NCBI RefSeq assembly: GCF_014203095.1
Contig: NZ_JACHIG010000001.1
Coordinates: 930,001-994,000, forward strand
Direction: 5' to 3'
Length of the DNA: 64,000 nucleotides
Origin: Prosthecobacter vanneervenii
GTDB lineage: Bacteria; Verrucomicrobiota; Verrucomicrobiia; Verrucomicrobiales; Verrucomicrobiaceae
The notes beneath the pieces are model-generated. The model was not told where the DNA came from. It did not search any database and saw nothing but the letters and a program-made list of their open reading frames with translations. The position numbers and the translations under genes were made by a program. Shown here piece after piece: positions 1 through 64,000 of the stretch (its first letter is position 1; every line of letters begins with the position of its first letter).

Positions 1-958
1 CATCCCGGAAAGCGCGGCCGCGGGCCATGACCCAGACATAATGACCTTCCTTGTGGCGGAGGCGGTGCAGATTCTCGTAGATCTCCGTCATGCCTGACAA
101 GTGCTCGCTCACGAGCTGCAGGCTGCGCTCAAGATCCTCCGGATGAACACGGGACTGCCATGCCTCCAGGTGGCTCACGATCTCATCATCCTGATAGCCC
201 AGCGTGGCCTTCCACTCAGGTGAGAGCACGATAGCGCCCGAATCCAAACACCAGTCCCAGAAGCCGATCTCGCTGCCTTTGACGGCCAGCGAGAGGCGCT
301 CCTCCGACTCATGCAGGTCGGTCATCTGCCGCTGGATGATCGCGGCGCTGGCACGGTTGGCATACAGGGCGGCCACCTGCGCTGTGAAGACACGGAATGA
401 CTGCGCTTCATTCTCGCTCAGCGCATCGTGAAAATCTGACACCGCTGTAGTGATGCCGGTCATGAGAAGCACGAGCGGTTTCCCGCCGGGATGCCTGCAG
501 CAGCCGACCATCATGTGGGAGAAATCGAGGTCCGCCTGCTGGAGCTCCAAGCTTTCCGCCGCAAAAAAGCAAGCCGTGTCCCCCAGGACGGTGATGCGCG
601 ATTCGAGCCAGGCACGCATGCTCTCAAACGAGGCATGACCAACGCGCAGCCCCGATGAGGCGGCCGGTTCCGAAAGCAGGCGGCCCTGCTCATCGAAGAG
701 CCAAAACAAGCCCACCTCAAGCTCGAAGACGTCGAGGAGTGCGTCTGCCACCATGATGGCGAACGCTTCATCCGAGGCGGCATTCAGCGCCTGGGTGCTG
801 AAGGCGTGAATGCGGCCAAAGCGCCCGATTTCGCAGTCGAGCCGGTTCCGCATGTCGATGAGCCCCTGCTCGACCACGGAGAAACGCGTGACGCGGCGTT
901 GCAGCTCGTCGTAGTTTTGCTTCAGCACCTCAAGGGAATCTTCTTCTTTGTCAGTCAT
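1..958 (-). CDS. PAS-domain sensor protein (probable histidine kinase or related), C-terminus cut by window edge
   Basis: Reading the minus strand from an ATG at 958 gives 319 uninterrupted codons to the left edge, so the C-terminal output domain is missing. Residues 1-45 are charged and coiled-coil-like. Residues 50-205 resemble a GAF-type sensory domain. Residues 222-319 match a PAS_3 fold: ESEERLSLAVKGSEIGFWDW, then SPEWKATLGY, VHPEDLERSL and finally a basic segment ending in YVWVMARGRAFRD. The start lies 18 bp after the stop of the FIST gene, so the two are probably co-transcribed and may form one signalling unit. Kinase, GGDEF or other output cannot be decided because that part lies outside the window. 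Confidence 0.8.
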   Translation of the reverse strand, partial: MTDKEEDSLEVLKQNYDELQRRVTRFSVVEQGLIDMRNRLDCEIGRFGRIHAFSTQALNAASDEAFAIMVADALLDVFELEVGLFWLFDEQGRLLSEPAASSGLRVGHASFESMRAWLESRITVLGDTACFFAAESLELQQADLDFSHMMVGCCRHPGGKPLVLLMTGITTAVSDFHDALSENEAQSFRVFTAQVAALYANRASAAIIQRQMTDLHESEERLSLAVKGSEIGFWDWCLDSGAIVLSPEWKATLGYQDDEIVSHLEAWQSRVHPEDLERSLQLVSEHLSGMTEIYENLHRLRHKEGHYVWVMARGRAFRD

Positions 959-976
959 CTGCAGGATGAGACACGC

Positions 977-2167
977 TCAGCGGCGGTAGATGGCATAGAT
1001 GGCCGTGGTGTAGTTGTGATAGGTGTTGACGCCGCCCAGTCGTGCGAACTCCCCAAACCCGTACATGCCCAGCCAGGGCGGCACTACACCCTGGCTGCTG
1101 AGCGGAAACTGCATCCGGCCCACGAGCTCTTCCTTCATCACCCGGTTCAGGAGGTAGCGGCCTCGTGCGAGGCAGTCCGCGTGGAAAACAGCCACCGGCT
1201 TGCGTGCGCCCGCGCGTTTGACCATCGCGGCCATCATCCGGTCCATGTCGGCAAAGATGCGCTCCTCATCGCGCACGGTGAGCCAGAGCCGTGTGCCTTC
1301 GCGGATCGTCGTGGCGTAGTGCATGGCACCCTCGGCATCCCGCTTGGTCACCACACGCAGGATGTGCGGATTGCCATACTCCTCGGCCAGACTGGCGGGA
1401 AGCTCCTCGGCCAGCGCCCCCACGGGGATCGAGTCTCCGCAGGTGGCTTTTTCAGGATCGAGCCCCAGGCGGCTGGTGTACTCCTGCCAGGCCGGGCGGC
1501 CGTTCAATTCAAGAATGCGGGTGCCCTCGGCACGAGTGACCACCATGGGCTCTCCCACAGCGAGAAAGCCATGCGTGGCCTGGGTGTCCACCTCCAGCGA
1601 AGGATCGGCAAAGCCCACGGCCCATGCGCCATGCTCGAAGACCTGGTCATCGACGATTTGGTAGCTGACCACGCCGCGCATGTTGTCCGAAGATGTGGCG
1701 CCAAAGATCGTGACCTCCGGCCCAAAGACGGATTCGAGGCCGGCGATGGCCCTGTCATTAGCGATGTCGATTCCCGAGGCCAGGAAGTGAACCATCGTGA
1801 TGCCGGGCTGCTGGGCCTTGAGCTGACGGGCTAGCTCCGACGCTTTTTCGAAGGCATTGTGGCCATGGATGCCGTCCAAATGAGCGACAGCCAGCTCCGG
1901 TCCGCGCACCGCCATCAGCGCCACGTCCTTCATCGATTCGCTCACGCCTTCGCTGCCCACGATCCCGCAGCAGGAGGCCCCCACCACGCGCACGCCTGGG
2001 ATCTGGCGCCGCACCTCATCCGCCAAGACTTGGTAATCATGACCGATGGAGGCATGGAGCATGACGAGGTCGCATTTTTTGTCAGTTCCGAGGGCGGTTT
2101 CGAGGCACTCCTGGATGGCGTGCCTTGAATTAACCATGCGCGTGCTGGCCGAAAAAAATTCAAGCAT
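977..2167 (-). CDS. FIST domain sensory protein
   Basis: This 396-aa cytosolic protein has the FIST_N/FIST_C arrangement, a small-ligand sensory module (amino acids have been suggested as ligands) usually linked to kinases or chemoreceptors. The N-terminus LEFFSASTRMVNSRHAI and the segment VVGASCCGIVGSEGVSE are typical of FIST_N. The C-terminal half holds the FIST_C-like GDSIPVGAL region and ends with a conserved-looking PPWLGMYGFGEFARLGG segment and a Tyr-rich tail. I chose the ATG at 2167 because it starts the family-like N-terminus; a GTG at 2218 would add 17 residues without family features, and an ATG at 2137 is also possible. It is followed after 18 bp by the PAS sensor gene, which fits a sensor-plus-transducer pair. 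Confidence 0.85.
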   Translation of the reverse strand: MLEFFSASTRMVNSRHAIQECLETALGTDKKCDLVMLHASIGHDYQVLADEVRRQIPGVRVVGASCCGIVGSEGVSESMKDVALMAVRGPELAVAHLDGIHGHNAFEKASELARQLKAQQPGITMVHFLASGIDIANDRAIAGLESVFGPEVTIFGATSSDNMRGVVSYQIVDDQVFEHGAWAVGFADPSLEVDTQATHGFLAVGEPMVVTRAEGTRILELNGRPAWQEYTSRLGLDPEKATCGDSIPVGALAEELPASLAEEYGNPHILRVVTKRDAEGAMHYATTIREGTRLWLTVRDEERIFADMDRMMAAMVKRAGARKPVAVFHADCLARGRYLLNRVMKEELVGRMQFPLSSQGVVPPWLGMYGFGEFARLGGVNTYHNYTTAIYAIYRR

Positions 2168-2237
2168 CGGACGAAAGCAGTGAGGGGTGGATGGTGATAA
2201 AAAGTGCAGTGATGCCACTCAGTGGCGCTGCCATTGC

Positions 2238-2296
2238 GTGGGTTAACCTATCCAAACTCAGCCCCCTGCCTCCATCGCCTTTTTGGGTTAACCCAC
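2238..2296. repeat. Paired GGTTAACC palindromes (inverted repeat) upstream of the FIST gene
   Basis: Two sites, GTGGGTTAACC at 2238-2248 and GGTTAACCCAC at 2286-2296, form a perfect 11-bp inverted repeat with a 37-nt spacer. Each arm is itself palindromic around GTTAAC; the right one is the perfect 10-mer GGGTTAACCC. The pair lies between the DUF3050 stop and the FIST start. It could be a paired operator for the FIST/PAS operon or a large hairpin ending DUF3050 transcription. No T-tract supports a terminator, so an operator is favoured. Confidence 0.45.
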
Positions 2297-2333
2297 TGAC
2301 AGCAACAGCGACTGGACTGCTCCTTGCCCGACC

Positions 2334-3107
2334 TCACCGACTCACGATCCGCTCGGCGATCCCATCCCAGAGGTGCAGGCGTGCGTTGAGAGCATCGAGG
2401 GCAGCCTGGCGGGCTTCGGATTCACGCTGGGGGTTTCCTTCGCAGAGCAGCTCGACCATGGCACGGCCCATCTCGCCGTGTTCGTCGCCATCGAGCTGGA
2501 TGTGGCGGTCCAGGTAGTAGCGGAGGATTTTGAGACGGCCGGGGAATTCGGCCTCCAGCCGCGCCACGAGCTCGTGAAACATGGCGGGGATGAGGTCCTC
2601 CCGCCCATAGGTGAAGGCGGCGGCGATGACGTGGGGCTTTCCACCTGCGATCACTTCAAAGGTGTGGCTGACAAACTCCGCCACGCACTCCGGCACGCCG
2701 CTGGCGGCCAGCGCCTCGGTCACGCTCGTGCCCTGCTGCAACTGGCGGATCAAGCCCTGCACGGCGGTGGTGTCTGCTCCGGCCTCCTGCATGGCCTGGA
2801 GATAGAGCTCGTAGTGGCTGGAGGGTGTGCCATCCGGGGTGCGATCACTTTCCTCTCCAAGGACGATTTCATTGACGAGACGGCGCACCTGATTGTCTCC
2901 CACAGGCACCCAAGGCACCTGCACACAGGTAAGGCGCTGCTGCAGAGCTTTGAGCAAAGACATGAAGTCCCATACGGCAAACACGTGGCACTCCATGAAC
3001 TGCGCCAGATCCTCCAGAGTGCGCAGCCTGGCGTAGAGGGAATGCCCCAGCAGGGCGGCGCGTGCGGTTTCGATTTCGGCGGAGGTGGTCTTTTGAAAAG
3101 GGGTCAT
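2334..3107 (-). CDS. DUF3050 family protein, haem-oxygenase-like fold
   Basis: The 257-aa protein resembles the DUF3050 family, predicted to adopt the all-helical haem-oxygenase-like fold. Recognisable segments are AQFMECHVFAVWDFMSLLK near residues 36-54, the SHYELYLQAM helix, EVIAGGKPHVIAAAFTYGRE, and YYLDRHIQLDGDEHGEMGR near the C-terminus. The conserved His, Glu and Asp residues in these helices fit a possible metal site, as in other members of this fold. No signal peptide is visible, so it is probably cytosolic. It lies 167 bp upstream of the FIST gene on the same strand. The biochemical function of the family is not established. Confidence 0.75.
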   Translation of the reverse strand: MTPFQKTTSAEIETARAALLGHSLYARLRTLEDLAQFMECHVFAVWDFMSLLKALQQRLTCVQVPWVPVGDNQVRRLVNEIVLGEESDRTPDGTPSSHYELYLQAMQEAGADTTAVQGLIRQLQQGTSVTEALAASGVPECVAEFVSHTFEVIAGGKPHVIAAAFTYGREDLIPAMFHELVARLEAEFPGRLKILRYYLDRHIQLDGDEHGEMGRAMVELLCEGNPQRESEARQAALDALNARLHLWDGIAERIVSR

Positions 3108-3403
3108 GGATGAGGGTTGGCAGCTGCTGGAGAGACTGAATCAGCAACAGCACCGGGCCCTTCCCAGCCGCCGTCCTCGATCAGAAAAACAAGCGCTCGT
3201 GTTACGATCCCCCAGCGCCGGTGGATGCTGCTTCAAGGGGGCGACTTCGCGGAAGACAAATCGAGAGCGTAGCAGGAAGCGCCTGCGGAATGCGACTGCT
3301 GTCAGGCCCCTTAACGAATCACGTGGGGAACAGCACAGCTGATGTTTGCGCCATGGTGAAAAACATTGAATAAGCCGGAGGCTTGATCATCTTAGTATCC
3401 AGC
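3108..3403. other. Intergenic region, no gene seen
   Basis: These 296 bp separate the divergent DUF3050 gene and the metal-efflux cluster and presumably hold both promoters. I see no convincing -35/-10 pair, RNA gene, repeat or coding frame. Confidence 0.4.
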
Positions 3404-3853
3404 ATGTCTTCTGTCCTCAAGCGCGCACTTTCCACACTGGCGATCCTGCTGGTGGCGTGCGCGCAGGTGTTTGGGATGGACAGGGGTTTCGTCTGCGACT
3501 GCGGAGGCATGGAGAAAATCACGGCGGCAGATCACTGCCACGGCCCTCACTCGGCAGCCTGCCATGATCACGAGGCGGAGGAGCCCTGCCATGAAGAATC
3601 AGGCGGGCATCACGATGGCGATACGCACGAGCATCCCGCACTCATCGAGAGCCTGCTCGCCAGTCTCTCCCCTGCCTTCTCTTTCTCCGCGCCTGCTCCC
3701 ATCATCATGGATCTGGCGCTGGAGGAGTGGCACAGCCCGCTCTTTTTGACTGAGGCCGCGGCTTCCACCGCAGTTCATTCAGAGCACCCTCCACCCGCCG
3801 CGCAGCGGCCCTGGCCGCAGCTCCTGGCGCGCACGCTGGTTTTGAGAATTTGA
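3404..3853 (+). CDS. Small secreted His/Cys-rich protein heading the metal efflux cluster
   Basis: This 149-aa protein starts at an ATG at 3404, giving a signal-like N-terminus (basic, then STLAILLVACAQVFG). The segment after it is rich in likely metal ligands: VCDCGGMEK, DHCHGPHSAACHDHE, EEPCHEES and GGHHDGDTHEHP. The C-terminal third is Pro/Ala-rich without a clear domain. It sits directly before a CzcC-CzcB-CzcA cluster on the same strand and probably binds the exported metal in the periplasm or senses it. I do not recognise a named family. A TTG at 3383 in the same frame is a less likely start. Confidence 0.7.
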   Translation: MSSVLKRALSTLAILLVACAQVFGMDRGFVCDCGGMEKITAADHCHGPHSAACHDHEAEEPCHEESGGHHDGDTHEHPALIESLLASLSPAFSFSAPAPIIMDLALEEWHSPLFLTEAAASTAVHSEHPPPAAQRPWPQLLARTLVLRI

Positions 3854-3966
3854 GAAATGGCACGGCCTGCCCATCCCAAGACGGATGACTGACTGGCTGT
3901 GATGCACCCATCTCACTCTTCAGGCATGGGGTCTCCATGCCAGTGTTCTCAAATCCTTTTGCTTCC

Positions 3967-5208
3967 ATGAAAGCGTCTTTTCTTTTGTTTCTCGCGCTCG
4001 GCTCCTTCGCGGGCAGCGCATCGGCCCTCAGCCTGTCTCTGGCAGACGTGGCACCGCGCGTGCGCACTCATCATCCCGCCCTCAAGGCCGCCCGCCTTGC
4101 CATCGCCGAGGCTCAGGGCCGCCAGCTCGGCTCCGGCCGACTGAGCAATCCATCGTTTAATTACGACTTTCAAAATCAAAGCCACGTCAGCCCGCAGACG
4201 GGTGTCTTCTCCTTTGACCAGGCTTTTCCCGTCACCAGGCGTCTGACTCTGGAGAAAAAGCTCACCTCCCAGCTCGTGCAGGCAGCCACGCTGGAGGTGC
4301 GGGATGTGGAGCGCAAGCTCATCGCAGAGGCCCAGCAGCAGGTCGTGCGGCTGCTTACTCTCACGCGGCAGAAAGCCCTGCGCCAGCAGCAGACAGAACT
4401 CGCGCAAAAGCTGGCCGACTTTGCCGAAGGCCGCGCCAAGGCAGGCGAAGTCTCCCCTCTGGACGCCAAGCAGGTGCGGCTGGACTCGCAGCGTCTGCGC
4501 GTGGAGTTCCGCCTGCTGGAGGCGCAGAGTGTCAGCCTGCTGGGTCAGCTCAAGCCCATGCTGGGCCTGCGTGCTGAAGACACCCTCAGCATCTCCGGTG
4601 ATCTTCCTCCCATGGAGCTGCCCACCGTCACCACCTGGACGCTGCGCCCGGACTACCAGCTCGCGCAGACCAAGATCATGGCGGCTGAAACCGACCAAAG
4701 CCTCGCCCGCGCCAACCGCCTCCAAGACGTGAAGATGGGCCTCTTTGCCTCCAATGAAATGCAGGACGTGCCCGGCACCGGACGCGTGCGCACCGGCTAC
4801 ATCGGCTTCCGCTTCTCGCTGCCGCTGCCGTTTTGGAATCGCAATCAGGGAATGATTGCAGAAAAGACCGCCACCGCCGATCGCGCACGCCTGGAGCGCG
4901 ATGCGCTGGCCATGCAGATCAACGGCGAGTCCGGCACCGCGCGCAAGGAAATGGAGACCAATGCCTCCATCGTGCGCGAGACGCGTGAGAATCTCCTCCC
5001 GCTCGCAGCGGAGCAGATGGACGCCATGCAAAAAGCCTACGAGGCCGGGCAGGCAGATCTCCAGTCCGTGCTGCGCTCCCGAGATCAGCGCCTCCAGCTC
5101 GAATCCTCCACGCTCGATGCGCTGCGCGACTTCCATCTGGCCCGCATCCGCTACGAGGCTGCGGTGGGCAAGCATGCACCTGCAGCTCCGGTGACACCCC
5201 AGCCCTGA
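3967..5208 (+). CDS. czcC: TolC-family outer membrane channel of an RND metal efflux system (CzcC-like)
   Basis: The 413-aa protein has a signal peptide (LLFLALGSFAGSASA) and the long amphipathic helices of outer membrane efflux proteins. The N-terminal SLADVAPRVRTHHPALKAAR and the repeated LAEAQG/AKAGEVSPLDAKQVRLDSQ pattern are typical of the CzcC/CusC branch. It would form the outer membrane duct for the CzcB adaptor and CzcA pump encoded just downstream (20 bp to czcB). The start at 3967 places the signal peptide at the N-terminus; an in-frame ATG at 3937 would add ten residues before it. Metal specificity cannot be read, but His-rich neighbours favour Co/Zn/Cd or Cu/Ag. Confidence 0.88.
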   Translation: MKASFLLFLALGSFAGSASALSLSLADVAPRVRTHHPALKAARLAIAEAQGRQLGSGRLSNPSFNYDFQNQSHVSPQTGVFSFDQAFPVTRRLTLEKKLTSQLVQAATLEVRDVERKLIAEAQQQVVRLLTLTRQKALRQQQTELAQKLADFAEGRAKAGEVSPLDAKQVRLDSQRLRVEFRLLEAQSVSLLGQLKPMLGLRAEDTLSISGDLPPMELPTVTTWTLRPDYQLAQTKIMAAETDQSLARANRLQDVKMGLFASNEMQDVPGTGRVRTGYIGFRFSLPLPFWNRNQGMIAEKTATADRARLERDALAMQINGESGTARKEMETNASIVRETRENLLPLAAEQMDAMQKAYEAGQADLQSVLRSRDQRLQLESSTLDALRDFHLARIRYEAAVGKHAPAAPVTPQP

Positions 5209-5227
5209 TCTTTCAAGCTCTGAAGCC

Positions 5228-6406
5228 ATGAAAACTTTCTTTGTTACAACCCTGCTTTTCACCTCTGTCCTCACGATTGCCGCCGAGGACAGCAAACGCG
5301 CGGCAAACACCATCGTGCTGGATGAAACCGGTGTGAAAAATCTGCGCATCGAAACTGTCGAAGTCGAGGAGGCGGATTTTGAAACCACGCTCTTCTCCCT
5401 GGGCCGCATCCAAGCCATCCCAGGAAAAATCGCCGATCTCAGCAGCCGCATTGCCGGCCGCATCGTGGACCTGCGTGTGGCTCCCGGAGACACCGTGAAG
5501 GAGGGAGATGAGGTGGTGAAAATAGAAAGCCGTCAGCCCGGCGATCCACCGCCCACCATCACGCTGAAAGCCCCCATCAGCGGGCTCGTCACTCAGGTGA
5601 ACCAGCACCCGGGCGCACCCATTGAGCCGAGCAATGCCGTGCTGGAGATCACCGACCTCACCGAGGTCTATGCCGTGGCCCGCGTGCCCGAGCACCAGGC
5701 GGGGCAGATGAAGCCTGGGACCAGGGCGCACATCAAGGTGGCCGCACTGCCCACGGAGAAATTTGAGGGCGAGCTCCTGCGCTTTGGCACCAGCGCCGAC
5801 CGTCAGAGCGGCACCATCGACGCCATCTTCCGCCTGCCGAACACGGGCGGCCAGCTCCGCCCCGAGATGAGGGCCGAATTCAGCATCGTCATGAGCAAAC
5901 GCGACAACGTCGTCGCCGTGCCGCGCTCCGCCTTGCAGGGAGAAGGTGGCAACCGCTTTGTTTACGTGAAGGACTTCGACCTGAAAAACGCCTTCATCAA
6001 AACGCCGGTCACTGTCGGTGAAATCAATGACCGCTATGTGGAAATCGTCAGCGGTTTGCTCCCGGCTGATGAAGTCGTCACCCGTGGCGCTTATTCGCTC
6101 TCCTTCGCCGGAGCCAGCACCGTCTCGCTCAAAGAAGCACTCGACGCCGCGCATGGTCACGAGCATGCGGAAGACGGCAGCGAGCTCACACCGGAGAAGC
6201 GCGCCGAGATGGATGCCAAAAAGAATGGCGGGGCTCATCATGACCATGAGGGGCACGATCACGCTGAGGAGGCCAGCCCCTTCTGGAAGTACACCAGCGG
6301 CGTGCTGGGCCTGCTCCTCGTCATCTCACTGCTCACGCGCAAAAGCCCGCCCGACGATGAGCACGCGCAGCCCAAGGACACACCCACGCCCAAGGAGGTC
6401 GCCTAG
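5228..6406 (+). CDS. czcB: Periplasmic adaptor (membrane fusion protein) of RND metal efflux, CzcB-like
   Basis: This 392-aa protein has a signal peptide (residues 1-18), the barrel-sandwich hybrid domain (VDLRVAPGDTVKEGDEVVKI and LKAPISGLVTQVNQHPGAPI), and beta-barrel and proximal domains with VPRSALQGEGGNRFVYV. The C-terminus carries a His-rich stretch (AHGHEHAEDG and GAHHDHEGHDHAEE), then a predicted membrane helix (YTSGVLGLLLVISLL) and a charged tail. A C-terminal metal-ligand segment with its own anchor is unusual for an adaptor and may feed metal to CzcA. Only 3 bp separate it from czcA, so the two are probably translationally linked. Confidence 0.9.
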   Translation: MKTFFVTTLLFTSVLTIAAEDSKRAANTIVLDETGVKNLRIETVEVEEADFETTLFSLGRIQAIPGKIADLSSRIAGRIVDLRVAPGDTVKEGDEVVKIESRQPGDPPPTITLKAPISGLVTQVNQHPGAPIEPSNAVLEITDLTEVYAVARVPEHQAGQMKPGTRAHIKVAALPTEKFEGELLRFGTSADRQSGTIDAIFRLPNTGGQLRPEMRAEFSIVMSKRDNVVAVPRSALQGEGGNRFVYVKDFDLKNAFIKTPVTVGEINDRYVEIVSGLLPADEVVTRGAYSLSFAGASTVSLKEALDAAHGHEHAEDGSELTPEKRAEMDAKKNGGAHHDHEGHDHAEEASPFWKYTSGVLGLLLVISLLTRKSPPDDEHAQPKDTPTPKEVA

Positions 6407-6409
6407 GCC

Positions 6410-9400
6410 ATGCTCAATCGAATGATCCAATGGGCGCTGCACAATCGCGCCTTCATCCTTGGTGCCACGCTCATCCTCATGGTCATGGGCCTGCGCACGG
6501 CCACGCAGCTCCCCGTGGAGGTGCTGCCAGACCTGACCAAGCCCACCGTCATTATTCTGACGGAATCCCCCGGCCTCGCCCCTGAAGAGGTGGAGATGCG
6601 CGTCACGCAGCCGATTGAAAGCGCGCTCATGGGCGTCGCCGGTCTCACCCGCCTGCGGTCGAATTCGGATGTCTCGCTGTCTCTCGTGTATGCCGAGTTT
6701 GGCTGGGACACAGACATCTACCGCGCACGCATGCTGGTGCAGGAGCGCCTGCAAAGCGCGCGTGGCAGCCTGCCGGAGGGCGTGCAGCCTTTCATGACGC
6801 CCGTGGCCTCGCTCATGGGGGAGATCCTCCTCGTCGGCGTGCGCAGCACCCTCAAGGAGGGAGAGCCCGGCTACATCCCGCCGCGTGAAGTGCGCTCCCT
6901 CGCCGACTGGACGATCAAGCGTCGTTTGCAAAGCATCTCCGGCATCGCCGAAATCCTCAACATGGGCGGCGGTGTGAAGCGCATCGAAGTGCAGCCCGAC
7001 CCGTGGAAGATGCAGGCCAACAACGTCACTTTTGCGGAGCTGGAGGAGGCCATCACCGAAGCTGCCAACACCACCACCGGCGGCTTCATCAACACCGGCC
7101 CCACCGAGATCATGGTGCGCAATCTGGCCATGAGCGTGGATCTCGGAGACATCGCCAAGACCATGATCAAAAAGGTCAATGACCGTCCGGTGGCCATCGG
7201 AGATGTGGCCGCTGTTTCCTGGGGCATCGAGCCCATGCGCGGAGACGCCACCGTCAGCCAGGCTCCGGAGAAATCACCCACTTACGGCGTCATCATGTCC
7301 ATCACCAAGGCGCCCGGCTTTGACACCCGCAAGCTCACTGAGCAGATCAAGGCCGCGCTGGACGAGCTGAAGCCCACCTTTCCGCAAGGCGTGGAAACCA
7401 CCCTGCTCTTTCAGCAAAAAGACTTCATCGACAACGCCATCGGCAATCTGAAAAGCGCCATCGCTGAAGGCGCGGTCATGGTCACCATCGTGCTGTTTTT
7501 CTTCCTGCTGAATCTGCGTACCACCTTCATCACCCTGATGGCCATGCCGCTCTCTTTTGGCATCACCATGCTCATCTTTCAGGTGCTGGGCATCAGCGTG
7601 AACAGCATGACCCTCGGCGGCCTGGCCGTGGCCATCGGCATGGTGGTGGATGACGCCATTGTGGATGTGGAAAACGTCTTCCGCCGGCTGCAGGAAAATG
7701 CCAGCGCTGCACAGCCACGGCCACGCCTGCAGGTCATCGCCGCCGCCTCCGGTGAAGTGCGTAACTCCATTCTGTACGCCACGGTGCTCATCATCCTGGT
7801 CTTTCTGCCGCTGCTCGGCCTCACCGGGGTGGAGGGCAAGCTCTTTGCGCCCATCGCCATCGCCACGATCATCTCCATGGTCGCATCCTTCATCGTGTCA
7901 CTCACCGCCATCCCGGTGCTGTGCTCAGTGTTTCTCAGGCCCAAGCAGGGGCATGAGCATAAAGACGGCCCGCTGACCCGCGCCATGAAGGGCCTGCTGC
8001 GGCGCACGCTGCTGCGCTTTGCCCTGCTCCAGCCTGCGCTCGTGCTCACCATCGCACTCGTTCTTCTCGTGGCTGCGTTCTCGCTCTACCCACAGATGAA
8101 CAAGGACTTCCTGCCCAAGTTCCAGGAGGAGACCGCGCTCGTCGCCGCCACCGCCGCGCCGGGCACTTCATTGGAGGAAATGAACAAAATCTCCGACGTC
8201 ATCGAGCAGCAGCTCCTCAGCGTGCCCGAGGTGCGCAAGGTGGGCCGCCGCCTTGGCCGCGCCGAGCGTGGTGACCACGTGGTACCGGTCAGCACCGCTG
8301 AATTCGATGTCGATTTCCGCGAGCCAAGTAGTCCAGTTGCGCCGCAACTGGAGTCTGCCACCTCCTCTTCCACGCCAGTTGCGGCGCAACAGGCCAACTC
8401 TCGCACCCGCAAAGAAGTGCTGGCAGACATCACCACCAAAATCAAGACCGTGCCCGGCGTCTTCGCCGTTGTCGGGGGGCCGCTGGCAGACCGCATCGGC
8501 CACATGATGAGCGGCGTCTCCGCCCCCGTCGCCATCAAGATCTTTGGCCCCGACCTGGAACAACTGCGCAGCATCGGCATCGAGATTCAAAAAATTGCCC
8601 GGACCATTCCCGGTTTCGAAGACTGCAAGCTCGACCAGACCGCGACTATCCCGCAGCTCCGCATCGAGGCAGACCGCGACCGCTCCAAGGCCTACGGCAT
8701 CGCGCCCGGGCGTCTGAACAACATGCTCTCCGCCCTCATCGGCGGGCAGGAGCTGGCCGAGCTGCGCGAAGGCCAGCGCAGGGTCAGCCTTGTCATGCGC
8801 CTGCCGCCCGAATGGCGCGACTCACCGGACAAGATCGCCTCCCTTCCCATCGAGACCGAGGAAGGCCAGCGCATCCCGCTCGATCTCGTGGCCGATGTCC
8901 GCGAAGCGAAAGGTCCCAACGTCATCTTCCGCGAGGCCAGCCAGCGCCGCTTTGCGCTCGCCATCAAACCCACCGTGCTGGATGTGACAAACCTCGTGGA
9001 GCGCCTGCGCAAGGAAGTGAACGAAACAGTGAAGCTGCCGCAGGGTTACTTCATCACCTTTGAAGGCGAGTTCCAGGCGCAGAAAGAAGCCACTGAGCGC
9101 ATCGCCCTCTTTTCCGCCGTCGTCTTCGTCGCCGTCTTCCTCATGCTCTACGGTTACTTCCGCAGCGCCTCGCTGGCGCTGCAGGTGCTGGTCAATATCC
9201 CGCTCGCCCTCATGGGCGGTCTCGCCTTCACCTACTTCAAGCTGAACAACATCAGCATCGCCACGCTGGTGGGCTTCATCGCCGTGGGTGGTGTGGCCGC
9301 GCGCAATGGCATCATGATGATCAGCCACTACCTGCACCTCATGCGGCATGAGGGGGAGAAATTCTCCCGCAGCATGATCGAGCGCGGCACGCTGGAGCGT

Positions 9401-9631
9401 CTGGTGCCCGTGCTCATGACGGCCCTCAGCGCCGGCATCGGCCTCATACCGCTGGTGCTCGCGGCCGATCAACCGGGGAAGGAAATCCTGCATCCTGTGG
9501 CCGTCGTCATTGTCGGCGGTCTCGTCTCTTCCACCTTCCTCGATATGGCCATCACTCCCGCCATGTTCTGGCTTCTTGGCCGCAAAGCCGCAGCGCAGGC
9601 CATCGCCGAAGACGCGCCCGCATCTCATTAA
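6410..9631 (+). CDS. czcA: RND-family heavy metal efflux permease, CzcA-like
   Basis: The 1073-aa length and 12-helix RND architecture with two large periplasmic loops match CzcA/CusA pumps driven by proton import. The N-terminus MLNRMIQWALHNRAFILG and PVEVLPDLTKPTVIILTESP are typical. TM4 holds the proton-relay pattern GGLAVAIGMVVDDAIVDVEN, with adjacent Asp residues and a Glu seven residues later. The C-terminal half repeats the pattern (AVGGVAARNGIMMISHYLHL). The second periplasmic loop carries an unusual low-complexity insertion around residues 638-664, in which two 19-bp palindromes encode PVAPQL and PVAAQQ; the family-like sequence resumes at SRTRKEVLADI. No frame disruption is seen. 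Confidence 0.92.
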   Translation: MLNRMIQWALHNRAFILGATLILMVMGLRTATQLPVEVLPDLTKPTVIILTESPGLAPEEVEMRVTQPIESALMGVAGLTRLRSNSDVSLSLVYAEFGWDTDIYRARMLVQERLQSARGSLPEGVQPFMTPVASLMGEILLVGVRSTLKEGEPGYIPPREVRSLADWTIKRRLQSISGIAEILNMGGGVKRIEVQPDPWKMQANNVTFAELEEAITEAANTTTGGFINTGPTEIMVRNLAMSVDLGDIAKTMIKKVNDRPVAIGDVAAVSWGIEPMRGDATVSQAPEKSPTYGVIMSITKAPGFDTRKLTEQIKAALDELKPTFPQGVETTLLFQQKDFIDNAIGNLKSAIAEGAVMVTIVLFFFLLNLRTTFITLMAMPLSFGITMLIFQVLGISVNSMTLGGLAVAIGMVVDDAIVDVENVFRRLQENASAAQPRPRLQVIAAASGEVRNSILYATVLIILVFLPLLGLTGVEGKLFAPIAIATIISMVASFIVSLTAIPVLCSVFLRPKQGHEHKDGPLTRAMKGLLRRTLLRFALLQPALVLTIALVLLVAAFSLYPQMNKDFLPKFQEETALVAATAAPGTSLEEMNKISDVIEQQLLSVPEVRKVGRRLGRAERGDHVVPVSTAEFDVDFREPSSPVAPQLESATSSSTPVAAQQANSRTRKEVLADITTKIKTVPGVFAVVGGPLADRIGHMMSGVSAPVAIKIFGPDLEQLRSIGIEIQKIARTIPGFEDCKLDQTATIPQLRIEADRDRSKAYGIAPGRLNNMLSALIGGQELAELREGQRRVSLVMRLPPEWRDSPDKIASLPIETEEGQRIPLDLVADVREAKGPNVIFREASQRRFALAIKPTVLDVTNLVERLRKEVNETVKLPQGYFITFEGEFQAQKEATERIALFSAVVFVAVFLMLYGYFRSASLALQVLVNIPLALMGGLAFTYFKLNNISIATLVGFIAVGGVAARNGIMMISHYLHLMRHEGEKFSRSMIERGTLERLVPVLMTALSAGIGLIPLVLAADQPGKEILHPVAVVIVGGLVSSTFLDMAITPAMFWLLGRKAAAQAIAEDAPASH
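8333..8393. repeat. Two 19-bp palindromes inserted in frame within czcA
   Basis: CCAGTTGCGCCGCAACTGG at 8333-8351 is a perfect palindrome with 9-bp arms and a 1-nt centre. CCAGTTGCGGCGCAACAGG at 8375-8393 is the same palindrome with one arm mismatch. They start 42 bp apart (14 codons), both in codon phase, so they read PVAPQL and PVAAQQ. They look like REP-type or palindromic-element insertions tolerated in a surface loop. Confidence 0.75.
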
Positions 9632-9673
9632 CCATTTTCGTCAGCAAACATCCACCCAAGCACAAACACACTC

Positions 9674-10165
9674 ATGAAAACCAAACTGCTCAGCACCCTC
9701 GCCGCCCTTGCCCTCGCCTGCACGCTCAATGCCGCCGAGCACAAGCATGATCATGACCATGAAAAAATCAAAGCCGGCCCCAGTGGCGGCCGCCTCATCA
9801 CGGAGGTGGAGCCACATGCCGAGTTCTTTGTGAACAAGGAAAACAAGGTCGAGATCCGCTTTGTCGATGATGACAACAAGATCGTGCCTCCGGGCAGCCA
9901 GGTCGTCACCGTCACACTCGGTGATCGCTCCGCCCCCACCAAGCTGGCCTTCACCCAGGACGGCAACAAGCTCATCAGCGATAAAGCCATCCCCTCTGGC
10001 AACGACCACCCTACCGTGGTGCAGATCCGTGCCAAGGAAGGAGCCAAGCCCGTGAACGAGAAATTCAATCTCAACCTTGAGCAGTGCCCCACCTGCAAAA
10101 ACAAAGAATACGCCTGCACCTGCGAGCATGGGCATGACCACGCTCACGAAGAAAAGAAGAAGTGA
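9674..10165 (+). CDS. Secreted His-rich metal-binding protein of the efflux cluster
   Basis: This 163-aa protein has a signal peptide (LLSTLAALALACTLNA), then EHKHDHDHEK, a beta-rich central domain (residues 35-135) without a recognised family, and a C-terminal metal-ligand tail (QCPTCKNKEYACTCEHGHDHAHEEKKK in two parts, with CPTC and CTC pairs). It lies 42 bp after czcA on the same strand and ends the cluster. The His and Cys clusters at both ends suggest a periplasmic metal chaperone or buffer for the RND pump. I found no enzymatic motif. Confidence 0.75.
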   Translation: MKTKLLSTLAALALACTLNAAEHKHDHDHEKIKAGPSGGRLITEVEPHAEFFVNKENKVEIRFVDDDNKIVPPGSQVVTVTLGDRSAPTKLAFTQDGNKLISDKAIPSGNDHPTVVQIRAKEGAKPVNEKFNLNLEQCPTCKNKEYACTCEHGHDHAHEEKKK

Positions 10166-10189
10166 GTCCACGCCAGATCCATGGGCAGC

Positions 10190-10308
10190 GGAAGCCGACG
10201 GAGAAGGATGATCTTGATCCCATGCAGGGGGTTTGCGGATGGAGCGGAAGCGCTGGGCGGGGCGGGAGCGTGTGGGATCGGGATGATCCCACTCCTCCTG
10301 AGCGCTGG
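10190..10308. repeat. Dispersed intergenic repeat, copy A
   Basis: This stretch between the efflux cluster and the next gene is closely similar to 33990-34152 and, in part, to 16971-17057. It contains GCCGACGGAG, a GATCTTGATCCC segment, and a perfect hairpin at 10272-10292 (GTGGGATC, loop GGGAT, GATCCCAC). It is non-coding by position and shared with two other intergenic sites. Confidence 0.7.
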
Positions 10309-10393
10309 CCCCAAGGACAGCCCCCAGCCTGAATCTGGCCGAAAACTGGACCAAAAGTGTCCATAACGCGTTTATTTTGGGCGCAAATTAACC

Positions 10394-10423
10394 TTGTAGG
10401 GAAGCAGGGCTTCCGCGTATATA
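10394..10423 (+). promoter_or_regulatory. Possible promoter of the alpha-toroid repeat gene
   Basis: TTGTAG at 10394-10399 and TATATA at 10418-10423 are separated by 18 bp and lie 22 bp before the ATG at 10445. The -35 match is weak, so this is tentative. Confidence 0.25.
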
Positions 10424-10444
10424 GAGCTTTAGCCTGTCACTACA

Positions 10445-12565
10445 ATGAATCCGCCGCCGTCAGGAAACCCCCAGAATCCGCAGCAGAACCCCGGAGCCAC
10501 CCAGCCGCTTCAGCCTGGGTACGTGCCGCCTCCTGGTTACCCGCCGCAGATGCCTCAGGGCTACCCGCAGGGTTATCCCATGCCGCAGGGCTATCCGCCG
10601 CAGATGCCTCAGGGTTATCCACAGGGCTATCCGATGCCCCAGGGTTATCCGCCGCAGATGCCTGCCGGCTACCCCATGCCGCAGGGCTACCCGCCGCAGA
10701 TGCCGGGCTATCCTCCGGGCTATGTGCCTGCCATGCCCATGCCGGCCATGATGCCGCCTCCCGCGCCCTCCACAGGAAACACGGGAACTGTTAAGCCTGT
10801 GAGCGCCGCCGTGCCAGTGGCGATGCCGACCCCTTCCATGCCCGCTCCTTCGGCTGTCGCTGCCGCGATGCCGGCCCCCTCTGCTGTAGCACCCGCCATA
10901 CCAGTGGCCGTGGCTGCGGTGCCTGCCGATGACGCAGGAGAGGCCGCAGTGGCGGTCGAACACGTCGAAGGCCAGGTGTACCACCCTCCCGCGCTGACCC
11001 ACATCGAGGCAGGACCTCCGCCCAACAAGTTTGTGCAGATGTGGCGCAAGGCGGGTGCCAGCTCCCTGCTGCTCAGCATTGCCATCCACGCCGGTCTGGG
11101 CGTGGGCGCACTCTTCATCGTCTTCACCAGCGGCGTCATGGACAAGCAGGTGGACTTCCTGCCCGGTGGCGGCACCGCCGCAGGTGCCAAGGCCAGCTCC
11201 GACCTGCAGCACAAGGTGCAGCAGAAGAAGCGCAGCTCGGTCAATAAATCCATGCCGATGAAGAAGCTGGTCAGCACCAGCGTGAATTCGGCCATCTCCC
11301 TTCCTGAGGCACCGCCCGACTCTCTGGACATGCCGGACATGAGCGCGATGATGGGCGGGGGAGCCTTGGGTGCCGGTGGCAGCCTGGGCTTGGCCGGAGC
11401 CGGTGGCGGCTTTGGCAAAGGCGTGGGCATGGGAGCAGCGAACGGTTTTGTGACGCTGCCGCCCTCCATGCGCAGCCGCTGCTCCACACAGGAGCGACTG
11501 GAGAAGCTGCGCCAGAATGGTGGAACGCCTGAGTGCGAGGCCGCCGTGTCCGCCTCTCTCGAATGGCTGAAAACCCAGCAGAACGCCGACGGCTCCTGGG
11601 GGCGCAGCAACAAGTGCGCCATGACCGGTCTGGCCCTGCTGTGCTACCTCGGCCGCTGCGAGACGCCGGAATCCCCCTTCTATGGCGACAACGTGATGAA
11701 GGGCATCATGTTCCTCATCGAAGTCGGGAAGAAGAACCCCTTTGGCATCTTCTCTGAAACCGGCTGGAAAGGCGAGGCCGCAGGCGGCAAAGGCGGTGCA
11801 GGCACGTATGAGCACGGGATCGCCACCTACGCCCTCGGTGAAATGTACACCCTGGCACGTCTGGGCAGCAAGAGCCTGCCGGGCATGCGCGAGGCCTTTG
11901 AAAAAGGTGTGAAGACCATCATCGACTACCAGAACGACAAGGGCGGCTGGGCCTACGGTGGCAAAGACCAGATCGTGTACAACAAGCAGGGCGGCTCCGA
12001 CCTCTCCGTGGTGGGCTGGCAGTTCCAGGCGCTCAAGGCGGCCAAGAACACCAGCCTGAAGATCGACGGCCTGCACAGCGCCATCGGCAAGATGACCGAT
12101 TACCTGGAAAGCATGCAGACCAAGGACGGCGGCTTTGGCGGCACCAACCGTGACGCGCACTACAATCAGTGGAGCCTCTCCGGCGTGGGCATCCTGGGCC
12201 TGCAGACCATGGCCAAGGGCAAGACCACCCCGATCAAGAAGGGCATCAAGTTCCTGCGCGAGTTTATCACCGCTGAGCCGCTGGACTGGAACAAGAATTG
12301 CAATCTCTACTGCTGGTACTACTACACCCAGGCCTTCTTCCAGCAGGGTGGAGACGACTGGAAGTTCTACAATCAGCAGTTCCTGCCGCAGATCCTCAGT
12401 GCCCAGCAGGCAGACGGCTCCTTCAAGCATGGCCGCCCGAACTGGCCTGCCGGTGACGCCGCCGACGCCATCTACCGCCAGACCCTCTGCACGCTGCAGC
12501 TGGAGGTGTACTACCGCTACTTGAAGGTGGGCGACCGCGAAGAGTCCTCCTTCTTTGACAAGTGA
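10445..12565 (+). CDS. Membrane-anchored squalene-cyclase/prenyltransferase-like alpha-toroid repeat protein with Pro/Gly-rich N-terminus
   Basis: The 706-aa protein is modular. Residues 25-95 are GYP-PQ-MPQ tandem repeats; 95-165 are Pro/Ala-rich; 207-228 are a membrane helix (SLLLSIAIHAGLGVGALFIV). A Gly-rich segment lies near 335-365. From about residue 370 comes an alpha-toroid domain with QW-like repeats: LKTQQNADGSWG, IDYQNDKGGWAYGG, LESMQTKDGGFGG and LSAQQADGSFKHG. Such proteins are common in Planctomycetes and Verrucomicrobia. I see no DxDD protonation motif, so cyclase activity is doubtful and a structural or binding role is more likely. Topology suggests a cytoplasmic Pro-rich N-terminus and an exported toroid. 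Confidence 0.8.
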   Translation: MNPPPSGNPQNPQQNPGATQPLQPGYVPPPGYPPQMPQGYPQGYPMPQGYPPQMPQGYPQGYPMPQGYPPQMPAGYPMPQGYPPQMPGYPPGYVPAMPMPAMMPPPAPSTGNTGTVKPVSAAVPVAMPTPSMPAPSAVAAAMPAPSAVAPAIPVAVAAVPADDAGEAAVAVEHVEGQVYHPPALTHIEAGPPPNKFVQMWRKAGASSLLLSIAIHAGLGVGALFIVFTSGVMDKQVDFLPGGGTAAGAKASSDLQHKVQQKKRSSVNKSMPMKKLVSTSVNSAISLPEAPPDSLDMPDMSAMMGGGALGAGGSLGLAGAGGGFGKGVGMGAANGFVTLPPSMRSRCSTQERLEKLRQNGGTPECEAAVSASLEWLKTQQNADGSWGRSNKCAMTGLALLCYLGRCETPESPFYGDNVMKGIMFLIEVGKKNPFGIFSETGWKGEAAGGKGGAGTYEHGIATYALGEMYTLARLGSKSLPGMREAFEKGVKTIIDYQNDKGGWAYGGKDQIVYNKQGGSDLSVVGWQFQALKAAKNTSLKIDGLHSAIGKMTDYLESMQTKDGGFGGTNRDAHYNQWSLSGVGILGLQTMAKGKTTPIKKGIKFLREFITAEPLDWNKNCNLYCWYYYTQAFFQQGGDDWKFYNQQFLPQILSAQQADGSFKHGRPNWPAGDAADAIYRQTLCTLQLEVYYRYLKVGDREESSFFDK
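10549..10720 (+). repeat. In-gene tandem repeat, 54-bp unit encoding QGYPPQMPQGYPQGYPMP
   Basis: The 18-codon unit occurs about twice fully, followed by shortened copies. Synonymous changes between copies (ggc/ggt, tac/tat) show they are diverging while the amino acid pattern is kept. Confidence 0.75.
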
Positions 12566-12601
12566 TCTGAGGCTGCGGCCCCAAGCATCCCCTTCCCTAA
12601 G

Positions 12602-12638
12602 CTGCCATGCTGAAACCCAGCATGGCAGTTTTGTTTTT
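12602..12638 (+). terminator. Rho-independent terminator after the alpha-toroid gene
   Basis: A perfect 11-bp stem, CTGCCATGCTG (12602-12612) and CAGCATGGCAG (12618-12628), with loop AAACC, is followed by TTTTGTTTTT. It lies 36 bp after the stop codon. Confidence 0.92.
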
Positions 12639-12656
12639 CAGTGGTGTGACCTCACC

Positions 12657-13076
12657 TCATGCCGCGCCCACCTGGCGCAACCATTCCTGGAGGTTGTAGT
12701 AGTTGGTGATGCGGCTGACCTTGCCGTCTTTGAGATCAAAAAAGGCCCCTACTCGCAAACGGTAGCGCTGGCCGGTAGCTGGCGGCAGACCGTCATCGGT
12801 GGAGAGGTACTGCCCCTCAATGTAAAACTCCGCCGCCCCACGCGTGCCGTCTTCCGAGGCAAAGACGACGAGATCACACACCTGCTCGCGGTAGCAGCGG
12901 TCCATGCGCTCCAGGAAGGCGCGGAAGACCTCACGACCGGTTTCGGCACCGCCTTGATTGATGTCGTGCACGACGTCATCGGTCAGCAGCGCGAGGAAGG
13001 CCGCACGGTCTCCTGAATTGAAGGTGGTGTAGTAGGTCTGGATGAGGGAGAGCGCCTGTTGCTGCGGAGTGGACAT
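12657..13076 (-). CDS. SnoaL-like / steroid isomerase-related NTF2-fold protein
   Basis: The 139-aa protein (ATG at 13076) has the NTF2-like cone fold pattern: ALSLIQTYYTTFNSGDRAAFLALLTDDVVHDINQG at the N-terminus (helix plus first strands), a central FRAFLERMDRCY helix, and the closing strands RYRLRVGAFFDLKDGKVSRITNYYNLQEW. This matches the ketosteroid-isomerase-related or SnoaL-like families of about 130-140 aa, whose members bind small hydrophobic molecules. The specific substrate is unknown. It is convergent with the alpha-toroid gene and divergent from the S11-like gene 108 bp away. Confidence 0.75.
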   Translation of the reverse strand: MSTPQQQALSLIQTYYTTFNSGDRAAFLALLTDDVVHDINQGGAETGREVFRAFLERMDRCYREQVCDLVVFASEDGTRGAAEFYIEGQYLSTDDGLPPATGQRYRLRVGAFFDLKDGKVSRITNYYNLQEWLRQVGAA

Positions 13077-13184
13077 GATGAATGAAAGTGCAGCCAGCAT
13101 GAATCCCGTGGTGCGGGCGTCAAACTAGAAAATCGTGCATGGGAGGTTGCGAGACGGAGAGGGGCGGCTAAACATCATACGTCT

Positions 13185-14153
13185 ATGTTTTCCCCCAGCA
13201 CGGCGTGGAGCAGCTCCCGCGCATTGATCCTCGGCATCTGTTTTTCGTTCATCACCGGCGGTGCCGTCCTGCAGGCGCAGTCCGCCGTCATGGTGGTGGA
13301 TGCCTTCAACAAAAAAGTCCACGTGGCGGCAGACGCCCATGCCAAGCGCCCGGTGGGCGGCCTGGCCAAGATAGCCACCGCCATGGTCACGCTGGACTGG
13401 GCCGAGGCCTCCAAAGTGGGCGTGGGCGTGCTGGCCACCGTGCCCGCCTACGCCTTTCAGATGTCTGACGCCGGCTCTGTGGGCTTTCAGCCCGGAGACC
13501 AGGCCACGCTGCGCGACCTCATCTACGCCACCATGATGGGCGGAGACAACATCGCCGCCATCACCCTGGGAGATTTCGTGGGCCGTGACCACCTGACACG
13601 CCTGGGCCGCGCCGGGCACCCGATGGAGGAATTTGTGCGACAGATGAACCAGCTCGCCGCACGCGAGGGCGCACGCGGCACTCGCTTCACCAATCCGCAC
13701 GGGCTGGAAAACTCCCGCCCCATGCCCTACTCCACGGCTGCGGACATCGCCCGCCTCTCCATCTACGCGGTGTCCCGCCCTGCGCTGCGCTTTTATACCA
13801 ATCAGACCAGCCGCAGCATCACCATCTACCGCAGCGGCCAGCAGATCTCCGTGCCGCTCACAAATACCAACGAGCTGCTAGGTGTGGACCGGATCGACGG
13901 ACTCAAATCGGGCAACACTCAGCGTGCCGGCGGCTGCCTGGTCATTTCCGCTGAAAAGCCCTCCAGCGTGCAGGTGCAGGCGGACAATTCCAGCCTCATC
14001 TACCGCCACCGCATGGTGGTGGTGGTGCTGAACTCCCCCAGCCCCTTTGCTGAAGCCCGTGCGCTGCTGCATCAGGGCTGGGCTGCCTATGACCGCTGGC
14101 TGGCAGCCGGACGCCCGATCACTGACAAGAAGCAGATGCTGGATCATTACTAA
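13185..14153 (+). CDS. D-alanyl-D-alanine carboxypeptidase (S11) homologue lacking both catalytic serines
   Basis: The 322-aa protein aligns well with S11 DD-peptidases: a signal-type N-terminus (LILGICFSFITGGAVLQAQ), the MVVDAFNKKVHVAADAHAKRP lead-in, helix KIATAMVTLDWAE, FTNPHGL, and GLKSGNTQRAGGCLV. However, the SxxK box reads GLAK (residues 59-62) and the SxN box reads GDN (120-122). The nucleophilic Ser and the second Ser are therefore both Gly, while Lys62, Asn122 and KSG (241-243) remain. The reading frame is intact. It is therefore probably an exported pseudoenzyme that binds peptidoglycan or regulates other PBPs, rather than an active carboxypeptidase. Confidence 0.8.
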   Translation: MFSPSTAWSSSRALILGICFSFITGGAVLQAQSAVMVVDAFNKKVHVAADAHAKRPVGGLAKIATAMVTLDWAEASKVGVGVLATVPAYAFQMSDAGSVGFQPGDQATLRDLIYATMMGGDNIAAITLGDFVGRDHLTRLGRAGHPMEEFVRQMNQLAAREGARGTRFTNPHGLENSRPMPYSTAADIARLSIYAVSRPALRFYTNQTSRSITIYRSGQQISVPLTNTNELLGVDRIDGLKSGNTQRAGGCLVISAEKPSSVQVQADNSSLIYRHRMVVVVLNSPSPFAEARALLHQGWAAYDRWLAAGRPITDKKQMLDHY

Positions 14154-14233
14154 GACGGGGCCTCCCGGCAGGCATCGCTTCAGCGCCTTTTCTTTCCTTT
14201 CCCCCCAACCCCAAACCTCCCAAGAAAAACACC

Positions 14234-15313
14234 ATGAGAATCGGCATTTTGAACAGCGGCGGGGACTGCCCCGGACTCAACGCAGTCATTCACGGCGTCG
14301 TCGGCGCGGCGCACACACTCGGCTGGGAAGTCGTGGGCTTCCGCGATGGCTTTGAAGGCCTGCTGCCCCCAGGCGACTACATGATGCTGAACACCGAGAA
14401 GACCATCGGCATCATGAAACTGGGCGGCACCATCCTGGGCACCACCAACAAGGGGCACTTTGTGGCCAAGGTGGGCGAGGGCAATGTGGCTCAGGTGCCA
14501 GCAGAGATCGTGGAAAAGGCCAAGAACACCCTGCGCCACCTGGAGGTGGGCGCGCTGATCGTGGTGGGTGGAGACGGCAGCCTGACCACCGGCCTGCAGC
14601 TCTACCAGATGGGTGTGCCGGTGATCGGCGTGCCGAAGACGATCGACAATGACATCCAGGCCACCGCCACCTCCTTTGGTTTTGACTCCGCCGTGGCCGC
14701 TGTAGTGGACGCCCTGGACCGCCTGCATACCACGGCAGAAAGCCACAAGCGCGTGATCGTGCTGGAAGTGATGGGACGCCACGCAGGCTGGATCGCGCTC
14801 TACGGCGGCATGGCCGGTGGTGCGGATGTGATCCTGCTGCCGGAGATCCCCTTCAGCTTTGAGCACGTGGCCAAGGCCATCCGCAAACGTGACGCCGCAG
14901 GCCGCCACAGCACCCTGGTGGTGGTGGCGGAGGGCGCGCACATGGAGACAGGCGAGCTGCTGACCAAGGAGAAAGTGGGCACCAAGGGCGAAGACCGCCT
15001 CGGCGGCATCGGCGACTACGTGGCCAAGCACATCGAGAAAGACACCGGCAAGGAAACCCGAGCCTGCACCCTGGGCCACCTGCAGCGCGGTGGCGCACCC
15101 ACGGCGCTGGACCGCATCCTCGGTGTGCGCTTTGGCGCCAAGGCCGTGGAGCTCATTTCCCAGGGCAGCTTTGGCCGCATGGTCAGCTACCAGCAGTATC
15201 AGGTGGGCGACGTGCCGATCGAAGAAGCCGTGCACCAGCTGCGCCTGGTCAGCAAAGACAGCGAGATCGTCCGCGCCTCGCGCGCGATCGGCATCTCCTT
15301 CGGCGACTGCTGA
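14234..15313 (+). CDS. pfkA: 6-phosphofructokinase, mixed-motif (group III type)
   Basis: This 359-aa enzyme would phosphorylate fructose 6-phosphate at the committed step of glycolysis. The N-terminus MRIGILNSGGDCPGLNAVI is the phosphoryl-donor loop. GGDGS (residues 112-116) carries the Gly typical of ATP-dependent enzymes, while PKTIDND (134-140) has Lys where E. coli PfkA has Gly, as in PPi-dependent enzymes. MGRHAGWIA and GDYVAKHIEKDTG follow, with the substrate-binding LGHLQRGGAPTALDR near the C-terminus. The Gly/Lys combination is known from actinobacterial group III ATP-PFKs, so ATP is the more likely donor. It is monocistronic, with its start at 14234. Confidence 0.9.
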   Translation: MRIGILNSGGDCPGLNAVIHGVVGAAHTLGWEVVGFRDGFEGLLPPGDYMMLNTEKTIGIMKLGGTILGTTNKGHFVAKVGEGNVAQVPAEIVEKAKNTLRHLEVGALIVVGGDGSLTTGLQLYQMGVPVIGVPKTIDNDIQATATSFGFDSAVAAVVDALDRLHTTAESHKRVIVLEVMGRHAGWIALYGGMAGGADVILLPEIPFSFEHVAKAIRKRDAAGRHSTLVVVAEGAHMETGELLTKEKVGTKGEDRLGGIGDYVAKHIEKDTGKETRACTLGHLQRGGAPTALDRILGVRFGAKAVELISQGSFGRMVSYQQYQVGDVPIEEAVHQLRLVSKDSEIVRASRAIGISFGDC

Positions 15314-15345
15314 TCAAGGCGGCAGCAGATTCATGAATCAACGCA

Positions 15346-15374
15346 GGACGGGCATGGCGAAAGCCGTCCCGTCC
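15346..15374 (+). terminator. Hairpin downstream of pfkA, possible terminator
   Basis: GGACGGG (15346-15352) pairs with CCCGTCC (15368-15374), enclosing a GGC-GAAA-GCC inner stem with a GNRA tetraloop. It begins 33 bp after the pfkA stop. No T-tract follows, so it may be a weak or factor-assisted terminator. Confidence 0.45.
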
Positions 15375-15408
15375 TTCTGCGTACGGCAGACACCTTGGCA
15401 TCCCCCAT

Positions 15409-15444
15409 CCCCCAACAAAAACGCCCGCGTGATCTCACGCGGGC
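15409..15444 (-). terminator. Rho-independent terminator of efp
   Basis: GCCCGCGTGA (15423-15432) and TCACGCGGGC (15435-15444) form a perfect 10-bp stem 35 bp downstream of the efp stop. On the minus strand it is followed by GTTTTTGTTGGGG. Confidence 0.85.
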
Positions 15445-15478
15445 GCTTCTGATTGGATGAATGAACGGGGCGGAAGGA

Positions 15479-16048
15479 TTAGTTCGCGCGGCCGAGGTAG
15501 GTGCCATCTTCGGTCTTGACGCTGATCTTGTCGCCAGGGCCGATGAAGAGAGGAACCTGCACACGCATGCCGGACTCGGTGGTGGCTTCCTTGTACACGT
15601 TGTTGGCGGAGTCTCCCTTCACGCCGGCGGGGCTGTCCGTCACGGTCATGATGATGTTGGCGGGAAGCTCGATGCCGGCGACAACATCGTCAGCAAAGAC
15701 GACGAGGTACTTCTGGCCTTCGATGAGGTAGCCGCGGGTCTTGGCGTCTAGCTTGTCTTCACCGATGAGCACGTCTTCAAACGTCTCAGGGTGGATGAAG
15801 TGGTAGCCGTCTCCGTCCTTGTAGCTGAACTCATGGTTGTCCTTCACGAGGTTCACGGATTCGAGAGACTCGTTGGAGGTCATGCGCAGGTTGTACATCT
15901 TGCCGATGGTGATGCTGCGGACGGACATCTGCACGAAGGAAGCCATGCGCGGAGGCGTCTTGAGTTCGGTGTCGGTGACGACGCAGACGTCGTTGTTGTA
16001 GCGGACGGCGTGGCCCTTGCGGAGATTGATGACTGGGGTGGCTGGCAT
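15479..16048 (-). CDS. efp: Translation elongation factor P
   Basis: This 189-aa protein has the length and three-domain layout of EF-P, which relieves ribosome stalling at polyproline. The N-terminal KOW-like domain begins LRKGHAVRYNNDVCVV. The OB domains include FMDPETFE-like HPETFEDVLIG and end with FIGPGDKISVKTEDGTYLGRA. The start at 16048 (MPATPVINLRKG) gives the normal length; a longer in-frame extension to 16237 has no family features. Gapless alignment with E. coli EF-P puts Arg34 (in TPPRMASF) at the position of the modified Lys34. The loop lacks the usual PGK, so the modification system, if any, is probably not EpmA-type. Confidence 0.95.
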   Translation of the reverse strand: MPATPVINLRKGHAVRYNNDVCVVTDTELKTPPRMASFVQMSVRSITIGKMYNLRMTSNESLESVNLVKDNHEFSYKDGDGYHFIHPETFEDVLIGEDKLDAKTRGYLIEGQKYLVVFADDVVAGIELPANIIMTVTDSPAGVKGDSANNVYKEATTESGMRVQVPLFIGPGDKISVKTEDGTYLGRAN

Positions 16049-16482
16049 AAGATGAGCCTGCTTTCTTGGCGAGTTTGGCGTGATTTGCAAGCACAGGTTC
16101 ACCCCGGCCCGTCCGTGGTGCCTCCCTATGGGGGGAACCGCCGCCAGCTGAGCATTGCTTTTCAGGTGGAGGCTGGTTCTGCTATGAAAGCATGCCGCCA
16201 GGAAACTGGCAGCACCACCACTAGCACTCAGGCGCACCGCTTGAGATCAGGACCTCCAGAGAAGCCGGATCTCGTCGGCCAGAGCTTTATCCACGTGATG
16301 AAGAACGGCGGCGGGTTCCGGCTTTGTTGTTTCATCCGCCTGCCATGAAATGGCAGAAATGCGCCACACATGCCGGTGAAAGCAGCGTCATGACAAAAAA
16401 TGTTTTCAAAATGATGATTTTCCTCTTGCGAAACTTCGCATCAAACGCACTATGAATGCCCGCTCGTTCTGAGCGAAACAAC
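16049..16482. other. Intergenic region between efp and tRNA-Glu
   Basis: About 430 bp hold the divergent promoters of efp and the tRNA. No coding frame with family similarity, repeat copy or structured RNA is evident apart from the candidate tRNA promoter at 16426-16456. Confidence 0.4.
16426..16456 (+). promoter_or_regulatory. Candidate promoter of tRNA-Glu
   Basis: TTGCGA (16426-16431) and TATGAA (16451-16456) are spaced by 19 bp, 26 bp before the tRNA. The surrounding stretch is AT-richer than the region average. The spacing is long, so this is tentative. Confidence 0.3.
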
Positions 16483-16557
16483 GACCCCTTCGTCTAGCGG
16501 TTAGGACACATCCCTTTCACGGATGCGACACGAGTTCGATTCTCGTAGGGGTCGCCA
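16483..16557 (+). tRNA. tRNA-Glu (anticodon UUC)
   Basis: The acceptor arms GACCCCT and AGGGGTC pair with one G-T wobble. The D arm is GTCTAGCGGTTAGGAC. The anticodon arm is CATCC-CTTTCAC-GGATG with anticodon TTC. The T arm is ACGAG-TTCGATT-CTCGT. The discriminator is G and CCA is encoded at 16555-16557. Confidence 0.95.
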
Positions 16558-16682
16558 CTCTCCACCAACTCCGGTGCAGAGTTTAAGCCGGCCAGAAACT
16601 GAAACAGGCACGGCATTTGAAGCTCCGAGATTCAAGCCTCACAACTCACTCGACGGGTGCTGCGCCGCTTCCGATCCGAAGT

Positions 16683-16730
16683 ACACCGACAAAACCGACG
16701 AAACTAGGTTTCGTCAGTTTCGTCGGTGTG
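16683..16730. repeat. ACACCGACGAAAC palindromic repeat, copy 1
   Basis: The left arm ACACCGACAAAACCGACGAA and the right arm ending TTTCGTCGGTGT are inverted repeats of about 22 bp around a central CTAG-like spacer, with two mismatches. The same sequence recurs at 17377-17426, and a single arm at 17254-17277. Confidence 0.75.
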
Positions 16731-16970
16731 TTTTCCAGCAGTGAAAAATTTTCATTCAGTCAGCCAGCAGGCAGGAGGATGAATGAAGAAGCCTGCCCCA
16801 GAATACCCAAGACACTCCTAGCACACAGCCTGCTAACCTGAGGCGCTGCATATGACCTCATGTTATCTAGTGGTATTTTGATAACACATCATGAAGATGT
16901 CTCCATAGACTGACTGAAAACGCTGTGAGGCAATGCTACGAGAGTCATCGTACCTTCATGGCACAACCAT

Positions 16971-17057
16971 CTCATACCACGATGAGATGAAAGCGAGTCT
17001 GAAGGTGGAAGCACGAGCCGACGGAGGGGGATCATCTTGATCCCCCCCCACCTGCAG
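16971..17057. repeat. Dispersed intergenic repeat, copy B (partial)
   Basis: From CTCATACCACGATG to CACCTGCAG this matches the first half of 33990-34152 with few differences. It includes a perfect hairpin at 17026-17046 (GGGGGATCA, loop TCT, TGATCCCCC). The second half of the element seen in copies A and C is missing. Confidence 0.7.
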
Positions 17058-17253
17058 AGTGAATGTCTATGACATGAAAGAAGGGAGCCGATGTACTTTC
17101 ATGCCATCACATCCACAGGATGCTCTCTGAGAACCTCTTCCTTCCATGAGTTTTCTTCCTGTTCCGTGGGAATCCAATGATCCTGGAGGAATGCAGTGGC
17201 TGGCTTCCCTCATTCAGCGGGGCCGCTCACGAAAAAAATCTCACGCTCTAAAA

Positions 17254-17277
17254 CACACCGACGAAACTGACGAAACC
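17254..17277. repeat. ACACCGACGAAAC repeat, half copy
   Basis: A single arm, CACACCGACGAAACTGACGA plus AACC, follows an A-rich tract similar to that preceding the copy at 17377. The opposing arm is absent. Confidence 0.65.
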
Positions 17278-17376
17278 TCATGCCCCCCGCCAAAAGCGCA
17301 TTTTGCCTCTTTGAGAGCGCATCCCTGGCCGTAGCCAGCCCGGGCTCAGACCGCGAAAAAAAACTGCGCGCGCAAA

Positions 17377-17426
17377 ACACACTGACGAAACTGACGAAAC
17401 CTAGTTTTGTCGGTTTCGTCGGTGTG
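17377..17426. repeat. ACACCGACGAAAC palindromic repeat, copy 2
   Basis: The left arm CACACTGACGAAACTGACGA and the right arm GTTTTGTCGGTTTCGTCGGT flank CCTAG and form a near-perfect palindrome of about 50 bp. Relative to copy 1 the arms differ at a few sites, some changed on both sides. Confidence 0.7.
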
Positions 17427-17505
17427 CTTTCAGAGCCGTAAATGCAAAAACGGAGCCGCTGGGGGTCGTTGATGGCGGCTTACAACGGTTGACGCTCGCC
17501 GACGT

Positions 17506-20500
17506 TTGTTATCCAATCCCCACCAAACCACCGGAGGCCTCATCATTAAAAAGCGTCAATCACCGCCAAAGACCGTCAACAATCCTCCTTTGCTCTCCGA
17601 GCTGAGAAGGACAGGCCGTCAACATCCCCTTCCCCGCCTGCCCTTCCTCGCCGCGCTGCTGGCGCTTTCCGGCGCGTGCGCGCTGATCTACCAGATGGCG
17701 TGGCTGCGGGAGTTTCGGCTGATGTTTGGCGGGGCCACTCCGGCCACGGCGGCGGTGCTGGCCATCTTTATGGGAGCCATGGGCGCGGGCAGTGCCCTGT
17801 TTGGCCGGAAGGCGGAGGCTTCGTGCAATCCGCTGCGGCTTTATGCGCTGATCGAGCTGGGCGTGGGCGTGGCGGCGCTGCTGACACCGCTGCTACTCTG
17901 GCTGGTGCGTGCGCTGTATCTGAGCACCGGAGGGATCGCCGCGCTGGGAGTGGTGCCGGCCACGCTGCTGCAGCTTCTGCTCGCGACGGTGGTGCTGGCT
18001 CCGCCCTGCCTGCTGATGGGCGGCAGCCTGCCAGCGGCCTTTAAATGGGTGGAAACCGACCACGACGCGCAGCGCGGGAGCCTGGGCGTTCTCTATGGGG
18101 TGAACACCCTCGGCGCGCTGGCAGGCGTGCTGCTCAGCACCTTCTGGCTGCTGGAGCTGTGGGGCATCCGCGCCACGGTAAATGCGGCGGCATGCGTGAA
18201 CCTGCTGATTGGTGGTATTTCATGGTATGCGGCGCTCGGGGAGGATGGGAATGGAATGCCAGAAAGGGAGGAGGAGTATGAGGAAGAGGAGGAGGAAGAT
18301 TCCGCTCGTGCTTTGAAACGGAGATTTGTTTATGCAGCCGCAGGCATCACCGGATTCACCTTCTTCCTGGCGGAGCTGGTGTGGTTTCGCATCCTGGCGC
18401 CGCTGCTGGGCAGCTCGGTGTATGGCTTTGGGCTGATCCTCGCGCTGGCTCTGGCAGGCATCGGGCTGGGCGGGCTGCTATACCGCACGCTGTGGGCGGC
18501 ACGCCCCGGAGCGGTGACTCTTCCGTCACTGGCGCGGGTGGCGGCGTGGCAGGCGCTCTTTCTCGCGCTGCCTTGGGCGCTGGGAGATCGCATCGCGGTC
18601 TTTGCGGTGGATGTGAATCAACTTCGTGCGTTGGGCATGGCGGGGCAGATCACCGGCTGGACGCTGATCGCGGGGCTGCTGGTGCTGGGCCCCTCCGTGC
18701 TGGCAGGCGTGCAGTTTCCGCTGCTGGTGGGCCTGTTAGGTCGTGGCAGTCGCGATGCCGGGCGGCACACGGGTCTGGCCTATGCGGCGAACACGCTGGG
18801 CTCCATCGCAGGCTCGCTGGCAGGTGGCTTTGTGATGCTGCCGTGGCTCACCGCGCCGGGGGCGTGGCGGCTGGTTTTCCTGCTGACGCTGCTGCTCAGC
18901 GTGGGAGCGGCACTGCTGGGCGCACGCCTTGCCTCATGGCGTGCGTGGGCGCTGTGCGCTCTGCTTTGGCTGGGTGCTGGCGCGCTGATGCTGGGCGGCA
19001 CGGGGCCCACCGCCGCATGGCGGCACAAGCCCATCGGCTACGGCCGCGTGGAGGTGCTGCCGGGCTACATCAATGACCTGCACGCCTGGCTAAATGCCGC
19101 ACGCATGCGGGTGGCGCATGAATTTGAAGGCCGTGAGGCCAGCGTGGCCGCCGTGGCCAGTGACGACGGCTGGTGCCTCTACGTGAACGGCAAGAGCGAC
19201 GGCTCCGCCTTTGGCGATGCCGACACGCAGGTGATGCAGGGGCTCGTCCCCGCGCTGCTGCATGCCGCGCCGCACAGCGCCTTTGTGGTGGGCCTGGGCA
19301 CCGGCACCACCGCTGGCTGGGTGGCCGATGTGCCGGAGATGCAGCAGGTGGATGTGGTGGAGCTGGAGCCCGCCATGACCACGCTGGCTCGTGATCACTT
19401 TGCCCCGGTGAACCGTGATGTGCTGGACAAGAAAAACGTGCGCCTCATCCCCGGCGATGCCCGCGAGGCGCTGCTGGCTGCAGGCCGCAAATACGATCTG
19501 GTCATCTCAGAGCCGTCTAACCCCTACCGCGCCGGAGTCTCCACGCTCTTCACCCAGGAGTTCTACGCCGCCGCCAGGGCGCGGCTGAATGAGCGCGGGC
19601 TCTTTGCCCAGTGGGTGCAGGGGTATGAGGTGGACTCGCAGGCCATCCGCCAGGTGTATGCCACGCTATGCTCTGTCTTTCCGCATGTGGAGACGTGGGT
19701 CTCAGGGCCCAACGACCTGCTCTTCATCGGGCATCTGGTGGCACCAGATTATACCATGAACCATTTGCGCGCACGCATGGCGCTGCCGCTCTTCACCGAG
19801 GCGCTGCGCCGCGTGTGGCTCACGGACAGCATCGAGGGCGTGCTGGCGCGGCATCTGGCCACGCCGGACTTTGCCCGCAAGCTGCTGCAAACCCGCCCCG
19901 CCACCGTGAACACGGATGACCGCAACCTGCTCGAGTATGGCTTTGCCCGCGCGCTGTCCCAGGAGGGCGGGTTCAACACCACGCAGGTGCTGGCGCAGGC
20001 CATTCAAGACAGCACGGATGTGCCCGCGCATCTCGCCGCGCAGGTGGACCGCACACGCCTGACCTACGAGCGCCAGCGCATGCTCTCGGCAGACCAGTCC
20101 AGTTTCTCGTTGATGGATGAGCTGGAGGGCGATGATGCACGCCGCGCCCATGCCTGCGCCGCCTACACTATGGGTCGGCACGACCACGCCTTGGCCGCAT
20201 GGACGGGCCCCGCCACCAGCCCCTACGAGCAGCTCATGCTGCTGGAGTGCGCCGCGCAGGCAGGCACGGAGGAGCAGTTCCGCCCGCTGCATGAGGCCGT
20301 GAAAAAAGACTGGCCTGCCGATGCGCATCTGGCCGCTGCGGTGTTCGCCTATCGCCAGGGCTCCGCCGATGATGCCGCTGCGGAGCTGATGCAGGGCTTT
20401 GCAGCGCTGCGCAGCCAGGTGTGGGTGCGCCCGCCGCTGGTGCGCGCCGCACTGGCGCTGGTGCCGCCGCTGGTGGCGGACAATCACGATCTGGCGCGCG

Positions 20501-20784
20501 AATTCCTGCCGCTGCTGCAAAAGCCCATTCCCGGCGGCCTGATGGAGCCGCTGCGCGTGAACACGCTGCTGGGCATCAGCTCGCCGCTGAGCCCCGCGCA
20601 GCAGGTGGAGGTGATGTCCCTTTTTGAACCGCACCCGCCCTGGCGTCTGGAGTTTCTGCAATTCCGCCTGGAAACCTACCGCGCCGCCGGCCACCCACGC
20701 GCCGCGCAGGCCGAGCATGATGTGGCGGAGTTTCTCAAGCACGAAAGCCGCCCGCTGGATGAAGCACGGCCCGAGGCGCGTTGA
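17506..20784 (+). CDS. Fused multi-span membrane / spermidine-synthase-like protein with C-terminal helical domain
   Basis: The 1092-aa protein has three parts. Residues about 45-510 hold many hydrophobic helices of a transporter-like membrane domain (FLAALLALSGACALIYQMAW, LAIFMGAMGAGSALFGRKAE). Residues about 580-770 form a spermidine-synthase-like Rossmann fold with VVGLGTGTTAGW, VDVVELEPAM and LVISEPSNPYRAG. The rest is helical and TPR-like. Canonical SpeE has a catalytic Asp in the ISDSTDP-type motif; here it reads ISEPSNP, so polyamine synthesis is doubtful. The start is uncertain: 17506 is TTG, another TTG is at 17590, and the first ATG is inside the first helix. The peroxidase gene follows after 7 bp. 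Confidence 0.75.
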   Translation: MLSNPHQTTGGLIIKKRQSPPKTVNNPPLLSELRRTGRQHPLPRLPFLAALLALSGACALIYQMAWLREFRLMFGGATPATAAVLAIFMGAMGAGSALFGRKAEASCNPLRLYALIELGVGVAALLTPLLLWLVRALYLSTGGIAALGVVPATLLQLLLATVVLAPPCLLMGGSLPAAFKWVETDHDAQRGSLGVLYGVNTLGALAGVLLSTFWLLELWGIRATVNAAACVNLLIGGISWYAALGEDGNGMPEREEEYEEEEEEDSARALKRRFVYAAAGITGFTFFLAELVWFRILAPLLGSSVYGFGLILALALAGIGLGGLLYRTLWAARPGAVTLPSLARVAAWQALFLALPWALGDRIAVFAVDVNQLRALGMAGQITGWTLIAGLLVLGPSVLAGVQFPLLVGLLGRGSRDAGRHTGLAYAANTLGSIAGSLAGGFVMLPWLTAPGAWRLVFLLTLLLSVGAALLGARLASWRAWALCALLWLGAGALMLGGTGPTAAWRHKPIGYGRVEVLPGYINDLHAWLNAARMRVAHEFEGREASVAAVASDDGWCLYVNGKSDGSAFGDADTQVMQGLVPALLHAAPHSAFVVGLGTGTTAGWVADVPEMQQVDVVELEPAMTTLARDHFAPVNRDVLDKKNVRLIPGDAREALLAAGRKYDLVISEPSNPYRAGVSTLFTQEFYAAARARLNERGLFAQWVQGYEVDSQAIRQVYATLCSVFPHVETWVSGPNDLLFIGHLVAPDYTMNHLRARMALPLFTEALRRVWLTDSIEGVLARHLATPDFARKLLQTRPATVNTDDRNLLEYGFARALSQEGGFNTTQVLAQAIQDSTDVPAHLAAQVDRTRLTYERQRMLSADQSSFSLMDELEGDDARRAHACAAYTMGRHDHALAAWTGPATSPYEQLMLLECAAQAGTEEQFRPLHEAVKKDWPADAHLAAAVFAYRQGSADDAAAELMQGFAALRSQVWVRPPLVRAALALVPPLVADNHDLAREFLPLLQKPIPGGLMEPLRVNTLLGISSPLSPAQQVEVMSLFEPHPPWRLEFLQFRLETYRAAGHPRAAQAEHDVAEFLKHESRPLDEARPEAR

Positions 20785-20791
20785 AGTACCC

Positions 20792-21868
20792 ATGCTCCCC
20801 ACCCTGCTCGTCATCCTGGCCACCGCCGCTGCGGAGCCTCTGCCGGACACCCGGTTGGAGGCGCTGCCGCAGAGTGCGGCGCTGCCGGGAGACACACCCG
20901 CGCAGGTGGCGCTGGGGCGGCTGCTGTTTTTTGACCCCATCCTCTCCGCCACGCGCACGGTGGCCTGCGCCACCTGCCACAGCCCGCAGCATGGCTGGGC
21001 GGACGCACGCCCCACACCGCTGGGGGTGAATGCCAGCGGCATCGGCCCGGCACGCAGGCTTGTCGCGGGTGGTGCCTTTCTGCCGCTCACCCGCAACACA
21101 CCCACGATCCTGAACACCGCCTTCAACGGCATTGCCATCGGCAAGCCCTATGATCCCACGCAGGCCCCCATGTTTTGGGACAACCGCATGCGCAGTCTCG
21201 AGGCGCAGGTGCTGGGGCCCATCCGCCAGCGTGAGGAGATGCGCGGAGATGCGTGCAGCGAGGCCGAGGCTGTGCCCGCGATGGTGGAGAGGCTGAGCAC
21301 CATACCGGAGTATGTGCGTCTTTTTGGCGGAAAGATCACCGCTGCGAAAGTGACACAGGCCATCGCCGCCTATGAGCGCACGCTTATCACACCAGACACG
21401 CCATTTGACCGCTTCATGCGTGGCGACAAGACCGCGATGACTCCCGTGCAGCAGCAGGGCATGGCCGCCTTTCAGAGAGCCGGCTGCGCGCTGTGTCACA
21501 ATGGTCCCATGCTCTCCGACTACAAGCTGCATGCCATCGGCCTCACGGACAATGCAACGAACCGCAGCGAATTCCGCACCCCCACGCTGCGCAATCTCGC
21601 ACACACCGCCCCCTACATGCACCACGGCGGCAGCTCCACGCTGGATGAGGTGCTGCTCTTTTACGACCGCCTCATGGATCAGGCTGCCGAGACTCTGGAA
21701 GGTGCCGACACCGCCACCCAGCCCGCCCTCGATCCCCTGCTCCGCCACATGAACCTGCTGCCGGAAGATCACGCGCTGATCAAAGCGTTTCTCGACGCGC
21801 TCAATAGTGATGACTATGACAAGACTGCGCCGGAGAAAGTGCCGAGTGGGCTGCCCATTCCGAGGTAG
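20792..21868 (+). CDS. Di-haem cytochrome c peroxidase / MauG-family protein
   Basis: This 358-aa exported protein has a short signal peptide and two CxxCH haem sites: CATCH at residues 59-63 and CALCH at 232-236. The family segments LGRLLFFDPILSATRTVACA, RNTPTILNTAFN, FWDNRMRSLEAQ and RTPTLRNLAHTAPYMHHG match the CCP/MauG superfamily, including the distal Met/His region before the C-terminus. It would reduce periplasmic peroxide or oxidise a protein substrate. It lies 7 bp after the spermidine-synthase-like gene and is probably co-transcribed. The TAG stop falls inside the first arm of a long inverted repeat. Confidence 0.88.
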   Translation: MLPTLLVILATAAAEPLPDTRLEALPQSAALPGDTPAQVALGRLLFFDPILSATRTVACATCHSPQHGWADARPTPLGVNASGIGPARRLVAGGAFLPLTRNTPTILNTAFNGIAIGKPYDPTQAPMFWDNRMRSLEAQVLGPIRQREEMRGDACSEAEAVPAMVERLSTIPEYVRLFGGKITAAKVTQAIAAYERTLITPDTPFDRFMRGDKTAMTPVQQQGMAAFQRAGCALCHNGPMLSDYKLHAIGLTDNATNRSEFRTPTLRNLAHTAPYMHHGGSSTLDEVLLFYDRLMDQAAETLEGADTATQPALDPLLRHMNLLPEDHALIKAFLDALNSDDYDKTAPEKVPSGLPIPR

Positions 21869-21929
21869 CGCGGGCAATCCTGCCCGCTTTCGAGCGCTTT
21901 CGGATCACGGGCAGGATTGCCCGTTCTAC
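21865..21929. repeat. Long inverted repeat starting at the peroxidase stop codon
   Basis: GTAGCGCGGGCAATCCTGCC continuing to CG (21865-21886) is the inverse of CGGGCAGGATTGCCCG-TTCTAC (21908-21929), with two mismatches over 22 bp. Each arm contains its own CGGGCA...TGCCCG hairpin. The stop codon TAG (21866-21868) lies in the left arm. It may serve as a terminator-like structure or be an inserted palindromic element. Confidence 0.65.
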
Positions 21930-21950
21930 TGCGCGCTGGCTCAGCGCGAG

Positions 21951-22068
21951 GTAGGGCGCTTGGTCCTCCAAGCGCCGTCGTTCGCAGGCTGATGGGCTTC
22001 GCTGCCGCACATCTGCATTGAGCCTGTTCAAGACCTCGCTCGGCGGGCTGGGGACAGCCCTCCCTACC
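21951..22068. repeat. GTAGGG-type palindromic repeat element, copy 1
   Basis: The element opens with GTAGGGCGCTTGGTCCTCCA and closes with GGGACAGCCCTCCCTACC, giving inverted ends GTAGGG/CCCTAC. It has two perfect hairpins: GGCGCTTGG-TCCT-CCAAGCGCC (21955-21976) and GGGCTG-GGGA-CAGCCC (22045-22060). Both recur in copy 2 at 23758-23916 in the same orientation. Confidence 0.7.
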
Positions 22069-22085
22069 CTGCCAGCCTGCGCCCC

Positions 22086-23657
22086 TCACCATGCATCCGT
22101 CCGGAACGGCTGCGCGGGCAGGCCGTCTTGATTGAAGAGATTGGCCCACTGGAAGGCATTGCTCCAGGCATAGCGCACGGCGGCGGGCTGGGGCACGTCT
22201 TTGCTGGAGACGATCACGCTGTCGCCCTCGATCACGGCATCGGCCCACACAAATTTCTTGTCAGCTCCGGCGATGGAAAAGCCCTGCAGCTTGTCACCGT
22301 TTTTGAAGGCGAGTCCTTTGCCGCTGTGCTTGAACTTCAGCGTCACCTTGCCGCCACTGATGCTATGCGAGGCCAGCTGCGGGCCGAGGTATTCATTGCC
22401 CCTGTCATACGCCACGGCCAGCGCCACCTGCACCGCACGCGCGCCGTAGCCGGACTTATTCGGCGGGTGGATGCCATTGCCCAGATCACTGCTGATGACC
22501 ATGTGCGTGTTCTTGTACTTCATGATCTGCTCAAAGGCCACGTGCGAGTACTCCTTGTCCGGATTGTTGGGGATGGTCTTGGGCAGCGGGGCGAATTTTT
22601 CTGCGAGCCGGTTCATCGGCTGCGTGTAGTCATAGGCGCAGCCGCCGCCGCTGGGCTTTTCCACATAGAGCCAGGGGAAGTCGCCCTGCCCCCAGGCCTT
22701 GCGCCAGCCGCCGATCAGCGCGCCCATGAGCGTGACCTGATCCACACCGGCGATGTTGGTGCGGCTCTCGCCCTGATCCCACAGCACGCCTTTGATGCCG
22801 TAGCCTACATACGGGCGGATGAACTGCTCAAAGAGCTGGCCCACCTTGCCGAAATTGGGTTCACCAGCTTTGCCCACAGGCTGGGGTCCACGCGGTGGGC
22901 GGGTGGGTTCCTTGCCCTCTTTTTTCGCGGCCTCGGCCTGCTTCTTCCACGCGGCCAGCTCGACATCCCACTTGGCTTTTTCCACGGTGTATTTGGCCAT
23001 CAGCTCGTCATACTTGTAGGTCGGAGCAAAGGCTTTCACCGCCTCCGCGCAGGCGGCGTCGCTGCGATACATGTCCTCGCTCAGCCAGAAGCCGGAGGGC
23101 GTGCCGCCCACTGCACCCACCATGAGGCCCACGGGCACGTTCAGCTCTTTCTGCAATGGGAAGCCAAAGGAGAACAGCAGCGCGCTGAATTTCACATTCG
23201 TCTCCGGCGTGGCCTGCTCCCAGGTGGCAGTGGGGTCCTTGCGCAGCAGGCGCAGGTGCGGGTAGCTCTGCTTGGAGGCGGCATCCAGAACGGGGTCATC
23301 CTTGGTGTAGCTGCTCACCGTCATGTCCATGTTGGACTGGCCGGAGCCCACCCACACATCTCCCACCAGCACGTCTTCGATCTTCTTGTCTCCAATGATG
23401 AGCGTGCGCGGCTCGGTGCTGGCCTGCAGGGCCTCCAGCTTTACGCTCCAGGCACCTTTGTCATCCGCCGTGGCCGTCTTGCTCTGTCCGGCAAAGGAGA
23501 CTGTGACCTTCTCACCCGGTGCCGCCGTGCCCCACACGGGCACCGCCATGCCACGCTGCAGCACCATGTGTGGCGTGAAGACCTTGGATAGCTTCACCTC
23601 GGCCTGAAGGGCGGAGGCAAACAGAAGCAGGGAGACGCAGGCGAAGGAAAGTTTCAT
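22086..23657 (-). CDS. Secreted sialate O-acetylesterase
   Basis: This 523-aa protein has a signal peptide (KLSFACVSLLLFASALQA) and an N-terminal beta domain (LSKVFTPHMVLQRGMAVPVW). The SGNH-type esterase core shows GQSNM (residues 106-110, nucleophile Ser), PVGLMVGAVGGTPSGFWLSE, VLWDQGESRTNIAG and a late HPPNKSGYGARAVQVAL segment. This matches bacterial sialate 9-O-acetylesterases, which remove O-acetyl groups from sialic acids or acetylated plant glycans. The start at 23657 places the signal peptide first; an upstream in-frame extension reads into repeat sequence. Copies of the GTAGGG element flank the gene on both sides. Confidence 0.88.
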   Translation of the reverse strand: MKLSFACVSLLLFASALQAEVKLSKVFTPHMVLQRGMAVPVWGTAAPGEKVTVSFAGQSKTATADDKGAWSVKLEALQASTEPRTLIIGDKKIEDVLVGDVWVGSGQSNMDMTVSSYTKDDPVLDAASKQSYPHLRLLRKDPTATWEQATPETNVKFSALLFSFGFPLQKELNVPVGLMVGAVGGTPSGFWLSEDMYRSDAACAEAVKAFAPTYKYDELMAKYTVEKAKWDVELAAWKKQAEAAKKEGKEPTRPPRGPQPVGKAGEPNFGKVGQLFEQFIRPYVGYGIKGVLWDQGESRTNIAGVDQVTLMGALIGGWRKAWGQGDFPWLYVEKPSGGGCAYDYTQPMNRLAEKFAPLPKTIPNNPDKEYSHVAFEQIMKYKNTHMVISSDLGNGIHPPNKSGYGARAVQVALAVAYDRGNEYLGPQLASHSISGGKVTLKFKHSGKGLAFKNGDKLQGFSIAGADKKFVWADAVIEGDSVIVSSKDVPQPAAVRYAWSNAFQWANLFNQDGLPAQPFRTDAW

Positions 23658-23757
23658 GAGATGTGGCAAGGCTATACGAACCGAAGCGCGCGATCTAGCG
23701 CCAGCGCGGAAGATGGAGGATAGGATTCTCGCGCTGGGCGTGCGCATGCCCTGGGCA

Positions 23758-23916
23758 GGTAGGGCGGCTGGTCCTCCAGCCGCCGTTGCCCAGCGTGCTG
23801 TGAAATACCAAGTAGGACAACCAGCCGTCGCAGGACATTGCAAACTCCGCTGCTACGACTCATGATTCGCACACGCTTGCCCCTCACTCGGAGGGCTGAG
23901 GACAGCCCTCCCTACC
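23758..23916. repeat. GTAGGG-type palindromic repeat element, copy 2
   Basis: The element opens with GGTAGGGCGGCTGGTCCTCC and ends with GAGGACAGCCCTCCCTACC. The first hairpin, GGCGGCTGG-TCCT-CCAGCCGCC (23763-23784), differs from copy 1 at two paired positions, both compensated. The last hairpin is AGGGCTG-AGGA-CAGCCCT (23892-23909). The interior differs from copy 1 and is longer. Confidence 0.7.
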
Positions 23917-24792
23917 TCAGAAGCGCCACGCGAGGATGCGGCTTTTCTTCTGGCCCTGTGCCATGTCGATGATGCGCACCTCGGCCGCCTGGGCCTGGCG
24001 CAATGTTTTTTGAAGCGGTGCCAGGTGATCGCTTTTCGACACCAGCGTGGTGAACCATCCGCACTGCGTGGCGAACTCCGTGCTCTCCGCGATCATGCGG
24101 CGGATGAACGCCAGCTCCCCGCCCGGGCACCAGAGCTCGTTGGCCTTGCCGCCGAAATTCAGCGCGCTGCTTTTCTGCCCGAGGTTGCGCTGTTTCCGCT
24201 GCGTGCCTGCCGCCGCCTCGGCTGCGGAGGTGTGGAAAGGCGGATTGCACATGGTGAGATGAAAGCGCTCGCCTTTCTGAATGATGCCCTGAAAACAATG
24301 CTGCGCCGACTTCTGCAAACGGCAGTCAATAAAGCCCGCCACAACCGGATTTGCCGCCACCATCTTGCGCGCCCAGCGCCAGGAGGCGGCGTCCACCTCC
24401 GCGCCCACAAAGCTCCAGCCGTACGCGCATGCGCCGAGGATCGGGTAGATGCAGCTCGCGCCGGTGCCGATGTCCAGCACGCGCACGTCTGCACCACGCA
24501 GCACGCCGATGAGATCCGCCAGATGATGAATGTAGTCGCAACGCCCCGGAATGGGCGGGCACAAGCAGCCGGGCGGGATGTCCCACTGCTCCACGCCATA
24601 GGCCTGCCGCAGCAGCGCCTCATTCAGCGCCTTCACCGCCTGCGGGTCGGCATAGTCGATGCTGTCGCTGCCATACGCATTCGGCTTCACAAACACCGCC
24701 AGCGCCGGGCTGCACGCGATGAGCTGGGGGAAGTCGTAGCGCGTATTGAAGCGGTTGCGCGGATGTAGTCCCGCTTTGGTGGCGTGGTTCAT
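23917..24792 (-). CDS. rlmF: 23S rRNA (adenine-N6)-methyltransferase RlmF
   Basis: This 291-aa enzyme fits RlmF, which methylates A1618 of 23S rRNA in the E. coli numbering. The N-terminus KAGLHPRNRFNTRYDFPQLI is characteristic, as is CLCPPIPGRCDYIHHLADLI near residues 76-95. The SAM-binding motif is VLDIGTGASCIYP (105-117) and the catalytic motif IV is NPPFHTS (183-189). The C-terminus has WFTTLVSKSDHLAPL. It is a single gene whose end abuts a GTAGGG repeat copy. Confidence 0.93.
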   Translation of the reverse strand: MNHATKAGLHPRNRFNTRYDFPQLIACSPALAVFVKPNAYGSDSIDYADPQAVKALNEALLRQAYGVEQWDIPPGCLCPPIPGRCDYIHHLADLIGVLRGADVRVLDIGTGASCIYPILGACAYGWSFVGAEVDAASWRWARKMVAANPVVAGFIDCRLQKSAQHCFQGIIQKGERFHLTMCNPPFHTSAAEAAAGTQRKQRNLGQKSSALNFGGKANELWCPGGELAFIRRMIAESTEFATQCGWFTTLVSKSDHLAPLQKTLRQAQAAEVRIIDMAQGQKKSRILAWRF

Positions 24793-24809
24793 GTCAGCAG
24801 AATGCAGAT

Positions 24810-24904
24810 GGCCGCAAAGAGCCGCAAAAAAAGCAAAAAAGACGGGGATCAGAGACAGGATTTCCCATGCTGATTTCTTGAGTTTTTTGTGCCTTTTTGC
24901 GGCC
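24810..24904. repeat. Imperfect inverted repeat with A/T tracts
   Basis: GGCCGCAAAGAGCCGCAAAA (from 24810) is inverted as TTTTTTGTGCCTTTTTGCGG at 24883-24902, followed by CC. About 22 bp per arm pair with a few mismatches. It lies between rlmF and the following small gene and could act as a terminator for the small minus-strand gene at 24915. Confidence 0.45.
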
Positions 24905-24914
24905 GGTCACCTGC

Positions 24915-25184
24915 TCACCGGCCCCCTCCCGGTGGCGTGCGGTGCTCGCCAAAGTATTTCTCACTGCGGTAGCGAAGCCACACGCGCAGCACCTGCGGCA
25001 CCTTGTCACGCTCGGTCTCGCTCAAAGTCTCATAAAGCGCCATCGCCTTCTCCCGCTCGCCCCGGCAGGCGCGGTTGTTGTGCGCATCCCAGTAGCTGCG
25101 CGCCACGCGGATGCGCCGGCACACCTCTTTGATGAGGGCGGCACCACTGAGCGGCTTGTCGCTGGGTTTCTTTTTGGCGGGCAT
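24915..25184 (-). CDS. Small basic hypothetical protein
   Basis: This 89-aa soluble protein begins PAKKKPSDKPLSGAALIKEV and has two amphipathic helices (IKEVCRRIRVARSYWDAHNN and EREKAMALYETLSETERDKV) followed by PQVLRVWLRYRSEKYFGEHR. It has many Arg and Lys residues and no membrane segment. I do not recognise a family. The coding pattern and a sensible ATG at 25184 suggest a real gene. It is divergent from scpA, with 131 bp between. Confidence 0.5.
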   Translation of the reverse strand: MPAKKKPSDKPLSGAALIKEVCRRIRVARSYWDAHNNRACRGEREKAMALYETLSETERDKVPQVLRVWLRYRSEKYFGEHRTPPGGGR

Positions 25185-25315
25185 GCGGGGAGAAAGGCAG
25201 ATAAACGCATAGACGGGAAAAAGCGAGGGCGGCGGTGAAGGTCACCTGCGTAGATGGGCCACCCTCCCCACCATTTTCCTCTCGCCATCCCTGATTCCCC
25301 GTTCTATCTCGATCC

Positions 25316-26044
25316 GTGGAAGATTCCGACTACAAAGTTAAGCTTGAGATTTTTGAGGGTCCGCTGGACCTGCTGCTCTACCTCATCAAAAAAGAGGAGA
25401 TCGACATCTACAATGTGTCGCTGGAGCGCATCACGCGGCAGTACCTCGACTACATCGACACCTTCCAGGCGCTGAACATCGAGCTGGCCAGCGAGTTCAT
25501 CGTCATGGCGGCCAACCTCATGTACATCAAGAGCCGCGAGCTGCTGCCGCAGGATGTGCAGCCGCCGGAGGAGGATGCGGAGGAAAATGACCCGCGCTGG
25601 GAGCTGATCCGCCAGCTGGTGGAGTACAAGAAATTCAAGGAGGCCGCGCAGTTCCTGGGCTCTCAGGAGGTGAAGAGCGACGAGCTTTTCGTCACCACCC
25701 CCGAGCTGCCAGACCTGGACGCCCCGGTGGACAGCGTGGGCCAGGTGGGCATCTTTGACCTCATCCGCGCCTTCCAGCGCATCCTCAAGCGCTTTGAAAA
25801 CGCCAGCGACTTCCGTGAGATCGTCAATGACCGCTTCACCGTGGCGGACAAGATCGAGCACCTGCTGCAGACGGTGCCGGTGGGCGCGCGCATCAAGTTT
25901 GAAGAGCTCTTCTCCAGCGCCGCCAGCCGTGGCGAGGTGATCGTGACCTTCCTGGCCATGCTGGAGCTCATCAAGCTGAACCACCTGCAGGTGGAGCAGG
26001 AGCAGCTGCTGGGAGAGATCGTGGTGGTGCGGCCTGCGGTGTAA
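25316..26044 (+). CDS. scpA: Segregation and condensation protein A
   Basis: The 242-aa protein is the ScpA kleisin that bridges SMC heads in chromosome condensation. The N-terminal VKLEIFEGPLDLLLYLIKKEEIDIYNV is diagnostic, followed by FIVMAANLMYIKSRELLP. The C-terminal winged helix includes FEELFSSAASRGEVIVTFLAMLELIKL. It starts with GTG at 25316. The usual partner scpB is not in the window and neither is a canonical SMC gene. Confidence 0.95.
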   Translation: MEDSDYKVKLEIFEGPLDLLLYLIKKEEIDIYNVSLERITRQYLDYIDTFQALNIELASEFIVMAANLMYIKSRELLPQDVQPPEEDAEENDPRWELIRQLVEYKKFKEAAQFLGSQEVKSDELFVTTPELPDLDAPVDSVGQVGIFDLIRAFQRILKRFENASDFREIVNDRFTVADKIEHLLQTVPVGARIKFEELFSSAASRGEVIVTFLAMLELIKLNHLQVEQEQLLGEIVVVRPAV

Positions 26045-26070
26045 TGAACACTCCGGGAGCCAGCCGCTGA

Positions 26071-26928
26071 TCAGTCAGCGGTGGGGTAGCCTGGCACGTT
26101 GTCAAAAAGCGTCTTCCCGTTGTCCTGCACGATCCAGCGGATGCTGTCCTCCACACGGGAAAGAGTAAAGTCCAAAGCTGCGCTCCTTGCCACCGGCTTA
26201 CCATCCTCTAGCGGTGGATTGAAACTCCAGTTCTCCACAGCCTGAATCGCGACTTTTACCGACGGCGTTCTCCAGTCATTATCTTCAAATGGGCCGCTAT
26301 TTGCCTTGCTGACTGACGCTTTGCCTTCCGGAGATATGGTGAAATTCAGACGGAAGCTGGCCTTTGAGCCGCCCCATTTAAAATCTGGAGGCAACTGCGG
26401 ACTGATGAACATTTTCACTTCTCCTCCAGACCAGACAGGCGTGACCTGCGGGGTTCGCGCGCCATCAACCAGAAAAAACGGCCAAAATGGTCTCATTCCG
26501 CCCATCTCCACAGCCCCGCCACGGCCGCCCATCACAAACCCATCGCCGCTTTTTGGCGCATACAGCCTCATTTTCCCGAGTTCGTTCGAAAACCTCATCT
26601 CTGGCCATTTGGCACGGTACCCCTTCAGGGAGATCGAGACGCTGCCATCCTTGGCCACCTGATACGTGCCCCCATAGCCTGCAATACCGGCCCCGAATTC
26701 TCCCAAGACCACCCTCCCTTCCGGCTCGAAACTAATGACGGAATCTGAATCCATCCCGTATATTTTTCCATCGCGTGAGACAAACACCACCGTCTTTCCA
26801 GCTGCATGTCTTTGGAAAATGAAATTTACTACCTCGCTCTTCTGCAGAAACCTCGGAGCTGTAGATCGCTGCTGAGCCAAACACGGGAGAGCAAGAGCGA
26901 AGATCAAAAAAGGCAGGTGCTTGCGCAT
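26071..26928 (-). CDS. Secreted hypothetical protein with TonB-C-like C-terminus
   Basis: This 285-aa protein has a signal peptide (RKHLPFLIFALALPCLAQQ) from the ATG at 26928. The middle contains beta-rich segments with Gly repeats (FGAGIAGYGGTYQVAKDGSV) and a Gly-rich GGRGGAVEMGGM stretch. The C-terminal 90 residues resemble a TonB C-terminal fold: FRLNFTISPEGKASVSKANS, then VKVAIQAVENWSFNPPLEDGKPV and a closing strand LDFTLSRVED. No partner ExbB/ExbD genes are nearby, so a transport role is unsupported. The gene is convergent with scpA. Confidence 0.6.
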   Translation of the reverse strand: MRKHLPFLIFALALPCLAQQRSTAPRFLQKSEVVNFIFQRHAAGKTVVFVSRDGKIYGMDSDSVISFEPEGRVVLGEFGAGIAGYGGTYQVAKDGSVSISLKGYRAKWPEMRFSNELGKMRLYAPKSGDGFVMGGRGGAVEMGGMRPFWPFFLVDGARTPQVTPVWSGGEVKMFISPQLPPDFKWGGSKASFRLNFTISPEGKASVSKANSGPFEDNDWRTPSVKVAIQAVENWSFNPPLEDGKPVARSAALDFTLSRVEDSIRWIVQDNGKTLFDNVPGYPTAD

Positions 26929-27008
26929 GGTATAGATAAGACTGCAGCACGACTCAAATGCTGGTTTCTCCAGCATTAATCAAACCACGCGGGTATGCAT
27001 AGGCCAAA

Positions 27009-27179
27009 CTATTTCCTTTTCGCCACCGCAGCCGCCGGCGGCGCGTCATTCCGCACGAGGTGCGTCTTCTTGCCCAGCACCCAGTAAAAGCCACCGATGC
27101 TGCCCAGAAGGGCGAACGCCACCAGCACGGTCCAGAGGCCCGGGAGGAGAGGTTTTTGGCGTCGGCGGCGTCTTGCCAT
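27009..27179 (-). CDS. Small single-span membrane protein
   Basis: This 56-aa protein begins with MARRRRRQKPLLPGLW and has one membrane helix (WTVLVAFALLGSIGGFYWVLG), then a short tail KKTHLVRNDAPP. The basic N-terminus suggests an N-in orientation. An upstream in-frame ATG at 27194 would add five residues. It is divergent from the dus gene. No family is recognised. Confidence 0.45.
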   Translation of the reverse strand: MARRRRRQKPLLPGLWTVLVAFALLGSIGGFYWVLGKKTHLVRNDAPPAAAVAKRK

Positions 27180-27231
27180 CGTATAATGTGACACGACTTG
27201 CCGCTCTGTGCCAGTGCGGCTATCATGGAAG

Positions 27232-28260
27232 ATGCTACATTGGTTTCAAAACGACCGCTTCCCCCTCTACCTGGCCCCCATGGCCGGGGTGACGGACGTG
27301 ATCTTCCGCCAGCTCTGCAAGGAGCAGGGCGCGGATGTGATGGTGACGGAGTTTGTGAGCGCCGAGGGCATCCTGCAGCGGGACGACCGCACCCGCCACT
27401 ACACGGACTTTGACGACAGCCAGCGCCCGCTCGGCGTGCAGCTCTTTGGCTCCGACGGCGTGCGCATGGGCGAGGCTGCACGCAAGATCATCGACTGGAA
27501 GCAGCCCGATTTCATCGACATCAATTTCGGCTGCCCGGTGAACAAGGTCGTCTCCAAAAACGGCGGCTCCTCCCTGCTCAAAGACTGCCCCCTTCTCGCC
27601 AGCGTGGCGCGGGAGGTGGCCAAGGCGGTGTCCATCCCCGTCACCGCCAAGATGCGCATCGGCTGGGATGCAAACCACGTCAATGCGGTCGAAGTGGCGC
27701 GTATTCTGGAAGACTGCGGCATGCAGGCCATCGCCGTGCACGGGCGTACCCGTGCGCAGGGCTACACCGGCCTGGCAGATTGGGACGTGATTGGCCAGGT
27801 GGCGGATGCAGTGAAGGTGCCGGTGATCGGCAATGGCGACATCTCCAGCGGCGCAGACGTGGAGATCCGCCGCGCGCAGACGAATGTGAAGGGCGTGATG
27901 ATCGGCCGTGCGGCGATGACGAATCCGTGGGTCTTTAAAGAGGCCAAGCACTACCTGGCCACGGGTACGCATGTGCCGCATGCCACGGTGGAGGAGCGCT
28001 TCAACTTCATGCGCCGGCACTGCCAGATGGCGATCGCCCGCAATGCGCACATGGGCGAGCTGCCCACGCTGCGCTCCATGCGCAACCGCCTCATGAACTA
28101 CACCAAGTCCATCCCCGGCGGCAAATGGCTGCGCCAGCGCTTCTCACAGATCGGCAGCCTGATGGAGCTGGAGGACATCTTTGCGGGGTATCTGGAGCAT
28201 CAGGCGGCGCATGGGCATGAGGCGGCGGTGAATGTGGAAGTGGACGCGGATGCCGAGTAG
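27232..28260 (+). CDS. dus: tRNA-dihydrouridine synthase (DusB/NifR3 family)
   Basis: This 342-aa flavoenzyme reduces uridines in the tRNA D-loop. The TIM-barrel motifs are PLYLAPMAGVTDVIFRQLC at the N-terminus, INFGCPVNKVVSKNGGSSLL with the catalytic Cys, PVTAKMRIGWD, AIAVHGRTRAQGYTGLADW, and VIGNGDISSGADVE followed by GVMIGRAAMTNPWVF for FMN phosphate binding. The C-terminal helical domain has RSMRNRLMNYTKSIPGGKWL. I chose the ATG at 27232, which starts just before the family N-terminus; a GTG at 27208 is possible. It ends immediately before a terminal-inverted-repeat element. Confidence 0.92.
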   Translation: MLHWFQNDRFPLYLAPMAGVTDVIFRQLCKEQGADVMVTEFVSAEGILQRDDRTRHYTDFDDSQRPLGVQLFGSDGVRMGEAARKIIDWKQPDFIDINFGCPVNKVVSKNGGSSLLKDCPLLASVAREVAKAVSIPVTAKMRIGWDANHVNAVEVARILEDCGMQAIAVHGRTRAQGYTGLADWDVIGQVADAVKVPVIGNGDISSGADVEIRRAQTNVKGVMIGRAAMTNPWVFKEAKHYLATGTHVPHATVEERFNFMRRHCQMAIARNAHMGELPTLRSMRNRLMNYTKSIPGGKWLRQRFSQIGSLMELEDIFAGYLEHQAAHGHEAAVNVEVDADAE

Positions 28261-28281
28261 CGTGCGGGCGGCCCAGCGTCA

Positions 28282-28459
28282 ATTTGGAGTGCGGCACGCA
28301 AAGCTGCCGCTTTCGAGTATCTCGTGGTAAACGAGAACAAACTGGCTTTCGAGAGACGCCGAGCGGTCGCCTGCGTGCATCTCCAGAGATTTGGTATGCC
28401 GTGCAGCTTGCGAAAGCGGTAGCTGCGCTCGTGCCTCGCTCCGCGACCGCACTCCAAAT
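28282..28459. mobile_element. MITE-like element with 13-bp terminal inverted repeats
   Basis: ATTTGGAGTGCGG (28282-28294) and CCGCACTCCAAAT (28447-28459) are perfect 13-bp inverted ends of a 178-bp element. A subterminal pair, AGCTGCCGCTTTCG (28302-28315) and CGAAAGCGGTAGCT (28411-28424), is inverted with one mismatch. It sits between the convergent dus and esterase genes and encodes nothing recognisable, which fits a non-autonomous MITE or large palindromic repeat. No clear target-site duplication is visible. Confidence 0.75.
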
Positions 28460-28484
28460 GGGCTGCGTATTTGAAGACTGCGCC

Positions 28485-29387
28485 CTACTTCGCAAAGATC
28501 TTCTTCAGCCACGCATCCACCACTGGCGTGGCCGGGTACGTGGGATCTCCCATGCGGCGGTTGATTTCTGCATGGCCGATGAGGCCGTGACCTTCGAAGC
28601 CTTTCACCTCGGCGGGGGTGTCGGCTTTGCGCAGGGCCTCACCGAGGGCGATGGACTGGGCGGTGCCGTCCACGCGCTGGACGTGCAGGATGAGGAAGGC
28701 GGGAGCATTGGGCGCAGCGGCCTGCTTGGTGGGCGAGAGCTTGGCCTGGCGCTCGGGGTCAGTGCCAAAGGCCTGCAGGTAGGTGTCGTGCATGAAGTCA
28801 CCGCCTTCCGCGATCTGCTGGGGCACATCATAGGCCGCGCCATCCAGCGGGATGATGCCGCACACGGCCTGGGGGCCCAGATCGGCCTTCTGCAGATAGC
28901 TCATGTCCGTGCCCACCAGCGCCACCAGATGCGCCCCGGCGCTGTGGCCCATGAGGACCACGCGCTTGCCATCAAAGCCGAGCTGCTCGGCGCGGCGGAT
29001 GAGGAAGGAGACAGCGTGTGCCACGTCGCTGGCCTGCTCCTCCACGGTGCAGGAGGGCACGAGGCGGTAATTGAGCGAGGCAAAGGCGTAGCCCTGCTGG
29101 AGGTAATGCACACTTTTCTCCCCTGCTGCCAGGCCTTTGTCACCGCGCTTCCAGCCGCCGCCGTGCACGTAGATGACCAGCGGAGAGCCCGGCGTGGTGG
29201 GCCGCCAGTAGTCGAGATTTTGCATCGAGTCGCTGCCGTAGCTCAGCTCTTCCTTGCCACCCTGCTGCGCAGAGCCCGAGCCGGACTGCCTGCGGTTGGC
29301 AATGAGATCGCGCAGCCTGCCGCCGAGCTGGGCGGAGGCCGGGGTGATGCTGACAAGAGCGAGGAGAAAAAGCAGCGGGCGGATCAT
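28485..29387 (-). CDS. Secreted alpha/beta hydrolase (esterase/lipase family)
   Basis: The 300-aa protein has a signal peptide (RPLLFLLALVSITPASA) and an alpha/beta-hydrolase core. VIYVHGGGWKRGDKG (oxyanion HGGGW at residues 75-79) and GHSAGAH (nucleophile Ser149 in GHSAG, 147-151) are clear. The C-terminal GHGLIGHAEINRRMGD includes candidate catalytic His residues. It resembles feruloyl/acetyl esterases of the BD-FAE and HSL-like groups, often acting on acylated polysaccharides. It is convergent with dus across the inverted-repeat element. Confidence 0.85.
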   Translation of the reverse strand: MIRPLLFLLALVSITPASAQLGGRLRDLIANRRQSGSGSAQQGGKEELSYGSDSMQNLDYWRPTTPGSPLVIYVHGGGWKRGDKGLAAGEKSVHYLQQGYAFASLNYRLVPSCTVEEQASDVAHAVSFLIRRAEQLGFDGKRVVLMGHSAGAHLVALVGTDMSYLQKADLGPQAVCGIIPLDGAAYDVPQQIAEGGDFMHDTYLQAFGTDPERQAKLSPTKQAAAPNAPAFLILHVQRVDGTAQSIALGEALRKADTPAEVKGFEGHGLIGHAEINRRMGDPTYPATPVVDAWLKKIFAK

Positions 29388-29509
29388 GGCGTGCGAGGGG
29401 AGGTGGTCATTGACTGAAATGCAGCACCGGGCGAGTGGTTACACAAAATTTCGGGATTCGTGCCGCTCCTGCTGCATCTTTCCCGCTTTTTCTTCCCAAC
29501 CCCAACCAC

Positions 29510-30742
29510 ATGTCTTTATCCAATCCCTGGTTCATCGCCGCCGTCGTCGGCGTGCTCGGCGTCTTTCATCTGGAGATCGTGGCCACGTTTCTGAATCTGG
29601 CGCAGTTCCGCCATGCGCTGCCTGCCCGCCTGCGGGAGATCTTTTCCGAAGAGACGGTGCAGAAGGCGGGCGAGTATGCCGGCAAGTCCTCGCATCTGGA
29701 TGTGCTGCGCAGCACGGCCTCCGTGGCGGTGCTGGTGTGCTTTTGGTGGGGTGGCGGCTTTGACTGGCTGCAGCGCTGGAGCGCCGGATGGGGCTGGAGC
29801 GCGGTGTACACGGGCATAGGCGTGATCGGTGTGCTGCTGCTGGCGCAGAATCTCCTCTCCCTGCCCTTTGATGCCTGGGACACCTTCAAGATCGAGGCCG
29901 AGTACGGCTTTAATCGCACCACGGTGGGCACCTTCATCGGCGATCGCGTGAAAGGCCTGCTGCTCACCGCGCTGCTGGGCGGGCCGCTGCTGGGGCTGAT
30001 CCTGTGGTTTTTCCAGACGCAGGTCCACGCGGTGCTCTACACCTGGCTGACCGTGGCGGGCTTCAGCATCGTGATGGCCTGGCTCTCTCCCCGGCTGCTG
30101 ATGCCGCTGTTTCTGAAGTTCAAACCGCTGGATGACGGCCCGCTGCGCGAGGGGCTGCTGGCGCTGGCCGCGCGGCTGAAGTTTCCCGTGGTGGACATCT
30201 CGGTGGTGGACGGCTCCCGCCGCTCCAGCAAGGCGAACGCCTTCCTCAGCGGCTTTGGCAAAAACAAGCGCATCGCGCTCTTTGACACGCTGATCGAGAA
30301 ACACACGCAGGCGGAGCTGGAAGCCATCCTGGCGCATGAGATCGGCCACCACAAATGCCGCCATGTGCCGCAGCAGCTCATCCTAGGGCTGCTGGAGAGC
30401 GGGCTGATGTTTTATCTGCTGCACCTGGCGCTGCAGTCGCCGGAGTTTTTCAGCGCCTTTGGAGTCACGGGGCAGCCGCTGGGCCTGGGGCTGGTGCTTT
30501 TCAGCATCATCTATCAGCCCGCCAGCCTGCTGCTGGGCCTGCTGAGCAGCGCGCTGAGCCGCCGGCATGAGTTTCAGGCAGACGCCTATGCCCGCAGCGC
30601 CTGCGGCAGCGCACCGCTGATGGACGGGCTGAAAAAGCTCTCCGTGGACCACCTGACGCACCCCAACCCCCACCCGCTCACCGTCTGGCTGCACTACTCC
30701 CACCCGCCCATCGGTCAGCGGCTGGCGGCACTGGAAAAGTGA
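29510..30742 (+). CDS. M48 family membrane metalloprotease (Ste24/CAAX protease-like)
   Basis: This 410-aa integral membrane protein has several N-terminal helices (WFIAAVVGVLGVFHLEIVATF, YTGIGVIGVLLLAQNLLSLP) and the M48 zinc motif LAHEIGHHKCRH near residue 276. The preceding ISVVDGSRRSSKANAFLSGF with FGKNKRIALFDTLIEKHT is typical of Ste24-type proteases, as is LSRRHEFQADAYA, which supplies the third zinc ligand. Final residues THPNPHPLTVWLHYSHPPIG complete the family signature. It cleaves membrane or unfolded proteins. The ATG at 29510 removes a non-family extension. Confidence 0.92.
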   Translation: MSLSNPWFIAAVVGVLGVFHLEIVATFLNLAQFRHALPARLREIFSEETVQKAGEYAGKSSHLDVLRSTASVAVLVCFWWGGGFDWLQRWSAGWGWSAVYTGIGVIGVLLLAQNLLSLPFDAWDTFKIEAEYGFNRTTVGTFIGDRVKGLLLTALLGGPLLGLILWFFQTQVHAVLYTWLTVAGFSIVMAWLSPRLLMPLFLKFKPLDDGPLREGLLALAARLKFPVVDISVVDGSRRSSKANAFLSGFGKNKRIALFDTLIEKHTQAELEAILAHEIGHHKCRHVPQQLILGLLESGLMFYLLHLALQSPEFFSAFGVTGQPLGLGLVLFSIIYQPASLLLGLLSSALSRRHEFQADAYARSACGSAPLMDGLKKLSVDHLTHPNPHPLTVWLHYSHPPIGQRLAALEK

Positions 30743-30829
30743 CAAGCTTATTCACAGCCTTTTTTCGCATCCGTGATAAATGCATCCCCTCAGGGGCGTA
30801 GCATGAATTAACCCCTTCAGCCTACCTTT

Positions 30830-33781
30830 ATGAAAAGCCCCTTGCGAGCTTCTCTCTTTACCCTCGCCGTTTCCACCAGCCTTTTTGCGGCCGATCCCGC
30901 AGCGCCTGCCCCTGCCCCAGCTGTGGCGGCTCCCCCTGCCCCTGCCCCAGCTGTGGCGGCTCCCCCTGCACCGGCCCCGGCTCCCGCAGCCCCTGCGGCG
31001 GCACCTGCTCCAGCACCCGCCGCTCCTGCGGTAGCAGCAATGGATTTTGTGCGCGATGTGCAGCCCATCCTGGAGGCCAAGTGCCTCGAATGCCACAACC
31101 CCGGCAAGATCAAAGGCAAGCTCCTCATGGACTCCCTGGCTGCGCTGCTCAAAGGCGGCTCCACCGGCCCGGCCCTCGTGGCTGGCAAGCCCGATGAGAG
31201 CGAGATGATCAAGCGCCTCGTGCTGCCGAAAGATCACGACGACATCATGCCTCCCAAGGGCGGACCGCTCGCGGCCCATGAGATCGACGTGCTCAAGCGC
31301 TGGGTGGCAGCTGGCGCCCCCTGGCCGCAGAACCTCACGCTGCAGTACAAGACCCCCGAGCAGCGCCAGGCCCTGGCCGAACTGAACAAGAAGCTGCCAA
31401 CGCTGAAGAACCTGCAGATTCTGCCGGACAAGTACTCCCTGGAAACCAAGCGCGACTACCACCGCGTGGTGGTGCTGGCCACCTTTAAGGACGCCACCAC
31501 CAAGGACGTGACCGGCCTGTGCGATCTCAAAGTGGCCGACTCCAAAGTAGCCACGCTCGACGGCCTGACGCTGAAGCCTGTGGCCGATGCCGGCAGCACG
31601 GAGGTCATCGCCTCCATCGGCGGCCAGACGGTGAAGGCCCCCGTGGATGTGAAGAACGGCACCAAGGACCGCGCCATCTCCTTCCGCCTGGACTGCATGC
31701 CCGTGCTGATGCGCGGCGGCTGCAATCAGGGCGGCTGCCATGGCGCCGCCCGTGGCAAGGACGGCTTCCGCACCTCCCTCTTTGGCATGGACCCCGCAGG
31801 CGACTACATCCGCATCACCCGCGAGATGCCCGGCCGCCGCATCAATCTGGCCATCCCGGAAGAGAGCGCGCTGATCGAAAAAGCCGTGGGCGCCGTGCCG
31901 CACTCCGGCAACCAGTGCTTTGAACCTGACTCCGTTTACAACAAGACGCTGCTGGAATGGATCGCCGCAGGCGCTCCGAACGATGCTGCCGATGTGGCCA
32001 AGGTGACCGGCATCGAGGTCTTCCCCAGCCAGATCGTGCTGGAGGGCAAGAACGCCACACAGCAGATCACCGTGCGCGCCACCTACTCCGACGGCACCGA
32101 CCGCGATGTGACGAACTTGGCGCTGTTCATGTCCAACAACGACCCGACCGCCACCATCAGCAAGGCCGGCGTGGTGACCTCCGGCGACCGTGGCGCAGCC
32201 TTCATGCTGGCCCGCTTTGATGTGTACTCCGTCACCGCGCAGGTGCTGGTCATTCCCGCCGAACTCAAGTATGAGCGGCCCAAGCTGGCTGAGACGAACT
32301 ACATCGACACGCTGGTGGACGAAAACCTGCACAAGCTGCGCATCCTGCCCTCCCCCATTTGCACGGACGAAGAGTTTGTGCGCCGCGCCTACATCGACAT
32401 CGCTGGCGTGTATCCGGAGTCCAAGGACATGCGCGCCTTCATCACGGACACCAACCCCAACAAGCGCGCCGCGCTGGTGGACACTCTGCTGGAGCGCAAG
32501 GAATTCACCGAGCTGTGGGTCATGAAGTGGGCCGAGCTGCTGCAGATCCGCTCCGGCATCGCTGGCAACAACAACCAGCCGCCCTTCTACAAGAACGCGC
32601 TGCTCTACTACAACTGGCTCTCTGAGCGCATCGGCAAGAACGTTCCGATCAATGAGATCGTGCAGGAGCTGCTCTCCTCCTCCGGCGGCACCGTTTCCAA
32701 TCCTGCGGTGAACTTCTACCAGACCGAGCTGGACCAGCTGAAGCTGACGGAAAACGTGGCCCAGGTGTTCATGGGCATGCGCATCCAGTGCGCGCAGTGC
32801 CACAACCACCCCTTTGACCGCTGGACGATGGACGACTACTACGGCTTCAAGGCCTTCTTTTCCCAGATCGGCCGCAAGCCCACGGACGATCCTGCTGAAG
32901 TCATCATCTACAACAGCAAGGGCGGTGAATCGAAGCACTTCCTGACGCAGGCAGTGATGAAGCCGAAGTTCCTCGGCGGAGACACCCCAGAGATGAAGCC
33001 CGGAGAAGACCGCCGCAAGGTGCTGGCCGAGTGGATGGCATCCCCGCGCAATCCCTTCTTTGCACGCAACATCGCCAACATCATCTGGGCGCACTTCAAC
33101 GGCGTCGGTGTGGTGGAGCCGGTGGATGATGTGCGTGTGTCCAACCCGCCGTCCAACCCCGCGCTGATCGCCGCGCTGGCCGAGCACCTGACGGAGTACA
33201 AGTACGACATGCGCAAGTTTGTGCGGGACATCTGCACCTCCCAGACCTACCAGCGCAGCACCAAGGTTAACGAGACCAACGCCGGGGACAAGCGCAACTT
33301 CTCCCACGCCCAGGTGCGCCGCGTGCGTGCCGAGGTGCTGCTGGACGCCATCTCCCAGATCACCGACACGCCGAACAAATTCCAGGGCCTGCCGCTGGGC
33401 GCACGTGCCGTGCAGATCGCCGACGGTGCGGTGACGAACTACTTCCTCACCACCTTTGGCCGCGCCAAGCGTGAATCCGTCTGCTCCTGCGAGGTGAAGA
33501 TGGAGCCCACGCTCTCCCAGGCCCTGCACCTCATGAACGGCGACGCCGTGAACGACCGCATCAAGCAGGGCCGTGTGGTGGCCAACATGATCAAGGACAA
33601 GAAGACCGACCGCGAGATCGTGGAAGACCTCTTCCTGCGTGTCTTTGGCCGCATGCCTCTTGAGAAAGAATGGACCAATGTGCAGCAGGCCATCGCAGAC
33701 GATCCCAACGGCCGCCAGACGGTGCTGGAAGACCTCTTCTGGGCCCTGCTGAACTCGAAGGAGTTCTACTTCAACCATTGA
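30830..33781 (+). CDS. Planctomycete-type cytochrome c protein with DUF1549 and DUF1553 domains
   Basis: The 983-aa secreted protein has a signal peptide and a Pro/Ala linker (residues 22-70) with a 30-bp DNA tandem repeat. A PSCyt1-type haem domain follows (CLECH at 85-89). The middle contains Ig-like/Big2-type beta domains and a CNQGGCHGAARGKDGF segment. DUF1549 (YIDIAGVYPESKDMRAF...) and DUF1553 (QCAQCHNHPFDRWTMDDYYG, then RNPFFARNIANIIWAHFNGV) complete it. These multidomain proteins are abundant in Planctomycetes and Verrucomicrobia and are thought to act in periplasmic redox or polysaccharide breakdown, but their activity is not established. A strong terminator follows. Confidence 0.9.
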   Translation: MKSPLRASLFTLAVSTSLFAADPAAPAPAPAVAAPPAPAPAVAAPPAPAPAPAAPAAAPAPAPAAPAVAAMDFVRDVQPILEAKCLECHNPGKIKGKLLMDSLAALLKGGSTGPALVAGKPDESEMIKRLVLPKDHDDIMPPKGGPLAAHEIDVLKRWVAAGAPWPQNLTLQYKTPEQRQALAELNKKLPTLKNLQILPDKYSLETKRDYHRVVVLATFKDATTKDVTGLCDLKVADSKVATLDGLTLKPVADAGSTEVIASIGGQTVKAPVDVKNGTKDRAISFRLDCMPVLMRGGCNQGGCHGAARGKDGFRTSLFGMDPAGDYIRITREMPGRRINLAIPEESALIEKAVGAVPHSGNQCFEPDSVYNKTLLEWIAAGAPNDAADVAKVTGIEVFPSQIVLEGKNATQQITVRATYSDGTDRDVTNLALFMSNNDPTATISKAGVVTSGDRGAAFMLARFDVYSVTAQVLVIPAELKYERPKLAETNYIDTLVDENLHKLRILPSPICTDEEFVRRAYIDIAGVYPESKDMRAFITDTNPNKRAALVDTLLERKEFTELWVMKWAELLQIRSGIAGNNNQPPFYKNALLYYNWLSERIGKNVPINEIVQELLSSSGGTVSNPAVNFYQTELDQLKLTENVAQVFMGMRIQCAQCHNHPFDRWTMDDYYGFKAFFSQIGRKPTDDPAEVIIYNSKGGESKHFLTQAVMKPKFLGGDTPEMKPGEDRRKVLAEWMASPRNPFFARNIANIIWAHFNGVGVVEPVDDVRVSNPPSNPALIAALAEHLTEYKYDMRKFVRDICTSQTYQRSTKVNETNAGDKRNFSHAQVRRVRAEVLLDAISQITDTPNKFQGLPLGARAVQIADGAVTNYFLTTFGRAKRESVCSCEVKMEPTLSQALHLMNGDAVNDRIKQGRVVANMIKDKKTDREIVEDLFLRVFGRMPLEKEWTNVQQAIADDPNGRQTVLEDLFWALLNSKEFYFNH
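30911..30970 (+). repeat. 30-bp tandem repeat in the Pro/Ala linker
   Basis: CCTGCCCCAGCTGTGGCGGC followed by TCCCCCTGCC occurs twice in tandem with one base difference and encodes PAPAVAAPPA repeats. Confidence 0.75.
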
Positions 33782-33833
33782 TGCCCCAGCAGTCCGTTCG
33801 CCCCGCAGAACAGACCTGAAAGCCTCTTCCCCA

Positions 33834-33876
33834 AACGGGCGGTTTGAGCCACAAGCTCAGCCGCCCGTTTTGTTTG
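33834..33876 (+). terminator. Rho-independent terminator of the DUF1549/DUF1553 gene
   Basis: AACGGGCGG (33834-33842) pairs with CCGCCCGTT (33861-33869) around an inner TGAGC/GCTCA stem, followed by TTGTTTGG. It is 52 bp after the stop. Confidence 0.88.
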
Positions 33877-34211
33877 GCATGCGGATGACAGCGGGCCTTG
33901 TGGCATCTGCTGATTCATTCGTCAAACAACAGCCCGCAGGAGAAGCGTTTACGAGAACCAGGAATGACGCATTCGATTCTGCGCCCACACTCATACCACG
34001 ATGCGATGAAAACGGGTCTGAAGGCGGAGGCACGAGCCGACGGAGGGGCATCATCTTGATCCCCCCACCTGCAAGGGGTTCGCGGATGTGCGATGGCGCT
34101 GGATGATGCGGGAGCGTGTGGGATCGGGACGATCCCACTCCGCAGAGCGCTGGGTGGCCGCATGGGATACTGGATTTCACCCATGGGACCCGTTTTCAGC
34201 TGTGCGTGGTA
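33877..34211. other. Intergenic region with dispersed repeat copy C
   Basis: Between the terminator and the end of the minus-strand catabolic operon, 335 bp hold the repeat at 33990-34152 and no coding sequence that I can support. Confidence 0.5.
33990..34152. repeat. Dispersed intergenic repeat, copy C (longest)
   Basis: The first half (CTCATACCACGATG to CACCTGCA) matches copy B at 16971-17057. The second half, including GGGAGCGTGTGGGATCGGGA, matches copy A at 10190-10308. The hairpin GTGGGATC-GGGAC-GATCCCAC is at 34118-34138; its stem is identical to copy A and only the loop differs. Confidence 0.72.
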
Positions 34212-35879
34212 TCACTCCGCAGGCAGATCCGAAAATAGCACGCACCAGTTCCACAGCGGATAGGGCTGGCCTGAGCGGGTGCCGTAAGCTGAGTCGGTGA
34301 AGGTGAAGACGGAGCGCTCGTCGTCGGAGTCGCGTAGGTTGCCGTAGCTGAAGGAGCGCATGGCCACGAGGTCCTGGCCGGGCTCGAAGGGTCGGGCGTC
34401 GCGGAGTTCTGCGGGGTCGTAGCTCAGCACGGCGGCTCCGTTTTCTTCGCGCACGGAGCGCACCGGGACGCGGGCGACGGCGTCGGAGGTGGTGGTGGCG
34501 AGGAAGGCGCCTTCGTTCATGAGCTGCTTGATGGATTCTGTGATGCCGCTGGAAAGAAGGAGCTCGCCAGCACGCACTGAGGCCACCTTGCCAAGCGCGC
34601 CTGCATACGGGTGGCCGTAGCTGAGGCGGCAGGTTTTGCCTGCGGACAAGGGTGCGGCCAGACGGATGCGGAGCTGGGCGGGGGCGACGACTTCGATGGA
34701 GGTGAGAGGAACGGCAGCGCCGGTGCTGTCGTGCACGCGGAATCCGGCCAGCGAGGTGAAGGTGCCGTTTGCGGTGATTTCTTGTCGAGGGAGGAAGGTG
34801 GTATCTAATACCAGAGGAGGACGGGGCACGCTGAAGCTGACGAGGATGGTGTCGCGGGTGGCTTCCAAGGATGCCTTGTGCGGGCGCAGCGGCTGCCAGC
34901 GCTCGCCGCGATCCAGCACACGGTGCATGACCTTGCCCACCTGCTCGCCCCACCAGCGTTCGCCATCGGCGGAGAGATGGATGGGGGCGCCATGGCGGCC
35001 GGGTTTGGTGCGGCTGTTGATGGCGCTGGGCACGGCGTAGTGGGGGCCGACAAGCCAGATGCTGGCATCGGCATCGGCGGCCATGAGCTGCGCCTCGCCT
35101 GCGGGGCCGAGGGTCTGGTAGGTGAAGAGGGGGAGTTCTGTTTTCTGTCCGGTGATGGCGCACAGGTCAGCCGACCACTGCTTGCGATAAGCGATGAGTT
35201 GATCGCGATACCAGGCGAGGCCCTGCGCGCGTGGCAGCTCGGCATCCCAACGCGTGGGGACGATGCTGCCGGTGGGGCCGCTGTTTCCCTCCCCCTGCAT
35301 CCAGTAGAGCGCGGCGATTTGAAATGACGAGCCCGCAGCTTTGGCCTGTGCGACGGCGCGGCGTGCATCGTCCAAACTGGTGCGGTAGTAGCCGCCGCCA
35401 TGCCTGCGGGACTCAGGCGTGCGTGTGTCGGTGGAGAGGTCGGCGCTGGAGAGCTCATTAATTTGCCTTCCCCCCTGCCCTGCGCAGGCGACGAGGAAGC
35501 GGGAGGCTGACTGAGCGGCCCGCGTCTTGTTGTTTTCAAATCGCAGCGACTTCCAGTGGTCGGCCATGCCATTGGCGATGGTTTCGCCTAGGCCACCATT
35601 CGTCTGCGCGAGCAGCGGCACGAGCTGGAATGACTCTGGCGCCCGCTGATCGGGCGAGGCAGGATGATCTGATGCAAGCCAGGTGCGCACGCCGCGCTGA
35701 AAGGCTCGATTTCCCCAGCCGGTGTCCGCGCTGGTGACGATGGGCAGGGACTCGGAGCCATCGCACAAGGACTGGCCCATCATCCAGATGCCGGAGATGG
35801 CGGTCGTGGAATCCGCAGCGCCCGCCAGCCCGGTGAGCGCGAGGAGGAGGAGGAGGAGGAGGAGGAAGCAGCATTTCAC
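34212..35879 (-). CDS. Secreted SASA-type carbohydrate esterase
   Basis: The 555-aa protein starts with GTG at 35879, overlapping the preceding gene's TGA (GTGA), with a poly-Leu signal peptide encoded by a GAG/CTC triplet run. The esterase core has GIWMMGQSLCDG (nucleophile Ser in GQS), NGGLGETIANGMA, an YWMQGEGN block and a later HLSADGERWWGEQV segment, likely holding the catalytic His. This matches SASA/CE6-like acetyl esterases. The C-terminal 200 residues form beta-rich domains. It is the last gene of the ten-gene operon beginning at 47147. Confidence 0.8.
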   Translation of the reverse strand: MKCCFLLLLLLLLALTGLAGAADSTTAISGIWMMGQSLCDGSESLPIVTSADTGWGNRAFQRGVRTWLASDHPASPDQRAPESFQLVPLLAQTNGGLGETIANGMADHWKSLRFENNKTRAAQSASRFLVACAGQGGRQINELSSADLSTDTRTPESRRHGGGYYRTSLDDARRAVAQAKAAGSSFQIAALYWMQGEGNSGPTGSIVPTRWDAELPRAQGLAWYRDQLIAYRKQWSADLCAITGQKTELPLFTYQTLGPAGEAQLMAADADASIWLVGPHYAVPSAINSRTKPGRHGAPIHLSADGERWWGEQVGKVMHRVLDRGERWQPLRPHKASLEATRDTILVSFSVPRPPLVLDTTFLPRQEITANGTFTSLAGFRVHDSTGAAVPLTSIEVVAPAQLRIRLAAPLSAGKTCRLSYGHPYAGALGKVASVRAGELLLSSGITESIKQLMNEGAFLATTTSDAVARVPVRSVREENGAAVLSYDPAELRDARPFEPGQDLVAMRSFSYGNLRDSDDERSVFTFTDSAYGTRSGQPYPLWNWCVLFSDLPAE

Positions 35880-37354
35880 GGCATGAACTGGAAGGAGAAG
35901 ACGTCGGCATCTTTCATGGAGATGCGCAGGCGCAGCGGCTTTCCAGCGAGCTTGCTGACATCGGTGCCGGATTTCCATGCGACCTTGCGGTCGAGTTCAT
36001 TGCCGATCTGCATGACACAGTCCTCAAGGCCGAAACCGGGCACGGGTTTGCCATCGACGTCTTCAAAGCCCACTTTCACACCGCCAGCAGCAGAAGTGGA
36101 GAAATTCAGCGATAGCTCACGTCCGGCAAAGACCACCGGCTTGGTGATGGCATGACCGCCTGCGTAGCTGCAATGCAGGGAGGCAAAGCCGTCCGTGCGC
36201 AGCGAGTAGCGGCGCATGTGCGCGGTGGGCTGGGCATAGTCCTGATTCACAAACACAGACATCTCATGCGGACCGGTGGGGACGACATTGAGGGCGGGAT
36301 AATTGGTACGGGAGACCCAGTTTTGTGCGCCGATGCCACCCCGGATGAAGCCTTCCAAAAAGGTGCGGTCATACACGCCTGAATGCGCGGTGCCCTCCAC
36401 GGGGCGTGTGGTCATGAAGATGGCGTCCGAGGTGTCCTTGAAATAATTGGGGTTCACCTTGATGGCGGCGGCCTGCTCATCAGTGAGCACGCGGCGGCCC
36501 GGCATGAAGCGCGCGGCGATGGAGACATACAGATGCGGTGCGCGGAAGTAGGGGTGCGTTTGATTGGTGTAGAGATGCTCAATGGGCGCCTGCATGGAAG
36601 GATGGCGATACTCCATGAGCACGGGCGCGGACCAGGTGCGGAAGTCGCTGCTCTCGCTGCGAACGATGCGGCGGATGCCGCCCTCAAACACGCGGTAATA
36701 GGCGACGTATTTGCCCTCGGCTGCGGACCAGAAAGGGACGTTCTGCGAATCGAACATGTACTTGTAGGGTACCATGGCCTTGGTGATGACTGGCTCGGGA
36801 GCGAGCTTTTCCCAGCGCAGGCCGTCGGGAGATTTCCACGCGGTGAGGCCGCCGCCCTCCATGGTGCCGCCGAAGGCCTTGAAGCGCTCGCCTTCCGGCA
36901 CGCCAGGGCGCTGGTCGCGAAATGGGCTGAAATTGTGCGTGGCGGTGTGCGCCTTCATGAGCACGACGTTGTTTTTTCGAGTGCCTATCACCTCATAGAT
37001 GCCGAGTTCGGGCTTGGTCCAGGTGCGTCCATCGGCGGACTCCGCGACGCAGGTCAGCTCCTCCTCGCTGCCGTCCTTGTTGGCCACGGCCTTGCCGCGG
37101 TAGTAGGCGCGCAGGCGGCCATCGCCGAGTGTGACGAGCGTGGCATAGCCGCTGAAGAGCCCCTCCCATGGCTGGTCAAACTTAAAGGCCACGCCCTCAT
37201 CGCGCGGAGTTTGCAGCTGCAGGTGCGTGCCGCTGAAGCTCTCGATCAAGAAGGAGTCCGCAAACAGCTCGCGACGGCTGCCAATCTGGACGGGGGCGTC
37301 GGCAGCAGGCAGAGAGCTGGCAAGCAGCAGGGAGAAAAGGAGCTGTGGTTTCAT
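35876..37354 (-). CDS. Secreted five-blade beta-propeller hydrolase-like protein
   Basis: This 492-aa exported protein (signal KPQLLFSLLLASSLPAADA) resembles glycosidase-type beta-propellers of the GH32/GH43/GH130 kind found often in Planctomycetes. Features are RRELFADSFLIESFSGTHLQ at the N-terminus, several strand-repeat segments (YRGKAVANKDGSEEELTCVAES, PDGLRWEKLAPEPV, NVPFWSAAEGKYVAYYRVFE) and a C-terminal beta-sandwich (AGRELSLNFSTSAAGGVKVG). Catalytic acids cannot be assigned safely. Its ATG overlaps the upstream stop (ATGA) and its TGA overlaps the downstream GTG, so it is in the middle of a translationally coupled run. Confidence 0.7.
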   Translation of the reverse strand: MKPQLLFSLLLASSLPAADAPVQIGSRRELFADSFLIESFSGTHLQLQTPRDEGVAFKFDQPWEGLFSGYATLVTLGDGRLRAYYRGKAVANKDGSEEELTCVAESADGRTWTKPELGIYEVIGTRKNNVVLMKAHTATHNFSPFRDQRPGVPEGERFKAFGGTMEGGGLTAWKSPDGLRWEKLAPEPVITKAMVPYKYMFDSQNVPFWSAAEGKYVAYYRVFEGGIRRIVRSESSDFRTWSAPVLMEYRHPSMQAPIEHLYTNQTHPYFRAPHLYVSIAARFMPGRRVLTDEQAAAIKVNPNYFKDTSDAIFMTTRPVEGTAHSGVYDRTFLEGFIRGGIGAQNWVSRTNYPALNVVPTGPHEMSVFVNQDYAQPTAHMRRYSLRTDGFASLHCSYAGGHAITKPVVFAGRELSLNFSTSAAGGVKVGFEDVDGKPVPGFGLEDCVMQIGNELDRKVAWKSGTDVSKLAGKPLRLRISMKDADVFSFQFMP

Positions 37355-39819
37355 GGTTGAGCGGGTTTCAAATGTTGCGCGAGGAGTTCCTGCATAGTGG
37401 TGGCGGGCTTCCCATCCTGCGGATGGTGAACCTCGCATGACACGCCGAGAGGCTGCAGCGTGGCCTGGAGCATGAGCGCATGCAGCACGCTGTGGCTCGG
37501 GTCTGTCTGCGGCTGGCCTTTGACGGGAGGCTTGTCGTCTTTGGTGTAAACAACGAAAGCGGGTGGATCGTCTGCGCTGGCGTGGGCGATGGGCGACCAC
37601 CGGCGAATGTCTGCGATGTGCTTTTCACGATCGGCGAGGAAGAGCGGGAATGTTTCCTTGCGTGACTTTGACAGCGGGTAGCCAAAAGCGTGCGCGCCGT
37701 ATTCGCTGTTAGGGATCCATTCGACAAGCTGCTGCGGATCGAAGGAGGCCTGCGGTGCCTTGGTGGCGGTGAAGAGGAGACGGGTGGATTCACGTGCGAC
37801 GGGGTCGGCGCTCTGCGGCTCGGCCATGTCATCGTGCATAGCCAGCCAGAGAGAGGAGCAGCCGCCTGCGCTCACACCGCTGGCGGCGATGCGTGTTTTG
37901 TCGAGATGCCATTCGTCCGCCTTGGAGCGGAGAAACTGCAAGGCACGCGCGGCATCCTGCAGAGGCCACTGGAGCGGCGGCGTGACTTTGGCGGCATTGG
38001 CATCGGCGAGGAAGCGGTAGTTGATCGAAGCGACGGAGATGCCGGCATCGAGAAGGGCGCGGACGTCGAGGTGCTGGTGGATGTCCGTCTTGTCCTGCGC
38101 ATTCCAGCCGCCGCCGTGGATGTAAAACACGACTGGGGTGGGCTTGGTGGATTCGGTGAGCCAGACGTCCATGCTCTGGCGAAAGTGGGAGCCGTAGGGC
38201 AGATCGGTGAAGGTGGCGGGTGTGGCGTCGAGCTTGTCCGTGGCGTACTTTTTCTGCACCTCCGCAGGCGGCATCCAGCCAGTGGGGCGCTGCTCGTCGG
38301 GCGTATAGGCGCAGGTGATGAAGTAAAGGCCATGCGCGGGCAGCTTCTGTGGTGGCACGTTTACCTGCACCTGGGTGAAGCCATCGGCATGCCAGCTCTC
38401 GTAGCCGTCGGCGGCATCTTGTTTCAATGCCGCGCCATTGAGTCGGACCTCGATCTGCCGGGGCTCGCGATAAGGCAGGCGCAGGCGGAAGCCGATGCCG
38501 TGGGAGAAGGAGGCGTCGGTCGTGGCGGCGAGAAGCTGCTCTGGAGTCTGCTCCATGGCGATCTTGAGCTCGGGGCCTGCTTTGATGAAGCGCTCGATCT
38601 CGGTGGCGGAATCTCCCAGCAGATGACGGAAGTCATTGAGGGCGATGGCGTGCTTGGCGGCTGCGGTGGTGGCGACGACGAAGGTCTCGCGGCCCACGGT
38701 CTGCGGATAGAGAAAGCCGAGGGCGAAGTCGCTCTGCTGATTCCACAGCTCCACGCGGCTGGCGCGGCGCTCTGCAGCGGCGCTGCCATAGGCGGTGACG
38801 TAGTGGCCGACGAAGTGGCGCATGCGGTTCACGGGATAACCGGGAGTGCGCTCATCGAGCCACACGCCATTGCCGATGCGCATGAGGCCCTGCATGCGGG
38901 CCACGAGGCTCTGCTCCCAGGCCACCTCCTGCGTGAGCAGCATGGTGTGGTATTTGGCGTAGCCGTAGTGCGCGGAGTAGAAGAGCGGCATGCCGTGCCA
39001 GAGCTTGCGCCCGAGCGGGGCGAGCTCCGGGCCCCAGAAGGTGCGCTGGGCATCGGCCTCAAAACGATCCGAGGGGAATCCGGCTGCGCGTCCGGCCTCG
39101 ATCATCGCCTCCGTCACGCGCCAGTCCCAGGGGCGCAGGGCGTAGTTGGAATACGCACCGCCGGTGACCTCCGTCATTATCTGACCGTGATACAAGCGGC
39201 GTGCGCCGAGCTGCTCGGGCGCGTATTCTTGAAGACCGGTGCCATGCAGATGGGCATGCACATCGGGCTGGTATTCATCGATGACGGAAAGCACTGCGGT
39301 GAGCTCGGGTGCATCCTCCGGTCGGGTGAGCGTGAGGGTCTTCACATCCCACAGCTTGCTGAGACGGCCGCCGCCTGTGTAGGGGTCCACTCCATGCTCA
39401 TTGCGAAAGCGGTCGGTGTAAAACATGGCCAGCGGATTCACGCAGGGCATGACGAGGATGATCTGCTTCTTTCGCGTCTCCACCGCGAGCGGATCATCGC
39501 TCAGACACCACTCCGCAAAAGCCATGGCACCGGTGGTGCCGGTGCGCTCGGGGCCGCTATGCAGCGTGGTGATGAGGCACACCTGCTTGTCCGCAGCGGG
39601 CACGGTGGTGTCGGTGATCTTGAGGAGATAAACGGGCATGGTCTGCCCGCTCATGCCGCGGGACTCCATCGTCATGCGTTTGGGGAACATCTGCCGCCAG
39701 TGGATCAGCGTGCCCACGTACTCATCCCACGTGAGCCGGTGCATGGGCGCGTAGCTTTCCTGAGCGCCGAGCGGCACCAGCGCTGCGAGCAGGCAGAAAA
39801 GAGCAAGGAGGTGCTTCAT
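37351..39819 (-). CDS. Secreted fusion: M14-like metallopeptidase domain plus alpha/beta hydrolase
   Basis: The 822-aa protein has a signal peptide (KHLLALFCLLAALVPLGA). The first 330 residues resemble M14 zinc carboxypeptidases: TTLHSGPERTGTTGAM carries the candidate His and Glu ligands with HxxxE spacing instead of the usual HxxE. VMPCVNPLAMFYTDRF and RNEHGVDPYTGGG follow, then PDVHAHLHGTGLQEY with the likely third His. A linker beta domain lies near 430-500. The C-terminal 300 residues are an alpha/beta hydrolase with VVFYIHGGGWNAQDK and ASGVSAGGCSSLWL (nucleophile Ser in GVSAGG). Start and stop overlap the neighbouring genes by ATGA. Confidence 0.78.
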   Translation of the reverse strand: MKHLLALFCLLAALVPLGAQESYAPMHRLTWDEYVGTLIHWRQMFPKRMTMESRGMSGQTMPVYLLKITDTTVPAADKQVCLITTLHSGPERTGTTGAMAFAEWCLSDDPLAVETRKKQIILVMPCVNPLAMFYTDRFRNEHGVDPYTGGGRLSKLWDVKTLTLTRPEDAPELTAVLSVIDEYQPDVHAHLHGTGLQEYAPEQLGARRLYHGQIMTEVTGGAYSNYALRPWDWRVTEAMIEAGRAAGFPSDRFEADAQRTFWGPELAPLGRKLWHGMPLFYSAHYGYAKYHTMLLTQEVAWEQSLVARMQGLMRIGNGVWLDERTPGYPVNRMRHFVGHYVTAYGSAAAERRASRVELWNQQSDFALGFLYPQTVGRETFVVATTAAAKHAIALNDFRHLLGDSATEIERFIKAGPELKIAMEQTPEQLLAATTDASFSHGIGFRLRLPYREPRQIEVRLNGAALKQDAADGYESWHADGFTQVQVNVPPQKLPAHGLYFITCAYTPDEQRPTGWMPPAEVQKKYATDKLDATPATFTDLPYGSHFRQSMDVWLTESTKPTPVVFYIHGGGWNAQDKTDIHQHLDVRALLDAGISVASINYRFLADANAAKVTPPLQWPLQDAARALQFLRSKADEWHLDKTRIAASGVSAGGCSSLWLAMHDDMAEPQSADPVARESTRLLFTATKAPQASFDPQQLVEWIPNSEYGAHAFGYPLSKSRKETFPLFLADREKHIADIRRWSPIAHASADDPPAFVVYTKDDKPPVKGQPQTDPSHSVLHALMLQATLQPLGVSCEVHHPQDGKPATTMQELLAQHLKPAQP

Positions 39820-40550
39820 GCAGGAGGCGTGGCGGCCACAGCCGTTGCGTAGGCTGTTTTGAGATGCGGATCGGTCTGCGTGTGGCTGCCGCGATAGACG
39901 AGCAGGAGCCCGAGGCGTGAGTGCTCTGTGGTGTTTGGCGCAGAGTGATGAATCGTCTCGCAGTGATGAATGGTGGCGTCTCCGGGGGCCAGGAGGGCGC
40001 AGAACTGCTCGCTGAGCGGCACATCGGACGGATGCGCCATGCCGATGCTGTTTCCGCGCACGCCGCTGGGCCGGGTGGGCAGCATGCCGCCGAGATGTGA
40101 GCCTTTGACAAAGAAGACAGGGCCATTGGCCTGGGTAACCGAATCGATGGCGATCCATACAGTGAGCATGTCCGGCGGGCTCTGGCAGAAGTAGGCGTTG
40201 TCCTGGTGATAGGGCACTCCGGAACCGATGCGCGCAGGCTTGTTGAAAGTCTCCACTCCGACCAGCACCGGATCTCCATGCACCAGCGGAGCCACCAGTG
40301 TGAGGATATCAGCACGTTCGCCAAGACGGCGGAAGTAGGTGCTGTACTTTTCCAGACGCCAGAGATTGCGCACGGTCTTCTCGTCCTTCTCAAAGGTGCG
40401 TGCATCTGCAGGCAGCGCTGCGAGGTCATCTCGGATATAGCGCTCCAGCTCCGCACGCACGGCGGCAATCTCAGCGGCATTGAGAAACTGATGAATCAGC
40501 ACCACGCCATCGCGTTCGTATTCGCCGAGGATTTTGCTGCTGACCTTCAT
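39816..40550 (-). CDS. Phytanoyl-CoA dioxygenase (PhyH) family oxygenase
   Basis: This 244-aa cytosolic protein belongs to the Fe(II)/2-oxoglutarate-dependent PhyH family. The N-terminus YERDGVVLIHQFLNAAEIAAV is characteristic. The iron ligands are likely the HxD in PYHQDNAYFCQ and the late His in CETIHHSAPNTTEHSRLGL, with Arg for 2-oxoglutarate. VTQANGPVFFVKGSHLGG is the usual core strand pair. Known relatives hydroxylate small molecules. As a cytosolic enzyme in an operon mainly of exported hydrolases, it probably processes an imported product. Its TGA overlaps the next ATG. Confidence 0.85.
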   Translation of the reverse strand: MKVSSKILGEYERDGVVLIHQFLNAAEIAAVRAELERYIRDDLAALPADARTFEKDEKTVRNLWRLEKYSTYFRRLGERADILTLVAPLVHGDPVLVGVETFNKPARIGSGVPYHQDNAYFCQSPPDMLTVWIAIDSVTQANGPVFFVKGSHLGGMLPTRPSGVRGNSIGMAHPSDVPLSEQFCALLAPGDATIHHCETIHHSAPNTTEHSRLGLLLVYRGSHTQTDPHLKTAYATAVAATPPA

Positions 40551-40578
40551 GTCTCAAAAGCGTGTTCGGTTGTCTGAC

Positions 40579-41949
40579 TCACGGCTTTTTGCCAAGCAGC
40601 TGCTGCATGGCGCCGGTGAGCACCTGCTCGACCTCGGGGGCGACATTGGAGGAAGTGGGACCGGTTTCGTAGCCACCCTCGGGATAGGCGGCAGCGGTGC
40701 CGATGTAGCCGGGGCCGTAGTCGCCGTAGGCGGCCATCATGACGTGGAGGTCCGGGCGCAAGGCCTTGGCGGCGAGCTGGTATTCGACAAAGAGCTCGCC
40801 GGGCAGATGAAGCATGCGCGTGTCTCCGACCTGGAGGCAGGTGATGTCGATCTGATGACCGGCCTTGCTGCGGCGCACAAAGGCGAGCTGGTCGGCAAAG
40901 GAGATGTAGCCCTTGGCGGCGGTGGATTTGAGCTTGGCGATGAGGTCCTCCTCGTTCAGGCGTGGGGAGAGCGGCAGCTTCACCGGCACACTGCCCCAGC
41001 CGATTTCCGCGCTGGTGAGCGGCTGCTTCACAGTCTTGTCGTAGGCCTCGCGCATGCCTGCTGCGAGGCGTGTGGCGAGGATGACGCGATTGGCCTGAGC
41101 GCCGTCGTTGTACTTGCCTGCGGCGACGTTTCCACCTGCGCCATTGAAGTGCACATGCAGCGCGGCGTTCACATCCTGACCGCGAATGAAGCGCGCGATG
41201 CCGGGGAAATCCGGGCTGGGAATGCCGAGGCGGTAGTAGCTCTGCGGATGGCAGGCGTAGCTGGTGAGCACCGCCACGGGCTTGTCGCCATTCCAAAAGC
41301 TGAGCACAGAGACGAGGGGATCGATGAGACCTTCCGGCAGGGAGATCAGTCCTTCGATTTTGCAGGCACTGCCGCGCATGCGGCCCACGCGACCATCGGC
41401 AAGGCGCTCCACGCGGCGGTTGGAGGCGACCTCCTTCACCACGGCCTCGCCATAGCCATAATGAGAGACGGGCTGGGCATTGGGCAATGCCGCGCGGATG
41501 GCATCTGCCGCGCGCTGGATGACCTGACGGTGAAAGGTGCCGTCGAAACGGGTGTAGCCCTGCACGCCGAGTTCCTGGATGATTTTCTCCGCCGTGAAGT
41601 CGCAGCCGGGGGCATCGTGCTGATGCAAGGCATGCACGGCCACGCGGCCCGGCACAGTGCCTGCGGCCTCGGAGAGCGCGGTGCGAAAGGCATCGTGCCC
41701 TTCATTGGCGATGCCGATCCAGTCCACCGCGCAGAGCACGACGGGCTGCGCGGAGCCGAGAATGACGATGCCACGGCAGCGCAGAGTCAGCTCATCCACC
41801 CGCTTCACCGGATCATAGGCCATGGCCGAGCCGAGCGGCGGCGTGGCGTCCACGTCAAAGGTGGCGATGCGCACAGGCTCGGCGGCGCGTGCGGACTGCC
41901 CGAGGCCGAGGGGTGAAAGGAACAAGGCGAGGAGGAGCAGGGCTTTCAT
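40579..41949 (-). CDS. Secreted neutral/alkaline ceramidase-like protein
   Basis: This 456-aa exported protein resembles the neutral ceramidase N-terminal (zinc amidase) domain. The N-terminus is [20 protein letters not shown], then [20 protein letters not shown]. The candidate zinc ligands are in [13 protein letters not shown] and the later [16 protein letters not shown], with [13 protein letters not shown] between them and [13 protein letters not shown]. In Planctomycetes such proteins appear in sulfatase and glycan clusters and are not proven ceramidases. The full C-terminal Ig-like domain of true ceramidases is missing. It lies third from the middle of the operon, 28 bp before PhyH. Confidence 0.75.
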
Positions 41950-41982
41950 GAGAGAAGTGGATGGTGAGGAGAGAAGACCGCT

Positions 41983-43206
41983 TCAGCGTGCATGGGCGGT
42001 CTTTACATCACCGAGACCGGTGAACATTTCTTTCCGTGTCTCATTGAAAAGATGCAGGCCGTCCGCACCTGCGGCGTACACTTTGGCGGCGCGGGCCTCA
42101 TACTGCTCGCGTGTGAGAAGCTCGCTGGGTGGCGGCTTGAGCTTGCCTGCGGCGATGAGGCGGTCCTCCTCGGCGGTGCGGTCATGGCCTTTGGTGATGG
42201 CTTCCTCACCAAAGAGCACCGCGCAGCCGCTGCCTTTGGCCATCTGCACAAAGGGGGCGATGTCAAAGTCGTAACCACCGAGGCCATACTGACCCACCAC
42301 GAGGTAGTCGAGCAGGCCTTCCTTGAGCCAGGTGGCGATGTCGCAGCCCCAGGTGGGGTATTTCTGCCAGTCGATGCGCACGGAGAGGCCGAGGTGCTTG
42401 TTCTTGGCCTTGCCAGCTTCATCGAGAATCCGGCGCACCTCGCGCACAAACTGCGTCATGACCTCGTAGCGCAGCGGCACCCAGCGCGGATCATCCTGGC
42501 CCACGGTGGCGGCTTCGACACCGTATCTGGCCTTGAAGGCATCGGCCATGGGCTTCTCAAAGCCGAAGAACACGGGATGACGCTGGAAGTCGAGATTGAT
42601 GCCGTCGATGTCCTGCTGCACAGCCTCGCGGAGGATGCTCAGCTTGAACTCGCGCACCTCGGGAAAGGCGAAGGAGAAGCGGTAGCCGGTCTTGCCCTTG
42701 GCATCGATGATGCGCAGCTCCGGGTGCTGCCACCAGAAAGTGCTGTTGGCGTATTTGGGAAAGCTGCCCTGCCACATGTTTTCCGGGTAGTCTCCGTTCA
42801 TGCGGAGGGAGGCATAGCAGGCCAGCCCGGCCTCGTGGCAGGCGTCCGCGACGATCTTGAGCGTGTTCTCGCCGCCATCGGCCATGCGCTTGAGGGTTTC
42901 ATGCGCCAGCTTGTCGCCACGACGGGGAAACTCCGTCATGCCAGCGCCGATCAGCTCCGTAACTTTGCTGGGGTAGTTGGCGCGGCTGCCCGCGATGATG
43001 CACCACTCCATCACGGCCACCTGGGTGTCCTTGTAGGCCAGCATGGCGTTTTTCAGATCCTCCGCCGTCTTGTAGCGGCCGCTGTGGAAGGCGCTGAAGC
43101 CATCGTCATTCACCACGAGGAGCTTGGTGCCGTGGTGCGGCCTGGGCGGCTCGGCGGCAAAGAGCAGCGGGGCGGCCAGGGCGAGGAGCATAAGATGGCA
43201 TTTCAT
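41983..43206 (-). CDS. Secreted GHL10-like / family 10-like glycosyl hydrolase
   Basis: The 407-aa protein (signal KCHLMLLALAAPLLFAAEP) has a TIM-barrel glycoside-hydrolase-like layout related to GHL10/DUF187 proteins. Segments include LLVVNDDGFSAFHSGRYKTA, AGLACYASLRMNGDYPENMW, GINLDFQRHPVFFGFEKPM and LGLSVRIDWQKYPTWGCDIA, followed by GLLDYLVVGQYG and GADGLHLFNETRKE. The Asp and Glu in the NLDFQRHP and HLFNE segments are plausible catalytic acids but not proven. It starts 4 bp after the aldolase gene ends. Confidence 0.7.
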   Translation of the reverse strand: MKCHLMLLALAAPLLFAAEPPRPHHGTKLLVVNDDGFSAFHSGRYKTAEDLKNAMLAYKDTQVAVMEWCIIAGSRANYPSKVTELIGAGMTEFPRRGDKLAHETLKRMADGGENTLKIVADACHEAGLACYASLRMNGDYPENMWQGSFPKYANSTFWWQHPELRIIDAKGKTGYRFSFAFPEVREFKLSILREAVQQDIDGINLDFQRHPVFFGFEKPMADAFKARYGVEAATVGQDDPRWVPLRYEVMTQFVREVRRILDEAGKAKNKHLGLSVRIDWQKYPTWGCDIATWLKEGLLDYLVVGQYGLGGYDFDIAPFVQMAKGSGCAVLFGEEAITKGHDRTAEEDRLIAAGKLKPPPSELLTREQYEARAAKVYAAGADGLHLFNETRKEMFTGLGDVKTAHAR

Positions 43207-43210
43207 GGCA

Positions 43211-44026
43211 TCAGTAAGTCTTTCCTGCGGGAATGGCGGAGTGGCCGGAGATCTCGCTAAGAACGCTGTCAAACTGCGCGGCGCAGTCGCTGAGGTGGGC
43301 GTGCAGCGCGCCGAACTCGCTGCCGAGCACGACAAACTGGGAGCCCAGCTCGATGATGGTTTTGGCATCGGCTGCGCTGCCTACCGGGCGGCCCCAGGTC
43401 TTGCCATGCTTGCGGCATGCGGCGGCGATTTTTTTCTGCACGTCCATCATCACGGGATCGCTCACAGCAGGTGTGCAGCCGAGGCGCAGGGACATGTCGC
43501 CAGGGCCGAGGAAGAGGACATCCACACCAGGCACGGCGGCGATTTCATCCACCTGCGCAAGCGCGTCGGGGGTTTCGATCTGCGCGACGAGGAAGGTCTC
43601 GCGGTTGGCGGCGTCGGTGTAATCGTCGGGCTTGCCGATCCAGTAGCTGGCATCGCGACCGCCACCGCAGAAGCCGCGATCTCCCAGCGGTGGAAACTTC
43701 ATGGCATTGACCAAGGCGCGCGCCTCGTCCGCACTGCCGACGTGAGGGATCATGAGGCCGGAGGCGCCGTCTTCGAGGAGGCGGTAAAGGCCGTTTTTCT
43801 CCTTGGTCTGCGCACGCCAGACGCAGTCGATGTCCGCCGCGTGGTGGCGGCCCAGCATGGTCTCGGCTTCGCGCGGGTCCCAGACGCGGTGCTCGGCGTC
43901 CAGCCAGATGCCGTCGTAGTGAAAGTGAGCGGCGATGGCCGGGAAGAAGGCGATGGGCGAGCCGGTGCAGCAGATGCGGGCCACCTGGCCGGAGCGGATT
44001 TTAGCGAGGACTTTGGAGCGTCTCAT
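43211..44026 (-). CDS. HpcH/HpaI family aldolase
   Basis: The 271-aa cytosolic enzyme matches class II pyruvate aldolases acting on 2-keto-3-deoxy sugar acids or 4-hydroxy-2-oxo acids. It has HFHYDGIWLDAEHRVWDPRE (with the DxEH ligand segment), ASGLMIPHVGSADEARALV, FLVAQIETPDALAQVDEIAA with the metal-binding Glu, and GVDVLFLGPGDMSLRLGC with the metal-binding Asp. The C-terminus GSQFVVLGSEFGAL completes the barrel. It follows the GDSL gene by 10 bp. Together with RraA and an SDR it suggests a cytosolic aldol cleavage step in the catabolic route. Confidence 0.87.
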   Translation of the reverse strand: MRRSKVLAKIRSGQVARICCTGSPIAFFPAIAAHFHYDGIWLDAEHRVWDPREAETMLGRHHAADIDCVWRAQTKEKNGLYRLLEDGASGLMIPHVGSADEARALVNAMKFPPLGDRGFCGGGRDASYWIGKPDDYTDAANRETFLVAQIETPDALAQVDEIAAVPGVDVLFLGPGDMSLRLGCTPAVSDPVMMDVQKKIAAACRKHGKTWGRPVGSAADAKTIIELGSQFVVLGSEFGALHAHLSDCAAQFDSVLSEISGHSAIPAGKTY

Positions 44027-44036
44027 AGGAAAGGGA

Positions 44037-45236
44037 TCAGGGTTGATGGTGTGCGAGCCAGTCGCAGAGGATTTTGAACGGCAGAGAATGATCGCCGGAG
44101 CGGCGTGCGATCATGGAAAGATCCTGGGCCTGGATGAGGCGACGGGCGAAGGCCTCATGGCGGCTTTCCTCCGGGGTGAGCGCGGGCTTTGCGACCGAGG
44201 GCAGAGCCACCACCACATCCCACTGCTGCGGGCCAAAGCTGAGCGACCAGTTCATGATCCATGAATAATCGTGGTGAAACTGCGCCTGATCCTTCAACGG
44301 AAGATCAGCGGGCACGGCGATGATCACGAGATCCTGCGTCATGCTGCGCACCTTGCGCGCCGAAGCCTCCAGTTGCGCGAGTGACTGGCCTGCGACGGGC
44401 CAGGAGGTGACACTGACCTCCACGCCCGGAGTCAGCTCCTTCAGCGCATTCGCGATGATCTCATCATACGGCGGCATGGCGAGAACCCGCACCGGCTGCG
44501 CGGCCTTGATGCGGGCAAAGACATGCGGCAGCACCGGCGCGGGCGGCCCGATTTTGCGAAGTGAAACCGTCTGCCCGGTGATGGCCTGCGCGAGCGTTTC
44601 GGCGAAGAGCTTGTGACCGGCCATGTTGGGATGAATCGTGTCACTGAGGAGCAGATTCCATTCGGCGGCATCGGCGGCGTGCACGGCCTCGAATGCGGCG
44701 AAGCAGTCGGCCACGGGCAGCGCCTCGTCCTTGGCCACATCGCGGATGGCCTGGGTGAATTCGGCGAGGCGCGCGCACGGGCGCTGCGGAGTCTCGACGA
44801 CGGAATTCTGCGTGCAGAGAAGCACCTCGGCACCGGCCGCGCGGCAGCGTGCGATCATCTCGCGCAGGTTCTTTTTAAAGACATCCACCGGCGTGCCCAC
44901 GAGATCGTTCATGCCAAACATGATCGTCACGAGGTGAGGCTTGCGGGAGAGGACATCGCGGTCGAGACGCTTGAGGCCGCCGGTGGTGGTGTCTCCGCTG
45001 ATGCCCGCATTGTGCACGCTGAGCTTTGCCTGCGGGTGGAGCTGCTGCAGTGCGATCTGGAGCATCTCGGGATAGGCCCGGCGACCGCCGCTGTGATAAT
45101 AGACACCGGTGATGCTGTCGCCGATGCAGACGATGCGCACAGGATCCTGCCCTGCGGCGAGGAGTGCGGCTGTTTTCAGCGGTGCTTCCGCCAGCAGGTG
45201 TGAGCAAACGCAGAGGAGAAGAAGGAGCGTGCGCAT
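44037..45236 (-). CDS. Secreted SGNH/GDSL hydrolase
   Basis: The 399-aa protein has a signal peptide (RTLLLLLCVCSHLLAEA) and a GDSL esterase domain. RIVCIGDSITGVYYHSGGRR (Ser in GDSI, residues 39-42), NAGISGDTTTGGL (Gly), IMFGMNDLVGTP (Asn) and SDTIHPNMAGHKL (Asp/His) give all four SGNH blocks. About 150 C-terminal residues form an extra domain with a second Rossmann-like pattern (VRVLAMPPYDEIIANAL). It would deacylate a carbohydrate or glycoconjugate outside the cytosol. It lies 7 bp after the sialidase gene. Confidence 0.87.
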   Translation of the reverse strand: MRTLLLLLCVCSHLLAEAPLKTAALLAAGQDPVRIVCIGDSITGVYYHSGGRRAYPEMLQIALQQLHPQAKLSVHNAGISGDTTTGGLKRLDRDVLSRKPHLVTIMFGMNDLVGTPVDVFKKNLREMIARCRAAGAEVLLCTQNSVVETPQRPCARLAEFTQAIRDVAKDEALPVADCFAAFEAVHAADAAEWNLLLSDTIHPNMAGHKLFAETLAQAITGQTVSLRKIGPPAPVLPHVFARIKAAQPVRVLAMPPYDEIIANALKELTPGVEVSVTSWPVAGQSLAQLEASARKVRSMTQDLVIIAVPADLPLKDQAQFHHDYSWIMNWSLSFGPQQWDVVVALPSVAKPALTPEESRHEAFARRLIQAQDLSMIARRSGDHSLPFKILCDWLAHHQP

Positions 45237-45243
45237 GGGATCA

Positions 45244-46344
45244 TCAGGGCTGCTTGAGCCAGTCGAGCGTGATGCGGCGAATTCGCAGGCGGTTGAGAGC
45301 GCCCACCTTGCTGTCGCCAGCGCAGTAGCCGATGAGCATGGCATCGCCCACGAAGTGGATGGCGGTGTAGTGGTAGAGACCGTCGGGATCGCTCTCGATA
45401 AGCTTGCGTTTGGGCCAGGTCTTGCCGCCGTCGGTGGAGATGGCGGCGACGTAGGGATTGCGCTTCTTGGGCGGGAACGGGAACATGCCGGAGTGGTCGT
45501 TGTAGATGGCGAGGAGATCGCTGCTTCCTGGCAGACGCTTGATGCTGGCGGGGCCGTTGGGAGATTTCATCTCGGTGGGCACGGGCGGAGAGAAGGTCTT
45601 GCCCGCATCGGTGGAGTAGAAGCCGTACTGCGCGCCCTGATCTGTGCGGCACCAGGAGAAGAGGCCGCCGTCTGCCAGCTCCACCACACCGGGCTCCTGC
45701 AGGCCGCTGCCGCTGCGCACGGCCATGGCCCACCAGCTTGAGGACTCCGTCCAGGTGGCTCCTTCATCATCGGAATAGATCCACATGGCGATGGCGCGTG
45801 CGTCCCAGGATTTGCTGCTCTCGGGGTCGGTGCCGCGTGAGCGGTGAAAGGCGAGCGGGATGACGATGCGGCCCTTGCTGGTCTGGATGACGCGGTCGTT
45901 GTTCATCACGAAATAACCCGGCGCCTGCAGCACGAGCTTTGGCTGGCTCCAGGTCTCGCCTTCATCGGTGGAGATGCGCATGTGCGGGCGGCAGTCGATC
46001 CAGCTATTTTTGATGCAGTAAAACATGGCCAGCTTGCCGCTGGCGAGGCGCAGAAGAGAGACGCTCATCACGTTGTCGCCGCCAGTGTTTTCCACCACGG
46101 TCACAGGCTGGCTCCAGGTGCGGCCCTGGTCGTCTGAATGAATGCGCACGATGCGCGCGGGGCTCTCGTCTCCAGCGCCGCCGTAGAAGTGCGAGTAGCA
46201 GAAGATGATGCGGCCGGAGGCGAGCGTGGCGAAGGAGCCTTCCGAATTGCGCGGGTTGTCCTTGGTGGGATCGAGATTGAGCGTGATGGTGCTGTCCGCA
46301 TGCGCCAGAAGAGCGGCAGTCAGGAAGAGGAGGAGGCGTTTCAT
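45244..46344 (-). CDS. Secreted BNR-repeat sialidase-like protein
   Basis: The 366-aa protein (signal KRLLLFLTAALLAHA) is a sialidase/BNR beta-propeller. Asp boxes are visible as HSDDQGRTWS, STDEGETWS, YSDDEGATWT, STDAGKTFS and STDGGKTWP. These proteins act on sialic acids or related glycosides, or only bind them. The arginine triad and catalytic Tyr/Glu of true sialidases cannot be confirmed from motifs alone, although ESPARIVRIHSDD carries a candidate Arg. It follows the RraA gene by 35 bp and is the first exported protein of the operon. Confidence 0.83.
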   Translation of the reverse strand: MKRLLLFLTAALLAHADSTITLNLDPTKDNPRNSEGSFATLASGRIIFCYSHFYGGAGDESPARIVRIHSDDQGRTWSQPVTVVENTGGDNVMSVSLLRLASGKLAMFYCIKNSWIDCRPHMRISTDEGETWSQPKLVLQAPGYFVMNNDRVIQTSKGRIVIPLAFHRSRGTDPESSKSWDARAIAMWIYSDDEGATWTESSSWWAMAVRSGSGLQEPGVVELADGGLFSWCRTDQGAQYGFYSTDAGKTFSPPVPTEMKSPNGPASIKRLPGSSDLLAIYNDHSGMFPFPPKKRNPYVAAISTDGGKTWPKRKLIESDPDGLYHYTAIHFVGDAMLIGYCAGDSKVGALNRLRIRRITLDWLKQP

Positions 46345-46379
46345 GGAAGTGTGATTGGTGAAATGAAAAAGGCAGGCGG

Positions 46380-47147
46380 CTACCACTCGCCCTGGCGAGA
46401 GAAGCGGGCTTTGAGATTGCGGCCGAACTGGGCGATGGACTGCTCCAGACCGGCGAGCGCCTGCGCGGTGCTGAGACCTTCGCAACTGCGCGCCGCTGGA
46501 ATGACCGTGGTGCATTCGTTTTCATCCATGAAGCGCGCGGCCTCCAGCAGGCCAGGCTGCTCCTCGGGAGGAATGACGAGGAAGCCGTGCTTGTCGGCAT
46601 GGATGAGATCGTCCGGCTTGACGGTGCGGCCAAAGACCTCGACCTCGCAGCCCCAGCGCACGGGGTGGACGTGCGCGTGGCCCACGCAGAGGCGGCGGGC
46701 GAGCGCCTTGAACCCGGCGCTGGTCATTTCATCTAGATCGCGGATGGCTCCGTCTGTGATGGTGCCCACGCAGCCGAGCGCGCGGAACATGTTGGCGCTG
46801 ACCTCGCCCCAGGTGGAGCCAAGCACACGCGGCTTGTCGAGATCCTGCACGACGATGATCTTGGGCCCGGGCACGCTGGCGATGTACTGGCGAAACTCCG
46901 CGCCCGCATTTGGATTGGCGGTGCGGTGGGCTGCATTCGAGGGCTCGATGACGAGGGTGACGGCGTAGCCCACCATGGGGCCCATCTGCGGCATGAAGTC
47001 GTGGGTTTCCTCGATGTTGAAGGCGTCGGCTCCGGCATCGCGCCGGGTGATCTGCTCCCAGCCGTTGTAGATGGTGGGGGTGTTCCAGCGCTTGAGCTGA
47101 AGCAGGTCGCTGTGAGACAGGGGGCGTGCTTTTGCGGTGTCGGCCAT
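46380..47147 (-). CDS. RraA-like family protein (HMG/CHA aldolase-like)
   Basis: The 255-aa cytosolic protein is in the RraA/RraA-like family, which includes 4-hydroxy-4-methyl-2-oxoglutarate/4-carboxy-4-hydroxy-2-oxoadipate aldolases. It has LKRWNTPTIYNGWEQITRRD at the N-terminus, GEVSANMFRALGCVGTITDG with the GxxxAxxAxxxGxxGxxxDG core, IRDLDEM, and DLIHADKHGFLVIPPEE. The aldolase Arg and Asp in the GAIRDLDEM region are kept. It is the first gene of the ten-gene operon, 33 nt downstream of the conserved regulatory element. The start at 47147 was chosen for the family N-terminus. Confidence 0.85.
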   Translation of the reverse strand: MADTAKARPLSHSDLLQLKRWNTPTIYNGWEQITRRDAGADAFNIEETHDFMPQMGPMVGYAVTLVIEPSNAAHRTANPNAGAEFRQYIASVPGPKIIVVQDLDKPRVLGSTWGEVSANMFRALGCVGTITDGAIRDLDEMTSAGFKALARRLCVGHAHVHPVRWGCEVEVFGRTVKPDDLIHADKHGFLVIPPEEQPGLLEAARFMDENECTTVIPAARSCEGLSTAQALAGLEQSIAQFGRNLKARFSRQGEW

Positions 47148-47180
47148 GAGGTGAAAACAGGCGGTTGAAACGATTTGCCA

Positions 47181-47208
47181 CAAGGCTGCGTTTCTGGTCT
47201 GTTGTCCA
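47181..47208 (-). promoter_or_regulatory. Conserved 28-nt regulatory element upstream of the RraA operon
   Basis: On the plus strand it reads CAAGGCTG, five variable bases, then CTGGTCTGTTGTCCA. It lies in the 67-bp gap between the divergent RraA operon and the regulator gene, 33 nt before RraA and 6 nt before the regulator ATG. It matches 49123-49150 at 25 of 28 positions. The TGG...CCA core suits a GntR- or LacI-type operator, and its overlap with the regulator start suggests autoregulation. Confidence 0.65.
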
Positions 47209-47214
47209 AACCAG

Positions 47215-48300
47215 ATGCAAACCGACGCTTCATCCAGCCCGCGCCTGCCGCAGCGCGTCTCCCTCGTGACGCAGACGGCGCAGAGCCTGCGGGAGTCCAT
47301 GCTGGCCGGACACTGGCAGGGGCACCTGCCCGGAGAGCGCGAGCTGTGCGCACGCCTGCAGGTAAGCCGCCACACGCTGCGTGCGGCGCTGCAGATGCTG
47401 CAGCGGGAAGGCACGCTGGAGGTGGCGGACCGGCAGCGGCGGCGCATCAAGACCGCCACGGGAAAAACGAAGACGTCTCACTCGCACGTCATCGCGCTCA
47501 TCTCCCCGCGCCCGCTGCAGGAGATGTCGCAGTCCACGGTGGTGATGGTGGATGAGCTGCGTGACCAGCTCTCCCGCGTGGGCTTCAGCTTCGAGATTCA
47601 TGTGAGCACCGCGTGCTTTTCCTCCAAGCCCGCCCGCGCGCTGGAGGCGCTGACCACGCGATCTCCCGCAGCAGCGTGGCTGATCTTTGGCGCGCTGGAG
47701 CCGGTGCAGAGCTGGTTTGTGCGGCATCAGCTGCCCAGCCTGGTGGTGGGATCGTGCGCACCGGGGGTGAGCCTGCCGTCCATCGACACCGACTACCGCG
47801 CACTCTGCCGCCATGCGGGCGGCATGCTGTGCGCCAAAGGGCACCGGCACATCGTCCTCCTGCGGCCCAGCGGTGACTACGGTGGCGACCTGCAGAGCGA
47901 GCAGGGGCTGCGCGAGGCCCTGGCCGCGAGCCATGCGCCGCCACCACAGGTCATCCTGCATGACGGCACCGCCGCCAACATCTGCGCGCTGCTGGACAAG
48001 GCGCTGCGCTCCGCCCGCCCGCCCACGGCCTTTGTGGTGGCGCGCGCCATCCATGTGCTGACGGTGATGATGTTTCTGATGCAGCGCGGCAAGCGCATCC
48101 CGCAGGACATCGCAGTGATCTCCCGGGATGACGAAACCTTCATGCAGCATGTGGTACCCAGCGTGACGCGCTACGCCCCTGGCAGCGGCCAGTTTGCCCG
48201 CAACGTATGCAAGGCTGCTCGCCAGCTGGCAGAGACCGGTGGCCTGCCGCCCAAAGCCATACGACTGATGCCGAAGATGATTCGCGGCGAGACGCTGTGA
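47215..48300 (+). CDS. GntR-type winged-helix regulator with LacI-like ligand-binding domain
   Basis: The 361-aa protein has an N-terminal winged helix (residues about 17-75: TAQSLRESMLAGHWQGHLPG, ERELCARLQVSRHTLRAALQ, MLQREGTLEV). A periplasmic-binding-protein-like domain follows, of the LacI/XylR kind (VIALISPRPLQEM, AWLIFGALEPVQSWFVRHQL, HIVLLRPSGDYGGDLQSEQG, IAVISRDDETFMQHVVPSVT). This AraR-like architecture responds to sugars or sugar acids. It is divergent from the RraA operon and convergent with the SDR gene (2 bp between stops). The shared 28-nt element on both sides makes it the probable local regulator. Confidence 0.85.
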   Translation: MQTDASSSPRLPQRVSLVTQTAQSLRESMLAGHWQGHLPGERELCARLQVSRHTLRAALQMLQREGTLEVADRQRRRIKTATGKTKTSHSHVIALISPRPLQEMSQSTVVMVDELRDQLSRVGFSFEIHVSTACFSSKPARALEALTTRSPAAAWLIFGALEPVQSWFVRHQLPSLVVGSCAPGVSLPSIDTDYRALCRHAGGMLCAKGHRHIVLLRPSGDYGGDLQSEQGLREALAASHAPPPQVILHDGTAANICALLDKALRSARPPTAFVVARAIHVLTVMMFLMQRGKRIPQDIAVISRDDETFMQHVVPSVTRYAPGSGQFARNVCKAARQLAETGGLPPKAIRLMPKMIRGETL

Positions 48301-48302
48301 TC

Positions 48303-49088
48303 TCACCAAGAGGTCCAGCCGCCATCCACGGCCAAATTTTGACCGGTGATGAATGAGGAGGCATCGCTGAGGAGAAAGGTCACGGCACCGGCGATCTCCT
48401 CCGCCTGCCCCACACGGCCCAGCGGCACTTTTTGAGCGAGGCGCTGCACGAAGTCCGGCTGCTGCACCTGGATGGAGGGATTGGGAAAAGGGCCGGGAGA
48501 AATGCTGTTGCATCGGATGCCCTGACGGCCCCAGTGGACGGCGAGGTAGCGCGCGAGCTGCTGCACGCCCGCCTTTCCCACGCCGTACTCAACGGGGTTG
48601 GGATTCATCGGAGCGGCATACACCGAGGGGTCTGGTGACACGCTGCCATACATGCTGGAAAAGAGCACCACACTTCCCCTGCCCTGCTCCGCCATGTGCC
48701 GCCCCACAGCACGTGCCAGCGTAAAGGTGGCGGTAAGGTTGCCGTGATTGGCCATGTCAAAGTCCGCCGCAGTCAGATCGTCAAAGCGCTTGGCCGTCGA
48801 GGCATAAGTCATGACTACCAGGCCCTGCGGCACGCCGTGGGCGGCGATGCGCGAGTCCACAAAGGCCTCAACGGCGGCGATGTCTGCCGCATCCAAGGAG
48901 GCTGCCTCCACCTGCGTCTGCAAGCTTTTGGCAGCCAGCATTTCCTCCGCCCGTCCTGGCAAATCCACGCAGAGCACGCGGGCCTGCATTTCCGCGAGCT
49001 GGGCCACGACCGCCGCGCCGAGATAACCGGCGCCGCCAAAGACCCAGATTGAGCGTCCCTTGAGATCAAAAGGATGTGGGGAAGACAT
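48303..49088 (-). CDS. Short-chain dehydrogenase/reductase
   Basis: The 261-aa SDR has the NAD(P)-binding motif GGAGYLG (residues 18-24), VDLPGR for cofactor specificity, catalytic Ser in VLFSSMYG, and YGVGK (168-172) as the YxxxK active site. The end LLSDASSFITGQNLAVDGGW is the usual SDR C-terminus. The classical NAG motif reads TYAS here, an unusual variant. Start 49088 gives a normal length; ATG at 49100 is in frame. A perfect 7-bp hairpin (49089-49109) abuts the ATG. The conserved 28-nt element is 34 nt upstream, so it probably belongs to the RraA-operon regulon. Confidence 0.88.
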   Translation of the reverse strand: MSSPHPFDLKGRSIWVFGGAGYLGAAVVAQLAEMQARVLCVDLPGRAEEMLAAKSLQTQVEAASLDAADIAAVEAFVDSRIAAHGVPQGLVVMTYASTAKRFDDLTAADFDMANHGNLTATFTLARAVGRHMAEQGRGSVVLFSSMYGSVSPDPSVYAAPMNPNPVEYGVGKAGVQQLARYLAVHWGRQGIRCNSISPGPFPNPSIQVQQPDFVQRLAQKVPLGRVGQAEEIAGAVTFLLSDASSFITGQNLAVDGGWTSW

Positions 49089-49122
49089 GAGCCGTATCAT
49101 GCACGGCTCATGCCTGCCTACT

Positions 49123-49150
49123 CAAGGCTGTGCTACTGGTCTGTTGTCCA
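49123..49150 (-). promoter_or_regulatory. Conserved 28-nt regulatory element upstream of the SDR gene
   Basis: It matches 47181-47208 at 25 of 28 positions, in the same orientation and at almost the same distance from the start codon (34 versus 33 nt). Here CTGGTCTG is also mirrored by CAGACCAG at 49154-49161, giving a perfect ACTGGTCTG/CAGACCAGT inverted repeat. Confidence 0.65.
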
Positions 49151-49195
49151 TGCCAGACCAGTGCGCAGCCTCAGCGTCAGGCGGATGAATCATCG

Positions 49196-49423
49196 TTATT
49201 TCGGCGAATCCTTCTTCTTCACCGGGTAGGAATTCGGAGACTTGGCAAACTTCTGCATGCACTCGGTGCAGCAGAAAGAGACAAAGCCCTCTTCGGTCTT
49301 CACACGGTAGATTGGGCGGGAGGCCTTGTGGTCCACCGGGCACTCATCATTGATGGGCCAGGCGGCAAACACGGTGGCGGTCATGGCCAGGGTCAGCAGC
49401 AGAGGGGCAAGAAGCGATTTCAT
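49196..49423 (-). CDS. Small secreted Cys-rich (YHS/TRASH-like) protein
   Basis: The 75-aa protein has a signal peptide (KSLLAPLLLTLAMTATVFAA). The mature part has CPVDHKASR (Cys28), then VSFCCTECMQKFAKSPNSYP (Cys51, 52, 55), the pattern of YHS/TRASH treble-clef metal-binding domains. It probably binds a transition metal in the periplasm. It lies upstream of the SDR gene on the same strand, but the regulatory element lies between them, so it is likely a separate unit. Confidence 0.65.
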   Translation of the reverse strand: MKSLLAPLLLTLAMTATVFAAWPINDECPVDHKASRPIYRVKTEEGFVSFCCTECMQKFAKSPNSYPVKKKDSPK

Positions 49424-49539
49424 GGATGGAGTCGAGTTGGAGTTGAGGTGCGCGTTACCCCATCAACGCACAGGCATTCCTCCATCATAGGCCATAGCAA
49501 ATCCCGCCCAAGGATGCGCAAGGCAGGCACAGTGCGGGG

Positions 49540-50256
49540 CTACTTTTCCTCGATGTCCCAGTAGGAGAGCTTGGAAAGCTGCTCCGGAGTCAGGGTGTCG
49601 ATCCAGCGTTTGCCGTCGGGGCCGGGTGTGCCGTAGGCATGCCAGTCGATGGTGCCGTCCGGGCGCAGTTTTTCCATCGATACAGAGCCATCTACGCGAC
49701 CGATGAGAATCCTGCCTCCTGGCCACGAGCAGCCTTTTTTGGCAACTCTCTCAGACCTCATCCATAAAGAAGAGCCACTTGTCACCTCCCATCGGGGCGG
49801 CCATGATGAGTTGAGGCTTTTTTCGATCACAAGCGGCGTTTCGGGGTGTGACACGTCACTTTGCCCCTTGAGAAGCATCCAGTGGCATTCTCCTGGCTGG
49901 AGCGCCTTTTCGAATCCTGGTGGATCTCCGATGACGTTGTCCGGATTAAAAATGCTCTGGGGGCAACCGAAGATGCGCTCGTCCGTCACAATGCCCTCTT
50001 TAAAAAGCTCACGAAAGACCTCATTTGATGAGTGAACCGCCACCTTCCCATGGTCTGGAAAGGCAGAGTCGTGATCTTTCGAGTACTGCTTTAAGCTCAG
50101 AATGATCTGCTTGCACTTGTTCATGCCGATCATTGAGTCGCCCCGAGATGAAACTCGTGTGAACGCAGGCAGAACCACCCAGGCCGAAAATAGCAAACAT
50201 GCAACAAGCATACCCCACTGCATGCACCCCCACTGCTCTTTCGGCTCTTCGTTCAT
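49540..50256 (-). CDS. Pseudopilin-like / DUF1559-like hypothetical protein
   Basis: The 238-aa protein has an N-terminal membrane segment (QWGMLVACLLFSAWVVLPAF) after an acidic start, then NKCKQIILSLKQYSKDHDSA, which resembles the N-terminal helix region of Planctomycete/Verrucomicrobia pseudopilin-like proteins. The rest includes HPETPLVIEKSLNSSW and a GGRILIGRVDGSVSMEKLRP strand pair often found in those proteins (the display-of-data GxVxxV-type C-terminus). The usual prepilin peptidase motif is not seen, so it is not a classical pseudopilin. Start 50256 was chosen over a longer in-frame extension. Confidence 0.5.
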   Translation of the reverse strand: MNEEPKEQWGCMQWGMLVACLLFSAWVVLPAFTRVSSRGDSMIGMNKCKQIILSLKQYSKDHDSAFPDHGKVAVHSSNEVFRELFKEGIVTDERIFGCPQSIFNPDNVIGDPPGFEKALQPGECHWMLLKGQSDVSHPETPLVIEKSLNSSWPPRWEVTSGSSLWMRSERVAKKGCSWPGGRILIGRVDGSVSMEKLRPDGTIDWHAYGTPGPDGKRWIDTLTPEQLSKLSYWDIEEK

Positions 50257-50507
50257 AGGGGCGATTTCACCAGAAGTGATGCTGAGAGACAATCTCATTC
50301 GGTGTTTAGTGACCTTGTTTTTTGCGCAGGGCAGGCACGGCAGCGTAGTGATCGAGGACGATTGTGCTTCGACGGAATTTCTTGATCTTTTGACGACCTA
50401 TTGACTTCAGCGAGAAGCCATCCCCCAGCCAAGAATCCACTATTTCGCCCTTCTTTCCCGCTTGAACCCGCCTTTACGGAGCGTTTAAAAGGGTTCATCC
50501 CAACTTC

Positions 50508-51503
50508 ATGATTTTTCTAGCCGAACTGCCCGCACCCAGCCGCATGGGGGACGTCCTCATGGCTTTCCTGAGCATTGTCTTTGAAGGAGCTCCGTACATC
50601 CTCATCGGCACGGTCTTTTCCGGAATCATCGACGCCTTCCTGCCCGCCAAGCTGCTGGACCGCGTGCTGCCCAAGAGCAAGCTGCTGTCCACCCTGATCG
50701 CCGGCTTCCTCGGGCTCGTCTTTCCGGTGTGCGAGTGTGCGGTGGTACCGGTGATCCGCCGTCTGGTGCAGAAGGGGCTGCCGCTCTCCTGCGCTGTCAC
50801 CTACATGCTCTCCGCCCCGATCATGAACCCCATCGTGGCGATCAGCACGATGACGGCCTTCAAGGAATTCCAGGGCCTGGGCCTCTCCACAGCGGGAAAT
50901 GCCACCATGACGATCGCGCGCCTCTCGCTGGGCTACCTGGTGGCGGTGATCGTGGGTCTGGTGGTGCTGCGCTTCAAGCCGGGCCAGGTGCTGCGACACA
51001 GCATTGCCAACAAGATCGAAAACGCCGGGGCTGAAGACGCCCATGACCACGGCCACACGCACGCCCCGGCCGCCGGCTTCAATGGCAAGCTGGTGCACGC
51101 CATGCGCAGCTCCATGCGCGACTTCCTCGATACAGCGATGTATTTCGCCATCGGCGTAGTCATCACCTCCGCCTTCAACACGCAGATCAACCAGTCTCTG
51201 CTGAACACCGTGGCGGGCAATGACTGGCTGGCCATTCCGTCCCTCATGGGACTGGCCATCGTGCTCTCCCTCTGCAGCACCTCGGACGCCTTCATCGCCG
51301 CGCCGATGACCGCCTTCTCCATGGCCGCCAAGCTGGCTTTCCTCGTCTTCGGCCCGATGATGGACATCAAGCTCCTCTTCATGTACTCCGGCGTCTTCCA
51401 GCGGAAAGTGGTCGTATATCTGCTGGTGGGGCTGTTTGTGCTGATCGGCCTTCTCAGCAGCCCTTGGATGGGCCTGATCCAACTCCTTCACACCAAACCT
51501 TAA
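50508..51503 (+). CDS. DUF318-family permease (YraQ-like)
   Basis: This 331-aa protein has about eight membrane helices, including LSIVFEGAPYILIGTVFSGI and LIAGFLGLVFPVCECAVVPV. The CEC pair (Cys75, Cys77) is typical of this permease group, which includes putative Cu/Zn exporters. The central loop is His-rich (EDAHDHGHTHAP). The second half repeats the fold (DFLDTAMYFAIGVVITSAFN, LSLCSTSDAFIAAPMTAFSM). The partner DUF1980 gene follows after 7 bp. Direction and substrate are not proven. Confidence 0.82.
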   Translation: MIFLAELPAPSRMGDVLMAFLSIVFEGAPYILIGTVFSGIIDAFLPAKLLDRVLPKSKLLSTLIAGFLGLVFPVCECAVVPVIRRLVQKGLPLSCAVTYMLSAPIMNPIVAISTMTAFKEFQGLGLSTAGNATMTIARLSLGYLVAVIVGLVVLRFKPGQVLRHSIANKIENAGAEDAHDHGHTHAPAAGFNGKLVHAMRSSMRDFLDTAMYFAIGVVITSAFNTQINQSLLNTVAGNDWLAIPSLMGLAIVLSLCSTSDAFIAAPMTAFSMAAKLAFLVFGPMMDIKLLFMYSGVFQRKVVVYLLVGLFVLIGLLSSPWMGLIQLLHTKP

Positions 51504-51510
51504 TCCTGCC

Positions 51511-52782
51511 ATGAGTGCCACCCGCACCCTCGTTCACCTTCTCAGCGTCGCCATGCTCCTGCTGTGGGGCGGAGTGCTGCTGTACTTTTACATCAGCGGT
51601 CGTCTGAGCAACTACCTGCCACCGGACGGCATCTTCCGCCCGATGGTGCTCATCTCAGGCATCGGCCTCTGTGTGCTGGGCCTCTTCAATCTGCTGACCA
51701 TGGGAGCTGAAGACGTGGGCTGCGAGGGCCACGACCACGGCCACTCCCATGATGAGCATGACCACGACCACAAGGAGTGCTGCGGCCACGACCATGATCA
51801 TGCCCACGATCACGCGCACAAGGACGGCTGCTGCGGTGGCCATGATCACGAGCACAAGCAGGCCGCCTGCGACCATGATCACGGACACAAACACGAGCAT
51901 GGTTGCTGCGGAGGCCATGACCATGGACACGAGCACAAGAACGAACACGGCTGCTGCGGGCATAATCACGGACATGAAGGCCATGCGCACGGCATTCTGG
52001 AAGAGAGCTCCTGGCCGGGCCGCATCGTGGTGCTGCTGATCCTGGCCGCCCCGCTCTCCTGGGCTGCTCTTTCCACCCCGGACCGCTACAGCCAGAACGC
52101 CATCGTAAACAAGGGCCTGTACGATCCGAACTACAAGGACACCTCCCGCGCCGACCAGTTCTCCCTGCAGAACAAATCCAAGACGGCAGCTCAGCCTGCG
52201 ACTGACACCATCGCCGCCACAGCGCCCAAGGCTTCGGACCTGCCACCCGCTGCCACCACCAAGCCAGCCAGCACGCCTCCTCCGGGAGTCGCTGCAGCCT
52301 CTGCCGCTGCCGAAGAAACCAAGACACCGCCCAAGAACATCCCTGCCCCGGCACAGGCCTCCAAGAGCTACGGCACCTTCACCCTGGAAGACCTCAAGAA
52401 GCAGGTGCCGCAGAGCAAGGAGGGCAACTTTATCCTCGAAGTGCCCGAGCTCTACTACACTGGCGGCGACCTGGAAGTACAGAAGGTCCTGACTGGCCAG
52501 ATGGTCGAGACCGTGGCGCAGATCCTGCCTGAAAAGGTGAACAACGCCGACGGCCACCGCATGCGCATCTTCCGCATGCTGGTGCAGTGCTGCGCCGCCG
52601 ACGCCCGGCCCTACTCCGTGCCTGTCGATTTCGGCAAGAAAGCCCCCGAGTTTAAAGACATGACCTGGGTCAAAGTGGTGGGCAAGATGAACTACAAAAA
52701 GGAAGGCAACCAGACCGTCCCCATCATCGAAACCACCAAGGTTGAAGAAACCACCGCGCCGGACAATGCGATGATTTATTGA
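51511..52782 (+). CDS. DUF1980/TIGR03943-type permease partner with long His-rich loop
   Basis: The 423-aa protein has two N-terminal membrane helices (LVHLLSVAMLLLWGGVLLYF and RPMVLISGIGLCVLGLFNLL), then a very long His/Cys-rich loop (residues about 75-155) with repeated HDHEH/CCGGHDH units. A third helix (IVVLLILAAPLSWAALS) and an exported C-terminal domain follow; the latter has VQCCAADARPYSVPVDFG and a Pro/Ala linker. This matches the TIGR03943 partner of DUF318 permeases. The His-rich loop is unusually long and could bind many metal ions before transfer. It is co-transcribed with the permease. Confidence 0.83.
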   Translation: MSATRTLVHLLSVAMLLLWGGVLLYFYISGRLSNYLPPDGIFRPMVLISGIGLCVLGLFNLLTMGAEDVGCEGHDHGHSHDEHDHDHKECCGHDHDHAHDHAHKDGCCGGHDHEHKQAACDHDHGHKHEHGCCGGHDHGHEHKNEHGCCGHNHGHEGHAHGILEESSWPGRIVVLLILAAPLSWAALSTPDRYSQNAIVNKGLYDPNYKDTSRADQFSLQNKSKTAAQPATDTIAATAPKASDLPPAATTKPASTPPPGVAAASAAAEETKTPPKNIPAPAQASKSYGTFTLEDLKKQVPQSKEGNFILEVPELYYTGGDLEVQKVLTGQMVETVAQILPEKVNNADGHRMRIFRMLVQCCAADARPYSVPVDFGKKAPEFKDMTWVKVVGKMNYKKEGNQTVPIIETTKVEETTAPDNAMIY

Positions 52783-52805
52783 GTCGCCCCTGCTTCAGTG
52801 GCTCT

Positions 52806-55070
52806 TCAAGGCGGCGCGGTCACAGACAGATGCACAAACATCGAATTGGCCGCGCTCATGGGAATGACCGCCTTCACCTGCTGCGTGGTGCCATCATCGC
52901 TGAGCACTGTTTGGGCGACACCTGCACTGCTCCATGATCCTGCGGACAAAGAAGGGCTCCACTCCACCGTGTATGCAGTGCCCGCATTCACCGCTGAGGT
53001 GCTGCGGGTGTAGGTGTATTCAAAATTAGCGCCATTAACTAGCGCCCCCACCGGCAACCTGCTGACAGTTTTAGGATTGAGATTGAGGGCATACTCGAGC
53101 AGATTGGGGATGCCATCTCCATCATAGTCGGCTGTGTCTGCGGCGTTGCCGGTGTTCGCTGAAGTGCTGAAATTTTGCTGCCTCCATTCCTGTTGCAGAG
53201 TCAGGGTGGTGAAGGTGAGGTCAGGACTGCTGTATGAACCTCCGTTGATGCGATAATGGTAGGTGGTGCCAGGGGTAAACCCACTAGGAAAAATGCTAAA
53301 GTGAGTGCCTCCAGGAATGAATGACAAGCCTGAAATGCGCATGCCATAGGCGGAGGTAAGACCATAGTCGAGGGAGGTGCTCAAAGCGATGCTGGCAAAC
53401 TGGCCTGTATAGATATATCCACCCAAAAAGACCGTACTGCTGGTGGGCACAATTGGAGCATCGGGGGTGATCGTGATGGGGGGCGTGGCCACCAGCGCTA
53501 GACTGTGCAGAGCACTCGGTCCAGCGAAGACCGACGCGCACAATTCATAACTCCGAATGGATGCCCCTGCAGCCTTGACCGGGTATTTGACGCCGGCGCC
53601 GACGTTTAAACCAATTTCATTGTGCGTGTTTGAGCCCCATACGGCCAGGGTACCGTCTGAGCAGCATGCCAAGCTATGATAGAACCCTGCGGTCACACTC
53701 GTTACGGTTTTCCCATAAAGTGCGGAAGTACCACTGCTTGTATTGACCAAAACTGGCAGGGATTGCGCAACTCCGGCGGGGTTTCTGGGATTGCCGGAGT
53801 TGTCTCCAAGCTGTCCAGAATCATTCGCCCCCCAAGCAGTCACAGTGCCGTCTGAACACAAAGCCAGACTGTGCGCATAACCAGCACTTACCGCCACCAC
53901 GGTTTTGCCATAAAGCGCGGAAGATCCCTGAGCAGTGCTCACAGCCACCGGCAGGCTTGAGCCAGAGGCAGTGGTAGAGAATCCGAGCTGCCCATTGGCG
54001 TTGCTTCCCCAGGCGACCACTGTGCCGTCGGAGCACAGAGCAAGGCTGTGGCCGCTTCCTGCAGCCAAGGAGATCACACTTTTACCATTCAATGCGGAGA
54101 CACCACTGGCAGCACTGACCGCCACAGGCATAGGGCACAAGCCGAAGGTGAGGTTGCCGAGCTGTCCGACACTGTTGTCTCCCCAGCCAACCACCGTGCC
54201 ATCCGTGCAAAGTGCCAGGCTGTAACTGGCCCCAGCCGCAATGGCGACTACACTCCTGCCCGACAGGTCCGAGACACCACTGGAGGAGTTCACAGCAATG
54301 GGGATGTCGCTCTGCGTCGTAGCCAGATCAATTCCGAGCTGCCCATCAGCGTTGCCACCCCAGGCCACCACCGTGCCGTCTGAACACAGCGCGAGACTGT
54401 GACTGTCTCCAGCAGCCACAGCCACAACTGTTTTGCCATACAAAGCAGAGCTGGCATCTGACACATTCACTGCCACGGGCGTGGTGGCGGTGCTGCTCGT
54501 GGTGTAGTGCAGCCCCAGCTGTCCGCTGCTGTTGTCCCCCCATGCTGCGAGGGTGCCGTCCCAGCAGAGCGCCAGGCTGTGGCGCGCTCCAGCAGCCAGC
54601 ATGCGGATGCTCCGCTGACTGAGCGCGCCCGTCATAACCAGCGGCACCATTCCCGTAGAACTCGACTGAGTGCCGAGCTGTTGGTACGAGTTGGCGCCCC
54701 AGGCGCAGGCTCGTGTGTCCGCCCACTGCAGCACCAGATCATTGCCGCTGCCACCATAGTAGCTGGCCAGAAAATGGTACGCTTGGCCTGCATAAGTGAG
54801 CTCTACCAGCTGCCCCTCCACCAGATTGCTGAAAGTGCCGCTGATGAAGGGCAGGCCGGTGTTGTTCACCACGGTCAGGTTGGCACCAGTCCGAGGCGCG
54901 AAATTGAGAGTGAAATTGAGGGTGTTCCCTGTGGCGGTGTAACTGCTGGCAGTCACGGGCGTGTCCGTGGCGGAGTTCCAGGTGGCGTTGACTACCGCCG
55001 CCTCAGCTGACACGAGCTGAGCCAGAAATAAAAGGACAGCGCAGCGATAACCACGCAGGGACTTGAGCAT
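52806..55070 (-). CDS. Secreted RCC1-repeat protein
   Basis: This 754-aa exported protein has a signal peptide and a beta-rich N-terminal domain (residues 20-115). At least six RCC1 repeats follow, with the pattern GARHSLALCWDGTLAAWGDN-SSGQLG repeated about every 60-65 residues, predicted to form a seven-blade propeller. After a fibronectin-like region (YTGQFASIALSTSLDYG) comes ADYDGDGIPNLLEYALNLNP, a calcium-type D-x-D-x-D-G motif common in Verrucomicrobia exported proteins. The function is probably surface or secreted protein binding. The start at 55070 is an ATG before the signal; an upstream GTG at 55088 is less likely. Confidence 0.85.
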   Translation of the reverse strand: MLKSLRGYRCAVLLFLAQLVSAEAAVVNATWNSATDTPVTASSYTATGNTLNFTLNFAPRTGANLTVVNNTGLPFISGTFSNLVEGQLVELTYAGQAYHFLASYYGGSGNDLVLQWADTRACAWGANSYQQLGTQSSSTGMVPLVMTGALSQRSIRMLAAGARHSLALCWDGTLAAWGDNSSGQLGLHYTTSSTATTPVAVNVSDASSALYGKTVVAVAAGDSHSLALCSDGTVVAWGGNADGQLGIDLATTQSDIPIAVNSSSGVSDLSGRSVVAIAAGASYSLALCTDGTVVGWGDNSVGQLGNLTFGLCPMPVAVSAASGVSALNGKSVISLAAGSGHSLALCSDGTVVAWGSNANGQLGFSTTASGSSLPVAVSTAQGSSALYGKTVVAVSAGYAHSLALCSDGTVTAWGANDSGQLGDNSGNPRNPAGVAQSLPVLVNTSSGTSALYGKTVTSVTAGFYHSLACCSDGTLAVWGSNTHNEIGLNVGAGVKYPVKAAGASIRSYELCASVFAGPSALHSLALVATPPITITPDAPIVPTSSTVFLGGYIYTGQFASIALSTSLDYGLTSAYGMRISGLSFIPGGTHFSIFPSGFTPGTTYHYRINGGSYSSPDLTFTTLTLQQEWRQQNFSTSANTGNAADTADYDGDGIPNLLEYALNLNPKTVSRLPVGALVNGANFEYTYTRSTSAVNAGTAYTVEWSPSLSAGSWSSAGVAQTVLSDDGTTQQVKAVIPMSAANSMFVHLSVTAPP

Positions 55071-55280
55071 AAGAAATATATACAACACTCACAAATACAG
55101 CCACTCAATACATTTTTCTTATCACATCTGTAACATTTCACTGAACACAACGCAACAAAAGTCGTGAGTTCCGCGTGTTATCAACGCGAGCAGCCTAAGA
55201 ATGAGAGCGACTAGCGCTCATTCCAGCATGAACTTTAACTTGCTGTCTGTAATTCGCTACTCGTGGCTTCGTCACATCCC

Positions 55281-56405
<1,125 letters not shown>

Positions 56406-56450
56406 GGTTTGGCGGATATTGGAGCATCTGCCCGGACGCGCAAGAAGCAG

Positions 56451-56485
56451 AAATAAAGAAGGCTCCGCTTTTGACAGCGGAGCCT
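56451..56485 (-). terminator. Rho-independent terminator of the small cytochrome c gene
   Basis: AGGCTCCGCT (56460-56469) and AGCGGAGCCT (56476-56485) form a perfect 10-bp stem with a 6-nt loop. On the minus strand TCTTTATTTC follows. It is 40 bp after the cytochrome stop. Confidence 0.9.
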
Positions 56486-56524
56486 TGGGGAGTCACGGCC
56501 TATGCTGTGGCCGGGGTGCTAAAC

Positions 56525-56881
56525 TTACTTGGCGGCGCCTTTGAAGACGTCATGGCAGGCCTTGCAGTTGTTGGCCTTCTTGAATTCGCTGGTGCCGCTG
56601 GCATCCTTGGCCTTCACTTTCTGAAGCGCACCGACCAGGGTTTTGCACTTTTCCACCCAGGCACCCTTGTCGCCCTTGGGGGGAGTGGCGGCGCAGATGG
56701 CCTGCACGCATTTGATCAGGGAATCGAGTTCGGCGTCCGTAGCTTCGCCTTTGCCCACCTTCTTGGCGATGGCATCTTCAGGCTTCCAATTTTTCTTCAT
56801 CGCGCCTTTGATGAGGTCGTCGGCGGAGGCAGTGCTGAGGCTGATGGCGAGGCAGAGCAGGGAGAGAGCAGTCTTCTTCAT
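56525..56881 (-). CDS. Small secreted c-type cytochrome (cytochrome c'-like)
   Basis: The 118-aa protein has a signal peptide (KKTALSLLCLAISLSTASA) and one haem-binding CxxCH at the extreme C-terminus (CKACH, residues 106-110). The rest is helical with charged segments (AMKKNWKPEDAIAKKVGKGE). A C-terminal CxxCH in a four-helix bundle is the cytochrome c'/c556 arrangement. It would carry electrons or bind small ligands in the periplasm. It is monocistronic with its own terminator. Confidence 0.82.
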   Translation of the reverse strand: MKKTALSLLCLAISLSTASADDLIKGAMKKNWKPEDAIAKKVGKGEATDAELDSLIKCVQAICAATPPKGDKGAWVEKCKTLVGALQKVKAKDASGTSEFKKANNCKACHDVFKGAAK

Positions 56882-57122
56882 GGATGTCTGACGGGGTGTT
56901 ATGATGTGGTGTTATGGGATAGGCTGCCGCAGCGCGCACGGCGTTGGAGATACGCAAGGGCAGCAGTTCTTTTACCAACCACCGCCCACATATTTGCCAA
57001 TTCCGATGTTTTTAATTCGACCGGCGGATTTGAGTCAATCACGGATTGTTCATAGAGCCTAAACTTCTTCGTAACTCGGTGTGAGAACGGCGGATTGAGC
57101 TCGTTTTAGGGCGTTTCCAGCC

Positions 57123-60100
57123 ATGAAACATCTTCTGCTTCCTCTTCTCCTGCTCGGTGGGCTTGCTTCTGCCGCTGACTCTGCGCTGCTGATCCAGTTC
57201 GGGCTCCATGACAAGGAGTCCACGGTTTGGGATGGCTCTGTGACGGTGACGCCGGGGGAAGTGCTGGAGGTGAACGGCTACCGCTTTGAGCAGAAGGACG
57301 CGATGACGGGAAAGAATTCGTGGAAGGCGAGCAGCCGCACGCCCGTAGGCGCGAATGCAAAGGCTCGCGGAAACAATCCGAAGAAGATCGGCCAGATGGC
57401 GAAGCAGCTGGGGCCCATCTTTGAAAACGGGGTGTATGTGAAGCTGCGCGATGTGACGCCGGAGAGCAGCGTGGAGGTGACGACGGCGCAGGGAAAGGTG
57501 AGCTTCAAGCTGGCGGATGTGAAGCCGGGCGAGGCGCTGGACCTGATGGAGGGCCGCGTGGCGGTGCAGCAGACGGCGTTCAATCTGCGCGTGTTTACCA
57601 AGGAGCGCACGGACGATGACTTCCCTGCCCTGGCGTTTGATGCGGAGGGGCATGGCTTCCTCGTTTACCAAAGCTTTACGCCGGGCATCGACCGCGATGA
57701 GCGGGCGAAGCGCTGGGACACTGAGCCGGAGGATCTGTCCTTCCTGAACAAGCCTGCGGCCGGCGACCAGCTCTGGCTGCATGTACGCAAGGCGAAGCAG
57801 TGGGAGGAAGAGCGCATCGCTGTGACCGAACCCGGGCGCGACATCTACAAGTCTGCCGTGGCGGCGGATGGCAAGGGCGGCGCGTGGATCGTGTGGAGCG
57901 AGCGCCTGGAGGGCAATTTTGAAATCCTGGCGCGTCACTTGGCCGAGGGGAAGCTCGGGGAGGTGGAGAACCTGTCGAAGTCGGCGGGGAATGATCTGAA
58001 TCCGGTGATCGTGCGCTCGGCGAAGGGCACGCTGGTGCTGGCCTGGATGGCGGCGCATGAGGGGAAGTTTGAGATCCGCACGCGCACGCATGAAGGCGGT
58101 GCCTGGGCGGCGGCGCAGACGGTTTCCAAGAACAGCGGCAACTGCTGGAACCCGGCCCTCAGCGCGGATGCACGTGCGGAGGGCAGCGGGCAGCTGGCAC
58201 TGGCGTGGGACACCTATGAGAAGGGCGATTACGACATCTGGATGTGCGTGCTGGATGCCAGCGGCAGGCCTGCGGGAGCGCCGATGCCGGTGGCAAATAC
58301 GCCGCAGTATGAGGCGCGTGCGGCGGTGACGCACGATCACGAGGGGCGTGTGTGGGTGGCCTATGAAAAGAGCGGCGCCACCTGGGGCAAGGACTGGGGC
58401 GCGTATGACAGCGGCGATGGCATCGGGCTGTATCGGAATCGTGAGATCGGCGTGTGCGTGTGGGATGGCAAGGCGTGGATGGAGCCGCAGGGGAGCATCG
58501 CCGAGGCGCTGCCGGGAGCCATCACGCCGCAGGCGCGTGGCGGCAAAGGCAAGGGCAAAGGGAAAGGCCGTGGCGCGGACGTGAGCACCCCTGCCCCGCC
58601 GGCTTCACCGGAAGTGCCGGATGGTCTGGCGTTTGAAAAGCCCGCCGTGCGCGGCGGTGCACCGGGGGCGCATGTGGCGGTGAGCGGCCCGCAGACGTAC
58701 AACAACCTTGGCCGCATCTGCTGCGACTCGGAGGGGCGCATCTGGCTGATCGCGCGCACGCGGCTGAACAGCTTCCGTGGCCCGCTGGGCAGCACCTGGG
58801 GCAGCGTTGCGGCGTATCTGGACGGCAGCGAGTGGGTGGGCCCCATCAGCATCCCGCACAGCGACAACCTCATGTACAACCTGCCCGCCATCGCCGCGGG
58901 GCCCAAGATGCTGTTTGTGGCGCACAGCAGCGACCACCGGATGGACCGCATGGCGGAGTTTAACCGAGCCAAGACTCCCGGCGGCAAGGGTGGCAATGCC
59001 GCGCTGGATGCGAGCAAGGACCCCTTTGACAACGATGTGTATTTCAGCCGACTGATCGCCAGCGGCCCGGTGAAGCCTGCGGTGCTCCAGCCCCGCGCGG
59101 AGCCGCCGCAGGACAATCCCGCGCCGAGCAAGCGCACGGAGGCGGAGCGCGCTGAAGTGGCTGCGATCCGCGGCTTCCGCAGCAGCATCGCCGGCACGGA
59201 GCGGCGCATCCTGCGGGGTGAATTTCACCGCCACACGGAGATCAGCGGAGACGGCGCAAATGACGGCCCGCTGGAGGACATGTGGCGCTATGCCATCGAT
59301 GCGGCGTCGATGGACTGGATCGGCAACGGGGACCATGACAACGGCAACGGCCGCGAGTACTCCTGGTGGCTGACGCAGAAGACGACGGACGCCTTTTTCC
59401 TGCCGAAGGCCTTCACGCCGATGTTCAGCTACGAGCGCAGCGTGGTGTATCCCGAGGGGCACAGGAATGTGGTCTTTGCCCAGCGCGGTGTGCGCACCCT
59501 GCCCCGCCTGCCGCTGAGCGATGTGCGCGTGCATGAGCCCGCGCCGGACACAAACATGCTCTACAAATACCTGAAGCTCTTCAACGGCGTCTGCGCCAGC
59601 CACACGAGCGTGGGCAGCATGGGCACCGACTGGCGGAACTGGGGCGGCGAGTACGAGCCGATGGTGGAGATCTACCAGGGCGCGCGCCAAAACTACGAGT
59701 ACCCCGGCTGCCCGCGCTGCCCCACGGAGAACGACGCCATCGGCGGCTGGGAGCCCGGCGGCTGGGTGTGCGATGCCTTTGCCAAAGGCTACAAGTTCAG
59801 CTTTCAAAGCAGCAGCGACCACGGCAGCACGCACATCAGCTACGCGATGATCTATGCGGAGGATTACAGCCGCGAGGGCATCATCAAGGCGATGCGCCAG
59901 CGCCACACGTATGGCGCCACGGACAACATCATCGCCGAAAGCCGCTGCAAGGCGGCTGATGGCAAGGAGCGCATGATGGGAGACGAATTCAGCGTGAAGG
60001 GCGCGCCCACGATCTCGCTGAAGCTCATCGGCACGATGCCGTTTGAAAAGGTCACGCTGATCAAGGACAACGTGGAGATCCCGATGACGATCGCCAAGGA

Positions 60101-60230
60101 GAAGACCATTGATCTGACCTGGACCGATCCGAAGCCGGAGAAAGGCAAGACGAGCTACTACTACTTCCGCGGCGAGCAGACGAACGGGGAGCTGGTGTGG
60201 GTGTCGCCGATGTGGATCACGCTGGAGTGA
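57123..60230 (+). CDS. Secreted DUF3604 (PHP-like phosphoesterase) protein with beta-propeller region
   Basis: The 1035-aa exported protein has a signal peptide (KHLLLPLLLLGGLASA) and a beta-propeller-like central region (residues about 150-560) with repeated strand motifs and a GKGKGKGKGRG linker. The C-terminal DUF3604 domain begins ILRGEFHRHTEISGDGANDG near residue 699, followed by DWIGNGDHDNGNGREYSWWL and SSSDHGSTHISYAMIY near 890, all His/Asp-rich as in PHP phosphoesterases. The His, Asp and His triad suggests metal-dependent hydrolysis. Its stop TGA overlaps the next ATG by one base. Confidence 0.83.
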   Translation: MKHLLLPLLLLGGLASAADSALLIQFGLHDKESTVWDGSVTVTPGEVLEVNGYRFEQKDAMTGKNSWKASSRTPVGANAKARGNNPKKIGQMAKQLGPIFENGVYVKLRDVTPESSVEVTTAQGKVSFKLADVKPGEALDLMEGRVAVQQTAFNLRVFTKERTDDDFPALAFDAEGHGFLVYQSFTPGIDRDERAKRWDTEPEDLSFLNKPAAGDQLWLHVRKAKQWEEERIAVTEPGRDIYKSAVAADGKGGAWIVWSERLEGNFEILARHLAEGKLGEVENLSKSAGNDLNPVIVRSAKGTLVLAWMAAHEGKFEIRTRTHEGGAWAAAQTVSKNSGNCWNPALSADARAEGSGQLALAWDTYEKGDYDIWMCVLDASGRPAGAPMPVANTPQYEARAAVTHDHEGRVWVAYEKSGATWGKDWGAYDSGDGIGLYRNREIGVCVWDGKAWMEPQGSIAEALPGAITPQARGGKGKGKGKGRGADVSTPAPPASPEVPDGLAFEKPAVRGGAPGAHVAVSGPQTYNNLGRICCDSEGRIWLIARTRLNSFRGPLGSTWGSVAAYLDGSEWVGPISIPHSDNLMYNLPAIAAGPKMLFVAHSSDHRMDRMAEFNRAKTPGGKGGNAALDASKDPFDNDVYFSRLIASGPVKPAVLQPRAEPPQDNPAPSKRTEAERAEVAAIRGFRSSIAGTERRILRGEFHRHTEISGDGANDGPLEDMWRYAIDAASMDWIGNGDHDNGNGREYSWWLTQKTTDAFFLPKAFTPMFSYERSVVYPEGHRNVVFAQRGVRTLPRLPLSDVRVHEPAPDTNMLYKYLKLFNGVCASHTSVGSMGTDWRNWGGEYEPMVEIYQGARQNYEYPGCPRCPTENDAIGGWEPGGWVCDAFAKGYKFSFQSSSDHGSTHISYAMIYAEDYSREGIIKAMRQRHTYGATDNIIAESRCKAADGKERMMGDEFSVKGAPTISLKLIGTMPFEKVTLIKDNVEIPMTIAKEKTIDLTWTDPKPEKGKTSYYYFRGEQTNGELVWVSPMWITLE

Positions 60231-61240
60231 TGATTGATGAATGCGGAAACCTGACCTATGCGTCCTCTGTGATTCATAGGTCTTATTTCCCCACATTCCT
60301 CTGGTGGCTGAGAGGCGCGCTTCCTGCTGTCCTCTGCGTATTGGCGGCGGGCATTTATTCTGCCTCAGCCCATCCCGCTGACCAGAGTGAGATGCGGGTG
60401 CGACCGACGCCGCACAAGCTGGAGATCCGGCTGACGTTCAATCTGCTGACGCTCACGCGGTTCACGGGGATCGACACGGACGGCGATGGCAAGATCAGCA
60501 TGGAGGAGCTGAAAGCTGCGCAGCCGCGAATCGCCACGTATCTGAACCAGCACATTCATGTGCAGATCAATGGCAGGAAGGCGCTGCTGGGCACAGGCGT
60601 GCACTTTGAGCCCGTCTGGCCAAACCCGGAGCAGACCCCGCCGATGGCCGAGCCGGAGTATGCGTCGCGCAACATGGACGTGACCTTTGTGCAAACGCTC
60701 GAGGGCCGCCGGCTGGAGGATTTCTGGCTGGGCTTTGAGATCTTTGAGCAGACCGGCCCCATGCAGACGATCCGTGGTGTGTATGAGCAGGACGGACGGA
60801 TCGAAGAGGTCTCCTTCAGCGTGCAGGAGCCTGAGTACACTTACGATACCGGCTATGCGGATGACCCATTCCTGAAACAGGCCGAGAAGCCGAAGGGAAA
60901 CGAGTCTGGCATGAAGACAGATCCTGCGGAGGACGCCATGCCAACCGCCCCACGGGCGATGGCCTCCAACACTCCCGCCTCAGCCGCAGGCATCTCCGCC
61001 ACAGGCATGGGGCCTGTTCCCATGTCCGACGATGACAACGGCGCAGCCCCGGCAGGACAACCCGGAGTCTCCCTGGCTGCACCGCTTCAGCTCAAGCCGC
61101 AGTCAGGCCTGAACGATGAGCGCCAATGGATGATCCGTGCGGCCATCGTGATCGTACTGCTGGTGGCGGGACGCTTTCTCCAGCTCCAAGGCCGGGTGCG
61201 TCCCAAGTTTGAGCGTCGCCGGACCTTTACAAAGAAGTGA
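60230..61240 (+). CDS. EF-hand-containing membrane protein coupled to the DUF3604 gene
   Basis: The 336-aa protein starts at the ATG of TGATG (60230), so it is translationally coupled to the DUF3604 gene. An N-terminal signal or anchor helix (LWWLRGALPAVLCVLAAGIY) precedes a domain with LEIRLTFNLLTLTRF. A single EF-hand loop, DTDGDGKISMEE (residues 82-93), is followed by a helix. A Pro/Ala-rich stretch (NTPASAAGISATGMGP) leads to a C-terminal membrane helix (MIRAAIVIVLLVAGRFLQL). The pairing suggests an anchor or calcium-dependent partner for the DUF3604 protein. I know no named family for it. Confidence 0.6.
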   Translation: MIDECGNLTYASSVIHRSYFPTFLWWLRGALPAVLCVLAAGIYSASAHPADQSEMRVRPTPHKLEIRLTFNLLTLTRFTGIDTDGDGKISMEELKAAQPRIATYLNQHIHVQINGRKALLGTGVHFEPVWPNPEQTPPMAEPEYASRNMDVTFVQTLEGRRLEDFWLGFEIFEQTGPMQTIRGVYEQDGRIEEVSFSVQEPEYTYDTGYADDPFLKQAEKPKGNESGMKTDPAEDAMPTAPRAMASNTPASAAGISATGMGPVPMSDDDNGAAPAGQPGVSLAAPLQLKPQSGLNDERQWMIRAAIVIVLLVAGRFLQLQGRVRPKFERRRTFTKK

Positions 61241-61267
61241 TGTCAGCGCCCTATCTCCCCGGCCGCA

Positions 61268-64000
61268 CTACACGCGCAGCTCGGAGATTTGCTCTTTGAG
61301 CGCAGCGATTTTTTCCACCAGGCTCTGCTCATCGGCAGCAGCGCGCTTGATTCGCTCCTCCCAGTAGGAGGCACCATCCTGGGCGGAGCCGGTCTGGCCT
61401 TCCAGAACGAGCTGGGCTTGTGGGCGGCTGCGGGAACGAATCTCCAGCGCACGGGAATTTTGACGCAGGAACTGCAGGCGTGACTCCTCGCGCTGCAGTT
61501 CTTCGCGCAGGCGGCTCAGGCGGCTGCCAGCCTTGATCTCTCCCAGTACGCCCGTGTTGTTTTTGGCATCCTCAGGTGCTGGGCTGGCAGCAGGCGCCGA
61601 GGCGGCAGCGGCCACTTCAGTCTTGGAGGTCTGGATGCGATCCATGATATGGCGAATGGCACTGAGAGCCATGTGCACCTCGTTGCGTGCGCTGCGAGCC
61701 TCGGGGGTGTCGTCTCCCGACTCCTGAGCACGAGAAAGGCTGTGATCCATGCGCTCCTTCCAGTCGAGCAGCGCGGAGAGATGACTTTCCCAATTACTGA
61801 TTTGCTGACGGGAGTCCTTGAGCTGCGCGGACAGCGCGGAGCTCTCGCTTTCGTGCACCTGGCGGGCTTCTTTGGAAATGGAGCGCAGCTCATCGTACAA
61901 GGTGCGCTCCTGTTGGGCGGAGGTGGTGAGCGTGGCGATCTCTTCGCGCAGATCCTTCTCCTGGGCGCTGAGCTGCTCCACACGCTGGCGGGCCTCGGTT
62001 TCCTGATGATTGACAGCATCGCACCGTGTGGTGGCCTCGGCGATCTGCCGAGTGGCTTCATTTACTGAGGTTTCCAGCTGAGCGCGGCGCTGAGTGGCCT
62101 CCTCCACCTGGCGGGTGAGTTCGGCCAGCTGCTGCTCAGTGGCGGCCACCTTCGCCTGACGTGCGGCCAGCACCTCCTGAGTGATCTTGATATCGTGAGC
62201 GAGCGTGAGTTCCTTGGACAGGCTTTCAAACGCGCCACGGGTCTCGGCCAGCTTGTGCTCTTCTGCCGCCAGAGAGGCGCGGATGCTGGCGAGGGTGTCT
62301 TCGGTGGAATGCGTGGTGGCCTGCAGCTCGGAGAGTTTGGAGGTAGCGGCGGTCACATTGGACTGCTGCTCGGAGAGCTCCTTGCGCACGGCGGCCACAG
62401 AGGCGGCGGTGGTCTCGTGCTCCAGCTGGGCCTGCCGGGTGGCGGCGGTGGCAGCTTCGCGCTCCTGCTCGCGGCGTGCTATCTGGGCCTCGATCTCCTT
62501 GAGCAGGTTTTCCTGATTCTGCTGACGCAGCACGAGAGCGTCCACCTCATGCGTGAGCGAGGTGCGGCGCTCTTCGGACTGGCGGCACTCCTCCTGCGTC
62601 TGCTGCAGACGTGTGGAAGCTGTGTCGATCTCAGACTGGCGCGTCTCCAGACGGATGCCGACCTCTTCATGCTGCTGGCCCAGGCGCTGGAGCTCGATCT
62701 CCGCGCTGATGCGCTCCTGGCGCAGACCTTCGAGCTTGGTGGACTGCTCCTGCGTCTGCGTGTCAAGATGGCGGGACTGATGCTCCAGCGTGTGAATGCG
62801 ATCGCCGAGAAGAGATTCCTTCTCCTCACGTTCCTGCACGCTCTTGGCCAGCGCGGCCAGGCGGGCTTCGGTGGCCTGACAGTCATTTTGAGTGGTTTGC
62901 AGGCGCTCCTCTGTAGAGGCCAGCTCGGCGCGGCAGGCATTGAGAGATTCCGTGGTGGCCTGACGCGTGGCCACGAGCGCGGCGATCTCAGCTCCCAGAC
63001 TGCGCTGCTGCTCATGGAGAGCGGCCAGAGAGGCCTCCGCCTCGGCGATCTGGTTCTGCATCTGCTGACGGCGCGCGCCCAGCTCTGCCAGCTCCTGGGT
63101 GAGGCGGCGGACCTGAGTGGTGGTGGCGGACTCCTGAGCGATCAGTTCGGAGACTGAGCGCCCCAGATCTGCCTGCTGCGAGGCGGCCTCCTGGCATTCA
63201 TTCAATGCGATGCCCAGCTTTTCCTCGGCACGTGCCAGCTCCGCACGGCGGGTGGCCAGCGCCTCGGCTGCCTGGCGCTCGGAGGCGCGCAGATCGTCAA
63301 ACTCGGCCTCGCTCTCGGCACGTTGCTCGCGCAAGGAGACGAGCTCCTGCTCCTGCTGCACAGCCTCTGCCTGCAGCTCTCCCAAGCGGGCTGCGGCGGC
63401 GGTACGCTGGGCAGCCAGGGTGGCGATCTCCTCTTCAAGAACGCTGCGCTGCCGCACTGCCTGCTCCAGGGCCTGACGGGCATCCTGCAAACGTGAGCGC
63501 TCTTCCACGATGGCGGCACGGGTAAGATTCAGCGAGGCATCGCCATCGCGGCACTGCGCGGTGAGCTGGGCAAAGTCTTTTTCCAGCGACTGGCAGCGTG
63601 CGGTGAGATCCACCACCTGGCTGGTGGCCCGGCTGCCGGCCTCTTCGAGATGAGCCAGGCGCTCCTGCTTGAGCTTCAGCGCAGCCTCGGCCTGCTGGGC
63701 GGTGACCTCCATGCGGGCGATGTTTACTGCCAGCTCCTGCTGACGCGTTTCATGGCGGACCACCATGCCCCGAGCCTCGACAATACGCTCCTGCTGGCGC
63801 GTGACTTCATCAATGGCCTTCTGCAGCAGGTCGGAAAGCTCCGAGCTGCGCTCGTCCAGCACCGAGGCCTCCGCTTTAAGTCCTGTGAGCTGTCTGGCCG
63901 CAGCCTCCACCTGGGCCTCCACGTTCTGCTTCTGGTTCTGCCATTCACTGAGCTGCTGCTGCGTTTGCTCCAAGCGGCCCTGGTCCTGCAGATAGCGGCT
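61268..64000 (-). CDS. Long coiled-coil protein, N-terminus cut by window edge
   Basis: The frame is open to the right edge (no upstream stop in the last codons, 63973-64000), so the N-terminus is missing. The 910 visible residues are almost all heptad coiled coil rich in Gln, Glu, Ala and Arg, such as LTGLKAEASVLDERSSELSD and EARGMVVRHETRQQELAVNI. Only the last part breaks the pattern (MDHSLSRAQESGDDTPEARS, PAASPAPEDAKNNTGVLGEI). It resembles SMC-like or cytoskeletal coiled-coil proteins, but no ATP-binding Walker motif is in view. Function is unknown. Confidence 0.65.
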   Translation of the reverse strand, partial: SRYLQDQGRLEQTQQQLSEWQNQKQNVEAQVEAAARQLTGLKAEASVLDERSSELSDLLQKAIDEVTRQQERIVEARGMVVRHETRQQELAVNIARMEVTAQQAEAALKLKQERLAHLEEAGSRATSQVVDLTARCQSLEKDFAQLTAQCRDGDASLNLTRAAIVEERSRLQDARQALEQAVRQRSVLEEEIATLAAQRTAAAARLGELQAEAVQQEQELVSLREQRAESEAEFDDLRASERQAAEALATRRAELARAEEKLGIALNECQEAASQQADLGRSVSELIAQESATTTQVRRLTQELAELGARRQQMQNQIAEAEASLAALHEQQRSLGAEIAALVATRQATTESLNACRAELASTEERLQTTQNDCQATEARLAALAKSVQEREEKESLLGDRIHTLEHQSRHLDTQTQEQSTKLEGLRQERISAEIELQRLGQQHEEVGIRLETRQSEIDTASTRLQQTQEECRQSEERRTSLTHEVDALVLRQQNQENLLKEIEAQIARREQEREAATAATRQAQLEHETTAASVAAVRKELSEQQSNVTAATSKLSELQATTHSTEDTLASIRASLAAEEHKLAETRGAFESLSKELTLAHDIKITQEVLAARQAKVAATEQQLAELTRQVEEATQRRAQLETSVNEATRQIAEATTRCDAVNHQETEARQRVEQLSAQEKDLREEIATLTTSAQQERTLYDELRSISKEARQVHESESSALSAQLKDSRQQISNWESHLSALLDWKERMDHSLSRAQESGDDTPEARSARNEVHMALSAIRHIMDRIQTSKTEVAAAASAPAASPAPEDAKNNTGVLGEIKAGSRLSRLREELQREESRLQFLRQNSRALEIRSRSRPQAQLVLEGQTGSAQDGASYWEERIKRAAADEQSLVEKIAALKEQISELRV

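Follow-up and report, generated by a model that had tools for sequence, protein, structure and literature searches.

Two 21-bp sites in the window, that is, in the whole stretch of 64,000 nt of Prosthecobacter vanneervenii DNA that was analysed, probably act as operators for the product of the regulator gene that separates them, and together they would make up a local, autoregulated two-site regulon. The probability of this reading, which is based on sequence comparison, is estimated at about 0.82. Candidate operator 1 (47194-47214, plus strand, CTGGTCTGTTGTCCAAACCAG) lies directly before the regulator gene, its last base being the base that precedes the ATG. Candidate operator 2 (49136-49156, plus strand, CTGGTCTGTTGTCCATGCCAG) lies 47 nt before the ATG of an SDR oxidoreductase gene.

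The 21-bp Dyad

Both sites are imperfect dyads. Operator 1 is composed of CTGGTCTG, TTGTC and CAAACCAG, with 7 of 10 symmetric pairs, and operator 2 of CTGGTCTG, TTGTC and CATGCCAG. Right after operator 2, an extra ACCAG half-site is seen at 49157-49161.

The first-pass annotation had described a 28-nt element in two copies (47181-47208 and 49123-49150, read on the plus strand), placed at equal distances from the start codons of divergent units. Direct alignment of the two 28-mers confirmed 25 identical positions of 28, and the longest unbroken identity is the reported 15-mer, CTGGTCTGTTGTCCA. The distances are also correct: 33 nt to the ATG of the RraA-like gene (47147), 34 nt to the ATG of the SDR gene (49088) and 6 nt to the ATG of the regulator gene (47215). 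The first 28-mer consists of a spacer, a TTGWG box and most of operator 1, and the second is its counterpart; beyond the dyad, the identity extends by eight common bases, CAAGGCTG. The repeat itself thus stands, but not as a symmetric unit, as the dyad is 21 bp long and extends rightward beyond the 28-mers. Because the 21-mer is delimited by both symmetry and conservation, the 28-mer was rejected as the working unit.

The pair is unique in the genome. With up to one mismatch allowed, only two copies of the shared 15-mer are present in the 6.66 Mb assembly; with up to three allowed, the 21-mer likewise has only two. A scan of the same genome with a degenerate palindrome pattern, which is its own reverse complement, found 534 sites with up to two mismatches versus 172 in the backwards control, and nothing was singled out.

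The Regulator and the Surrounding Genes

The regulator (47215-48300, plus strand) is a protein of 361 aa with a GntR winged helix at residues 19-74 and a LacI-type sensor at residues 205-360. Its N-terminus belongs to the GntR family (PF00392, E 6.4e-12, 45.4 bits against a cut-off of 27) and its C-terminus is a GalR/LacI-type domain (PF13377, E 2.2e-20, 73.8 bits against a cut-off of 26.5). LacI-family chains in PDB align to it within residues 121-359, and a structure model of low confidence (mean pLDDT 58) has three helices and two strands at residues 17-78. The FadR and HutC subfamilies are marked by an FCD/FadR-C or a UTRA domain at the C-terminus. Neither was found in this protein at an E-value threshold of 0.001, where only GntR and Peripla_BP_3 were detected.

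On the minus strand, an operon with gaps of 4-35 nt starts with the RraA-like aldolase family gene (46380-47147, PF03737, E 2.7e-20). It is followed by genes for a BNR-repeat (sialidase-like) protein (45244-46344, PF13088, E 2.5e-35), a GDSL/SGNH esterase (44037-45236, PF13472, E 2.9e-32), an HpcH/HpaI aldolase (43211-44026, PF03328, E 6.1e-25), a GHL10 glycosyl-hydrolase-like protein (41983-43206, PF02638, E 5.1e-13) and further genes. A 456-aa protein without a Pfam match (40579-41949) and a PhyH-type dioxygenase (39816-40550, PF05721, E 3.9e-32), both on the minus strand, are likely to be encoded in the same operon, because the gaps are short.

For the SDR gene (48303-49088, minus strand, PF13561, E 1.1e-46), a start at 49088 rather than at 49100 is supported by close relatives, which keep ATGTCCTCT there and have no upstream ATG. 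The description of divergent units holds for the RraA-like gene, which diverges from the regulator gene, but not for the SDR gene, which is convergent with it, tail to tail. The nearest named NCBIfam models to the aldolase are HpaI and GarL, and the SDR resembles enzymes of sugar-acid metabolism (gluconate 5-dehydrogenase and KduD). As all these scores are far below the curated cut-offs, any substrate of the pathway is a guess.

Conservation in Relatives

The genus search covered 48 genomes including the window's own, 45 of which contain a match to the regulator at E 1e-30. Relatives that could be identified by name comprise uncultured Verrucomicrobia, Prosthecobacter MAGs, Brevifollis gellanilyticus and a single MAG with the label Akkermansia. 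Orthologs with 64% identity or more are present in 15 other genomes; one is a fragment (G010), leaving 14 testable.

In 13 of the 14, the dyad touches the ATG of the regulator gene. The exception is G007, with 48 nt between the dyad and the likely ATG. Operator 1 differs from the window's site by at most one base in nine of the 14: it is identical in seven (G009, G015, G022, G023, G026, G030 and G031) and one base off in two (G036 and G019). The other five (G034, G041, G011, G013 and G007) have a diverged dyad at that position. When one mismatch is allowed, the near-exact site is found at 16 places in 10 of the 48 genomes, one or two per genome, versus none for the backwards control, and all of these places precede the regulator or the SDR gene of this locus.

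On the SDR side, nine of the 12 genomes with a visible start, the window included, have a dyad 45-47 nt upstream of it. The distance is 47 nt in the window, G009, G015, G022, G026 and G030 and 46 nt in G031; more diverged dyads lie at 46 nt in G011 and at 45 nt in G013, both counted to an ATG one codon inside the extrapolated start. In G036, G019 and G010, the SDR gene is present and no dyad with at least seven of eight letters is found before it. No SDR match was found on that side of the regulator within the fetched stretch in G023, G034 and G007, and the contig of G041 ends on the SDR side, which places it outside this count.

An operator shared by the operon and the SDR gene, which had been considered very plausible from the window alone, is supported by these counts. 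The expected persistence of the element in relatives was borne out at the regulator and mostly at the SDR gene; in three of the 12 genomes, operator 2 is lost while the gene order is kept, an outcome named in the first-pass annotation as speaking against its reading. The pattern of an autoregulated local regulon, i.e., the same site conserved at the regulator and at a target, is nevertheless present. No rraA match was found beside the regulator at three loci, L071 (G036), L081 (G013) and L082 (G007). There, the BNR gene comes first in the place of rraA and the regulator retains its upstream dyad, which indicates that the tie to the operon is a tie to whichever gene comes first.

Half-Site Spacing in the Regulator Family

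The analysis of the regulator family in the genus included 80 of 90 matches; the window's own locus, two pieces in G046 and seven matches of ~30% identity were left out. One fragment without the 5' end (L083) was excluded from the counts of operators and residues, leaving 79. TGGT-N11-ACCA is exact upstream of 50 of these 79 regulators and matches at seven or more of the eight letters upstream of 59, while 0.12 and 1.57 are expected, respectively, from 3873 control stretches. Each of the other TGGT/ACCA spacings from 0 to 25 is exact at most once among the 79. TGGT-N4-ACCA is never exact and reaches seven of eight letters in 10; the GT-N4-AC spacing expected of an AraR-type chimera is thus not the one at the loci of this family. 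The regulator dimer would read TGGT half-sites 11 bp apart.

The frequency of the dyad depends on the identity to the window's regulator. Counted in a slightly longer upstream stretch, at least seven of eight letters are matched in 13 of 14 loci at 60% identity or more, 38 of 39 at 45-60%, eight of nine at 39-45% and five of 17 below 39%. The N11 rule therefore weakens among the most distant members. Of 22 matches in other genera of the family, 20 were fetched; 13 of these 20 loci reach at least seven of eight letters and 11 are exact.

The same class of dyad, with other centres, is seen before paralogous regulators. A case in the same genome is L084 (contig C5, ~459 kb), where a paralogous regulator of 49% identity lies beside a paralog of RraA of 75% identity and the dyad is GTGGTCATTTCAGCTGACCAC. 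With this locus, the genome contains the design twice.

Promoter Signals and the Direction of Regulation

A candidate promoter of the regulator gene, recognized by its resemblance to the consensus, is TTGAAA-16-TGCGTT at 47165-47192 (plus strand), and its -10 box ends 1 nt before operator 1. At the same place, G034 and G019 have TTGAAA-16-TATGCT. The rows of this comparison of relatives were picked by an operator string, so identity counts for its operator columns are partly by construction, and they were disregarded. A promoter profile was obtained from 47 non-redundant loci, to which 78 rows were reduced; one dyad locus with less than 75 nt upstream was left out. The shuffles keep base composition only. 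On the regulator side, a single nucleotide separates the end of the highest -10-like peak from the operator, and the highest -35-like peak is 17 nt upstream of it; both exceed the 95% shuffle level. Another -10-like peak, almost as high, is found 22 nt away from the operator.

Bound at operator 1, the regulator would cover the start of its own promoter. Because its own start point would be covered, autorepression is likely, judging from the promoter position.

The -10 box of the regulator gene at 47187-47192 is a weak TGCGTT in this strain versus TATGCT, CATGCT or CATGAT in several relatives, and the promoter may be weakened here.

In the outward direction, candidate -35 boxes lie 10 nt beyond each operator on the minus strand: TTGTGG at 47178-47183 for the rraA operon and TTGAGT at 49120-49125 for the SDR gene. 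Inspection by eye showed TTGTG on the rraA side in eight of the 10 relatives whose rraA can be seen next to the regulator (TTGTT in G019 and TTGGT in G011), and TTGAG on the SDR side in all six relatives with a close operator 2. From the operator to the ATG of rraA there are 46 nt in the window and in six relatives, some counted by eye, 47 nt in G019 and G011, and 43 nt in G034 and G041 (the latter by eye). The two putative promoters look alike: the operator, 10 nt, a TTGWG box, ~30 nt and the ATG. In the 47 loci, the -10 signal on the divergent side (op+27) equals the 95% shuffle level, and the TTGWG box at op+11 scores 1.94 against a 95% shuffle level of 1.96. The strongest TTGACA-like signal on this side is found at op+25, with its neighbours, and exceeds the shuffles; it may be the -35 region of the regulator gene read on the other strand. 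As the outward -10 signal is only at the shuffle level and the -35-like signal is off the TTGWG box, both repression and activation are possible.

The regulator would also control two outward promoters, that of the RraA operon from operator 1 and that of the SDR gene from operator 2; a metabolite of the pathway, probably a sugar acid or a 2-keto acid, would release or switch it. Repression at the two outward promoters, suggested by the precedent of the family, has slightly better than even odds. Activation, suggested by the position of the operators upstream of the putative -35 boxes, falls slightly short of even odds.

Activation is most fully expressed as a sub-case of the operator reading, in which the bound regulator activates the RraA operon and the SDR gene from upstream of -35 and represses itself, in the manner of CcpA. 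This version is a serious, although tentative, proposal. It would account for the nearly constant distance between operator and ATG at the two promoters, for the same orientation of an asymmetric site at both with TTGWG 10 nt beyond, and for the weakness of the putative -10 boxes, and it would follow a rule, with exceptions, described for CcpA (PMC3463425). The profile argues in the opposite direction, as the divergent -10 signal does not exceed the shuffles and the strongest -35-like signal is elsewhere. Moreover, in the paralogous loci L109, L112, L113 and L115 no more than 34-39 nt separate the dyad from the divergent ATG, so that the promoter would be pushed into the operator.

The window and five relatives have 1942-2125 bp between operators 1 and 2 (calculated by hand). 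These six separations have no common helical phase, and DNA looping is therefore neither favoured nor disfavoured.

Agreement between Residues and Operator Bases

Glu41, Arg52, Thr54 and Arg56 are invariant in 100 regulators (the window's, 79 from the genus and 20 from other genera). The dyad is present in 78 of the 83 regulators with Arg42 and in one of the 17 without it; Arg42 changed once on the tree. In the 79 dyad-bearing regulators, the state of residue 53 agrees with the inner bases: Pro with A7/T15 in all 79, Arg/Lys with C8/G14 in 78 and His/Gln with G8/C14 in 75. DNA-contact residues described in PMC4494728 include Thr46 of FadR and His64 of AraR, to which residue 53 corresponds by our own matching of the numbering.

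In a quick tree that left the DNA-binding domain out, the residue 53 classes changed 1-3 times. With so few changes, tests of independent pairs cannot reach significance; the sign tests were not significant, and all three Pro pairs point in the same direction. The residue-base evidence that the encoded regulator would bind the dyad is good but not conclusive.

The regulator had been offered as the binder by inference in the first-pass annotation. The relatives back this proposal, through the presence of the dyad class at paralogous regulators and the agreement at residue 53. That another regulator is the binder is improbable, as the site and the regulator travel together and the dyad classes match the contact residues of the adjacent protein. 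Starting from the encoded regulator as binder, a more specific picture is a verrucomicrobial GntR-LacI lineage whose dimers would read half-sites spaced 7-8 bp more widely than those of AraR or FadR, in which residue 53 sets the inner bases and one dimer would repress its own gene and activate outward catabolic promoters at a nearly fixed distance. This complete picture is speculative and rather unlikely.

Origin of the Repeat

The repeat could instead be a duplicated piece of a promoter, carrying a common -35 (TGGACA on the minus strand) and -10 but no operator. TGGACA matches TTGACA at five of six positions, and the eight common bases beyond the dyad would fit such a duplication. The hexamer is, however, CGGACA, CGAACA, TGGATA or TGGGCA in several relatives in which the dyad arms are kept, and at paralogous regulators the dyad reappears around other centres. 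TGGACA was rejected as a shared -35 because of this loss, and the promoter-piece explanation is a shade less probable still than that of another binder.

From base composition, ~0.011 direct pairs of 28-mers as similar as this one are expected in the window. There are 14 diagonals reaching 25 of 28, this pair included; 10 of the other 13 were inspected and resemble repeats of simple, dispersed or within-gene type, and none of them is at these genes. Despite these 14 diagonals, chance similarity or a neutral duplicate is hardly credible, as the sites are kept at the same places in relatives whose regulator protein differs by ~18%.

Other repeats were observed in the window. Near-identical dispersed stretches (25-27 of 28) at 10193-10292, 16971-17049, 17248-17405 and 33990-34138 are apparently an interspersed repeat family. 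A 34-base repeat at 22034-22067 and 23882-23915, 1848 bases apart, has three differences. Histidine- and cysteine-rich repeats at 51749-52040, in a protein adjoining a membrane-protein-like ORF (50508-51503), suggest metal handling.

Comparison with Known Systems

As a mode of control, a local autoregulated regulon of a GntR/LacI-type regulator is ordinary; the spacing of the half-sites is unusual. In open-licence full text, no paper on operators of GntR-LacI-type regulators in Verrucomicrobia was found. Through the dyad, ~80 related regulators and the genes they target become easy to approach, and it can be tested directly how half-site spacing and the choice of bases are set when a GntR domain is joined to a LacI-type body.

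The closest known architecture is that of AraR of Bacillus subtilis, described as a GntR domain with a LacI-type sensor (PMC4494728, PMC4218819), which controls its own gene and catabolic genes through palindromic boxes (PMC4218819). The recognition helix Arg-His-Thr-x-Arg is also shared, as R52, H53, T54 and R56 here and R63, H64, T65 and R67 in AraR (PMC4494728). The operators differ: the AraR box, given as At(T/A)tGTaCGTAcaa(A/T)T (PMC4218819), is GT-N4-AC, whereas the dyad here is GT-N11-AC. The genes also differ, with RraA-like, HpcH aldolase, esterase, BNR and SDR families here in place of arabinose genes.

CcpA is, like the regulator, a LacI/GalR-family protein. Its cre sites upstream of -35 are described as activating, with exceptions, the position deciding the sign (PMC3463425). 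Unlike the regulator here, CcpA is global and has a different DNA-binding domain and site.

The TGGT half-site resembles the operators of the FadR subfamily (TKGT/ACMA boxes), and the regulator has Arg at the positions of Arg35 and Arg45 of FadR. By the description in PMC4494728, FadR-subfamily sites are GT-N3-AC, sometimes with a spacing of 2, and the C-terminal domain is alpha-helical, unlike the N11 spacing and the LacI-type sensor here. The N4 spacing described for HutC (PMC4494728, PMC4218819) is likewise different. YtrA-subfamily operators are described as a long motif in which GT and AC lie well away from the centre (PMC4494728), and the N11 spacing is closer to these long motifs than to the boxes of AraR, FadR or HutC.
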